DNA of 64,000 nucleotides, from assembly GCF_004379255.2 (NCBI RefSeq), contig NC_056049.1, forward strand, positions 1,178,001-1,242,000. Direction: 5' to 3'. Position numbers and translations under genes: made by a program. Every line of letters begins with the position of its first letter. The stretch's first letter is position 1. Positions 1 through 64,000 of this stretch are shown here, piece after piece. Under the pieces are notes generated by a model. That model made no database searches. It was given only the letters and a program-made list of their open reading frames with translations, and was not told the origin of the DNA. The stretch comes from Salvia splendens. Its lineage: Eukaryota; Streptophyta; Magnoliopsida; Lamiales; Lamiaceae.

Positions 1-2742
1 CACGTATTTACTTACCTTATACACAGGCCCGAATCCCCCTCGCCTATCTTGTTAGCATTATTAAAGTTGTTTGTAGCTTCTTTGATCTCTTTTAAAGTGA
101 AGTAGCCATCAAGTCCTCGGAGTTCTGCATTGAGTAACTAATGAACTTGCAAAACCGTGTAAGCGAGAGACTGCAGTTATATTACCTGTATCTTCGCCTC
201 CTTTTCCTCCGATAACACACAAAATCAACAGCACGGCTGCAGCAGAAGAGAGGATGATTCCAGTAATGGCAGTGGCAGTTAATCCGGTGCTAACATCAAA
301 ATCTGCTAAGAACGACAAGCCAACCTCGTGATTATGCAGAGACGAAATGTGAACCGAGAAGGGTTTAGAGTACGTACTAGGCGTCACGGCAATAGCAGAT
401 ATCAACGGTCCGTATGTGCCTCTGTCAGGAATGGCGGTCGTCCCCTTTCCTCGCCAGTACAAGTGGATCTCCAACGTGCCACCGTTCACGAAGACATCAA
501 AGTCTCTATAGATACCTTTCCTAACACCCTTAGCTTCCTCTACTATGTTGAAGTCCGTCAAAACCACGCGCCCCTGCAATGGAAAGTCGGTATACATGGA
601 AGCGAAGCCAAGAATTCGAAAAAAGCAGGACACGGCTTACTTGTATCGCCACATCAAAAATCCTTCTCCCGTTGCTGCTAAACTTGGAGTCATCGGAGAA
701 AATTATTTCAGCGAAATGGAGGCGTACTCTATACATTCCTCTGCGCAAGCAAAGGCCGTAGTACTTAAGTGAAGAAGGCGAAAGACGAGCTGTTTCATAA
801 ATTGATGCGTTCTGCGACAACATTGGAGTGTTGTTTTCCGCAACGAATCTCCCCTGGTCGTTTCCTATGTAAATGCCAGTGCTGCTGTATGCCCATTTAT
901 CAGTGGATTCAAAGTGTGATGGACCTGCATCAATTGCGCTCTCTTCGTATTCATTTCCTTCGAAGTTAACCTTTACTCCTCCACAGTTTATGAAAATACA
1001 GTGACAATGAGTAGTCGAACATGGAACCTAACTGTAAGTAGTTACATGAGCAGAAGGACTTACAGCCGGGGTTACTCGCGCAATGAAGGTCTCGTTTCAA
1101 ACACCATAAGGTTCTGTAAGAATGGTTCATCTTCGCATTAAAAACAAGAGAACTGCCACAGGCAATAGGGAATCAATAGGAACTCACGATTTGCTCGATG
1201 TATTTGAATGGCTTGCAACTAAATTTCTGCAGACACTCAAGGTGTGTTAATACCTACTGTTAAAAGGTTCGAATCAGTTATAGAAACGAGAACGTACACA
1301 GTGGAAAACTGTCGGCAGCTTCTCACAGAAGGCTTTGTGAAGCTGTTGTAAGATACATCCCTGCAGTTCGTTTGTTCGTTCGTTCGTTAGTTAGTTAGTA
1401 ATAAATTTCCGTTACTCTCGATTTTGATATAAGTCTCACATATTCTGTCTGCTATTCATGATCCAATCAGGTATCTCTCCAGTCAGCAAGTTTTTAGACA
1501 AAAACCTATAAACAAACATAAAACATCGTTAAGACAGAAAAAACAGATGGGAAATCGTAATAATATACGTACATGAATCTCAGTTTTTCTAACTCTCCAA
1601 GTCTGTCTGGGATTTCCCCATTCAACATATTGAAACTGAGGTCACTGTCAAATATATTAGAATCAGATAGCAAATATAATTTGATTTTATAAACATTTTT
1701 CTAAAAATCGGACACGAAATGATCTGATAAGTACTTCTGATGTGAGAAAAAAACAAACTAACAGAGTGTCTAGTAGAGTCATGTCTCCTAAGTACTCAGG
1801 AATCGTGTCGTTGATCGAGCAATTTCTTAAAATCCTGCATCACATCGACGTGAACATCACTACTGCTGAAAACTTATCAGTAGAAAAATATGTACTCACA
1901 AATACTTCATGGCTCTCATCCGCTGCAAATTGGGGAAACTCATGGCTGTTCCCTCAAGATCGGATATCCTCCTGGCGAAAAACGAACCATGTTTTTACAA
2001 TAGCGGAATCAAGACCAAACAGATAAGAGTGCTTAAAGATCTGTCAAACGTTCCAAACACGATATTGCTTCAGGAATAGGACCCTCCATCGATGTTCCTT
2101 GCAAGTCTCTGCAACGAGTTAAGTATGAATCATACCTTAATACTATAAAGGTCGGAGTGAAGTTTGGTCGAAAGAACCAGACTCACAGTCTCGTTAGTTG
2201 GATCCACTTTCCAATGAAATCGGGTATCATCTTGCAGTTTAATCTTAGTACATCTTGCAGTTTAATCTTAGTACAATCTCAAAGTTCAGTCCGTAAAGAA
2301 AGTGGCCTTTTTCGTGTTTTGTGCTCAAATATATCTTACAAATCTGTCAAGTTCCTTAGATTGCCAAATGTCACCGGTATAGTTCCACTGAAGTTGTTCG
2401 CGGAAAGCAAGCTGCGAAAGAAAATCAAGAGACGAAGATAGATATGATCAGTACTTTGTTACTAGAATGGTTTTGGATGCTTCATAAATTATGATCAGAA
2501 ATCTTACAGCCTCTTCAGGTTCCTCAAACTTCCTAGATTCTCCAGAAGATTCCCTTCGAGCAGATTATCTTTCAAGATCCTAGATTTCAGACAATGACAG
2601 ATACTTGAATCTGAAACATTCTTGCACATATAAAGTAACTAGCATTTTCACTTGCAGAACTCTGAGAGTGGTAATGTTTCCGATTTCAGCCGGGATTTCG
2701 CCACTAATATGGTTTCCAAGAAGGGACCTGATGCGGGAACAT
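1..2742 (-). pseudogene. LRR-malectin receptor-like kinase, copy A, truncated and frameshifted
   Basis: This is a member of the plant LRR-VIII-2 receptor kinases (leucine-rich repeats, malectin domain, one membrane span, Ser/Thr kinase), read on the minus strand. Visible exons, from the N-terminal side: about eight LRR exons between 2742 and 1440, each near 72 bases and giving an LRR of the L-x-x-N-x-x-x-G-x-IP type; the malectin exons (about 985-641 and 573-378, containing INCGG and LHFAEIIFSDD); a membrane-span exon (about 306-186); and the juxtamembrane exon 124-16, which ends in the kinase glycine loop. The rest of the kinase lies beyond the left edge. Exons 1-4 of the family are missing beyond 2742, where unrelated sequence starts. 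The juxtamembrane exon is 109 bases against 119 in copy C. Nine of those bases are a codon-level difference; the tenth is a lost G in the run encoding GEGGFG, which shifts the frame. I therefore call it a pseudogene, although a sequencing error in the G run is possible. Confidence 0.75.
2229..2274. repeat. 23-bp perfect tandem duplication inside an LRR exon of copy A
   Basis: Two head-to-tail copies of the unit beginning ATCTTGCAGTTTAATC lie at the 5' border of an LRR exon (minus strand). Because 23 is not a multiple of three, the LRR frame read from the downstream side cannot continue through both units. This fits decay of copy A. Confidence 0.85.
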
Positions 2743-3030
2743 CCCCAAATCTCTCTTATTTAGTTTAATATTGATTTAGCATATATTTCCGTATATTGTT
2801 AGGATCTTTATTTTCTTATTCTCTAAGTCAGGGTAGTCTTATAAATATGAGGCATTGTATTCTTCCCATTCAATCAAGAAATAACATATTTTCCCAATTT
2901 TATCGTCTTCTTTAATTTTCTGCAAACACTAGTTTTGGAGTTGGAGCTGATCCCGGGGAAAGCCCGTGACGTCCACCTTTATCCTTCCTTCGTCGACCGC
3001 TCGTCGTCGCCGGAATCTTGTTAAGGGAGT
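2743..3030 (+). mobile_element. probable LTR-retrotransposon fragment
   Basis: The homology of copy A to its paralogues stops at about 2742. The next stretch looks like the 3' half of a plant LTR: a TATAAATATGAGG promoter-like box near 2842, then a polyadenylation-type run with ATTCAATCAAGAAATAAC, then a TCTTCTTTAATTTTCTGC end. GC-richer sequence follows. No primer-binding site or second LTR is visible, so class and borders are uncertain. Insertion or rearrangement here would explain the loss of the 5' exons of copy A. Confidence 0.35.
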
Positions 3031-3108
3031 GCACCATTAACAATTGGTGCACTTTTTCTAAAAATAGTCTCATTTCTAAAAATGGAAAGTTTACGATATT
3101 TAGTACTA

Positions 3109-3298
3109 CTCACTCCGTCCACAAAAAATAGTCTCATTTCTAAAAATGGAAAGTTTATCTCTCATAATTTACTTACTTTTTCTATTTTCTTTCATGCCTT
3201 ATCCACTTTTTTTCACTCTCTCCCTCTCTTACTTTAACAATCGTACATTAAAACTCGTGTCGTTCACAAATGAGACTAATTTTTATGGACGAAGGGAA
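3109..3298. mobile_element. Stowaway-type MITE (degenerate)
   Basis: It starts CTCACTCCGTCC after a TA dinucleotide and ends GGACGAAGGGA, the imperfect inverted form of the common plant MITE end CTCCCTCCGTCC. The 34 bases just outside (3059-3092) repeat the first internal part (AAAATAGTCTCATTTC), so a second partial copy abuts it. Confidence 0.6.
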
Positions 3299-4196
3299 TA
3301 GTTCTAAGGTTTAATACCAAACATTATAAATTACAAAGTTTCATTTTTTCTCATCTATGGTACAAAACGATATCTCCAATGATGGTTAAAAAAATGTTGT
3401 TTAATTAAAACAGGAAAAGAAAAAGAAAAAGATATTTTTTTATAAAACAATATTGTTATGAGACTTTATCAACATTATGATTTAAATGACTGTAATTTTA
3501 TTTGTTTAATCTATATGGATGAATACTCATAATCTGTAGGCCAATGTTATTGTTTTTTTTATGTTGTTTTGATTACCAAAAATAAATGAATTATTACTAT
3601 AGAAATTCTTTATACTATGTCAGGCTCAAAGGCAATAATAGCTGCTTCATTTTTCTTAGTATTATATTTTCAGCTGCATATTCTTTATCGTTGACAGTTT
3701 TAGTTTATATGAGTAATTTTTGAAGTCAATATTTACCTATGGAAAAGAATAAAATTTCATGTATTGTCAAATGGCCCATTTGGTCGAACATATAATTTAC
3801 TTCTCTTTCCTACTTAGGTCAATAAATCTACTTTATTCTTTTCATTCAATAATTTTAGATGTATCAACACCATAATATCGAGTTGAATTCCTTATTAGAA
3901 AAATATACCTAGGTATGGAATTATTGTTTCAATTGATTAAAATATCCTAATTAGAAAAATATAACCCAAATGAATAGATTAAAACATCCTAAGGTGGCCC
4001 AATCAAAGCCTGCTATTACGAATCGTCATAAACTAAGATATTTCAGAGGTCATAAATCTAGAGTAAAAGGTTATTTGTTTCTAAAATTATGATTTTCATA
4101 GATCAAATAAATATTGTTATTTATTAGATTAATTGTAATTTCAAACATTTTTATTTATTAGATTAATTGTAATTTTTTTTGCCAATTAAATTGCAG
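3299..4196. other. AT-rich intergenic DNA before pseudogene B
   Basis: I see no coding exon, RNA gene or complete transposon here. Exons 1 and 2 of the receptor-kinase family (signal peptide and cysteine-pair region) should sit here if copy B were whole, and I do not find them. Confidence 0.6.
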
Positions 4197-7100
4197 AATT
4201 CTGAAGGCCCAAAATCTTAATGGATCGGTCCCACGCGAACTTGTGAGACTCCCATTCCTTCAAGAAATGTAAGTAATAATTAATTGATTTTTGACGTAAT
4301 ATCCAATTAGAGTTTATAAATGTTAAACTAATAGTAATTATTAATCTCACATGAAGACGTCATTAATTTACCATTAACATTTGTTATAATTCACCATAAG
4401 AGTTTAGCATTTCAGTAATAAGCACATCTCTAATTTTATAATCATAAATTAATTTTTAATTCGAAATAATCATTACCGGTCAATATTTAAAAGATAGAGT
4501 AACTAATTTAACTGCCGAGTTTCAACTGCATATTTCTTACAGTGATCTTCTCACTCGGAACTCTCAACGGCACCATTCCTCCGGAATGGGGCTCCATAAA
4601 ACTCATAAATATGTATGTTCTCACTCTCATTGCGCGCGCACACACACACACAAATCTCAGTTCAATTGAGTACAAATGTTTGGATACTCAATTGAACTGA
4701 GATTTGTAAATAGAGTTGGTTTTTGATGTAATGTTGCAAATGCAGTTCTCTGATTGGAAACCGTGTAACTGGTTCGATACCAAAAGAGCTCGCCAACATC
4801 ACTACACTTCATAAACTGTTAACATTTCCTCATCTCCTAATTTTGTTATTTAAGTATTTGATAAATAAAGTGTTTTGCTCATGATCTTTCTCATATGCAA
4901 ACTTTTTAGTGTTTTGGAGTACAATCAGTTGTCTGGAACTATCCCTCCCGAGCTCGGGAATCTTCCTCAAATACAAAGACTGTAAGGCCTCTGCGAATTC
5001 TTCCCCCTCCCGCCTTCGTATGTAGATTGTTTTTCATAGATTTGCTGATTTATCGTTGTTTTTCTATAATATCGCCGTGAAGACTATTCACCTCAAACAA
5101 TCTAACCGGAGAATTACGCGCAAGTCTAGCAAAACTGACCACTTTGACAGACTTGTTGTAGTAATCTCTTGATACCAGTGCTTCAATCTTTGAATATCTA
5201 ATTGCCGTTTCGATGTAGTCGTGTTAGTGATAACAACTTCATAGGAAGCATACCAAATTTGATCCAGAACTGGACAAATATGGAAAAACTGTAAGAGTTG
5301 AAATACATTTACATTGATGTTTTGGATATTCCCCACAACCATCTATTTACTGACTAGCTCTAGATGTATCGTGTATTTTGATTTCAGAGTGATTCAGTCT
5401 AGCTGGGCCGATCCCTTCTGGCATTGCTTCCTTAACCAAAATGACTGACTTTACGTTTTGATTCACTTATTAGATTCGAAAGGTTTAGATCTTCGCTCGG
5501 GATCATTTAGCCTAAGGCAACTCAAAGCTGCCACAAACAACTTTTCTCATCAAATTTTTATACAGTATTTGTTTTATTGATTGACTTAATCATGCATATG
5601 TATAGGATCACCTTAACGATTCTAAGTTCAATAAAGCTTTTGAGTTCTTAGTGCCTGAGATCTCGAATCAGTTTCAGTAGCATTAGCATGTAACAGAATA
5701 AATTATTCGAGCGCTCTTTAACGGATTTGTTGTTTTGCATCGTCTAAGTTTCAACAAATTAAAAGGACCATTACCTGAGAGCTTTATTAATCTATCAAAA
5801 ACGGAGTACATGTAAGAGTTTCGATCTACAACCATTACTGGTGTATTTGCTCATTCAAGATACTAATGTTGCCGGGAATTCCCTAACTGGGCCGCTGCCG
5901 GATTGGATGCTGAAAGACAGGAAAGTCATGTAAGACTCCCATCCCCACTATTCTCTATGTGCGTCTCTTAAAACTGGACATTGGTTACTCATCATACTAT
6001 GAAGTATTGAACCCATGAAAACAAATTTGTTTCTCAATTTGGATTTTGGGTGCAGTGACTTGTCATACAACAACCTTACATATGGAAGTTTACCAACAGT
6101 GTCAGAACTCTGAAGTGCTCATCAGCTGTTTTCAAGTATAACATTGTTAAATTTCAAATATATATGTCGGCAAGGTTTGTTGTTGTCTGCTTTATAATAG
6201 CGAATGCCCTAATTTGATCTCAGCAATGCATGCGGAGATTGAAGAAAAACAAGTGATTGCAGAAGCACCTAATACCGGCAAGAAACTCAGGAAACTGCAC
6301 AATGGTAATTACTCTATGAACATAAGTCACATAACCATATTTGTCTCATTCCTCAGTTGACATCTCAATCTTGGATATTTAATATTGCTATATTGTAGTA
6401 TGAATTATTCATGTACTTTACATTCTGATTTGCAAATTGTCTCATGTTCCCTTGACTTATTTGATTCTCTTATCAGATTTGAAAGGTGGATCATTTACCC
6501 TAAGGCAACTCAAAGCTGCCAGTCTGCCACAAACAACTTCTCTCCTGCTAATAAGATCGGCGAAGGTGCGCATTCAAGGTAACATAAACTACAAATATAT
6601 TGTTACTCTTCATTTCTGAACTTTGTTTACTGTTCTCTATTTTCTAATGGGCGTTCTGTCGGATCATACAATCATTGCTGTGAAGCAGCTTTCATCAAAA
6701 TCAAAGCAAGGGAACCAACCGCGAATTTGTGAATGAATTAGGCATGATTTCTGCAGTACAACATCCTCATCTTGTTAAGCTGTATGGATGCTGCATGGAA
6801 AGCAACCAGTTGATGCTTGTGTACGAGTACATGGAAAACAATAACCTTGCTCGCGCATTATTTGGTAAGCGACTCTAACGTTTAAACTTCTACTTTAAGT
6901 CATCCTTGTGAAACAGCTTTCCCATGTTTTTTTTTTGTTACATTCATGTTTCATAACAGGTCCAGTAGAACACCAATTGCATTTGGATTGGCCAATGAGG
7001 CAAAAGATCTGCGTCGGGATAGCAAGGGGTTTGGCTTACCTCCACGAAGAATCAAGGCTGAAAATTGTCCATCGCGATACAAGGCTACTAACGTGCTTCT

Positions 7101-7601
7101 TGATAAGAAATTAGTCCCTAAAATATCTGATTTTGGGCTCGCGAAGCTGCATGAAGAAGAAGGGAATTGCAAATTTAGTTCTTTAACTTAATTCTTAACT
7201 TCAACATTATTCCAATTTTCATTCATTTTTTCTTCACTCAGGCTATATCCTTGAAAGCGAAAGGGGACTTGTTGGAGCTAGTCGACCGGAGATTAGAGTC
7301 GACATTGAACAAGGAAGAGATGGCGAGAGCTATAAATGTGGCGCTCATTTGCGCGAATGTTGTAGCTGCAGAAAGGCCGAGTATGTCAGCTGTAGTGAGC
7401 ATGCTCGAGGGGAAAGATGGCGTTCCAAAGTTGGCTTCCGAGACGAGCATCTCAGTTTACAAGACGAGACCCGGTGAAGTGGAGATGGGTACATTGGATG
7501 GGGAGGGTGTTTCCATGGATGCGCCGTGGAGTGGTTATTCAAATTCTGCTGCTGATCTTTATCCACTTTCTGAGGAGAGAGGTTACAGAGGAAACTTTTA
7601 G
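4197..7601 (+). pseudogene. LRR receptor-like kinase, copy B, scrambled pseudogene
   Basis: This is a decayed tandem copy of the intact gene downstream. LRR exons align one for one with copy C: 4197-4268, 4553 onward, 4746-4817, 4910-4981, 5083-5153, 5219-5290, then 5740-5812, 5860-5930 and 6055-6110. The exon at 4553 has small indels that shift the frame. The exon near 5388 has lost several bases and its donor site. The malectin exons are absent. A juxtamembrane kinase exon appears twice: at about 5473-5560, out of order inside the LRR region, and at about 6476-6580 with a corrupted glycine loop. The exon near 6655 has a 4-base AACC insertion; HRDIK at about 7072 lost one base. The exon with APE is missing, and only the last exon (7248-7601) is an open frame. 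No intact kinase can be made. Confidence 0.9.
4650..4707. repeat. perfect 23-bp inverted repeat (hairpin) in an intron of pseudogene B
   Basis: The arms 4650-4672 and 4685-4707 are exact reverse complements (ACAAATCTCAGTTCAATTG...), with a 12-base loop. The corresponding intron of copy C has two same-direction relatives of this motif (near 15239 and 15345) instead of an inverted pair. Confidence 0.85.
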
Positions 7602-8039
7602 TAAAAAAATGAAACTATGTATTTATATCAATTGTGGTTGGTCGAGCGTTAACCTTCTCTTCTTCCGCAGTAAGGCCTGAGATACGAATCCCATCAACGA
7701 CATTTTTATACTACCTCTGTCCTTTATTAAGTGACTCACATTCATCCAACTTAAATGCGTCATTCTCTCTTACTTTATTCGTTTCACTTATATAACAAAA
7801 TCTCATTTTCTTAAATCCGTCGTCTCTTCAAATCTTAGATGAATCAAAAACCTGCGTTACAAGAAATAGACATTTAGTTGCTGAATTTAAGCTCCAAAGG
7901 CAAGCTACTAGAATAGATCCTCAATGAAATGAACAAAGGCAATGATTTTGATGAGAACATGTGACAAGCCAAATAATTAAAGACTAAGTAATACTATTAA
8001 TTAATTTAAAGATTCACAGCCCCTATCTCAAAAATGATA
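7602..8039. other. non-coding DNA downstream of pseudogene B
   Basis: It contains the old 3' untranslated sequence shared with copy C (a GAAACTAT motif after the stop) and a short Stowaway-like end near 7712. No gene is seen. Confidence 0.5.
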
Positions 8040-8299
8040 CTCCTTTCGTCCCCCAAATATTGTCCTATTCTGATCAGCACATGTTTTAAGAAATGTAATA
8101 AAAATTGACTTGAAAAAGTCAATGGAATGTGTGTCTTACTTTTATATATTAGTTTTATAATTTTCTAATAAAATGTGAGTAGGAATGAGTTAGTGGAATA
8201 TGAGATCCACTATAAAAAATGATAAAAAGTGAAATGAGACAAATTTTGTGGGACGGATAGAAATGGAAAAATGGGACAAACTTTCAGGGACTGAGGGAG
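8040..8299. mobile_element. Stowaway-type MITE
   Basis: The ends are CTCCTTTCGTCCC and GGGACTGAGGGAG, flanked by TA on both sides. The interior carries the motif GAGTTAGTGGAATATGAG, shared with the elements at 22243 and 30876, so these form one family. Confidence 0.8.
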
Positions 8300-8394
8300 T
8301 AGTTTGCAAACAAAGATATGACGGGCGAGCTATATCTTTATAGCCACACTCGCTTGATAAACTGCTCCGGACGAGAACAAACATGACGTCCCGT

Positions 8395-8940
8395 CTTCAT
8401 CCTCATTTCCGCCATGTTGGACTCTTGAGGCGAGTCGAGGAAGAAGCAGACCACTGCACATTCATCATCATCATCAACCTTATACTTATGCTTCCATCCA
8501 GTATGTGCTGCATTCACTACTGCTCGAGCTGCACTCAAGAGTGTAGGGGACCTGGACACGACAGCTTGCACCCGACCTCGTCCCAAAAAAATGTACCCCG
8601 GCTGCTGCTAGGACTACAAGCTCGTCTTGATCCACAGTCATCACTGGAACGAATGCGTTATTCTCGTCTCTCATCCCTAGTACTGCTCTCGAGTCCCCAA
8701 TATTTCCGATTGTAAGATCTTGACCCTATCAACAAATAAGCACAGTTGTGTGAGTTGCTGATATTTCCAAAAACCAATAATAAGTACTAATGTGTATCAT
8801 AGTATTACCTCTTTCACCATGTTCACTGTTGTAGTTCCACTACATACGCAATCCGAATTCGTCTCGTTTCTCAACTCAGAACTGCTTCCGGTTCTCCTAA
8901 CAATCTTGACTTCCCAGTTTTCACTCAGCTTCTGAGGGAG
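8395..8940 (-). pseudogene. protein phosphatase 2C fragment
   Basis: Two stretches on the minus strand match plant PP2C proteins. About 8930-8808 gives a segment with DCVCSGTTTVNMVKE, followed by a donor site; about 8727-8600 gives GQDLTIGNIGDSRAVLGMR, the conserved GDSR motif. The reading then jumps to AARAVVNAAHTGWKHKYK and DECAVVCFFLD, which belong at the C-terminus of the family. The roughly 100 residues between, with the DG and DN metal-binding motifs, are missing, and the join changes frame. N-terminal exons are not recognisable. It cannot make an active phosphatase. Confidence 0.75.
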
Positions 8941-9978
8941 GAAATTCCGGTAGTCGTGTCTTCTGTTGTCGAACCAAACTCTGAATCATCAGTGAATTTT
9001 GTCGCGTCGAACCAAACTTCCACAATTCATTATTACAGAGAAAACCAAGGTAGTGCAATTCATTAGTACAGATAGAAACATGACAAAAGCGAAAAGGAGT
9101 AACGAGCATGAGATAAGTGGCAACCTCCAAAACAAGCATGGCAAGGCCTTGCTGTGAAGAGAGGGAGGCGATCTCAGTAGGGGCCGATTCAAGAAGACGT
9201 TCGGGTCACGATGCTTAGATGATGTCATTGTCGAAAACTTCCACTTCTTAGCCACCATGGGTGAAGTGGCCAAGTGGGCACAGGGCTCCTCTTACTTTCG
9301 CAGGATAAGCACGATCCCATCCCGATGATATTCAATACACACTCGCGGTTCGCCCCACTCTGCCACAAATTATACTACTACTAACTAGTAATAATCACTC
9401 CCTTCACCTCTTTACATCAAAGATCACAATACACATAACATGCACAAACTCACACAATACACACAAAATACACATACTAGACACGCGCACATAGCACCCT
9501 ATGCACAATATACACACACTGCACACACACAATATACATGCACATGTACACACAAGGCTATTGAAGTTAAGTAGGAGTGTAGAATTAAGAAGAATTCCAA
9601 TGGTGAAATAGAAAGTTATAAAGCTAAACTCATTGCAGAAGGATGAACCAAAGCAAACACACCCCTCCCCTCAATACATACAGCTTTACAATGTGGAGTT
9701 GTATTTGAAAATAAATGAAACATAAAATTCAGCAAATATCCACAAAACTACGATACATGTATATGCAACATAACTTGTAAAATGATTAACTGTAATCCTT
9801 GTTCTAACACAAGGATCATACAATTGTCACTCTTTATGTCTTGACCATCTCTTCCCTTAACTATTTATAAATCCCACTAATTCATTTCTATTCATTTTAT
9901 ATTTTAATATATTTATTATGAAACTTAATTAAATTATTTTTTAATTTAATTAAAATATGAGATTCATTAAAAATAAAA
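8941..9978. other. non-coding DNA with CA-rich tracts
   Basis: The region around 9420-9560 is rich in ACACA-type simple sequence. I see no convincing exon, although a few residues near 9250 (GHLV-like) may be further PP2C debris. Confidence 0.45.
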
Positions 9979-10100
9979 GGGATATTGGCCCCTAATATCA
10001 CATAACTTTCAAAAAGTTCGTGATATTAGTGGCCAAATTTAAAGTTCGTAGGAAAAACCCAACTTTTTGACTGTTCCGTGATATTAGAGGCCAATATCCC
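9979..10100. mobile_element. 122-bp foldback MITE
   Basis: The element starts GGGATATTGGCC and ends GGCCAATATCCC. The inverted ends extend to about 22 bases (..CTAATATCAC) with one mismatch, and the interior is partly self-complementary. A diverged relative lies near 21564-21710. No target duplication could be defined. Confidence 0.65.
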
Positions 10101-10325
10101 AAAATATAATATGCATTTGTAAATTAATTTTAATAAAATTTTTAAACTAATATTCAAATTAAATTCCCCCTACGTACGAGATACTCTTTGAGACGAGACT
10201 CGTGCAACGTGCCTCTCGCCGATGGCTCGTCTCAGCGAGACGAGATCTAGCACATTCGAGCCGCATTACAGATGCTTTTTCATAAAATAAGTAACTCAAT
10301 TAAGTGGATGTTAATATGTTATGAC

Positions 10326-11235
10326 TAGAGTTGTCAAGTGGGCCGGGCCGACCCATGTCTAAGGCGGGCTGGGCTGTGTTTTTTTAATTTTCCTAGGCCC
10401 GGCCTTGCCCCGCCCAGGCCCGCTTGCCATGTGGGTGTGGGCTGGGCTTTTTAAAGTTTTTTGTTTATGTATCTTAAGATATGTTAACTATATTATATGA
10501 AAAAATAAAACATACAACTTGTATTTATATCTCATTTACAATAAGTCCAAATTTAAAGTAAGTGCATTTAAGTTCATTTACTGACTTTTTGTTAACATCA
10601 TTTTTCATGTTCTTTATTCTTTTTTAAAGTAAGTGCATAGCTAAATGAAGAATCAATATTGTTAGTTTTATTAGTCTATGATGGCACATGAGTTGATGTT
10701 GTATTTTTAAAACTACAAGTATATGAACTAACTAACAAATTTAAAGAATTCTATAATTATTCATCAAATATTAAGGTTTGAATACGTAATATTCTTAAAG
10801 ATAAACTTCAGAACCATCTTTTTTACATCTTGGATAAAAAATATAAGAAAAAAAATTAGATGTAGTCAAGATTGAATGTTGCATTCATGATTTGGATGGA
10901 AACTTATGTTGATATTAGACTATTACTGTTTGAGTCCATTCGGAGACATCCAAAAAATTGGAACGATATAGACAAATTACCATGTGTCATGCACAAGATG
11001 TCATGCATAATTAGAGAAATATACTATTATTAGTGATTAATCACCTAATTACATTAAAAAAACTAATTATAGAAGGTGGGCCTCTGATGGGTCTGGGCTT
11101 GGCCTGAGCTTCAAATGGTCCTGGGCCTGGGCCAGGTCTGGGTTTACAAAATGGCCCAATTGGAGCCCATCTCAACTAATGAACCCAACCCAGGCCCGCT
11201 TCGTTTCACTGGTCCCCACCCAGTTGACAACTCTA
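10326..11235. mobile_element. non-autonomous hAT element with 8-bp target duplication
   Basis: The inverted ends are TAGAGTTGTCAA and TTGACAACTCTA. The flanks carry an exact 8-base direct repeat, GTTATGAC (10318-10325 and 11236-11243), the signature of hAT transposition. The 910-bp interior has GGCCCGGCC-rich subterminal blocks at both ends and an AT-rich centre with no transposase frame, so an outside hAT transposase must have moved it. Confidence 0.9.
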
Positions 11236-11390
11236 GTTATGACCTAAATTACATTTATACGAATTGACGCTGCAAATGTGGCGAAGGCGATGACCACCTT
11301 GCAAAGGTGCTGCTCCAACTCAGACAATGTGTTTTTTCTAATAAAAGGTAGTGTGAATTTCATATGCTGTAATATTTCACTTTTAATAAA

Positions 11391-12006
11391 CTAGTGTTAT
11401 CACCCGTGTTATGCACGAGCCAAATAATTTTCACGTACTGGTTACACATTCTCAATAAATCAACATAAATGAGAAATAATGAAAATAATAATATTATCTT
11501 GTGGACTTTAAATATAAAAAATGTATATAATACCCTTATATAAGACCATTACAAATGTAAAATTAAATAAGTTCGAGAACTAAAGCAACATATATAGAAT
11601 TGCTTTGGCCATTATTCATTTGGACAACTTATATTCCAAAACCTTTCACTTGCCTCATTTATGATAAAATTAAAAAAAATAAACTTTTAACTTCCCTAAC
11701 TTTAAAACTAAAAAAGATTTTTCAATTTATGCATTAAATATTATAATAAAAATTACTATTATATAATTTCATAATAGTCTCAATGGCATTCACGTAATTA
11801 CTTTTATATAGACAACTTATATTCCAAAACCTTTCACCTGCCTCATTTATGATAAAATTAAAAAACTTTCCTAACTTTAAAACTAAAAAAGACTTTTCAA
11901 TTTATGCATTAAATATTATAATAAAAATTAATATTATATAATTTCATAATAGTCTCATGGCATTCATGTAATTATTTTCAAAACTCCCCTTTTATATATG
12001 TATAGA
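11391..12006 (-). mobile_element. non-autonomous Helitron
   Basis: Read on the minus strand, the element begins with TC in the typical context TCTATACATATATAAAAGGG. It ends with a 6-bp hairpin (CTCGTG / CACGGG, loop CATAA), a 12-base spacer and CTAG. The host bases are A before the start and T after CTAG, the A-T insertion site of Helitrons, and there is no target duplication. There is no Rep/helicase coding sequence. Confidence 0.85.
11627..11973. repeat. imperfect tandem duplication inside the Helitron
   Basis: Two adjacent copies of about 165-178 bp both start GACAACTTATATTCCAAAAC and end near TCACGTAATTA / TCATGTAATTA. The second lacks a short AT stretch. Confidence 0.85.
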
Positions 12007-13173
12007 TAGATGGATGGATGGATAGATAGATATATATGTTTTGAATTTTATAAGGTGGAGTAAATAATTTGCAAAATCATAAATGCTTGTAGATTTTAGT
12101 ATACTTGCCCTCTCCTCCGGTACTCACATTTTAAAATTGTTTATATAAATTTTGAAATAAGAAAGTAAATTTGTAGTATATTTTTTTTTAATTTGTCATG
12201 AGTTCATATTGTATTTTTCTATCTTCCCATTCGAATCTGGTTTCTTTTGGACACGGCTACGTCAAAAAGCTCTAAACAAAAAGATCAAGAAATACAATTT
12301 TTTGGCTATAAATCAAAACGTCTCATCGTTTACATTTTTTGAAATTAAGATAAAATTAAAGTAAAAACATTAATATTAATTAAAAAATGACAAGACCAGA
12401 GTTGACTCTATTTTTCTTTATGAGTCAATGTTTTTTCTTTTTCCTTTTCGAAAATTGAAGGTGGCCCAACCTTAGCACTATCGTTACCGACAACACAAGT
12501 CGATTCTTTTATTGCGTAATTAAGTTTCTTCATGTTCAATGAGCATGAAAGGAAACGTCTTTTCTCTCGTTTTCCTATGGTGAAAACATGAGCTAGAAGA
12601 ATTGTAGAGCTACTTAATTACTTTGATATACAAAGTAATTAAGTAGCTCTAGAATTCCGGTCAGTTCGGTTCCGCTGCGGGCAGCACACAATTGATACAG
12701 TTGGTTAGGGCCTTCTTCAGTCGGTGATTTCCGACCAAAGAGTTTCGTTACTTGAATTTGTTACCAAACACATTCTAGATTTAGAAAACAAGTCTTTACA
12801 TGACCTAAATCTCGTCGCGGAGTGACATAAATGAATGGCTACACTACACGGAATGCAGAGTTCAAGTAACGGTGACAACAATGACTCTGCAAGCAGTGCC
12901 GGTAACAGGATAATGTCAGAAAGAAAAAAGAAATAGAGAAAAAAATATTTACCTTAAAATTTAAATCTGACTTGTAGAAATAAAATTTATGGTCAACTAT
13001 TATTTTATTTCTTTAAAACTGGCCAACTAGATTTCTCTCTTCATTTACTCATCTTCTTCACACCCATCCCCTCTCGAAATCTACTTCTTGGTCTTGACTC
13101 TTGAGAAATACTCAAACTCTCCACATCTCTTCATTCTAGTTTCTACTTCTTCATTTTTGGAGGCGTAAGCGTA
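12007..13173. other. upstream region of receptor kinase copy C
   Basis: It holds a short GATA-type microsatellite (12001-12030), a strong hairpin (listed separately) and pyrimidine-rich DNA just before the start codon of copy C, typical of a 5' untranslated region. No other gene is seen. Confidence 0.5.
12605..12651. repeat. perfect 21-bp hairpin upstream of copy C
   Basis: The arms 12605-12625 and 12631-12651 (TAGAGCTACTTAATTACTTTG and its exact complement) flank a 5-base loop ATATA. It is not attached to any recognised transposon and lies about 520 bp upstream of the start codon. Confidence 0.85.
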
Positions 13174-16100
13174 ATGTCATATTTTTGGAGATTTATTGCG
13201 TTGATTTGGTTTGTGAGCTTGGTTTCTCGAGCAGCGGTTTTGCCTCCTCATGAAGGTTGATACATTTGTACATATATGAATCTCTATTATTGATTATTTT
13301 GGTGATAGTGTGTTTGGTATGATGAAATTGAAATTATGTTGGAATAATTCTATTTAACGGAATTTGAAGTTATAATATTCTAATTCGATCGTTTATGAAT
13401 TCTTTGTTTGATAACATTAAAAAATGTTGTAGAATAATTTTCTAATTCAAAATTATTTGTTTGATAAGTAAAGAAGTTTATCAAAATTTGACATTAGTTT
13501 TTAATTAAATATATTTTTAAATTTTATTTATATACATTATGTATCTTTTTATTATTGTCTGAGCAAGTGTATGTATTATGTGTGCAGAGTATGTATACGG
13601 TTTGTGTATGAGAAATGCCCATTTTTTAATTATTTGAAATTCCGGATATTTACTTTAGTTTTAGAATTCAAATTGTAGAATCAAGAGAATTTGGAATAGA
13701 AAATCAATTTCAAATTCAAATATTTTTTTTATACCAAACAATTGAATTGGAAATAAAGGCTACAATTTCAAATCCACACCCTCAATTCTATGGTATCTAA
13801 CATCGCTATAATATTTTTGGTGAAAACTTGTTGATTGTGTGTTTTTGTTTTCAAATTTTTGGCAGTGGAATCATTAAGGGTGATAGCAAGGAGGTTAGGG
13901 AAAGTGGATTGGGATTTCGACGTGAATCCATGCAGCGGGTCATCGGGTTGGGCGACCCAGAATTCGACTCATGGCCATGAAAATGCAGTCACTTGCAATT
14001 GCACATTTGACAATAACACTACTTGCCATGTTATAAGCATGTGAGTTTTTTGTGTTTTATTCTGGTCAGTTAGACAAAAAAACAGTAGTATATGATCGAT
14101 CAAATTCTGGTCTGTTTCGCAGCTATAAATATCAATCAGAAAAAAAGAATATAAACTTTGAATTCGTTCACAATTATTAATATTTAAACCAATATTGTTA
14201 TATAAGGAGTAGATTAATGGTCCTTTTTTTGCCAAACAAAATGCAGAGTTCTTAAGGCCCAAAATCTTAATGGATCGCTGCCCCGCGAATTCGTCAGACT
14301 CTCATTCCTTCAAGAGATGTAAGCATTATTATATGGTGGGTGGAAAAGCACTATCGAGTCGGGCCACCTTCGCCCGCCCGACATGCTCGTTCCACACACA
14401 CGAGCCCAGAGCACACGCCTCTTCACGTCGCTGTGTTTTATATCTCTCTCATTCTTTATTAATTGTGCATTAAAACCATATCGTCTTAAAAGTGTATTTT
14501 TATGGGACGGATTATATTACAAATATTACTGTGCATAATCCATAAAAGTAAAAATTAGTAGCACACATTAATTTCATCATTAGCTTTCAGCTTATTAACC
14601 TGAAACATGAATATTTAGGATAAATATTGAAAATTTATAAGTTTATAAAATTTAGGATAAAATTTCAGTCCAAACAAGTCTACAATCCACCGTCATTCAA
14701 CATGGGTTTTAAAAAATGTAATAAAAACTGAGTTGAAAAATTTAGTGGAATGTCAGTTATACTTTTATACAATATATATTTAGTACTCTCTCCGTCCCAT
14801 TCAATGTGTCATTTAATGAGGAGAAGGAGAGAGCAATTTGTTTCCAAATATGGAAAGTGAATATCTTGAGTGAGATAAACTAAAAAGGACATGTGGGCAT
14901 CTTGAGTGGGACGAAAGGAGTAACAAAATACGAGATATGACAAACTTTATGGGACGGACAAAAACGGAAATAAGTGATAAACTTTATGTGCAAAAAAATA
15001 TCTAATTTCAGTTTTACTATTTTAGTTAGTGGATTAATTAATTTTAATCGGAGTATAAAATAGCACAAGTTTTATAACCGTCGAGTTTCAATTGCATCTT
15101 CTTCCACAGAGATCTCACTTGGAACTACCTCAACGGCACCATCCCTCCAGAATGGGGTTCCATGAAGCTTGTAATCATGTACGCTCTCTCTCTGCACAAA
15201 CACACACAAATACATGTATGTGATGTGTATGATTGTTCTGATAATCAATTGAATCGAGATTTGTAAGTAGGAGTTGGCTCAATAACTAGTAGACAAACAA
15301 TAGTTTGATCATGCAGCTCAATTTTGTAGGAGGGGATGTTATAATAATCAATTGAATCGAGATCTGTAAACAGGAGCTGGCTTTTTCGACTGATGTCTCT
15401 TATATATGCAGTTCTCTTTTTGGAAACCGTGTAACTGGTTCGTTACCAAAAGAGCTCGCCAACATCACTACGCTTCAACAACTGTAACATTTCCTCTCTG
15501 TCAATTTTGTGATTTATTTGATGATAGAGTGTTTTCTGATGCTCTGTCTCCTCTACAAAATTTGTAGGGTTTTGGATGACAATCAGTTGTCTGGAACTAT
15601 ACCTCCCGAGTTTGGGAATTTTCCTCAAATACAAAGACTGTAAGGCCACTGCAAATTCCTTTCCCCCTCCCGCCTTCGTATTTAGATGGTTTTTGTCATA
15701 GATTACTGATTTATGGTTGTTTTTCTCTGCTTTTTACTATCATATAAAGAGTATTTACCTCGAACAATCTAACTGGAGAATTGCCCGCAAGTCTAGCAAA
15801 ATTGACTACTTTGATGGACTTGTAAGTTTCTTCTCATTTTCATTCTAGTGATTTCATGAAAACCTCTTGATACCAGTTCTTCAATGTTTGACATGTATAA
15901 ATGCCATTTCGATGCAGTCGTGTTAGTGGTAACAACTTCGTAGGAAGCATACCGAGTTTTATCGAGAACTGGACAAATATGGAAATACTGTAAGGGCTGA
16001 TAAGCATTTACATTGATGTTTTGGTATTCCCCGTAACCATCTATCTACTGATTAGCTCTTGCTACACTGTGCTTTTTGATTTCAGAAGGATCGAGGCTAG

Positions 16101-19100
16101 CGGTCTAGCTGGGCCAATCCCTTCTGGTATTGCTTCCTTAACCAAAATGACTGACCTGTAAGTATAAATTATGATATATTTTCTGGCCTTTTGTCACTGA
16201 GAAGAACTCATATGATTTACATGTATTCATGTGATTCCAAATGTGCAGGAGAATCAGCGATTTGAATGGGGACGATTCAAGTTTACCATATCTTAGGTCA
16301 TTGAAAACGATAACGACGCTGTGAGTGCGATGTTTGTCATTGCTATGTCATATTTTATTTCACTGCATTTATATGAATTGTTGGATATTGCTATGCAGTA
16401 TATTGAGAAGTTGCAACATTGTCGGGACATTGCCATTGTATATCGGAAATATGACAACACTTCGAATCTTGTAAGTGAAACTTTTTCTGCCGGCCTAATT
16501 TCGGTATTCTTGCCTATTACAATCTGAAAACTATACTTACTCTTTTAATTAGGCATTGTCAAATTTTCATAGTCTTTGATTTGTTAATTGTCTGTGTCAT
16601 ACACATACTTATAGAAGCACTGTAATGATTCTGAGGGAGTAACAGAGTAAATTATTTATGTGTTCTTTAACTCATTTGTTGTTTTTGTGTTGTGCAGGGA
16701 TCTAAGTTTCAACAAATTAACCGGACCATTTCCCGAGAGCTTTATTGGCCTATCAAAGGCACACTACGTGTAAGATTTCGATCTACAACCATTTCTGGTG
16801 TATTTACTGGTCATATTTTCGAATTGATAAAATTGCTAAATGAGCACCAATAGCCAAATGTCTATGCAAAAGTATAATAACTCGATACTAATTCTCTAAG
16901 ATTTCAGCACGGTTCACTACTTCGATGTTTACTCTGAAAATGTTGATTTTACCCATTAGATTACTATGACTTTGTTCAGCTGTACATGTCACATCTCATT
17001 GCTGAAATTACTTTCCATCAATCTTTTTCACCTTCTCCAACAGCATAAAATAAAAAAGTTAGGCTTATGGGAACAAGATTTTTGGATGAATGTGGAGAGC
17101 ATTATAATGTGAAATCATATTATTGATAAAGAAGTTGAAGTAAAATACTATTCATTTCTCATTTAAGATGCTCATATTGCAGCTATTTAACTGGGAATTC
17201 CCTAAGTGGGACCCTGCCAGCTTGGATGCTGAAAGACGGGGACATCATGTTAGACTCCCAGCCCCTCTCATCTTCGTGCTTCTCTTTTAACTGGATTACC
17301 TACTCATCATTGTGTGAAACAATGTGTGCTCAAAGCCCATAAAACAAATTTGTTTAAAAAGTCTCAGTTTTGAATCATTTGATGCAGTGACTTGTCTTAC
17401 AACAATCTCACGTCTGGAAGTTTACCAGCAGAGTGTCAGCAGCGTAGTCTGTGAGATTCGTAACACTTATATTTACGTGGAAAGTTATATTGGATCGCTA
17501 ATCTTACTTCAATATGATGTATTCTTTCCAGAAACTTGTTTGCTAGCTCGAAAGGAAGCACCAAGTTAGTTTCTAGCTCTCTTTTCATTTGCTTTTTGTA
17601 TCTGATAAATCTGGTATAATGTGAATATTGTCATGGTAGTGGTGCTGTTTCCTGCTTAAGAAGCAGTTGTGAACGACGTAAGTGATATTTCAATTTAACC
17701 AGCCATTTTATTTCTGTTAGTATTTAAAAAGGTTAATCTCTTGTTTGTCTTAGAGTATTACTCTCTACGCATAAACTGTGGAGGAAGACAAGAAGCGGAT
17801 GATAAAGGATTTAGCTATGACGATGATGCAAATTTGGGTGGGGCTTCAAATTTCTTCCTGAGTAGGACTAACTGGGGATTCAGCAGCACTGGTCACTTCT
17901 TGGATGACGGTATCAATATGGACTCCTACACCATTCAAAACACCTCAATCATTTTCGGAAAGAACCAGAAGCTGTACACGGATGCACGCCTTTCTCCCCT
18001 CTCGTTGACTTACTATGGATTTTGTTTGTTAAATGGAAACTACACAGTAAACCTTCACTTTGCGGAGATCATGTTTACTGATGATAGAAAGTATAGTAGC
18101 CTCGGAAGGCGTATATTTGATGTCTACATTCAGGTACTTATCTATACGGAAATGTTAAGAAAGAATAACCACTTACACTGGATTCTTTGCTTGTAAATAT
18201 CTGGTAGTTCTGATATCAAATTATTCAGGGAAAGCTGGTGCTGAAGGATTTCAACATCGAACTTGAAGCAGGAGGAGTGAACAAGCCAATCACAAAAACC
18301 TTCACTGCAGTTGTTACTGATAATACCTTGGACATTCGCTTCTATTGGGCTGGAAAGGGTACTCGTAGCATTCCTGCTATGGGAGTCTATGGTCCTCTTA
18401 TTTCAGCCATATCCGTCGATCCTAGTAAGTTGTTTATTATTCTATCCAGTAGTGTATTTGGTATCTACAATGCTCGGAAAGAAATTTAGACATCACATGT
18501 AGATTTTCATAGTACAACATCAGCTATGTTTCCAAACATGAATTCTGCTATGGAGTAAAGTTTATTTGAGTTTTTGGCCTTACAGATTATATATAATCTA
18601 CATATCGACCATGTTTTTCACTTCATCTGACCTATCCCTATCTCAAATCTGTTCAGACTTTAAGCCCCCATCTTTATCAGGAGATGGAAGCAGTATTTCT
18701 GGAGGTGCTATAGCTAGCATACTGATAGGAGTTCTTTTCACAGTCATTTTTGTTCCGGGTGTTCTCTGGTGGAAGGGCTGTTTTAAACGTAAAGATTTGA
18801 TGCATGATGGTAAGTACTCTATTGGACATAACCATAATTGACATCTCAATCTTTGATACTAATATTGTTATATTGTAGTAGTGAATTCTTCATTTACTCT
18901 ACAGTTTGATTTGCAATTGTCTCATGTTCCCTTAACTTACTTGATTCTTTTCTCAGATTTGAAGGGTTTAGACCTTCGCACCGGATCATTTACCTTAAGG
19001 CAAATAAAAGCAGCCACAAACAACTTCGATTCTGCTAATAAGATCGGTGAAGGTGGTTTTGGTCCTGTATTCAAGGTAACATAAACTACAACTATATTGT

Positions 19101-20473
19101 TCTTGAACAACATCTTTTATCATTAGCCTTACTCTTCATTTCTGATCTTTGTTATGTTTACTGTTCTATTTTTTAAAGGGTGTTTTATTAGACGGTAGAG
19201 TCATTGCTGTGAAACAGCTTTCTTCCAAATCAGCTCAAGGGAACCGTGAATTTGTAAATGAACTAGGCCTGATTTCTGCTATACAACATACCAATCTTGT
19301 TAAGCTGTACGGATGCTGCATCGAAAGCAACCAGTTGTTGCTTGTGTATGAGTATTTGGAAAACAACAGCCTTGCTCGTGCACTATTTGGTGAGCTCTAC
19401 AACGATTCCAACTACATTGCTTTTACGGATAGAAGTAAAAAGGCCATGTTTCTCTAGTTTCATACTCACGTATATGTTAGCAGGCCCAAAAGAGCAGCAA
19501 TTGCATTTGGACTGGCCAACGAGGCACAAGATCTGCATTGGTATAGCAAGAGGTTTGGCTTACCTCCACGAGGAGTCACGTCTGAAAATTGTCCATCGCG
19601 ATATCAAGGCTACTAATGTGCTTCTTGACAAGAACCTAATCCCTAAAATTTCTGATTTTGGGCTCGCGAAGCTGGATGCAGAAGACGATACCCACATAAG
19701 CACGCGCATTGCTGGAACTTAGTAAGCAATCAATTGATGAATCAGTACACGTCTCTGCTTCAAATATTCAGTACAAAACCATAACTTATTTGCTATATAT
19801 GATTATCAGTGGATACATGGCACCCGAATATGCAATGCGGGGATATTTGACAGATAAAGCGGACGTCTACAGCTTCGGAGTCGTTGTTTTGGAAATTGTC
19901 AGTGGGAGGAGCAACAGCAGCAGCAGTAGCAGGCCTAATGAGGATAGCTTTTATCTTCTTGATTGGGTAACATTTTATTCAATTTATCCTTTTTATACTA
20001 AGGAATGCAAATTTTGTTATTTAACTTAATTATATGCATCACATAGATTAAAATGAATAAATGTGGATTCTCCCCATCAACATTTACATTCTTTTTTCTT
20101 CACTCAGGCTAATTCCTTGAAGGTGAGTGGGAACTTGTTGAAGCTAGTCGACCGGAGATTAGAGTCGAGCTTCAACGAGGAAGAGATAGTTAGAGCTATC
20201 AATGTGGCGCTCATTTGCACGAATGTTGTAGCTGCAGTAAGGCCAAGTATGTCATCCGTAGTGAGCTTACTCGAGGGGAAAGATGGCGTTCCAGAGTTCG
20301 TGTCTGAGTCGAGCATCTCAGTTGATAAGGCGAGACTCGATGAAGTGGAAATGGGTACATTTAATGATGAGGATTTCTCCGAGGATGTGCCGCTGAGTGG
20401 TTCTTCAACTTCTGCTGCTGATCTCTATCCAATTGCGCCGGATACAAACTATTGGGAGAAGAGAGGTTTTTAG
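13174..20473 (+). CDS. malectin/LRR receptor-like Ser/Thr kinase (LRR-VIII-2), intact copy C
   Basis: This is a predicted plasma-membrane receptor kinase of 997 aa from 24 exons. Exons: 13174-13255, 13866-14040, 14247-14318, 15110-15178, 15412-15483, 15568-15639, 15750-15821, 15918-15989, 16086-16157, 16249-16320, 16399-16470, 16698-16769, 17183-17248, 17388-17450, 17532-17564, 17640-17677, 17754-18133, 18229-18424, 18657-18809, 18957-19075, 19179-19389, 19484-19721, 19810-19966, 20108-20473. Order: signal peptide ([12 protein letters not shown]), LRRs to about residue 390 (mostly one 72-base exon each), malectin domain about 395-583 (RINCGG), membrane span about 600-622, kinase from about 660. 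GEGGFG, VAVK-type lysine (IAVKQL), HRD (about 782-784), DFG (about 802-804) and APE are all present, so the kinase should be active. The ligand is unknown. The C-terminus differs from copy B because of an insertion at the stop. Confidence 0.93.
14690..14995. mobile_element. nested MITEs in intron 3 of copy C
   Basis: An inner element at 14786-14920 (ends CTCTCTCCGTCCC and GGGACGAAAGGAG, flanked by TA) splits a degenerate older element. The older one's left part (GTTTTAAAAAATGTAATAAA, about 14706) and right part (TTTATGGGACGGACAAAAAC, about 14945) match the family at 8040 and 22243. The older insertion was therefore hit by a younger one of a related family. Confidence 0.7.
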
Positions 20474-20561
20474 AGTGATTAATGTCGGGGTTAAAAGTCT
20501 TGGGTTCAAGCAGACCATAACGCAGCCTTTAAATTTTTATATATTTACCCGTAAAAAAGAA

Positions 20562-20593
<32 letters not shown>
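20472..20593 (+). mobile_element. SINE-like insertion with 26-G tract at the 3' end of copy C
   Basis: Copy B ends in a frame with GYRGNF and then a shared 3' sequence (AAACTTTTA.TAAAAA). In copy C the same shared sequence resumes at about 20594, after about 120 bases found only here. The insert has a tRNA box-B-like TGGGTTCAAGC, an A-rich GTAAAAAAGAAAAAAG end and 26 consecutive G (20568-20593). It supplies the stop codon of copy C and replaces the ancestral last residues. The SINE class is an inference. Confidence 0.5.
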
Positions 20594-21873
20594 TTTAGGG
20601 GAAACTTTTATTAAAAATGAAACTATCTTGTTTATGTTGTGACAGTTTCCATGTTATCTCATAGTGTCTATATAAGATTTTAAAATAAAACTATCATGTT
20701 TGTGTTGTGACATGGATTCTCATAGTTGTATATATAAGATTTGAATTTGATTGACTAGATGAATAAGATTGATAGTGTAGAGTATATATGAATTATTTAG
20801 TTTTTATGTTTGGAATTGATTGATTATGTGGCGTTCTATGATTAAAATGCAAACAATTAGAAAAAAAATAGTATTTTATTTTCATAATTATGTAAAAATG
20901 TGTAAATTGCGGAAAATTAGATTAATAATGCTAGGAGAGTAATTCTTTAGAATTGTTATAAATTGAAGGATAATTCTCAAGTCATTCCTTTTTGGATGTT
21001 CCAACTAAATTGAGTTATTTCCTTTTTGAAAAACAAAACATATAGTCATTCTTACTTTATTTCATCACCTACTTACTTTATCTTATATCTCCTATTTTAT
21101 TCTTTTCTCCTATTATATTTATTTTCATTTAATCTATTTGACACAATTTCTTAATCTCAATGTTCAAAAGCTTTGCCTCAACTTAGTTGGGATGACTGTA
21201 TGTCCAAATGGGTGAGAGTGTGGGTCTAGTTATCTATCACAAGCTCGGATCTAGTTATCTATTACGAGCCTAATCATACAAACCAAATATTGTACTTATT
21301 AAATTCAATTATTTTGTCAAATCATATCTTACCATTCAAATTAAACGTTTTCATATACATTAGTTTGTTAGGGTATATAACTCTCTTATCTTGAAATTAT
21401 CTAATTCAAAATGACTTAAAATATTTATTTTTATTAGTATATTTTATCTTACATGTGATATTAATTATATGATACATCATATTACACATTTATATTATTG
21501 TCATTAAATAGAATATATAAGGAAGTGTTTAACAAGATAATCTAATTTTGTAGTTATAGTTTTTAGGGATATTGACTTCTAATATCATGGAACTTCCAAA
21601 AAGTTGGATTTTTCCCACCACGAACTTTCTATTTGGCAAATAATATCATAAACTTTACCCGAGTTTGTTATTTACCACAAAGTTTATAGGGATATTGATG
21701 CCTAATATGACACTATGGACGGAATCCGACACAAAACATTTCAATATACATTGGGAGAGGCACACAGACATATATCCTGAGAGAGAGAGAATGAGAGATA
21801 GATCTATTTGTTATCCTATTTCCTCTCTTTCTCTCTCTAACCCACGTTGCTGTCTTCAGAGAGAGAGAGAGAG
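20594..21873. other. intergenic DNA between the receptor kinase and the first TBL gene
   Basis: It is AT-rich with no gene. About 21564-21710 is a diverged relative of the foldback MITE at 9979 (GGGATATTGACTTCTAATATC and a second end near 21687). A GAGAGA/CTCTCT-rich stretch at 21780-21873 is probably the 5' untranslated region of the next gene. Confidence 0.5.
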
Positions 21874-24800
21874 ATGAGATTAGAAGGTGTGTTAATCCTT
21901 GCAACTGCGATTAGCGTAGTGTTGTGGCAATCCAAAGCAAATGCAGAGGAAAAAAATTCGTGTGATTTGTTTGAAGGGGAATGGTTGTCTGAATCGTCCG
22001 CACCGTACACTCTCTACAACTATACATCATGTCCCTTCATCCAGAAGGAGTTCAACTGCCGGAAAAATGGCCGCTCCGACGACTTGTACCTTAGGTACAA
22101 CTGGCGACCAAACTCCTGCAACTTATCAAGGTGCCTCTTTCTCCCCACCACTTTTTTTTTTAAAATTAATGTTTTTGTTAATTTTAATTAAAAAAATAAT
22201 GAAAATAATAGTCTGGTTTGATATTTAGATTTGTTTATATTACTCCCTCCGTCCCCCAAAAGTCGTCACCATTTGACCCGACGCGGGTTTTTAGAAATAT
22301 AATAGAAAGTGAGTTGAAAAAGTTGGTGGCATGTGAGTCCTACTTTTATATATTAGTTTTATAATAAAATGTGAGTGTGAATGAGTTAGTGGAATGTAGG
22401 GTCCACTACCAAAAATAGTAAAAGTGAAAGGTGACAAATTTTTAGGGACGGACGAAAAAGAAAATATGTGACAAATTTTCAGGGACGGAGGGAGTATTAA
22501 TTTACATTTATTTGGAAAGATAGTGGCTTGGGTTTAATAAATGATATGATAATTATTAAATATTATGCTTTTAAGTGAATTAGATGTGTTATTAAATTAT
22601 TACTAGTAGATGGGCTGATTTTTATTGGAATTGAAATTATGGAAAATAACTTTATGATTGAATAACATGACTTGTTAAAATGATATCAATGTAAAGATAT
22701 ACAAGTATGTTGTATGATGGTCTACAAATTAAAATGTTTAATTTATTAACATAGCAAAAAAGAGTTATTTTGAGAGGATAGATGAAATATTTTATTTCTA
22801 AAGCAGAAATAGAAAAATTTAGTGGTAACAACTGACAGCGACAACAGCTAATATGGCAAGCTTGTTTTTTACTTTTTTTTCCGATAAAAATTTATGTTGT
22901 GGTCACATGATTGTCATCCCAAGTCAAATTTATAATTAATTTATGTACTTATTTTATTTCGTCCACTATTATCAGTCTTGTTTAGGAACAATATGTATAT
23001 TTATGCAAAATTTATTAGTATATAAGAGGAAATGAGAAAATATGAATAAAATATTGTTAACGAATAATGTACTATTTAGTCTTAATAAGAGAGAAATAAA
23101 TTTAAAATAAAATAGTGACTAAATTTTGTGGCTGATCAAAAATAAATTGTGGACCGATAAAATAGCTAATACATGTTTGTTGCATAATTTATTACCCAAA
23201 ATGCTGTAATATATTGTTATAATTGTGTGAGGAAAGACTTGAGATGATAGAGTAAATATATCAATTTTTTTGTTTTCACGGATCAATTGTTTGTGGAATT
23301 GTCCATTTCTAACTGACAAATGACAGGCTCGTGATTTACAGTTGTCTTATAACTTATTTCAGTAGGTTTCAATGGATGATAGATCTTCTTTAGATAATTT
23401 TATTTCATGTGATAAATAATTTTTTAAAAAAATAAGAACGTAGATAAACGACTATTTACTTGAGAAATAAAATTCAGAAGATATAGCAAAGTTTTGTTAA
23501 TTATAAAACCATACAATATGCATATCAATTGTATATATTTGATGGTTTGTTCAATGTTAAACATGCAAGTATTTCCAATTGAAATATTTGCCCCACCATG
23601 ATTGAAAATGACAATTTTCTATATACTACTATATGATAGTACTATTTTTTTGGCACGAGATTTAGCTGAATTGAAAAATGACATAGTATTATTTTTGAAA
23701 AATATATGTATTATTTAAAATTGTGTGAAGAAATGTGACATAATATGTGAGATAATCTAAAAAGAAATACGTATAATAAATTAATAATAGAACGAATAGA
23801 GTATTTACGGAAATTCGATTAAACACATAAGGTTGCTTTGGCACATGACAAATATATTGTAAAATTGTGCAGATTTGATGGAGGAAATTTGTTGAAGACA
23901 TACAAAGGAAAAAGCATAATGTTTGTGGGTGATTCCCTCAGCCGCAATCAATGGGAATCTTTAATATGTATGATCATCGCCACCGTGCACGAAACTAACT
24001 ACACTCACACCTCCTCCGGCGAGGTTACCACCTTCACATTCACGGTAAGCATTTTTCGCGACCACGGTTCTCGTTTAATTCAATTTATCATTAGTTTTTG
24101 TGATATTAACAATTAAAAATAAAAGAAAATAATGTTTGAAATTTAATTTTATGTGAGCTACCTCCTTGAATAATAGTTATGGGATGTAGCAATAAACAGT
24201 TAAAGTTGTCATATAGTGTAAATATCTTGATTGATATTTATGAGACAAAGAACTACAATCAAGTTTTATAAATTATTGATGTAACGTTATTTTAGAAATG
24301 AAAGTGATACTTGAGAGGGTTGTTATTGCGTTATGAAAGAGGGCTTCAATTATTTATCATGATTTTACACATTGAAAAAGCTACACTTTAACAACCATTT
24401 TTTGTTTTTTATTTGAAATTGATATTACTTCTTAAGCATCAACAGTTAGGTGATGTTGAGAATTGTTAACAATAAACGAGTGTACGCGTGTGTGTTGACT
24501 TAATGATAGAGTTGTTATTGTATGAGGCCAAAGGTCAGATTCGAGTTCTATGGCGCAAGTTTGTTTAATGCGGATCATAAATTAATTTTTTTAGAAAATT
24601 CGAAGTATTTAATTAGTGAGGGTATATTTTTTAGAATGATAGAAGTTGGAGAAACAAAACACACTAGATTAACCCCCCCCCAAAAAAAAATTCCATAACA
24701 ATAAAGTACATTTCAGTTGGTAAAATATTTTCTTAACTCGGATTGAAGTCATCTAAAAATATAAATGAGAAATCATTATTGATCCTTCTTACAAAATACT

Positions 24801-25792
24801 GATGATCATCTTGGACAGGATTATGAAGTGAAGGTGATGTTGGATCGCAGTGTATATCTTGTAGACTTAGTTGGAGAAGCACAAGGTAGAATCCTCAAGC
24901 TAGACTCCATACAAGGTGGCAAGAGATGGCTTGGCATCGACACCCTCATCTTCAACACGTGGCACTGGTGGAATCGCCGCGGCGCCTCTCAACCGTACGT
25001 CACTTTCTCTCTTTGAGTTACAATTTCAGGCACATTGGGCGATCAGAACCCTCGACCTATTAGTTGAAAAAAAAAGTTTTATCAATTGAATTGTGCATCA
25101 TCGTCAACCATACCATAGTTCACACACAATTGCACTTATGCATATTGTGTGACTCGAGCTTAGAGGGAAATTTCTTTCTAATTAAGTTGTGTTTCATCGT
25201 TAACCAGAGTTTAATTTAGCTTCCATCTATGATGCATGACAAAAATTGTGGTTTGGTTACAACAATTGTGTAGGTGGGATTTCATCGAATTAGGGGGACA
25301 GCTCTACAAAGACATGGATCGCGTCCTCGCCTTTGAGAAAGCGCTCCACACGTGGGCAGGTTGGGTCGACGACAACGTGGACCCCACCACGTCCATGGTT
25401 TTCTTTCAAGGGATTTCCCCATCGCATTACAAGTAAGTTCACCCCTTCCTTTTTTTTCCGGCCGGGTAGTTTACATAATTAATTATGTGCATATTGTGAC
25501 GAGCAGTGGGAGCGAATGGAACGAGCCACGTGCGAAATCGTGCATAGGACAAAAAGAGCCAGTGGCGGGGCCCACGTATCCTGGGGGTTTGCCACTGGCT
25601 CTAGGGGTACTGAAGAGGGTGTTGGGGGCGATGAGGAAGCCTGTCACGCTGTTGGACGTGACAGGCCTTTCGTTGATGAGGAAAGACGGGCATCCCTCGA
25701 TTTACGGGCTTCCTTCGATGGACTGCAGCCATTGGTGCCTGCCGGGAGTTCCGGATACATGGAATCAGATTCTTTACAACCTCATTGTTTGA
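21874..25792 (+). CDS. TBL/PMR5-type polysaccharide O-acetyltransferase, first tandem copy
   Basis: This is a trichome birefringence-like protein of 349 aa. The family acetylates cell-wall polysaccharides in the Golgi. Exons 21874-22130, 23873-24044, 24819-24994, 25274-25432, 25507-25792. An N-terminal hydrophobic signal or anchor (VLILATAISVVLW) is followed by the TBL domain starting CDLFEGEW, then the DUF231 part with the GDS motif (VGDSLSRNQW, GDS at 105-107) and the C-terminal DCSHWCLPGVPDTWN, with the DxxH pair at about D327 and H330. The Ser-Asp-His set is complete. The start is the first ATG giving the hydrophobic segment. Exon sizes and phases match the next gene, so the two arose by tandem duplication. 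The sequence fits the TBL38-43 branch; the exact orthologue and substrate (xylan, mannan, pectin or other) cannot be read from it. Confidence 0.93.
22243..22494. mobile_element. Stowaway-type MITE in intron 1 of the first TBL gene
   Basis: The ends are CTCCCTCCGTCCCCCAAAAG and GGGACGGAGGGAG, with TA on both sides. This is the best preserved member of the family in the window. Confidence 0.9.
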
Positions 25793-26512
25793 AAGGTTGT
25801 ATATTCATGTCACATTTTTACTTGTAATAAGATATTTGAGAAGGAATAACTAATCAAGATAGGATGGGATAGATGGAATTAATAATCAATTTTTTATTTT
25901 AAGAATTAGTATTCATAAAGCATATACTATTCGTTGTCTCTATTTGAATGAAATTCTAAGATCCTAAATTATAATATATTAATTTTAGCACAAATAATGT
26001 TACACGAGTATATATTTCTATTATGCAGTTAGAAATATCTTATTGAATTGTGTACTGATAATTGTTCATGCATTGAGTCACCTGCAAAATTGATTTAACC
26101 AAAATTGCTAGAAAAATCTTGAATTTTGGTTAAATCCTAGTCTATTCCACAACTTTCAAAATTGGTTATAAAAATTATGAATTTTACTAGTTTTCTCAAT
26201 TTTTTCACGAGGTATAATTTGAGTGAAATTGTAAATAGGCAACCGAAATATAATAATACTAGGACACAATAAATCGAAATTCTATTGTATCAATCATTGA
26301 TCCACCAACAAGGCATGCAATGATGAGAACTTAGCTTCTTGCAAGGGTCCATCCCATTTTGTCTTTCCTTTCAAGCCAATCCATCCATTATTATTCCACC
26401 TATCTAGCTCTAACCAACACCACTTCACACACACACTATATATATAAAAACACAATGCACACTCAAAACAATATCTATTGACAACATAAATCACACTCTT
26501 TCTCACCAAACA
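25793..26512. other. spacer between the two TBL genes
   Basis: It contains the 3' untranslated region of the first gene and the promoter of the second, with a TATATATAAAAACACA stretch near 26440 as the likely TATA region. No other feature is seen. Confidence 0.5.
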
Positions 26513-26768
26513 ATGTCACACATTGCAACATTCTTAATCACCACCCTCAAATTAGTGTTTCTCACTTTCACATGTTTTCAATTGTCATCCAGCCTTGATG
26601 TGGGCTGTGATTTATTCCAAGGCAGCTGGGTGGCCGGCGCCGGCCCTATCTACGACGTTCCGATGTGCCCTTTCGTCGACAAACAGTTCGACTGCGCCGG
26701 AAACGGAAGGCCGGACAAGCTCTACCTCAATTACACATGGAAGCCCAACAACTGCAAATTGCCCAAGT

Positions 26769-26806
<38 letters not shown>

Positions 26807-29800
26807 TAGTGTTTATTATAATAATTAAATTTACATTATGATCTAAATTAATTTGTTTTGTTTAATTAGATTTAGTGGGGTGGATTTTTTGAGGAGGTTT
26901 CAAGGGAAGAGAATATTGTTTGTGGGAGATTCCCTTAGCTTGAATCAGTGGGAATCTCTTGCATGCATGCTTCATGCATCGGTTCCTCGGTCAAACTACA
27001 CCATCAAAAAGACAGGAGGGGTTTCCACGTTTTACATGCCGGTAAAACTCTAATATTGATTCTAGATTATTTTATGATCTAAGGTTGTCATTTTGTATAT
27101 ACATATTTGAAGATTCATGCTGTATATATTGATACGATAGTCGCAGATCATACAATGAACAATGGTATAATTTGCGACACGTCATCAACATATATATTGC
27201 TTGAATCTACTAGATTCATACAATGTATGTTCGATCCCTGCAATATATGTGTTGGTGACAGTCGCAGATTACAAAACTGTTCATTGTATGATTTGAGAGT
27301 ATATCATAACATATATATTGTGTGGATCTTCTAATACGGACGGTGCTCATTGTACGTGTTGGCAATTGAAACTAAAAATATAACATATAACTGCCCCACA
27401 TCGGTGTCAAGAGAAAACTGAAACTAGTATATAAGTCTAATGGGCCCCTCCTCCTATCATCAATTGGTTTTAGGATGGAACCCATGGATTTCTATCATGG
27501 TATCAGAACGGGTCGCCGACTGTGGGTCAAATTTAACTGACCCAACAGTATATCTGGGCTGAAACCGAAAAAATGACTGACCCAACAGTATATCTGGACT
27601 TAAAAATTTGGGCCAAGTGGTCCAACCGATCGAAAAAAATTGGGCCGATTGTCCAATCGATTAGAAAAAAGTCCAACCCCTCCAAGGTTCACCTTGAAGG
27701 GTTTGAGGGAGGGTGTTGGCAATTGAAACAAAAAATATAACATATAACTGCCCCACATCGGTGTCAAGAGGGAGGGTGTTGGCAATTGAAACAAAAAATA
27801 TAACATATAACTGTCTCACATCGGTGTCAAGAGAAAACTGAAACTAGTATATAAGCCTCATGGGCCCCTCCTCCTATCACCAATTGGTTTTAGGATGGAA
27901 CCCAGGGATTTCTATCAGTACGAATAGTCATGTGAAACCCAGGGATTTCTATCAGTACGAATAGTCATATGTCATACAATAGTACGTGTTGATGACAGTC
28001 GCAGATCATACAATGAATGAACAGTGGTCCATATTGGACATGATCACCTTAATTACGACCAAATTGATGTAACATTGTTTGTGATTTTAGATTTGATTGG
28101 CTAATCAGAATTGAATCGTACTTGTAAATAACCGATTAATTAACTGTCTATTTCCACCCATGTCTGCATCTGTAGGAGTACAATATGTCGTTGATGTTGT
28201 CCAGGAATGCGCTATTGGTCGATTTAGTTGTGGACGGGAAGAGGGGGAGGGTTTTGAAGCTCGATTCGATCAAGAATGGGGAGTCGTGGAAAGGGTTTAA
28301 TATGCTTGTGTTCAATTCATGGCATTGGTGGGTTCATAAGGGAAGACAAACGCCGTAAGAAGAAGTGATTTTGTTTTTTTCTTTTGTGTTTTATTGTGAT
28401 TTGAGTTATTTTGCTTGGAATTATATATTGATTTGGTTAGGTGGGACTACATCCAATTTGGTGGTGAAGTGTACAAAGACATGGATCGATTGAAAGCTTA
28501 CGAGTTGGGCCTAAGAACATGGTCCAAGTGGGTGGATTCTAACATCAATCGTTTGCAAACTAGGGTTTTCTTTCAAGGCATCTCACCTACTCATTACAAG
28601 TAATAAATCTCTCTCCCTCTTTCTTCCACTCCATCTCCGGAACAATTCTACTTTTGTTCTAGATAATTAATGGAATTCCATTTTAATGAAGGAGATTAGA
28701 TTTATTCCGATTGGGGGAGTGACGCACAAGGGTTATGCGTCGTTATTATTGAACGACGCACAACCCTTATGCGTCGTTAAGTAACGACGCACAAGGATTA
28801 TGCGTCGTTAAAAGACGCATAAGGGTTATGCGTCTTACCCTAATGACGCATAACCCTTATGCGTCACACTGGTAAGCATTCCCGCCTGTCACCCGGGTGA
28901 CCCGGGTTCGATCCCTGGCAACGACGCATTTTTACTATTATTATTACTATTATTTATTAGAGTATAGTCATCGCTATTATAATAAGCATTATTTTATTTT
29001 CTTATAATAGTGGGTAGAACATTCATTAATCAATATTGCAGCAAGGACTTTTGGAAATTATTTTATAATAAGCATTATTTTATTTTCTTATAACATAAAG
29101 ACTTGGATTATTTAATTAATAGTATATAATATTATGCCATGTATTTTATATAAGCGTAATCTATAAGTGAATAAAGTTTTGATTTTTATGTTATTATACC
29201 ATTAACGGCATAAACAATAGTAATTTTTAAGATATTAAAAAATAAACTTAATATATAAAATAAAATAAACAGTGGTCATAGATAATAGAAGTATAAATTA
29301 ATTTGTCAATGTACATGTATTCGTTTTGGGGGACCAATTAGATTGGGCATTTATTCTTAACTTCTTTAATTAATTCTTTTATAAGAGTAATATCTATTTG
29401 CCAAAAACAAAGGTTTAGAATAACTCATTTTTATCAAATACTAATCACTTAAAAAAATGCGCCGTTGCCGGGGATCGAACCCGGGTCACCCGAGTGACAG
29501 GCGGGAATGCTTACCAGTGTGACGCATAAGGGTTATGCGTCATTAAGGTAAGACGCATAACCCTTATGCTTCTTTTAACGACGCATAATCCTTGTGCGTC
29601 GTTACCCAACGACGCATAAGGGTTGTGCGTCGTTCAATAATAACGACGCATAACCCTTGTGCGTCACTCCCCCAATCGGAATAAATCTAATCTGCTTCAT
29701 TAAAATGGAATTCCATTAATTCTCTAGAATAAAAGTAGAATTGTTCCCTCCATCTCCCTATATAAAAAAGGCGTAATTATAGCGATAATGTGATATTGAA

Positions 29801-30313
29801 AGGTCCAATACAATATAGTACTTCTCTTATAATAGACGTCACATTCAGATGATGATATGAGCTTTAAGAGAAGTTATTTTAATTCATACGAGATCGAGAT
29901 CGCATCTCTCTTTTAATTATTCAAGAAATTTATGTTTGCTCTCTAAATATATTTAAATTTCTGCATCCGTCCCTATCGTATATAGTGGCATCGAGTGGAA
30001 TAATGCATTACCGAACGGAGCATCGTGCTATGGAGAGACGGAGCCGATTCATGGATCCGTGTACCCTGGGCCAGATCTGCCGGCCGTGGCAGCAGTAAAG
30101 CGCGTGCTGAGAAACATGACGACGTCGGTGCAGCTGCTGGACGTGACCACGCTCTCGGCGCTGCGGAAAGACGGCCATCCGTCGGCATACGGCATCGGCG
30201 GGAAGAAGGGGAACGACTGCAGCCATTGGTGCCTCGCTGGCGTGCCGGATACTTGGAACCAACTGCTCTATGTCACTCTAGTTGCTAATGGAAATCAATT
30301 AATTCCAAAATAA
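26513..30313 (+). CDS. TBL/PMR5-type polysaccharide O-acetyltransferase, second tandem copy
   Basis: This is a 363-aa paralogue of the preceding gene. Exons 26513-26766, 26870-27041, 28176-28354, 28441-28599, 29986-30313. A hydrophobic N-terminus ([13 protein letters not shown]) leads into CDLFQGSW, then [10 protein letters not shown] (GDS at about 104-106) and [15 protein letters not shown] (D332 and H335), so the catalytic set is complete. The C-terminus is longer than in copy 1 (ends GNQLIPK). Two introns have been enlarged by transposons: intron 2 by a TRIM and intron 4 by a 1.1-kb foldback element. Both are true insertions with target duplications, and the splice sites are intact. A GT microsatellite follows the first donor site directly. 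Confidence 0.92.
27357..27917 (+). mobile_element. TRIM (miniature LTR retroelement) in intron 2
   Basis: Two full 141-bp LTRs (27357-27497 and 27777-27917) start TGTTGGCAATTG and end TTTCTATCA. The first is followed directly by a primer-binding site TGGTATCAGAACGGG (initiator-Met tRNA type). A purine-rich GGGTTTGAGGGAGGG precedes the LTR starts on the right. The 5-base target duplication GTACG is exact on both sides. A partial third LTR (27714-27768) lies just before the right one, suggesting unequal recombination or a tandem event. There is no coding capacity. Confidence 0.9.
27901..27968. repeat. 31-bp direct repeat spanning the TRIM/host junction
   Basis: The last 17 bases of the right LTR, the GTACG duplication and the following host bases (27901-27931) are repeated at 27938-27968. 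The repeat must have formed after the TRIM inserted. Confidence 0.85.
28870..28929 (+). pseudogene. tRNA-Asp(GUC) 3' fragment, left arm
   Basis: The sequence TGGTAAGCATTCCCGCCTGT then CACCCGGGTGACCCGGG then TTCGATCCCTGGCAACG follows a plant tRNA-Asp from the D-loop onward: anticodon GUC in its loop, an intact box B (GGTTCGATCC) and the 3' acceptor strand. The 5' acceptor strand and most of box A are replaced by the GACGCA repeats, so it cannot fold as a full tRNA. Confidence 0.85.
29458..29516 (-). pseudogene. tRNA-Asp(GUC) 3' fragment, right arm
   Basis: This is the inverted partner of the left-arm fragment. It keeps CCCCGGCAACGGC at the acceptor side and so is closer to a normal tRNA-Asp than the left copy (CCCTGGCAACGAC). 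Box B is intact and the 5' half is missing at the same point, so both arms descend from one capture. Confidence 0.85.
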
Positions 30314-30875
30314 AATTTGCTCATTACTAAAAGCATTCTTTTTTCTATGTGTACATGTTGAGACGACTAATTAAATTGATTTCATTTTAAAATTTTGAAG
30401 TTTGTTGACAATGTGTACATGTTGTTGAGACGAAAAGTATAAAATCAAAGAATGAATTCTTACATTGAATTTTTTTTATAAACTATGAAAACTCAATTTG
30501 TCATCCATAATTACTATCAATAAATGTTTATGTCTCTGATTAACAACATGAATTATAAAAGAAAAGGGAAGAGAAATCAGGCAAGGCTAATTTTTTATGC
30601 ACTAGAATTAAAAAAATAAAAGAAAATCATTATTATATCATACAATGCTAAAATAAAATGTACTACTACTAGAGGACTAATGTAATTTCTTTTACCCCAC
30701 TCTTGAAGAAGGAATGCCAGAATCTAGGTCCGCGCCGTGGTAGCTACCCTATATTGCCGTAATTGCTAACTAATAGTATGTGGATTTTATCAAAGTTAAA
30801 TATTACTCACTCCGTCCCGCACTACTCGCACTTATTTCTATGTAATGGAGTACTATAACAAGGTCTTGACTTTTA
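30314..30875. other. intergenic DNA after the TBL pair
   Basis: This is the 3' untranslated region and AT-rich spacer. A partial Stowaway end (CACTCCGTCCCGCACTACTC) sits near 30810. No gene is seen. Confidence 0.5.
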
Positions 30876-31127
30876 CTCCCTCCGTCTCCCAAATATTATC
30901 ACAGTTTGATACGGGTTTTAAGAAATGTAATGGAAAGTTACGGGTCGAAAAAGTTGGTAGAATGTGGATCCTACATTCAAAGTATTAGTTTTATAATAAA
31001 ATGTGAGTAAGAATAAGTTAGTGGATTGTGTGGTCCACTATCAAAAATTGTATAAAGTGAAATGTGACAAATTTTGTAAGACTGACGGAAATGGAAAAAT
31101 GTGATAAAATTTCGGGGATGGAGAGAG
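30876..31127. mobile_element. Stowaway-type MITE
   Basis: The ends are CTCCCTCCGTCTCCC and GGGGATGGAGAGAG, flanked by TA, with the same interior motif as 8040 and 22243. Directly adjacent, about 31137-31312 looks like another, more diverged MITE (CTCTCTATGTCTCAC ... AACAAAGGGAGTG). Confidence 0.8.
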
Positions 31128-31537
31128 TAACTTATTACTCTCTATGTCTCACTATAAATTAATGTGCTTTTTTTTATTGTCTTGCTATAAACAAGTCATT
31201 TCATTTTAAAATAAATAACACTCTTAATTTCTCTTTACTAGTATTACTTTATCGTTTTACTTTATTTTTCAAATTTTATGTCCGAAAAGGCTTCATTTTA
31301 ACAAAGGGAGTGTAAAGTAACTTCAAATTTTATTTGGTATCGAAAAAGTCGGCGTACATAAATGAACAGAACTCGTGCCTGAAATGAAGGTGGCACGATA
31401 TTTATTTTCCATTCAATATAGTACATTAGTACTCTTAATTTTTTAATAACAATAAAATCATTATTTAAAGAAATAGAGAAGTCTCTGTAATACTAGCTTC
31501 TTTCTTCTCCAACCAAACTATCTTACAGCAACCAAAA

Positions 31538-33774
31538 ATGGCAACTTCTCTCTCAACACCAACCACTCTCTCTCTCACCCCTCCATTCCCTCTCTCCAAT
31601 TCCCGCAATCCCACTTCAAAAGCCCTCTTCTTTGTCCCTCTCAAGTCAACCCCTAAAAATCCTGTCTTGAAGAAGAAATCGGCATCCCAAATTCAAGCGT
31701 CTGCGACCGATTTTGATCCAGGTCTCCTTCAACAGGCCATCCAGCTGGTCAAATCATCGCCTCCCACATGGCAGTCTGCGCTTCTCAGCAACGCCGCGAT
31801 CTTCATTTTAGGCTCCCCTGTTCTCCTCTCCGGATTGTCGCCGCCCGGATTTGCGGCGGCGTTCTTGCTCGGAACCCTCACGTGGCGCGCATTTAGCTAC
31901 TCTGGGTTCCTTCTTGTGGCTACTTACTTTCTCATTGTGAGCTCTCTTTGTCCAATTGTGTGAATTGTGAGTTTTCTTTAGTGGAATGCTGAGCTGAATT
32001 GTGTTTTTTTTAGTTGTGATGGACCTGAATTTGTTGGAATTTGGAATAATGTGTGTGTTTTTGCTTTGATTTATGCGTCAAGATTTGAAATTTTAATCAA
32101 CTATAAAAAAATTTACATTTTTATTGTTTGATTGTTCTGGAATTTTCCTCTTGCATAAGAAGGGTAGCAAAAGGCTGTTTTTTGTGTAGAATCACAAGCT
32201 AATTAGGGTTTGAAGCTTATTGTGTTTGTGTGTGGATTTCAGTTATGTTTATTGCAAATGTTGAGTTTCATTAGTAGAGTTTCGAGTTGAATAATGTTTT
32301 TACAACTGTGAGGTGCTGAATTGTTGGAATTTGGAACAATGTGTGTGCCTGTGTGTGTGTGCGCGCGTCCGTGCTTCTCAATGTCTGAATTTAAATCTGC
32401 TACCAAAAAATTACATTCTGCTACTTTGGCTGTGTTGGATTTTTTCCTCTTACATACGCAGGATGGCATAAAGCTGTTTTCTGTGTTGAATCACAAGCTA
32501 TTTAGTGTGTGAAGCTTGTTGTGTGGATTTCAAGTATGCGTATTACAAATATTGACACATTCCTAAAAAATTGGTGAGTGTTTGGATGGTGGAGTTTGTG
32601 TATCCTCTAAGGTAGAAGTGTTGAGTGATGGATTGATAATTGCAGGGAACGGCCGCGACAAAGGTGAAAATGGAGCAGAAGGAGGCTCAAGGGGTTGCTG
32701 AGAAAATGAAAGGAAGGCGAGGACCGGGAAGTGTGGTTGGATCAAGTGCTGCCGGCTGTGTTTGTGCAGCACTCTCAATCTCTGGAATCGGTGGAATGGC
32801 ACTTGCTCCCCTTTGGGAACTGGGTTTTGTTGCTAGCTTCTGTACTAAACTCAGCGATACTGTCTCCAGTGAGATAGGGAAAGCATATGGCAGGACGACG
32901 TAAGTTCACCTCTTTTTGTTGTAGTTATCCAGTGTGTTTTTATTCAAGATATGCTCATTTCTTCACATCCATAGTCTAGTTTTTGGAAAAGAATTAGAAA
33001 TTTTAGGATATGCATACTCTTTGGATTCATCAGCATTATATTGATGAGTGATTGTTCTACTTATACTTGTACATGTTCGTTGATTAGTTGATGTTTGTTG
33101 TAGCTACCTAGTCACAACATTCAAGATAGTCCCAAGGGGTACTGAAGGGGCCGTTAGCCTTGAAGGAACTCTTGCTGGAATTTTTGCTTCGGTTCTTCTT
33201 GCTTCAGTCGGTTGTGTTCTTGGTCAGGTAAAAGTTAGGATGTCATCTTCTTCCCCATTGTTTTACACGTATCTTAATTGATAAATCTCTACAGTTTGCA
33301 ATAGTTTTGATTCATTCGCACTCCAATGTTGATTTTCTTTTCTGGTGCTGAAATTCGAACTAATGTAGATTTGTGTCTGAACAGATAAACATACCACAAG
33401 CCGTCATCTGTGTAATTGCTTCCCAGATTGCTAATCTCGGAGAGAGTATCATCGGTGCAGTATTCCAAGAAAAAGAAGGGTTCCAATGGGTTAGTTATGT
33501 TCTTTCGCTTCTTGACTTGCTTTCTTGTTGAGTTATGTTTTGTATATGTTTTTTCTTGTAGCGGATATTATCATCGTTGTTGGTTTGTATAAGAGTTATA
33601 TGTGCATCATCCTCGTGAATTATGTATGAAGCCAGCATTTTCTGTGATTTTGAGTGTTTTCTTTTCTTTGTGTTGCAGCTTAACAATGACGCGGTCAATG
33701 TCCTAAATATATCCATGGGCAGCATTTTGGCAATCCTTATGCAGCAACTGTTCCTCCAAAACTGGCTCACATAG
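31538..33774 (+). CDS. VTE6: VTE6-type DUF92 chloroplast membrane protein (phytyl-phosphate kinase)
   Basis: A five-exon gene encodes 325 aa: 31538-31936, 32646-32899, 33104-33227, 33385-33489, 33679-33774. The first about 55 residues are rich in Ser/Thr/Pro with basic residues and lack acids, a typical plastid transit peptide. The rest is a multi-span membrane protein with DUF92 hallmarks: GRRGPGSVVGSSAAG, the ASFCTKLSDTVSSEIGKAYG segment and TEGAVSLEGTLAG. In Arabidopsis VTE6 phosphorylates phytyl phosphate to phytyl diphosphate for tocopherol and phylloquinone synthesis, recycling phytol from chlorophyll. Assignment rests on recognition of the family and on the gene neighbourhood. The start is the ATG in an AAAAATGGC context. 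Confidence 0.9.
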
Positions 33775-35188
33775 AGGCTGGTAACGCAACGGCTAACTTG
33801 CTTAATTCGCTAATTAATCACTGTGTAGCTGCCACCAGCCGGCTCTTGAGTTTGAACCGGATAAACTGACACAATAAAACGAAATGGAAGAGTGAAGGGC
33901 CAATCCGTCTTCACAGTTACCAAAATCTCTTTCATTTCAATGACTAACTAACAAGACTCTGGTTCTAGAGAAGCTGTAGAGAGAGCTACAAAAGAGCAGT
34001 TTGGGCTGTGAATTCGGATTGGTGTTGGATTTGAAGCTAAGTGTGAATTTAGGCTTACTGTTGTATGAATTTTGCATTCATTGTTGAAAATGGAAAGTGG
34101 AAAGTCTTCAACCATTATTCTGTCTGTTGTATGAAATGAGGTCTTTGGTTTCACTCTTGTGTTTTTCTGTTACATTTTATGTGGTATTAACATGAATGAG
34201 AGAATGCATGTCTAAAAAGTTTAAAGCTTGATGTAAACAATTTCACTCTATCCACCACATTCACTTGTAGATTGTATATTTACCCTCTCAAATAGGAAAA
34301 ATGTTAAACTCTCTTCATCTGTGCCAGTATAAGTTTTATTGACATTATGGTTCGTCCAAACAGAACTTACTATATTTTATAAGTAGATTTCAAATTCTAT
34401 CAAGTCAATTTGCTTATATTTTCTTATAATATAATAAAGTCTGTGTTCTATTAATTTTTAAAATATATTTTTTTCATTATAAAAATAAAATTGAAGTTCC
34501 ATTAAAATTTTCACTCACATTTCTTAAAACTAGAAAAAAAAATGGCACTCATGCTATTGGGTGGAGGGAATATTTGGCTTTAATTTTTTTTTCTTTGGGA
34601 AATATTTGGTTTTCATTTTCTTTTCTCCATAGATGATCATTTTTTCTAGTGAATGATAATTAAGAGTGCAAATGAATATTAAGTTATTCATATAGTACAA
34701 ATCTACACAAATAGCGACAAGCTTGATCTACACAAAAATTCAGCTCGTCATCCTTTGTTTTGGTCTCATTTTAATTTCATACTGTACGTTTTTATACTTC
34801 TACAAAATAAAATTTTGAAAGTTAAACCTGCATTAAACTCAACTTCTAAATACTTCAAATAACATTGCAAATTTTCAATTCGTAGCTACCAAAATTTAGA
34901 TATCTATCAAGCATAAAATTTCAACATCATCCAACACCATACGCGACGGTCGAGCCCAGCCCGGCCGGAAAAAGACCTCCTAGACAGTACCGGGGCATTG
35001 GATTTCGACGGATCTTGCAAAACCTCTTTTAAGTGGATAACGACAATGGTAAAACAACACTGCTTGCATACAACGATAACATGTAGGATTCAACACTTGC
35101 TATGATCAGATTGTCTATCATGTTCATAGCCCTAGAAAACTAATGTGCATGACTCATAACTCTTGATACAAGAGGAAACTAGGGTTAA
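33775..35188. other. tail-to-tail spacer between VTE6 and the B-box gene
   Basis: It contains the 3' untranslated regions of both genes and AT-rich DNA. No transposon with clear ends and no further exon is visible. Confidence 0.5.
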
Positions 35189-37106
35189 TCAAAAACACCT
35201 CCGTCGCTTCAAATTATCACCACCGTGTGAACGACGGTTGTGTGTAGGCAAGGAGATTATATCGGGCACGAAGGCAGCAGAGTCGCATGGGGTCTGGGGA
35301 ATCATGGGCCAGTTAAGCCCGGATGCTGTCGGGGGAGATGGAATCTCCGGCACCGTCCAGAAATTATTCGGTGACTGTCCCATACACTCATCACCCTCGA
35401 CCTCCATATCAGCAACTCGAAGGATAGGCGAGTAGTCTGAATCTCCAAATCTCCCGGAATCCGCCTGAAACCATACCAAGATATCCAATTTATCTTCAAA
35501 CATATGCAATTTGTGAGGAATATAATGTTGGCGAAGATTAGATTTGAATCTAAAGCATCAACTTTCTATCCAAAAATCATATGGATATGAACAGATTGAA
35601 CCTTGGATGAGCCAGGATCCATGAGATCGTACTTCTGACCAAAGTCGCCAAGCTCAAGGAATTCATCCAACTGCCACGGCGAAATACTTTCAGCCGTGGA
35701 ACCTCCTGTAAAAGACAACTTCGACAATGAAATATCCCCACCTACACTGGCTTGGACAGGAAGAGTTTTATTGGATTGTTCAGCTGTTGCTACGTTCATG
35801 ACGCTCTTTGGAGTGGGAGGAGCATTCGATCCCAAGCTTCTCTCAACTGGAAGGGATGGAATTGGTGGATCAAATTTGGCTGCTTCGAGACCTACTTTAA
35901 CTCCAGTGAGCAAGAACCTCTGATGAGCAGCAACCAAGCGATTTGCAGTGTGTATAGAAACATCGCATCGTCTGCAAAGCAGAGCTCGATCCTCCAGGCA
36001 AAAGAAATAGCCTACCGTTTCCTGCATACATGGAGTGTGAATATCAAAACCTATGTAGCTCAGTAATTAGGGTCAAGCCACTAATCAAATCAACCACAAA
36101 AGATACTGCAAATGGAATCCCCAGATAATCGAAGTCAGAATACTATTGCAGCAATGAATAACAATTAATATTTCAGATGATAATCTCAGATTAACTCCCC
36201 AATCCTGAACCAAGCTTCACATATCCTGGTATCTAATTTGCAGTTTTAGTCAAAATTTTCCATAGCCTTCTAGATGGAGCAAGCGATCACATGGAAGGAA
36301 CCTAATTTCTGCATATCTCGAGGTTCGAATGTTTGATAATAATGAAACGTCTAATTTCACAAATTGATTATTTGCTTGAAGATGCTTCATGATCAGTGTA
36401 ACTAATTACAGCCACACGAGAAGAACACATCTACGTCGTATCTCTGTAACTCTGTTAATAAACACACAACACACTACTTCACATATTCAGGTACCTAATT
36501 TGCAGTTTTCGTGGAGGAGCAAGCGATCACAAGGAAATCGCCTAATTTCTGCATCTCGAAGTTTGTAATTGCGTAATGTGGAACTAACTATAGCCACACG
36601 TGAAGAACACATCTAATTCGAATCTCTGTTGCTAAACACACAGCACATTACTTCATGATATCATTCCAGAAATTGGAATTGCGATCGTTTTGAGTCAAAT
36701 TAGGCAAATCTATGGGGCACGAAGGAATTCAAAAAACTAAACTAGAAAAAACAAAATTGAATGCTCGTTATCATTTCAGAATTTGGCAGTTGTGATCGTT
36801 TTGAGCCAAATTAGGCAAATCTACGAAGAACGAAGGAATTCAACAAACCAAACTAGAAAATAACAAAATTGAAAGCTGAAAACGGAACAGAATTGAGATC
36901 TGAAAGGATCGTGAGCTACCTACCTGGCAAATATCGCACTTAGGCTTCTGCGACGAAGAAGTAGAGAGAGGAACCCTCTGGTGCATACTGGAGAGCTTAT
37001 TGGCAGCGTGCACCTTCTGATCGCAGTCGCCGCATAGCGCCGCCTCGTCGGCGCAGCAGAACACCTTCGCCTCCGCCGCCTCACAGACGTTGCACTGAAT
37101 CTTCAT
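35189..37106 (-). CDS. BBX22: double B-box zinc-finger transcription factor (BBX20-22 clade)
   Basis: A three-exon minus-strand gene (36924-37106, 35602-36021, 35189-35464) encodes 292 aa. B-box 1 occupies residues 1-47 (C5, C8, CCADEAALC, HAANKL, H42). B-box 2 starts about residue 57 (CDIC, then FFCLEDRALLCRRCD and HTANRL) and spans the first intron. There is no CCT domain, as in BBX18-25. The C-terminal part has EIPSPPTASGLNWP, a VP-type FVPDI near the end and a basic NRRSHGG...LKRRR tail, probably for nuclear import and binding to COP1/HY5. These factors promote seedling photomorphogenesis. The sequence fits BBX20-22; the BBX22 name leans on the neighbours VTE6 and NADK3. The start is the ATG of MKIQCNVCE. 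Confidence 0.85.
36215..36885. repeat. two diverged tandem duplications in the B-box intron 1
   Basis: A block with TAATTTGCAGTTTT, GGAGCAAGCGATCACA and CCTAATTTCTGCAT occurs near 36218-36437 and again at 36480-36640. A second block with GATCGTTTTGAG, CAAATTAGGCAAATCTA and GAACGAAGGAATTC-type sequence occurs at about 36662-36765 and 36772-36885, the last copy reaching the first exon's donor region. Confidence 0.75.
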
Positions 37107-37272
37107 CACCGCCAGCAACAGCGACGATTCCCGCGCTCAATTGTTCACACGCCAACCGCGGAGAACACAGGTAGCGAACGGTTAGAGAGCAGGAGGAAAC
37201 TTCAGGTGGGGGAAAGGAGGGTTGCAGTAGCGGTTTAACCGAGAGAGGGAGAAATGGCGGGGAGGTGGTGAG

Positions 37273-37286
37273 CAGGTTTTTATAGT
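37273..37286 (-). promoter_or_regulatory. probable TATA box of the B-box gene
   Basis: CTATAAAAACC on the minus strand is about 170 bp upstream of the start codon and well placed for transcription of the leader. Confidence 0.5.
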
Positions 37287-37354
37287 GGAGTTGGATAGTT
37301 GTTGGAAGCTACGTGTGAACACGTATCACTCTGCGACTGTTGTTTTGAGGCGGT

Positions 37355-37535
37355 GAGGTGATGTTCTATAAAATAGTCGCAACTCGTAAAATCTTCTTTC
37401 TTCGTTAATAAGTTGAGGTGATGTTTTATAAAATACTCATAACTCGTAAAATCTTCTTTTTTCGTTAATAAGTTGAGGTGATGTTTTATAAAATAATCGT
37501 AACTTTGTAAAATCCTCTTTCTTCGTTAATAAGTT
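37355..37535. repeat. 60-bp tandem repeat, three copies
   Basis: Units start at 37355, 37415 and 37475 (GAGGTGATGTT.TATAAAATA...CGTAAAATC.TCTTTCTTCG). The shorter motif TTCGTTAATAAGTTGAATG continues as decaying partial units to about 37630. It lies directly upstream of the B-box gene promoter. Confidence 0.9.
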
Positions 37536-38719
37536 GAATGTTTGAACTAATCTTTTTTCTTCGTCAATAAGTTGAATGTCCGAATCACTAATAATACGAT
37601 TTTTCGCATCAATAAGTCGAGCGTTCGAATCACTGTTAACAAAAAGATAAGTTACTATTAATTTTTTTAGTGACCACATATGAATTTAATTTGGTGGTTG
37701 TGAGAGTTAAGTCTTATAAACGCTTTTCGAACTAATGTATTTTACTCTGATATTTAATCTCGTGATATATGATAATGTCATATAGAAATAGTGTTGAATT
37801 ATGATTATTGATCCTTTTATGTAAAAATATATGGGGAATTGGGGATCAGAGAAATCTTGAATAACTAAAAATCCTTTGTGTTTAATCGCAATTTTTTTTG
37901 TTTGTAAATTCTAATGGCAATATATTTATTTTGCAAAGTTAGTTTTTGTTGTCATGTCCATGTTTATCGATTGTCCACGTGAGGTTGAATGACAGCTTTG
38001 GACGTATTTCTTGTTAAGTGTGATTCATTATACAATTTTTATTTCATATGGTAATATCGTGTAATTTAAGATAATATATATGTCAAATTATCACAATATA
38101 TATTATGCTTTTCTAATTATATACTACTCCGTTGAATGACATTATACGTAATTCTTTTTTATATAAATTGAAAAAGTGGTTTTTGTTTCCATGTTCATGC
38201 TAGGCTGAATTTATGTTCTTCTTGTTAAGTGTGATTGTGTTGATTTTGAGATATATTTGTTGATATAATAGAATAATAAGGTTAAAGTAAAGAGTAAGTT
38301 CTTCCAAGTTACATAAATGTTTTTGAAGAACTTTACAAAGGTTGCTAATTTTCCAAAATTTTGAGGAGGTTACAATTTTAATTCTCCTGCCGTTGCATCA
38401 AACAAATTAAAGCCGAAGATGGAAAACGAGGGTTTTGTTAGGCCAATTAGATTTTGGATCGTCTCTATTCTCTAACCACTCGTTTGGTATGGGTACGTAA
38501 CGACATATACCTCATTTCCGTCGTTGTATCTATGATTTCTTTATGCCAACTCTTAAATTTATAAAAAAAAACATCATATTTTTAATAATTACGAGAGGTT
38601 ACATGCTAATAACCATATACTCCTATAGATTGTTTGAGTATTTCATTTGGGACATAAAATAATTTTACACTAATTAAAAAGGTTATATATTAACTACCAT
38701 TTCGCAGATAATTTAAATC
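37536..38719. other. intergenic DNA between the B-box gene and HEI10
   Basis: The two genes are divergent. The stretch is AT-rich with no transposon ends or exons that I can recognise. From about 38700 GC content rises into the HEI10 leader. Confidence 0.5.
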
Positions 38720-39746
38720 TTCAACGTCTCGCGGAATTTCTTCTCGTCTTTGCCGCGCAATCTGCGATCTCGCTCCAAGTCGATAACCCTAGCTCCGTTG
38801 TGCTTTGATTTCTCTACCGTTTCTCTGCATTTCTGAATTCAGCAACCACCGTTTGTTTCCGGAGTTAAAGGTCAGTTTTGTACACTGCTTCGCTGCCTAA
38901 TTTCTGCCGCAATCTGAATCTATTCGCTCGATTGCTGAATTCTGTGTACAGTGCTCGCGAGCTTCCATTTTTTCTGTGATTTAGCTTCCGATTTTAGGAA
39001 TACTAGATAGCTATTGGTTAATTGTTTGATTTGCTGATTTATTTGACGATAGAGGTCTCAGTTGAGCATCGTGCGCGATAAGTTTGAAATTGATGCTTTT
39101 TTCCTGCAGATTTTGCTTCAGTGGATGGCGAACTAGATCTATTGAGCTGTACCGGTTTTATTTTTCTCGTGTATTGAGAGTTTAATCTTCACGAGTTTTT
39201 CTATGTAGCGTAGCTATACTAAGTGTTTCCAGTGGTTTTTTGATAAAACGAAGATGTTGAATTGCACCTGATCTTGTTTATAATCTTTGAGATTTTCTTC
39301 ATCTATGTTTGAATTGGAATCCAGGACTTGTGTTGTGGTTAAGCATGCAGGTTCTGCTTTTTGAGGTCAAAGAGGAATTTTGATCTAGATTGATACCAGT
39401 TCTCATTATTTGCTTAAACTAGTAAATGCAAAGATGCATTTTCCTCTCAACTCATCTGTAGATGTAACCACTAGATTTTCTTGCAATTCAGGATTTCTGA
39501 ATGCAGAGAGGGGGGGGGGGGGGGGGGGGGGCTGTTATACTATGCATTACATGTTTAAGAATCCATTTATAACAGTACACTGGCTAGATATTACTATTAA
39601 ACAGCTTTATTGTGCCTAACACTTTTTATAAGCTTAAGTCTTGAGTTGGTTTTTAGTTTTCTTATTACAATTCTCAGGTTATCAGCATATTGCAAAGTTG
39701 AACTCAAAAGAACGAAGTGTTGATTAAATCATTCTGAGACACTGAA
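38720..39746 (+). other. 5' untranslated region of HEI10 with probable leader intron
   Basis: A leader-like GC-richer segment ends in GTTAAAG|GTCAGT near 38870, a good donor site. CAG acceptors occur before the start codon. The inferred intron contains a run of 22 G (39510-39531). Confidence 0.5.
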
Positions 39747-41493
39747 ATGAGATGCAATGCGTGCTGGCGAGAATTGGAAGGGCGAGCAGTCGCCACCACA
39801 TGTGGTCACATCATGTGTATCCAAATACGAATGGATTAATTCGCATACTTTTTATACCTATCAAAGTCTTCATTTTGGTGTGTCTTGTCAGATTTTCTTA
39901 ATGACTTTTTAAGGCACGGAAGATGCTGGTAGGATCCTCAGTAATGATGGTTCATGTCCTATTTGTGATCAAGTGCTCTCTAGAAGGTATTGATAACAAA
40001 TTGAAACTTGTTCATTTTATCTTATGTCTATAATTTCATTATAGACTAGCTTTTATGTTGTGTGTCAGAAGTTTTTTACCCATCTGATGCAATGAAAGTT
40101 GAACTCAATCATATATTTCCCTTCTTCATGTGTCTCTAATATGTAGACAAGGTATAGTTTTGTGGTTATCTGTGGAGTCATTTGGTTTTAATTTGTTTGA
40201 AATGTTGTCCTTTTACTTGTCAGTCATATGAAGCCACTGGACATCAATCCAAATGACGAATGGGTCAATGTAAGGAAACTCTCTGGCAAAGACACAGTCT
40301 CTTGATTAATTTATCCTTTGTTTTGTGTCAATTTGACCTTTCTTAAGTTAATATCATATGCCATTCACCACATTCCATGACATACTAGTTGTTTTGTGCA
40401 GATGGTCATGATGGGATTATCTCCTCAAATATGTATCCTTAACTAATGAATCTAGCACAATGTTTCTTGATTGATTATGCATGATAGGCTATGAATCTAG
40501 CCCTTTCTGTAAATTAAGTATTCCTTAAAAGGTCTTAGCTTTGAAGTGTGTATACAAAAGTTTCATGTTTCATATTGGGCAAAAAGAATTGGAGATGCAA
40601 GCCAAGATGAATAAATTAGCGGCTCAGTATCGGCAGAAATGTGAATTAATGAAAGAGGCACTTACACAGAAAATGGAGGAGACAATTGGCGCGTACCAGA
40701 AAATGCGTAAGAGGTGCCAGATATTGGAACAAGAGAATGAGAATCTGACTAAGGATAAAGTGGAACTGCAAGAAAAGTTTTCAGAAAAGTGCAGGTCAAT
40801 CTACTGCTCTTCTTTTACTTTAATTATGGTTTTGGTCACTAATGATGATCTTATTGTCACTGCCAGGCAAAAAAGGAAACTCGATGATATGTACGATCAA
40901 GCAAGAAATGAAATCGAGTCAATGAAGCGTTCAGCAATTCAGCCTGCAAACAATTTCTTCACTAGGCCAGAAGCTAACATGTTCTCAGAACCAGACAGAA
41001 GAGACTCTATCAGGACAGGTAAGCACATTTGACGCCATTTTCACTTACATAGATATTTACACGGTTCTGCTCTACCCTGATATTTACCTATAGACTTTAA
41101 TCTTTACTGCATAACACAATGTTCTACTTGATCTCTTGAAAAATACCAATAATGGCATATTTAATTATTCTCATACTCTTCCAAAAGTGCTAGTCCGGCT
41201 TATTTGTCGCAGATTGGTCAGTTCTCACTCCTGACACTCCAGGGCCAAGAGATGACATGTGGTCGGCACGACACAACAATTCTAACTCCACATTTGACAT
41301 GTCTGGTGGCTCACCTGCCAAACAATCGGCCGGTCTTGCTGAAACTGGTAGTCGAGTGCCAAGTTCTCATCCTTCTTTTGGCGTTGGAGCTGGACAGCGC
41401 CCAGCAAATCCTTCAATGACTCTGAGGAATCTTATCCTTTCACCTATAAAGCGGCCTCAACTATCCCGTAGTCGACCTCATGTGTTCATGTAA
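39747..41493 (+). CDS. HEI10: HEI10, RING-type crossover-promoting protein (SUMO/ubiquitin E3-like)
   Basis: Seven coding exons encode 302 aa: 39747-39816, 39914-39986, 40224-40269, 40402-40432, 40539-40794, 40867-41018, 41213-41493. The N-terminal RING starts MRCNACWRELEGRA and continues with TTCGHIMC and SCPICDQ (cysteines about 3, 6, 19, 24, 38, 41). A long coiled coil follows (KELEMQAKMNKLAAQYRQKC and QILEQENENLTKDKVELQEK). The Ser/Pro-rich tail ends in the conserved LRNLILSPIKRPQLSRSRP. HEI10 loads on the synaptonemal complex in meiosis and marks class I crossovers; it relates to ZIP3 and human CCNB1IP1. Exon 4 is only 31 bases and its join is the least certain. The stop follows VFM. Confidence 0.93.
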
Positions 41494-41934
41494 GCCCCGT
41501 AACTGCTACACTATTGCAATATATAGTCTCAGATGTAGGTAGAATTACTCTGATGTGTAGAATTACTCTGATGTGACTCATCTTTGTTTTAGTTTTCAAT
41601 AATGATCAACATTTAATAACACTCTCGATAATGATTTCGTTCATCTTGGTTCTTACATTCTGTTTATTCATATTGATTCATGATATCAAATTCCGTTCTT
41701 GCTTAATAATGGCAGGTGATGAAGCTATAGTTGAAAATGAAACTGCAACCATGTTTGCAGTTACCTCCTCAAGCATGCAGTGACACTGACATAGGAGTAA
41801 CTCGTTCGTTTAACACCCAACTGTCGTTCTGATAGAAACTAAAACGACATATTAGTAAATGCAACACTGGGATTACCATCTGCAAACTACTCTGAGACAT
41901 CGTACAATTATAGTGAGTATAGATCTATGTGTAT
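41494..41934. other. shared 3' region of HEI10 and NADK3
   Basis: The genes converge with 441 bases between stop codons, which hold both 3' untranslated regions. A GT...AG pair (41489 to about 41715) could act as a terminal intron of HEI10; splicing it would still give Met-stop. Confidence 0.5.
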
Positions 41935-44900
41935 TCACTTGTTACGTGAAATAATTTCGGGTGACAGATACATTTTCAACTGCGGAGCCCTAGAAGACAT
42001 TTCTATCGTATCCCCTAGCTCTACAGAATGGAACACATTCGAACCATCAACATACAGCTTCCCTTCTCTACAGAACCAGGAGATATCCATTGTCTCGTTC
42101 GATTGTACAAACCCATGTGTTAAGTTTGAACCTGCAGCAATGGGTTCCCTCACCAAGTACTGCAGCTCCCTGGAGAAGATTGGCATTGTAAATCCACCGG
42201 CCGAGTGCATTGCAGCCGTTGATCCAGCGCCTGTCGACACTCTGAGGCCACTTGATCTCGAGTGAAGTAGAGGGGAGGGCTCCCCATCTTTCTTGATCCT
42301 ATATAAAAAAGAATACCAATCACACACAGTTTGTGTGTTTTTTAAAAATAAGAAAACCAAACCATTTTCCATTTTCCCAACCTGAATGAGAATCGAGAAA
42401 CTGTTGCAGGACATGGATGAGCGAGTAGAATATCATTGAGAGCATAAGTAGGAATAGGCTTTGAGTTGATAGCAACGGCCATCCGTGATAGTTCAGATGG
42501 TTGGACACGATTCTCGAGGATGTCATCTACCACCTAGAAAACAAAAAACAGAGTGTCATTATTTCATGTTGGGAACTTAGAGTTAGGAACAAAAAATTCC
42601 GTAACAATTAACTGCTCATTAAATCTGTGAAACCAATAATACTAAGCATGAAAATAATCCATGCCTAGCCAATCCAAATAACTAAGAGACACCCGTGTGC
42701 AGTTCGATCTTTGCAAGCGTGGAAAAAGAAAAAACTCACAATTTCGGAGAACATATAAAATATAGCATGCCAATAAGAAAGAAGGTCGGGTCAGGGCTCT
42801 CAAAAACCAGTGGGTATGAACTTAGAAAGTGTGTTTCTAGACCGAGAGACAATTCCTACTCTACGTATTTATGTTAACTTCCACTGGTATCAGAAACTCG
42901 TTACTCAATCAAAGTCATACTCTCGAATAGCAGCCAGCAGCCGAAGGTTTCAAATATATAAATAGATTTTGTGAAACCTAACCTCTTCAAAGTTGCTGGC
43001 GGTGGAGGCACAAAGATATCCAGTGCTCCTTGTTGCATCAAATTCTTCAATGAATTCTGCTACCTAAATACCACATTATTTTGTTAGGAAAACAATTAAT
43101 GTTAAATAAGATACAATAACAGGAGAAAACATGCCTAGTTTAAAGTAGACACAACAAGGAATTAGAAAAAGTAATACTCTAAGTCAAATTAAGGCATCTG
43201 ATCTAGCAGAGTAAGAAGGCAGTGAAGTTAATTACTTCTTTTGGTTGAGTGGGATCAGAATTTACTCCAAGGACCGGGATCGAATCATCCACCAAATGGC
43301 TTGCATGTAGTAGTGTGCCGTCACCTCCAATTGCAATGACCAGATCAACATCACGGATAGGCTCAGAAATCTCACTACGGAGAGCAGTTTCCCATTCAAC
43401 GGATTTTTTGCTCAAAACTTTCTGGCAGAAGTTGACCGTGTTTTTGTGAGACAACGTCCTGTTATCCAAGTATTCCAACACCTGCAATATCATCAACGAA
43501 TAAAAGGAATGTCATCTGAGAATCGAACGGAGCATTTGAGAAGGCATCAAATGGAGAGGCAGCTGATACTGATAAAATAAACAAATCTGACTATCCTTCT
43601 CAAAGTTCTACGTAATAGCTCCTAACAGAATATCAAACCAAAACGACTCAAACTAATTACGTAATACATTACTTTATTCGTCAAGATAACTCAATCTCAT
43701 AACAGATCTGCATCACCATGATGGTTCTGGCTGGTAGCAACAACGTATAAAAGTGTGCACAACGTAGTATTAGAGTGACGAGAGTGAGGCAACCATTGTG
43801 TGATTCTGATGCGATTTCAGCTCAATCTCAGCTGGAAATGCAACACTTCTCCCACACTTCACACCACAACCAAAGAGCACACCAAAACAGCAATTTACAA
43901 AGACAAAATGCAGAAATTGAATGATATTGAAGTGATAATCAACCGATAAGAAATGACGATACAATAGGAATTGATAACGATAAACAAGATAGAAGAAGTA
44001 ACCAAGGTAAATGCATCGGATCTACGATCCTAGCCCAAGCGCTCAGCGCACACAACACACAATTTTCATGACCCCTATCAGAGAAGAGAGTCTCTGCATT
44101 TATACTCAATCTGTTTTCCTTCTCTCTCATTTGCATTTAGACCCCTCAACTTTCCTTCTCTCACACTTCTGTTTGAACTGACGTGGCCCTCCAGCTGGCA
44201 TCTCAATTGAGCCGATTGAGCTTAGCTTCTTCTCCTCTCTATAAATTGAGACCGTAACAATCCATCCCCCTTAAGATTCCTTGTCCGCAAGGAATCACGA
44301 AGACAAGCCTCTTGACCTTCTTGCCATTGGCCTAGGGGACCAAGCGAACAGCCACTCCCAAGGTAATGACTTTGCACAACCGACAACCTCTTCAAGCACA
44401 AGACTCTTTCTCCCTCCCCAGCTGCCTCCGTCTCTGATCTTATATGTCTCTTGCCCCTAACAGAAGCCTCCAACAAACAATTCACTGATCTCTCTCGTAT
44501 CCACCTCAACACTCTCACCAATACATCAAATGCTATTATCAGCAAGCAATTCTGTGTCAGTCTCAATGTAGATTCACCCGTCTCCACCTCTTTGGCCAAG
44601 CTCTGACAACAAACTTCGTAAGCTTCATCTTCCCTCATAAGCCATGCAATTGTGATCGTATCAATACTCCCCCCCGTTAAGCTTCCTTGTCCTCAAGGAA
44701 GGAAGGAAACAAGTCATTGTCGGCAAGAATAGAGCGAAATATGAGCCTCCTAAATGGAAGGTAAGAATAAGGGAGCTCTGAAGCCATGGTCCCGTCTTCA
44801 TCCCTTCTCCAAACTCTAGTGTAGAGGTAGCAATTAGATTTCCTAGCTCCACCTCCTTCATTTTCATCTTCACCTTAGGCTTAATGAACCATTTCCGCAC

Positions 44901-47393
44901 CAACCAACCAATGTCACAAAGCAGATCGACTTTCACCCTACCAACCAGTGGCACTGTAACCCACTCCGTAAGCTGCGATGTGGCAGCCTTCTCCTCCCTA
45001 TTCCTGTCCCCTGTAACAACGAACCCCCTTCTCATTCTTTTCTTTCCATATGTCTTTCCAGATTCTGTTTCACCATGCCTCATCTCTTTCAACTCTTCAC
45101 TCTCCTCTTCACAGATTTTATTAACTCCAAATGCATCATAATCTCCATTAAATAACCAACCTAACTCCTTCAATACAAGCACATGAATTCGGTTCTCCCC
45201 TGTCATAGCCGATGCCCATTGCACATTTCCCTTACCACCCATCTCTTCATCATATTGAGCCGTGAACTTCATCTTCACCAAGGGTTTAGGGAAGCGAACA
45301 GGCCGCCTCGTCAAATTACTCACCACATTCAAAGTGACAGCAATATCCCTCACTGTGGCAATTTGTCGAACACTTGGCACAAATTCCACTTCCTTGAGTT
45401 TATTTTCTTCAGAAAAAGTGTTATACTCTGAAAAATCAGTAACATGCGGCCCTAATTCAGTTTCCTTCATCTTGTCATGATTGAGCCTCTTCCCAGCCTT
45501 CACGTCATGCAAGAAAAAATTCAAAGAATTGCCAAAATCGACAAGGCCATCACCACCCTCATCCGAACCACTTGAAACCCCTTCAGAAGCTTCCTTATCA
45601 GTCTCCATTATATCTGCAAACTCACTGAACTCATCAAACTCATACTTAAGTCCTTCGACCTTAGAGTTCACATCCAATTTCTCATTTCTCCGAAGATTAC
45701 TCTCCTCACGGTCACACCAAAATACACCAGTTAATGTTAGCTCTTGAAGCTTAGATAGGGCATAAGCCTCATCTAATGTTTTTGGTTTAAACAAACAAAC
45801 CGGTACCCGTATTTCATCTACTAACCCCGACACAAATAAACTCAATGCTTGATCCTCTTGTATACCAGCCTTAGAGTTTAATGTAGCAAATGCTTCGATA
45901 TAACTTCGAACATGTGATACCTGCTTCAGACTCCGCAACTGAACAATCGGATCATCTTCTTCCACAAGTGATTCATGGCTGGATTCGACATCTACCATGG
46001 CAGTTGCCCCACCGCTCCCCTGTAATCGATCTTTAATAGCCGTGACTGCCTTCAACATCTTGTCACATCGAGCATCGATCTTCTCCTGCCGTTGGACCAA
46101 CTCAAACAACCTTTCCCCAATTCGCCTCTCAGCCTCCTCGATCAACCTTTCCCCAATTCTCCTCTCAGCCTCCATCGCCCTACAATTTCACCTCCGTAGC
46201 TCGCTTCGCCGTTATGTCCGAGGATGAACAGCTCTGGATACCACTTGATGCGATTTCAGCTCAATCTCAGCTGGAAATGCAACACTTCTCCCACACTTCA
46301 CACCACAACCAAAGAGCACACCAAAACAGCAATTTACAAAGACAAAATGCAGAAATTGAATGATATTGAAGTGATAATCAACCGATAAGAAATGACGATA
46401 CAATAGGAATTGATAACGATAAACAAGATAGAAGAAGTAACCAAGGTAAATGCATCGGATCTACGATCCTAGCCCAAGCGCTCAGCGCACACAACACACA
46501 ATTTTCATGACCCCTATCAGAGAAGAGAGTCTCTGCATTTATACTCAATCTGTTTTCCTTCTCTCTCATTTGCATTTAGACCCCTCAACTTTCCTTCTCT
46601 CACACTTCTGTTTGAACTGACGTGGCCCTCCAGCTGGCATCTCAACTGAGCCGATTGAGCTTAGCTTCTTCTCCTCTCTATAAATTGAGACCGTAACAGA
46701 TTCTAACATTATTACTGGCTACAAGCATCAAGTAAAATGATGATATATACACCATATCACACAGCTTAAATACTCCCAACTACGGAATGTGGGCTCGTGC
46801 AACTTCTTCAAAAGCACATTCTTCACACCAGAGAGAACGGATTGATTCTTGAATAAAAGTGGGACCCGTATCACACTAACTGTTTCCATCCACTTTCTTT
46901 CACATTTCTAAAAACTCGCACCGGTCAAATGGGGACATTATTTCATGGTCGGAGGGAGCTTTACCACAACAATAAATCGACAATCTTGAGTGAAAAATAA
47001 AATAAAAAATCTCATCCATGGGAATTGCTACATGATTAGGTATTTAGGTTGCACCAATTTTCCTAATTGGGCATTCTCCCCAAATATTAAAAACATATGC
47101 GTAATGCAGAATAATTATTGGGGAAACTACCAGATTTCTTGAACCGAACACAAATGAATCTCAAAAGCGAAGATCTAATTATTGAATAATTCTCTCCATA
47201 ACAGAGTGAAATCGCAACACCTCAATACCAGCTCCAATTGAACGGTAAAACTAACAATTGAATTTTGAGGGTAAACTTTTGATACCTTGTCGCGGTTGGA
47301 GGAGGAGGCGGTGGTGGCGGCGGCGGTGGAGGCGGTGTGAAGCGATAGATCATAAGATGGCTTCAACAGCAGCAGCAATCTCTTCCGCACCAT
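41935..47393 (-). CDS. NADK3: NAD(H) kinase, NADK3 type
   Basis: Five minus-strand exons (47286-47393, 43236-43481, 42983-43063, 42382-42533, 41935-42298) encode 316 aa. It phosphorylates NAD(H) to NADP(H) using ATP; the Arabidopsis NADK3 prefers NADH. The kinase motif IAIGGDGTLLHASH has GGDG at residues 88-91. NSDPTQPKEV, ALNDILLAHPCPATVSRFSF and the glycine-rich SSGLRVSTGAGSTAAMHSAGG follow, as the family requires. The N-terminus MVRKRLLLLLKP has no clear transit peptide. Arabidopsis NADK3 ends in the peroxisomal signal SRY, but this protein ends ISRNK, without an obvious PTS1. Intron 1 is 3.8 kb because of an LTR-retrotransposon insertion. Confidence 0.93.
43807..44259 (-). repeat. 3' LTR of the NADK3-intron element
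   Basis: Direct repeat of 46246-46698. It contains a TATAAATG box in the minus orientation. The small open frames here are LTR sequence, not genes. Confidence 0.93.
44661..46175 (-). CDS. gag-like protein of the non-autonomous LTR element, 504 aa
   Basis: The N-terminus has a duplicated EAERRIGERL motif in a coiled coil, then a retrotransposon gag-type core (VRSYIEAFATLNSKAG, EDQALSLFVSGLVDEIR, LDEAYALSKLQE). The remainder is acidic and unfamiliar. Its end overlaps, in another frame, the sequence FPSFLEDKEA-stop, typical of the last residues of gypsy pol polyproteins. The interior therefore looks like a deletion product that joined gag to the pol tail. I see no CCHC knuckle, protease or polymerase. 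A host role is not suggested. Confidence 0.75.
   Translation of the reverse strand: MEAERRIGERLIEEAERRIGERLFELVQRQEKIDARCDKMLKAVTAIKDRLQGSGGATAMVDVESSHESLVEEDDPIVQLRSLKQVSHVRSYIEAFATLNSKAGIQEDQALSLFVSGLVDEIRVPVCLFKPKTLDEAYALSKLQELTLTGVFWCDREESNLRRNEKLDVNSKVEGLKYEFDEFSEFADIMETDKEASEGVSSGSDEGGDGLVDFGNSLNFFLHDVKAGKRLNHDKMKETELGPHVTDFSEYNTFSEENKLKEVEFVPSVRQIATVRDIAVTLNVVSNLTRRPVRFPKPLVKMKFTAQYDEEMGGKGNVQWASAMTGENRIHVLVLKELGWLFNGDYDAFGVNKICEEESEELKEMRHGETESGKTYGKKRMRRGFVVTGDRNREEKAATSQLTEWVTVPLVGRVKVDLLCDIGWLVRKWFIKPKVKMKMKEVELGNLIATSTLEFGEGMKTGPWLQSSLILTFHLGGSYFALFLPTMTCFLPSLRTRKLNGGEY
46246..46698 (-). repeat. 5' LTR of the NADK3-intron element
   Basis: Near-identical direct repeat of 43807-44259; in minus orientation it lies directly upstream of the primer-binding site. 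Confidence 0.93.
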
Positions 47394-48129
47394 TCTCTCT
47401 CTCTCTCTCCGTTTCAATGGCAGAGGGCGGGAATGGTAGTATTTATAGTCTGAATCCAACTACAACAGTCATTGAGCCCGAACCCGGCCCGTATCTATTA
47501 TGATTAATTCACGAATAATAAACTTTGGAGCACATAATATAAATTAATACTTACATTTCAATATTTCATAAATGGAAAATAGGACCATCGGTGAGTTTTA
47601 ATAATTCAGTCAAAGTGAATCGTAACTTAAAAATGGATGTTTCGTTTAAAATACTACATAAATAAGAGAATTACTCCTATTATTTCTATCCATTTTGAAA
47701 TGTCTCATATTTCATTTTGGCGTTTTCTATTTGAATGTCACATTTTCATCTCAGAAAAAAAAAATGGTTTCTATCCTTTTCTAATGCTCTAATACATGTG
47801 GTGAGATATTTTGTCCAAGAAAAATGAGACATTTCAAATGGGACGAACCGAGTATTATTTATCGAGAATTTTCTTATACTCCGAATATCTAAAGAATCAA
47901 CTCAAATATAGAAAATGAAGAAGAATGTGACAATTGTATGTAGTATATTTATTTAGTACGATGTTTGAAGAATGTTACACCCACAAACAAGCACGACCAA
48001 CTTAGCCAAAGGCGTTGATCAAACTCTAAATTAACATACAATAAAGAGAGTAACAACATGATGCAGTAATAAAAACTATTACAATATGTAATTGTAATGT
48101 AAAGTGATGTATGCAAATCTGAACACTCT
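47394..48129. other. NADK3 promoter and RHM 3' region
   Basis: On the minus strand a TATAAATAC box lies about 50 bp upstream of the NADK3 start (47441-47449), followed by a GAGA-rich leader. A degenerate Stowaway-like MITE spans about 47675-47858 (ACTCCTATTATTTCTATCC ... GGGACGAACCGAGTA). The rest is the 3' untranslated region of RHM. Confidence 0.55.
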
Positions 48130-50225
48130 TCAAGCAGCAGAGGTCTTCTGGTTGGGCTCGAAAACGTACTTGATCAACGACTCCTTGATGGATAGCAGCT
48201 CCGGGAACTCCTTCTTCAGCTTGGACGCATCCATCTCGTTGTTGCTCCTGGCAGCAACGATCACCTTGGCTTGCTCCTCGAGCGTGAAGTTGCTCCACTT
48301 GAACTCCGGGTTGATGTACTTCTTGTACAGCTCCAGGCACTCGTTGTGGCTGATGACGCCAGGGTTGGTGAAGTTCCATATTCCCCTGAGGTTTCGCTTG
48401 GCCATCTCGATCGAGATTGGGAGGAGTTCGTCCAAGACTGTCATGCTGTTGGGGATGTTCACCACCTTGTTGTACCGGGAGATCTTTATGATGAAGTTGC
48501 GCGGGTTCTCAAGGTCGGAGGATATTGGCATCCGGACTCTTAGCGTGCACACATTGTCGAACTCTTTCAAGAGATCCTCTACCTGCAGACAATATGTAAA
48601 GAAGTCAGTATACAAACAGAATGAGATGTAATGTTGATCACAGATTGCAGTGTTCGGGTTATTACCATCGCCTTGGTCTTGGAATAGTACGAGCCAGCAA
48701 AATTGGGGGTGTCGTCCTCTTTGAACCCGATCCCAGAGCCTTCAGGGTGTGCAGCATCATACTCGAATATGCAGCCAGTCGCATAGTTCACCACTAGAAG
48801 ACCTTGTTCTCTGCAGACATCCGCAAGAGTCAATGTGCCAACGACATTGGTTCGGATTGTCTCCACCTTGTGAGATTCGCACCAGTCAACGTTGGGTCTA
48901 CCTGTTAGTCCAGCAGCATTGAAGACATGAGTAGGCTTAACAGCAGCAATATCTGCCAAAAGTGAAGCACGATCCTGCAAACGCCCCTTTCCATATTCGT
49001 AAGGGATCCCTTGCTTCTCACAGAGCTCTCCGAGCAAGCCACCAAGCCACCCTGTCCTGCCATAGATCAAGAACTTGTAGGCTGGTTTCTGAGGCGAGTC
49101 GCTGTTTTTGGCAGCCGGGACCAACATCTTGGCCTGGCTAGCATTACCAGACAACTCCGATTCAGACTTCTCAGACGCCCTATCCGTGCCACCGGGCATC
49201 ATCAACATTCTAGGATGCGGTATCAGAGCACCAGAGACATCACCCCACCAGTCCGGGTTGCTGATGTACCACTCCATTGTCTTCCTCAACCCGTCTTCCC
49301 AAGCAGTCCTCTCAGCCCACCCCAAATTCTTCAGCTTCTCGTCGTCAAGGAAATACCTCTGATCATTGAATGGCCTGTTCTCCACAAACTGAATGCACTT
49401 GTTAGCATCCTTGTTAAACAGCTTGCATATATCTTGAGCAACATCGATGACCCTTCTCTCCCTCTTCGTCCCAATGTTGTACACATGGCCAACTTCTCCC
49501 TTGTGGAGAACCACTTCAAACGCCTCCGCAACATCCTCACAGTAGAGATAACTCCGCACATTAGAGCCATCGCCATGGATAGGCAGAGGCTGCCCTCTCA
49601 AGGCCAAGAGGATAAACTTGGGAATCAACTTCTCGGGGAACTGATTCGGGCCATAAACATTGTTTCCACGAGTTGTGATCACAGGCAATCCATAAGATCT
49701 ACCATAGGCCATGACAAGCATCTCCGCCCCTGCCTTGGTTGCTGAGTAAGGGTTCGTGGGAAGCAGCTGTGACGCCTCATGGTTGCCAACAACAGCATCC
49801 TCATCCGTCTCCCCATACACCTCGTCAGTGCTGACATGGATAAACCTCCTGATCTGACTCCCAGTAACCTTGCAGGCCTCCAGAAGGACATGAGTGCCAT
49901 AGATGTTGTTCTTGGTGAACTCAAAGCTGTTGCCGAATGAATTGTCAACATGAGTTTGAGCAGCAAAGTGCATAATCGTGTCGATGTTCTCAGTGAAGAG
50001 AAGGTAGTTCACGAGGTCAGAACTACCGATGTCTCCCTTAACAAACTTGAAGTTGGGAGAGGAGTTGGAAGGGTATAGATTCTTCAGATTGGAGCAGTAA
50101 TCAAGCTTGTCAAGAACAACGATCTTGTATTCAGGATAGTTTCGAACTAGCCTATTCGCAACGTGTGATGCAATGAATCCGGCTGCCCCAGTAATCAGGA
50201 TATTTTTGGGAGTAAATGTCGACAT
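48130..50225 (-). CDS. RHM1: trifunctional UDP-rhamnose synthase (RHM)
   Basis: Two coding exons (48666-50225 and 48130-48582) encode 670 aa, the usual RHM length. It converts UDP-glucose to UDP-L-rhamnose in the cytosol for pectin and flavonoid glycosides. The N-terminal half is the 4,6-dehydratase, with GAAGFIA (residues 13-19), STDEVYGE and the YSATK catalytic pair. The C-terminal half is the 3,5-epimerase/4-keto-reductase, with GRTGWLGG (about 390) and YSKTK (514-518), just before the intron. All nucleotide-binding and catalytic motifs are intact. A leader intron is likely, with acceptor TTTGCTGCAG just upstream of the ATG and donor near 50690. RHM1 versus RHM2 cannot be told apart by eye; the symbol is provisional. 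Confidence 0.95.
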
Positions 50226-50838
50226 CTTCACGGGGGATTCTGCAGCAAATTTATGCTCAAATCAATGAAAATTAACCTAAAACCTAAATCTCCACTTAAG
50301 CCACAGGCAAAAGCAAGTTACCAAGATCAAGTTTTTGCATCTCCAGACCTAACAATTCCAATCAAATTCCGCAAAAAATCAATAAACCTCATTAATTTTC
50401 CCCAATGTAGAAAAAAAAACGAACTCTAGGTCATTAATCGCAGAGTATTTCCATAATAAGAAGCAATTAAGCATAATTAAGTTAACTAAACATCAAAATC
50501 ATTAACTCGGCTCTAAACATCCAATCAAATCAAACATTTACCATAACTGCTCAGCAAGCACAAGCTTAAACCACCACCTAAACTACATTGCATGATTTAG
50601 ATCCGAAATCAAACGCATTGAATTCTCAAACAGATCTAGCACATTGGATCAGAAATGAAGCGAATGAGATCTCGGAAAGCAAAACTTACATTTTGCAGTT
50701 GCTCGGATCAGATTCAGCGGAAGATTGAATAGAAAAAAGAATAAAAACAATCAAAAAATTCCCCTTGAAAACAAGAGGAAATGATTTAGACCAGGAAATT
50801 GGATTTGAGTAGCGAGAATGTGGATCAACTTCCCGCCC

Positions 50839-50849
50839 CTATTTATACA
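50839..50849 (-). promoter_or_regulatory. TATA box of RHM
   Basis: TATAAATAGGGGCGGG on the minus strand, upstream of the inferred leader exon and leader intron, is a strong plant TATA context. Confidence 0.65.
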
Positions 50850-52164
50850 CAGGATCTCGGCGAATCATGCAAATTACATTTATTATTTTTTCTTTTTTTT
50901 TTCTGTTTAATTTCAGAAAGTAAGTAATGATGGAGTGATGTGTTGTTATTCATGTGGGTAGACAATGCAATGATAAGAATAAAGAATATGTGGAATGACC
51001 AAATTGACCTTAAAGAATCTAATTTTTACTATACTTCCAATAAATGTTACATTAGGGCGGTGATGAATACTTATTTTAGGAGAGCGTGTTTAATGAGTTA
51101 AATAAAAAAAATGATTAAATGTATTAATAAAAATGGAAAACAGTTATTAAAGTAATACAGGAATAAGAGATAAGATGGTTACTTGTAAGTATTAGTTAGC
51201 ATTTATTTTTTTACTAATAAGAAAATTTGATAATTTTGTGGAATAAACTAAAAAAGAAAGTGTGACATCTTCTTTGAGATAGAGAACACTTTTTTTTAAA
51301 AATTTTGGTATAACTATTAAAGTTCGGATGGAGAATTTTCAATTAGCGTCGGAGGTTGAGGATGACAATGAAAAGGTAGTAGTGGATTTAGGGGGTAGAA
51401 GGGGGTTCGAATCTTTCGGAGAGTCTAAATATCTCTAGAGTCGAATCTATAAATATCATAATCGTCACTTTTGAATGTAAAAATATAGTAATACTATTTG
51501 TTTTCAGTCGTTGTCATAAAAGATTCAATAGCCTAATAGTTAAAGTATTACTCAACAGATCTAAAAATTTATAATCAAATCCTCAATGGAAACTTTATTT
51601 TTCTTTATTTTACTATAATACATCTTATTATAAAATAAATATTTAAAATATTAAATAAAACCGATTCTTCATTTATCCTTTTTTATTAATTTATTCTCCA
51701 AATGCACCCTTAAAACACTTTATTCCTCTATTATTTGTCCTTATCAATATAATTTCTTTAAAATACTTCGAAATCTATTATTTATCTATCTTTCTTTTTC
51801 TTTTTCATGAATCCATACATCTTATTGTCAAAATAAATTCTAAAAATATTTTATGAAATCTAAACATTTAGTACGAACCTTTTAATTACTTAATAAAATC
51901 TATAAGTTAACTACGAGTCCTTAAAATACTTTATAAAGTGTAACATGATTTGTGTGGGAAAAGATAACTGCAGTGGAGAGATGGAGGAGAATCACAAGAG
52001 GTAGGTGGAAACTTTATTATTGAACTAACATTATATAGCAATGAAGCAATGATTTCTCACGTGGCTGCGTTTATTTTCAGAAAAATTAGTTAGTGATTTA
52101 GTAGCATACAAATATCCAATATTGTTTAAAAGATACTCCATTTATAAATTTATTTCAAATTTAT
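50850..52164. other. AT-rich intergenic DNA upstream of RHM
   Basis: I find no gene, RNA or transposon with definable ends. Confidence 0.5.
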
Positions 52165-52510
52165 ATTTGTCAAAGATTTTGCCTTGATGATAGATCTACT
52201 CAAATGTCTTTATTGAACTCTGTACTAGTAAAGACTGATTTTTTGGATTGGATTTTAAGAGTTAATTTGTACATTTTGCCAAAAGATTTTAATTTGATGG
52301 TAGTTCTACTCAACTCTCTTTATTGAACTATGTAGTAAAGGCTGATTATTTTGGATTATATTTAAAGAATTTGCGTTGTGGAGTATTTTGTCAAAAGAAT
52401 TTGACTTGATTATAGTTCTACCCAAATGTCTCTATATATTGAACTGAGTAGTAAGGATGAATATTTGGATTAGATTTATAGAAAAGTAACATGTTCTTTT
52501 TTCTTTTCAT
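52165..52510. repeat. degenerate tandem repeat, three copies of about 115-120 bp
   Basis: Three successive units share AAAGA.TTTGACTTGAT.ATAG.TCTACTCAAATGTCT then TATTGAACT.TGTA.TAAGG then GATT.TTTGGATT (starts near 52172, 52281 and 52395). A faint fourth relative lies near 53065-53130. The unit matches no element I recognise. Confidence 0.75.
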
Positions 52511-55049
52511 ATTAGAAAAGTACATGCTTTTTTTCTATTCATTTTAGAGCTATTTTATGAGTGGTGCTAAACAATCGCATTACTATTATTTGATTCCTAA
52601 AAAGTAAATATAGAGTGAAAATTAAGGAATTATCTAATTTTTAAGATTTAAAATTTTATGAAATAAAATTTTATATTTTAAGTTATTGGTAAATTATGAA
52701 AATAAAACAAGAAAATAATAATTTATACTTTTTATTTAAATAATTATAGCGGGAATCATGAGAGAAAATGAATTAATAATCATAAATTCGTAATCTCTGT
52801 TTAGAACCGATGTAAACTGGTTAATAGGTAAAATAATTTACATACTAATTAGAATTATTAATTTATTATTTTTTTATGAATTTTAATAAAATAATCTTGT
52901 TTGATATAAATCATAATATGGCTGTATATAAATTTTATTCAATTCAAATCATAGTGGAAGAAGGCAAAAATCTATTGGTTTACATTTAGAAACAAAGCAC
53001 CAAGTAAACTCATGTGGTTAAAGTGTGACAATTTCTTTTATTATGGATAAAGACATACTAACGTAAACCTTTTATTAACTAACTATACGGTAAAGATTAA
53101 ATTTATTTGATTGGATTTTACGAAAAGTTGAATGATTTATTTTGCGTTAACTTAATTATAAACAAGAGTAAAAAAACTAACATTAAAAAAGAGAGCCATT
53201 GTACTTTTTGTTTAATAATATCCGCAATTAATTACTACTTTGTTCATATTTTAGACATAACTGACTCGTGACTTACGAGGACTACATGCACAATTTTGCG
53301 AGTTTAAAGTGGTAAATTTGGGCATAAAAAAACTATTTTTATAACGAAGTCGTTTTTTTGATTTGGTCTAGAAATTGTACTAGTTTCATTTCGATAATCT
53401 AATTAGTAGTACTAATTAGTATAATTTTTTGTATGTTAAGGTTTTTAATAATATACTCAAATATGAAGAGGAGTATTACAATAGTTTTGATGCCAATTTA
53501 ATACTTGCTTTATTAATAATAGTGGACAAATTTGGCCTTGTGTAAAATGAAAAAGATATAGTATCAAAAATGAAAAACCGCCTCAAATAAAATAAAGTTT
53601 TTACGTAGAAATTTCTGATGCTACTTTTTTTGTATGATCACAGGTGTATCGAACCCGCCTTTGGCAGAATCCGACTAATCCTGCTCAACTGGATTTAGGC
53701 CTAAAGTCTCTTAACGGGTGACGGGACTTGAGCCCATGACCTCAAGATCACCATAGTTCGAACTGCTATAGTTCCGCACTGCCAACTGCATAGAACCTGT
53801 TGGTTCTGGTGCTATTTACTATCACATGGTATTGCAAATATGCAATCTGCATTTACTAGATAATGATGGAGTATCAATTATATATAGCTCACTTTTCTAT
53901 TATATGCGCTATATCATTGCTAAACTAAACACAAATTTAGATATGATAATCGACTCAACTAAATTAGGCAGGACAGAGGTGACCGAAACCAATTGAACTA
54001 ACTTACGAAATTTTTGAACACAAACAATTGAAATATGAGAAAATAAAAATAAATGTTGATTCACTTAAATTCAAAAAACTAAGATATGACATTATCCAAA
54101 GAAAACATTTTTTAAAAACATGAAATTGAATGTGCAGGAGTCGTGAGCTTAAAATAAAAGTGAAATCAGATATTTGCACATAAAATATATAAACAAAACC
54201 CAAAGACCTTCGGCTCCTAATTAAAATTCAAACTAGAAATTGGCACATGAACTAAAACTCTAGAATTTAAGCTAGAAAATAGCACATGAACTAAAAACTA
54301 ATAATAACCACTTTTATTTATTAAAAACTAGAATTTAAGCTAGAAATTTAATTTTAACATAACATGATTAGGACAAAACTCTCTGCAAAGTATAACTAAA
54401 ATAATACACCAAAGTCATAGCAAGTCCCTCAATGTAGTTGGAGCCTGCATCGTCTCCTACAAATCCCAAATATAAGTATGTTAATTAGTAGGAACAATGT
54501 AGTAATTCATAAAACTCATCTTTTGTTATCACATGTTTATTTAATTAAAAAATATAACACATTATTTACATGGCAGCTTGCTTTTTCAATATATATGATT
54601 ATATTTGAATCAAATAAAAAAAACATTTAAAAAACACATCTTCTCTACAATCGGTACTGATATAGAAAAATGATTTCATTTGTCTCTGCATTTCGACCAC
54701 ATAGAAATGTCTAATTCTTATTGCCTCAGTCTTATAACAAGAGTCATATTTTGTCGTTTCCATCCGTCCCATAATAAGAGTCTTATTTTATTTGTACCAT
54801 AAATGGTAAGTAGGCCTCACATTACACCAACTTATTTCACTCACATTTTATAATAAAACTAATATATATAAATGAGACCACCTACAACTAACTTATTTAA
54901 GCCTCATATTACAATATCTTTATTTTTCTCATAATATATTATAAAACTAATATTTTTTCTGTCCCAAGATACTTGTGTCATTTCTTTTAAGCACGTAATA
55001 TAAGAAATTGGTGTATTAAAGGTTAAAGTGTAGAGAATAGAATAAGATA
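52511..55049. other. AT-rich intergenic DNA with SINE and MITE pieces
   Basis: Apart from the SINE-like segment at 53640-53810 there is a degenerate Stowaway-like stretch (CATCCGTCCCATAATAAGAG near 54760). No coding sequence is seen. Confidence 0.5.
53640..53812 (-). mobile_element. probable tRNA-derived SINE
   Basis: On the minus strand a GC-richer island in AT-rich DNA has an A-box-like AGTTGGCAGTGCGG and, about 50 bases further, a B-box-like GGGCTCAAGTCCCGTCACCC. This is the RNA polymerase III promoter spacing of a tRNA-derived SINE. The ends and target duplication are not clear. Confidence 0.5.
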
Positions 55050-55257
55050 CTACCTTCGTCCCATTCAAGATGGTCACATTTCCTTTTTAGTTTGTCCATT
55101 CATCATTTTCTACATTTACAAATAAATCTCTCTCTCCTAGCTCTCTCCTCATTAAAATATTCCACTACTTTTATTCTCTCTACTTATTCCACTTAACAAC
55201 TCCTCTTAAAATCTCATGTCACTCATGAATGTGGACATTTTGAGTGGGAAGGGGAAG
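55050..55257. mobile_element. Stowaway-type MITE
   Basis: The ends are CTACCTTCGTCCC and GGGAAGGGGAAG, flanked by TA. The interior (AAGATGGTCACATTTCC ... GTGGACATTTTGAGTGGG) resembles the inner element at 14786. Confidence 0.7.
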
Positions 55258-55795
55258 TATTAGAAAGAGAGAGTAAAGTATGAACAAGAATAAAGTGCAT
55301 GCCGAAAAAGGAATATGACTCACCTACTTGGAACGAACGAAGTATATAAAAGTAGGATTCACCTTTTTCTAACTTTTATCTTTCACGTACTACTAACTTT
55401 TGTCATTCACTTTCCATTACCATTCTGAAAACTCGAGTCAATTCAAAGTGAGACTCTTATTCACGGTCGAAAGAAGTACTTTCTATGTTCAATAAATTTA
55501 TATTATAATAAAGTAAGTCCTAATTTTCACTAATATAATATTTCAATTGTTATTTTTCTCTAGGTTTACATATTAAAATTTTTATCGTCCACCGCAGATT
55601 ATTGTTAGTAGAAATAACTTGGTGATATACATATCAACCTTGTTCCTATGATCCTATCATTTTATGAATCCCGGCACAAATAGTAGACATTTTTTAGATC
55701 TTTTAAGCCTAGACTCTAGGCGATCGCATCTTTCGCCTAGGTTCAAGGCCGAACCAAAAAAGACAAAAATATTCCCAACTTATTTAATACTATGA

Positions 55796-56227
55796 CTATA
55801 AATAATTTATAGGACATATAAAATGGACCTGTTTGCACATGATTCCTTGGTGAAGTGGAGTGCCTCTTTGATCATAGAGAATGAGTCCACTAAACCTCGG
55901 CAGTTCGCACTTCCCTCCCATCAGAATCGGCCGCTGCCACACCGCTGCCGCCGAGTCATGGTGGCTCTGCCCCTCCCTCTTCACCAGCACCGGCCGCCGG
56001 ATCTCCTCCCACTCGATCCGCGGCCTGCTCCACCCCACCGACCCCAGCAGCACCTCCACGCTCCTCCTCGGAGCCGCCGCCACTTGATGCACGCGCCGCC
56101 GCCGCCGCGAGGCGGCGGCGGCGGCGAAACATGCGCCGATGAGTAGGAATGAGGCGCATGTGAATATGGCTATGGCCTTTTGCGTTGAGAGGTTCCATTT
56201 GTCTTCCAATTTCCACAATGCTTCCAT
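55796..56227 (-). CDS. small membrane protein of unknown function, 143 aa
   Basis: A single-exon frame begins MEALWKLEDKWNLSTQKA. It has one hydrophobic span (about 18-39, IAIFTCASFLLIGACFAAAA), then an Arg-rich stretch, VGWSRPRIEWEEIRRPVLVK and VWQRPILMGGKCELPRFSGL near the end. The last block looks like a conserved plant-specific family, but I know no function for it. GC content and codon use rise sharply relative to the flanks, which supports a real gene. The type-III-like topology is inferred from the single N-terminal span. Confidence 0.75.
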   Translation of the reverse strand: MEALWKLEDKWNLSTQKAIAIFTCASFLLIGACFAAAAASRRRRRVHQVAAAPRRSVEVLLGSVGWSRPRIEWEEIRRPVLVKREGQSHHDSAAAVWQRPILMGGKCELPRFSGLILYDQRGTPLHQGIMCKQVHFICPINYL

Positions 56228-57171
56228 TTTCTTGAAATTTTAGTGAGATTTCTCTCTAACTCTTCTCTTGTTTTGTATTTTTCACGAACAATTTTATTTG
56301 GATGTTACAATGTGGGAATTGTATTCATGTGAGATCACCGTTGGGAATTTAATGAGTTACCGTTTGAGGAGCTTCTTAATATCGTTTCACGAGAATGAAG
56401 AAACAAATTTTTAATATTCTTGTACTAAATCCTATGGATCTTAGGTTTCATTTGTGCAGATAGGTAAATGCTATATTAGCCATGCTAGCTAGCTAGTTAG
56501 GCTGTCACTGTCACACTGTTAGATTTTGAGTAAATCTATTCGATTGGTTAAGAATTAGATAGATTGTCATTTATGACTAAGACAGCTCTAGGTAACAATG
56601 TAGTAAGTCATTCATACAAGACATAATATAGAAGTATAAAAATAGATGAAGAATAATTGAAAATGTGTGATGGATCCGCTCTCAAATTCCAATGTGATAT
56701 TTTTCTCCGAGTCTCACCTAAGTTGAATCGTAATTTTTTCTAGACATCTCAATTAAGTTGAGTTATTTCCTTTTTGAACAAAAAATAAAACATTCAATCA
56801 TTCTTAATTTATTCCATATCTACTTTACTCTCTCTTTATATTTACAAATTTATTTATCTCTTCTACTATTCACACAATTTCTTAATGTTTGTGCTCAAAA
56901 GTTGACTCAACTTAGTTGAAACGGAGTGAGTACCTATTCGTCTTAAACCCATAGATTGACTCAAGTAGATCAACAATTCGAATGAAAATTTATGGTATAA
57001 AACAAATCTCAACCTGAGTAATCCTAAATAAAATAGTCTGCAACCTAACTTGACAGTAGTTTTCAATTTTTTCAACTTTTAGAAGTTAGTAAAATAAATT
57101 ATTTTTTCAAATGTATGTATATATTTTTTGATTCAATATTTGAGATTTTACTATTTTTTTTACTTATACAC
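56228..57171. other. AT-rich intergenic DNA
   Basis: This is the upstream region of the small membrane protein, with no further gene. Around 56700-56930 there is a diverged MITE-like stretch with AAGTTGAGTTATTTCCTTTTTG, which also occurs near 21010, marking a shared repeat family. Confidence 0.45.

Positions 57172-57172
<1 letters not shown>

Positions 57173-57203
<31 letters not shown>
57173..57203. repeat. (AT)n microsatellite
   Basis: About 14 TA repeats border the foldback MITE that follows. Confidence 0.9.
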
Positions 57204-57204
<1 letters not shown>

Positions 57205-57205
<1 letters not shown>

Positions 57206-57610
57206 ATTGCGTTAGTGTGCTAACTAATTTACAGTAATAACTAATAACTTTCAATTCTGTGTATTAAAATTATCAACAAAAAAACATAATTATATCAATA
57301 CAAAAAGACATAGTTAACTGGTCTGGACCCGTGCTTGGGGAAAGGTTGGCTGACTCGTTCCTTCCCATCCCGACAACGAAGCGCAGCTCGGTGGTAAGAC
57401 GCTTCACCTCCGACCGTTAGGTCGGGGGTGTCCGAGTCACTTCGGGGGTAGATGGGGAACCATCGTCGATCCTCCTTAAAAAAAGATATAATTTATCAAC
57501 ACAAGAAAGATTGATAAATTTATGTCTTTGCGTTGATATTTTTAACATACAAAATTGATATTTAGTTATTAGTTATTACGGTAAAAAGTTAGTATTTGAT
57601 CACATACCTA
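57205..57610. mobile_element. foldback MITE interrupted by a SINE
   Basis: The left end (TAACTAATTTACAGTAATAACTAATAAC, 57218 onward) and the right end (GTTATTAGTTATTACGGTAAAA, about 57565) are inverted copies of each other, and the complementarity runs inward to about 57300 and 57490. The non-complementary GC-rich centre is a separate insertion. Confidence 0.7.
57315..57486 (+). mobile_element. tRNA-derived SINE
   Basis: A GC-rich island contains an A-box-like GCAGCTCGGTGGTAAGACG and a B-box-like GGGGGTGTCCGAGTCAC about 35 bases later, ending with CGATCCTCCTTAAAAAAA. The near-identical flanks AAAAGACATA and AAAAGATATA may be the target duplication. Confidence 0.65.
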
Positions 57611-57871
57611 TATATATATATATGTGTGTGTATATATGTTCTTATCATAGTTGATCTTATCTATCTTTCCTACCAAACAACTCCGGCATAAAACAGTAGT
57701 AATTTAGAAGATTGGATATATGAATAAATGAAGGGTTGCTATACAATGAACTAAAACTAGAAGATTAAGACAACAACCTTGTTTCTCACAAACAGATCAT
57801 AATGAAGCTACGTCCCTTTTTGCCCCGAGTTATCACAAAGGAAACCTATCGTCATGCAACCGAATCATCTC

Positions 57872-61652
<3,781 letters not shown>

Positions 61653-62785
61653 ACTTCCTTCCTCTTCCCTAAATAAACAAACAGCGCCGCCCTAGCTCCT
61701 CGATCCGATCGGATCAAAGCTACAACCCTTCCTTAAAAAAGTCACTAATCACGAAGCGAAAACGCCGAGCTATATACTAACGACAAAGCAGCAGCATTTG
61801 CAGTGCAGCGCACCCCAAACAAACAAATCCTCCCTGAACAGAGCAAATCGGTGGAGAAAAAACGTAGAAAGTTGGAAGGGATGAGTAATATTAGGGTTTG
61901 GAAATGTGAAGATTGGGATTGAGAAATGAAGAAGCTAAAGTGATTTCACGAGTATGTGGCTTTGCGTGATTTCGGAATTTATTTTTTTATTTGAATATAA
62001 ATTCGTTAGTTAATAACGATTAGGTAAAAGTGAAGTGTATGTACCAACTACCAACGTGTATATATATACTATATATATATACGGACGGCTCTGATGTTGG
62101 TCTACGTACAACTTCCATTTTTTATTTTAATTTTGGATTTTTTTATTATGCAATTTTAGTTGCTTAATGAAACTTAAATATTTTTCTTGTTTGTAAATTT
62201 ATTTGATTGGAAGTTATAATTAAAAACCACTCCATGTAATGAGCAATAAAAAAAATATATGACTCGTTAAGTGTTAAATGATAATGAGACGCGTTCAACA
62301 GTATGTGCATGATCTTAATCAGAATTAGATTATGTTATTAAGTGATAAAAAATAAAACTATGGGTTATTAATTGGTATGTATAACTACTTATAACAAGCG
62401 AATCTTGTAAGTGTGGATAGTATAATGAAGAAACATGCTCTAAGGCATAGTAAAAATTTAAATCGACGTTTCAAAACTCCCAACAAAACTCATTGTCAAG
62501 AAAGCCAAACACCACCACATGATTTATTGATTTAGATTCTAAAAAAGAAAAAAAATGTGCAGTTAACAACTTCAAATTAGTTTTGAGGAGGAATGATGCG
62601 ATCAAGAGTTTGCAAGCCTGCAAGCAGTGGAAGTTCGGACGACGACGCATGTCCTGCACCAAATACGCGAGTTTAGAGGTGTGAAGAATGAACGGAGAAT
62701 GAGTGTATTTATAGATGAAAATGAAGAATACACATAAGTGAGAATGCCGTAGAAGAATATCTCTTATTACACCCCCGATGAGCTA
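61653..62785. other. upstream region of the MAP kinase and 3' region of the ribokinase remnant
   Basis: A pyrimidine/purine-rich leader up to about 61900, then AT-rich DNA with a short TATATA palindrome near 62060. No further gene is convincing. Confidence 0.5.
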
Positions 62786-63050
62786 CTAATGCATCTGGAT
62801 AAGATTCGAGACTGATTTCCTGTCGGGCATGCTCGGGATGGCACCCTTTACTTGCATACAAAGCGAAGCCACAGCAGCTGATAACACAATCCGTAACTTT
62901 GTCAGACCGAGCTTTAACTAAGAGAGAGTCGAAAGGGATAGCCGAACATACCAGCAAATTCCAGGCATTCTTTCCTGGGCTTTCCCTCCACGAGGCCGAA
63001 AGTATCGCCAGCTCCTGTCGTGTCAACCACTTTCGGAGCTGATATGATCG
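62786..63050 (-). pseudogene. ribokinase (PfkB family) 3' fragment
   Basis: Two exons on the minus strand encode the C-terminus of the plant ribokinase. About 63050-62952 contains APKVVDTTGAGDTF, the PfkB signature with the catalytic Asp, then GLVEGKPRKECLEFA. After a GT-AG intron, 62877-62786 gives AVASLCMQVKGAIPSMPDRK and ends with a stop. About seven residues normally following GDTF are deleted in frame. Everything upstream is missing: homology stops exactly where the LTR element begins. The remnant cannot be functional. Confidence 0.8.
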
Positions 63051-63330
63051 GTGTTGGAAAAAGAAATCATAAATGGCCGCCCTCATTTATTACAGTAGAG
63101 TTCCTAGATGGCCGCCCATATTTATTAGAGTGTAGAGTCCCTAGCATGATGTAGTTCCAATACACATTTAATTGTTGTATTCCAAGGGACTCAAATCTCC
63201 CTATAAATACTAGGGAGATGAGCATTTCATATCAACAAGAAAAACATACAAGAAAGATTTTCTTTCTACTTCCTACTCTCAATATGCCTTACCAACTTAT
63301 CTATACCTCTCTCGATTACCATCTTTAAGA

Positions 63331-63342
63331 TGGTATCAGAGC
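63331..63342 (+). promoter_or_regulatory. primer-binding site (initiator tRNA-Met type)
   Basis: TGGTATCAGAGC matches the complement of the tRNA-iMet 3' end, including the CCA complement TGG. Confidence 0.9.
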
Positions 63343-63365
63343 AGGAAACTAAAAAACTTTCTTCA

Positions 63366-64000
63366 ATGGAGGTCAGCCAAATACACAATCTCAAATTATT
63401 GATCGAGACAATATCAAATCTAATTGATTTGTACAAATCCAACACAAACCAAAGCCAAAATTCCTACCAGTTGAAGAATCTCGGCGTAGAGTCCAGCAGC
63501 AGCAGCCACACAGAAATGGTCGTGCGCATTCAGCGCAAGAAGATGATCCTCAAGCCGCGCTTGAAGGTGCCACTGCCAATTCACCAATTCTCCAAAACAT
63601 TGGCTGAGAATTTGGCAACTAGCCTAATTAAGATGATACTCAAACACAGACCTCAGGATAAAGCTCAGAAGAAGAATAGGATTTTGAAGAGAGCTCAAGC
63701 TATGGCTGAGGGCAAAACCCCTTCTCATTTCGTCGAAGAAGAAGACACCGTCACAGACAGCAGCGTCGACGGAAGCAGCAACATCGGTCGGCAAGAGCAT
63801 CCGTCAAATTCTGAAGCAGAGGCGGCGGCTGAAGGAGCGACGGCGGAGGCTGCTGAAGGAGCTGCGTCAGCGGCAGAAGCTTTGCCGCGGAGAAGAAGAA
63901 AGAAACAGAGGATGCGCTGGTTTTTAGCAGGCGGTGAGGACCAAACAATCGTCGCCGACGCTAGACCGCTGTCTTCCGGCAGTCACGGATACGAAAAGAT
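63366..64000 (+). CDS. open frame inside the copia element, carrying an eL8 (RPL7a) segment; incomplete at right edge
   Basis: The frame opens with ATGGAGGTCAGC ([10 protein letters not shown]) at the place where copia gag normally starts and stays open for 211 codons to the window edge. Residues 1-50 are not recognised. Residues 51-119 match ribosomal protein eL8. Then come an acidic part ([14 protein letters not shown]), an Ala/Glu-rich low-complexity stretch and a basic [13 protein letters not shown] see no copia gag domain or CCHC knuckle in the visible part. The open frame across the fused segment, in phase with the element's own ATG, suggests a translated chimera. Confidence 0.75.
63516..63722 (+). 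pseudogene. captured fragment of ribosomal protein eL8 (RPL7a)
   Basis: The translation has [17 protein letters not shown], then [19 protein letters not shown], then [20 protein letters not shown] and AEGKTP. These follow the N-terminal third of plant eL8 (the RLKVP...NQF...LATxLxKM...YRPEDKA.KK.RLLKRAQA.AEGK blocks) without a gap. It is intron-free across about 69 codons. It has many substitutions relative to what is normal for this very conserved protein, so it is no longer under ribosomal constraint. Confidence 0.88.

Follow-up and report, generated by a model that had tools for sequence, protein, structure and literature searches.

A probable Mutator-like foldback transposon of Salvia splendens carrying a tRNA-Asp gene piece inside both inverted arms

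We found that a 1109-bp block at positions 28639-29747 of the window, the whole 64,000-nt stretch of Salvia splendens DNA that was analysed, is very probably a non-autonomous Mutator-like foldback DNA transposon, in which the half-sites of palindromic repeats would be binding sites and a piece of a tRNA-Asp gene a passenger. The block belongs to a multi-copy foldback MULE-like family in which a tRNA-gene piece is fixed inside the terminal inverted repeats. The kept half-sites of its palindromes suggest where a transposase would bind, and the family offers a natural experiment on which portions of the arms are required.

Anatomy of the element and its place in a probable TBL intron

The block consists of two inverted arms that are 97% complementary to each other and lie 519 nt apart. 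At 295 nt each, they agree with the first-pass annotation, which had put them at about 290 bp. That annotation had also claimed an exact 10-base target duplication, and CTCCATCTCC is indeed identical on either side of the block. Among lengths of 6 to 12, the flanks match at the element ends at 10 bp only.

28600-29985, + strand: intron of a TBL/PC-esterase gene with the element; splice sites inferred from the reading frame and GT/AG
28629-28638, no strand: left target-site duplication CTCCATCTCC; from sequence, the flanks agreeing exactly at 10 bp and at no other length from 6 to 12
28639-29747, + strand: probable non-autonomous foldback element, whole, 1109 bp; from arm alignment and other copies
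28639-28933, + strand: left arm, terminal inverted repeat, 295 nt; from arm alignment
28639-28720, + strand: left arm, outer part, terminus GGAACAATTCTA; from sequence (28639-28719 is the tRNA-free query)
28934-29452, no strand: A+T-rich spacer, holding a 31-nt direct repeat at 28977-29007 and 29063-29093
29453-29747, - strand: right arm, terminal inverted repeat, 295 nt; from arm alignment
29666-29747, - strand: right arm, outer part, terminus GGAACAATTCTA; from sequence
29748-29757, no strand: right target-site duplication CTCCATCTCC; same basis as the left one

The spacer (28934-29452) contains no stop-to-stop reading frame of at least 50 aa. A single arm folds far better than its shuffles (z -13.5 as RNA and z -12.3 as DNA) because of the palindromes. 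Further inward than these, each arm carries the tRNA piece.

28721-28741, + strand: palindromic unit 1, left arm (this and the next nine from a motif scan)
28755-28775, - strand: palindromic unit 2, left arm
28786-28806, + strand: palindromic unit 3, left arm
28814-28834, + strand: palindromic unit 4, left arm
28845-28865, - strand: palindromic unit 5, left arm
29521-29541, + strand: palindromic unit 5', right arm
29552-29572, - strand: palindromic unit 4', right arm
29580-29600, - strand: palindromic unit 3', right arm
29611-29631, + strand: palindromic unit 2', right arm
29645-29665, - strand: palindromic unit 1', right arm
28870-28926, + strand: tRNA-Asp nt 16-72, left arm; alignment, 93% over 57 nt; other copies have it at this position too
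28929-28933, + strand: terminator-like T-run just past the tRNA 3' end; from sequence, also in most aligned related rows
29460-29516, - strand: tRNA-Asp nt 16-72, right arm; alignment, 96.5% over 57 nt

With at most three mismatches, GACGCAYAAGGGTTATGCGTC gave 15 matches at 10 places, every one within the arms, where 0.00 were expected (100 shuffles). The count of five GACGCA palindromes per arm therefore stood as first described; the exact sequence quoted for them did not hold for some units, since both orientations are present and the central bases differ. Rfam returned 30 microRNA-type matches in the arms, all under their gathering scores, and these are explained by the palindromes. In a full-text literature search with the palindrome letters, gacgcataaggg was the sole one of three longer words to be matched, the other matches being to the 10-letter word alone, and the titles listed concern other subjects.

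The tRNA piece corresponds to nt 16-72 (57 nt) of a genomic tRNA-Asp gene, taken from locus L029, with four mismatches in the left arm and two in the right. The GTC anticodon and box B are present; nt 1-15, and with them most of box A, are absent. This matches the earlier description of the 3' three-quarters of a tRNA-Asp, with anticodon and box B and no 5' half, in both arms. In each arm the piece comes next after the fifth palindromic unit, on its inner side, and is followed by a T-run. Neither ARAGORN nor Rfam (at E<=1) called a tRNA at the arm pieces, presumably on account of the truncation. Intact tRNAs that ARAGORN reported in three other copies (L040, L046 and L047) were rejected as likely artefacts of the adjoining palindrome, the same truncated tRNA being present in the sequence. 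An origin of the palindromes from the tRNA acceptor stem, suggested by the likeness of AACGRCGCA, was likewise dropped: the final 8 nt of the tRNA agree with the palindrome block at 6 of 8 positions, as well as 21 of 65 windows from this tRNA do.

Since the element contains the greater part of a tRNA with a T-run after it, one might also think of a SINE or another tRNA-derived retroelement. We regard this as extremely improbable, as a SINE would have 5' boxes A and B in a single retroposed unit, whereas here the piece is internal, occurs twice in opposed orientation and lacks the box A region. The two long inverted arms and the 10-bp duplications contradict a SINE as well.

Once joined at the inferred splice sites, the reading frames flanking the element give a PC-esterase match (PF13839, E 1.3e-47), and the only solved-structure relative of the host protein found was ESKIMO 1 (E 7.5e-27). 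Both matches bear out the initial assignment of the host as a TBL gene. The element starts 39 nt into the inferred intron and occupies 1109 of its 1386 nt; this copy would ride within the intron and presumably be spliced out. In the predicted intron RNA, nearly the entire arms pair with each other at -659 kcal/mol, a value without a shuffle control at that length. Upstream of the element, the TBL gene region also holds two tandem duplications, of 63 bp (96%) at 27705-27833 and of 32 bp at 27602-27670, and tandem repeats of 111, 60 and 110 bp lie elsewhere in the window at 36659-36877, 37354-37537 and 52166-52483.

Further copies and related subfamilies

Searching the genome with one arm yielded 82 matches from 40 scored of 1092 first-look candidates, a figure that is not a copy number. 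The matches fell at 31 distinct places, 28 of which were analysed, the window copy included. Two-armed elements were present at all 28 arm-selected loci, and their target duplications were exact at 10 bp in 20 cases, had one mismatch in 4, measured 9 bp in 2 (one of them with a mismatch) and were not found in the remaining 2. Further copies with the same ends, duplications and tRNA breakpoint, which the first-pass annotation had proposed to look for, are thus present, and the absence of such copies that it named as refuting a transposon did not occur.

Some of these copies are nearly identical. L020 and L027 agree at 99.8% over the whole element and L019 and L026 at 99.7%, and among 26 elements compared, the spacers of L002, L004, L007 and L015 are 98.8% identical to the window spacer over 519 bp; some of the family's movement was therefore recent. 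The two arms of one element are 94.0% alike on average, about the same as arms between elements, and so are not kept identical by conversion. For the comparison of termini, an orientation was assigned to 26 of the 28. An 85% identity filter had missed one arm in L009 and L017, which were left out for this reason, and on re-examination each has both arms. In 17/26 the two ends differ, with GAGACAATT at one and GGAACAATT at the other, GGAACAATT stands at both ends of the window copy and four others, and across copies the termini vary between GGAACAATT, GAGACAATT, GGGGAGATTCC and GAGTTCTTTC. G-rich termini such as GAG/GGG are typical of Mutator-like elements.

A second query consisted of the outer 81 bp (28639-28719), which contain no tRNA sequence. 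Here 40 of 733 first-look candidates were scored (733, too, is not a copy number), and nine listed places new to the sample were fetched and analysed. The tRNA piece was at the expected place in 9/9 queried arms, with between 1 and 9 mismatches over 45 nt (9, the limit allowed, in L062). It was also found in 7/8 opposite arms, one locus being without a second end in the stretch. Five of the nine loci have exact 10-bp duplications, one has a duplication with one mismatch, and two fit after a one-base shift of the right end, one of these being seen to nine bases only.

Over a table of 40 elements, at loci chosen partly by arm or tRNA, the piece is present in 79/80 arms. Loci with a single arm (L051, L052, L054), the partial ones (L047, L048) and a tandem array (L044) stand outside this table. 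The last of these, L044, contains at 399-2474 (G000:C9:6351000-6353700) five tandem copies of 414 bp that are 98% alike, the unit comprising part of an arm, with palindromes and the tRNA piece, and the adjoining spacer. It is a budding satellite array from the foldback family, an early step of satellite formation.

Could the copies be plain palindromic or segmental duplications, with no transposon involved? Two locus pairs have a target duplication in common, and some copies probably did arise by duplication. L003 and L009 (G000:C21) are probably a single insertion that was duplicated afterwards, while L061 (G000:C154) and L062 (G000:C9) are possibly a later duplication of one insertion, or a haplotig. 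Each of the remaining copies with a duplication, however, has its own one, leaving this explanation with next to no likelihood.

A tRNA-Asp pattern matched the genome at 193 places (92 forward and 101 reverse, about 100 of them listed), and its reversed control at 0. Among these places are real tRNA-Asp genes (10/10 loci returned) and elements of other subfamilies. In the latter the junction is nearly the same (GTCAC[AG]CTGGTWAG, from which a few rows differ by point changes); the sequence past the T-run is common to most of them, and their termini include GAGTTCTTTC or GGAAAAATTC. Twelve such elements are two-armed, with seven exact 10-bp duplications, three with one mismatch and two with none found; a duplication may have escaped notice in these two, as the search for the ends covered a limited range. 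The inner flank of the right arm in the window resembles, by eye, the longer arm of L040, which measures 501 nt. A nearly identical tRNA junction across subfamilies with other termini points to a single capture in a common ancestor.

Variation in the palindromes and the tRNA piece

The number of units per arm ranges from 2 to 6 across the 40 elements, with the 5+5 layout in 24/40. Variation was counted in 24 of the 26 oriented elements, L022 and L023 being dropped for their other termini, and again in 20 elements after near-identical copies were removed. Variable CpG sites make up 21/60 in the palindromes vs 18/26 in the tRNA piece (p=0.005), and 21/60 vs 17/26 with near-identical copies dropped (p=0.017), in a comparison that counts related copies as independent. 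Non-CpG variation is alike (0.0248 in the palindromes vs 0.0255 in the tRNA, per site per sequence). Inside the units, 82/139 changes concern the three positions at the centre, and the GACGCAYAA half-sites are mostly preserved.

The lower CpG variation suggests, in a modest number of related copies, that the palindromes would be functional and the tRNA a passenger, though it may also stem from local repair or differing methylation and not from selection. Because the half-sites are kept, and because long MULE ends are said to hold transposase-binding sites (PMC3310237), we read the GACGCAYAA half-sites as likely transposase-binding repeats.

The tRNA piece might instead have a role of its own, with box B recruiting TFIIIC or with a Pol III transcript running to the T-run and aiding spread or persistence. 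Each arm has a box B and a T-run, and the retention of the piece in almost every arm, among them the arms found with the tRNA-free query, speaks for such a role. Against it, the piece lacks nt 1-15 and thereby most of box A, CpG sites vary more in the tRNA piece than in the palindromes, and box B displays no clear conservation above the rest of the piece (5/18 vs 24/78 variable non-CpG sites). We consider such a role improbable. Slightly more doubtful still is the proposal that box-B-bearing foldback arms have seeded paired TFIIIC-type sites within strong hairpins genome-wide, in at least one intron; if true, transposon-made extra TFIIIC/Pol III sites would shape local chromatin or hairpin-derived small RNAs.

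The element could also matter mainly as a source of hairpin RNA, intron read-through giving a hairpin of near 300 bp from which siRNAs would be made that silence the family. The arm-to-arm pairing predicted for the intron RNA is consistent with this, and so is the excess of transitions at C and G over those at A and T in CG, CHG and CHH contexts, as expected for methylated copies. However, arm-to-arm folding is common to any long inverted repeat, and the CpGs in the palindromes vary little. As a model, we judge it possible but rather unlikely.

Class, mobilisation and comparison with known systems

Taken together, the 10-bp duplications and the long composite inverted ends, perhaps along with some GAG-type termini, support the initial suggestion of a Mutator-like element. 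The variability of the termini, and the elements in which no duplication was detected (two of 28 arm-selected and two of 12 in other subfamilies), weigh against the overall reading. Terminal inverted repeats are long, as in MULEs (295 nt at 97% in the window, 501 nt in L040), and the duplications fall within the 8-11-bp (mostly 9-10-bp) range of that class. As in foldback elements, the inverted ends are built of short internal repeats in variable number. A Pack-MULE would hold captured sequence between its inverted ends, whereas here the tRNA piece is inside both arms.

The mobilising enzyme is likely a MULE transposase, judging by these features. Made elsewhere, it would bind the long arms, with the palindromic GACGCAYAA half-sites acting as repeated binding sites, and excise the element, and insertion at a staggered break would leave the duplication of about 10 bp. 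An ancestor would have acquired the 57 nt at the end of a tRNA-Asp gene together with the terminator-like T-run, and the piece would have come to sit in both arms and been copied along as a passenger. By analogy, fork stalling and template switching could have brought it in, a capture route proposed for the repetitive ends of a fly foldback element (PMC8277862).

At L054, frames for a FAR1 DNA-binding domain (E 2.3e-15) and for a transposase domain of MULE type (E 1.8e-10) start just over 1 kb inside an arm whose end is an AT tract interrupted by an inserted block. A partner for this end was looked for over 25.9 kb and not found, and a second, related FAR1/MULE copy nearby (66-68% DNA identity, in two pieces) likewise lacks such an end within the sequence analysed; we do not claim the L054 gene as the autonomous partner. 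The same stretch, G000:C4:28354500-28380400 (L054/L057/L058/L059), contains two related FAR1-type MULE regions, long tandem minisatellites, and mutually similar opposite-strand frames that recall Ulp1 on inspection by eye, a match that Pfam did not return.

We know of no tRNA piece in FARE of Arabidopsis. Compared by description only, FARE is similar in its foldback ends and long palindromic repeats and is classed with the MULEs in PMC4486113. According to the same paper, MuTAnT of Medicago is a modular MULE-type foldback element with 9-nt duplications and a transposase partner similar to that of Jittery; it differs in being mostly 200-300 bp long and in targeting TA repeats, and tRNA has 0 mentions in that text (PMC4486113). 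Pack-MULE and Pack-TYPE elements are alike in being DNA transposons that carry and multiply captured host sequence (PMC8903248, PMC8277862). They hold coding DNA between their ends, whereas the Salvia family has a tRNA gene piece inside both arms, and these two texts have 0 mentions of tRNA. Among the matches listed, with subscription literature mostly outside, titles and abstract openings describe no MULE or foldback ends that contain part of a tRNA. We therefore rate the tRNA-bearing arms as new within the known foldback MULEs such as Tm1 and FARE.

The design is closest to that of Tm1, the Mutator/Foldback elements of root-knot nematodes (PMC3169594). Both have composite inverted ends, internal repeats of variable number and two short terminal motifs. 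In Tm1 the duplications measure 8-10 bp (mostly 9 bp), the arms are about 93% alike, and a host RNA structure, the histone hairpin, is carried by one group (PMC3169594). In the same account, the Tm1 motif is about 14 bp vs the 21-nt palindromic units in S. splendens, and Tm1 has transposase-encoding members, whereas the Salvia family would depend on a putative transposase. The Salvia splendens family differs from Tm1, so described, in its plant genome, its mostly 10-bp duplications and its tRNA-Asp piece.
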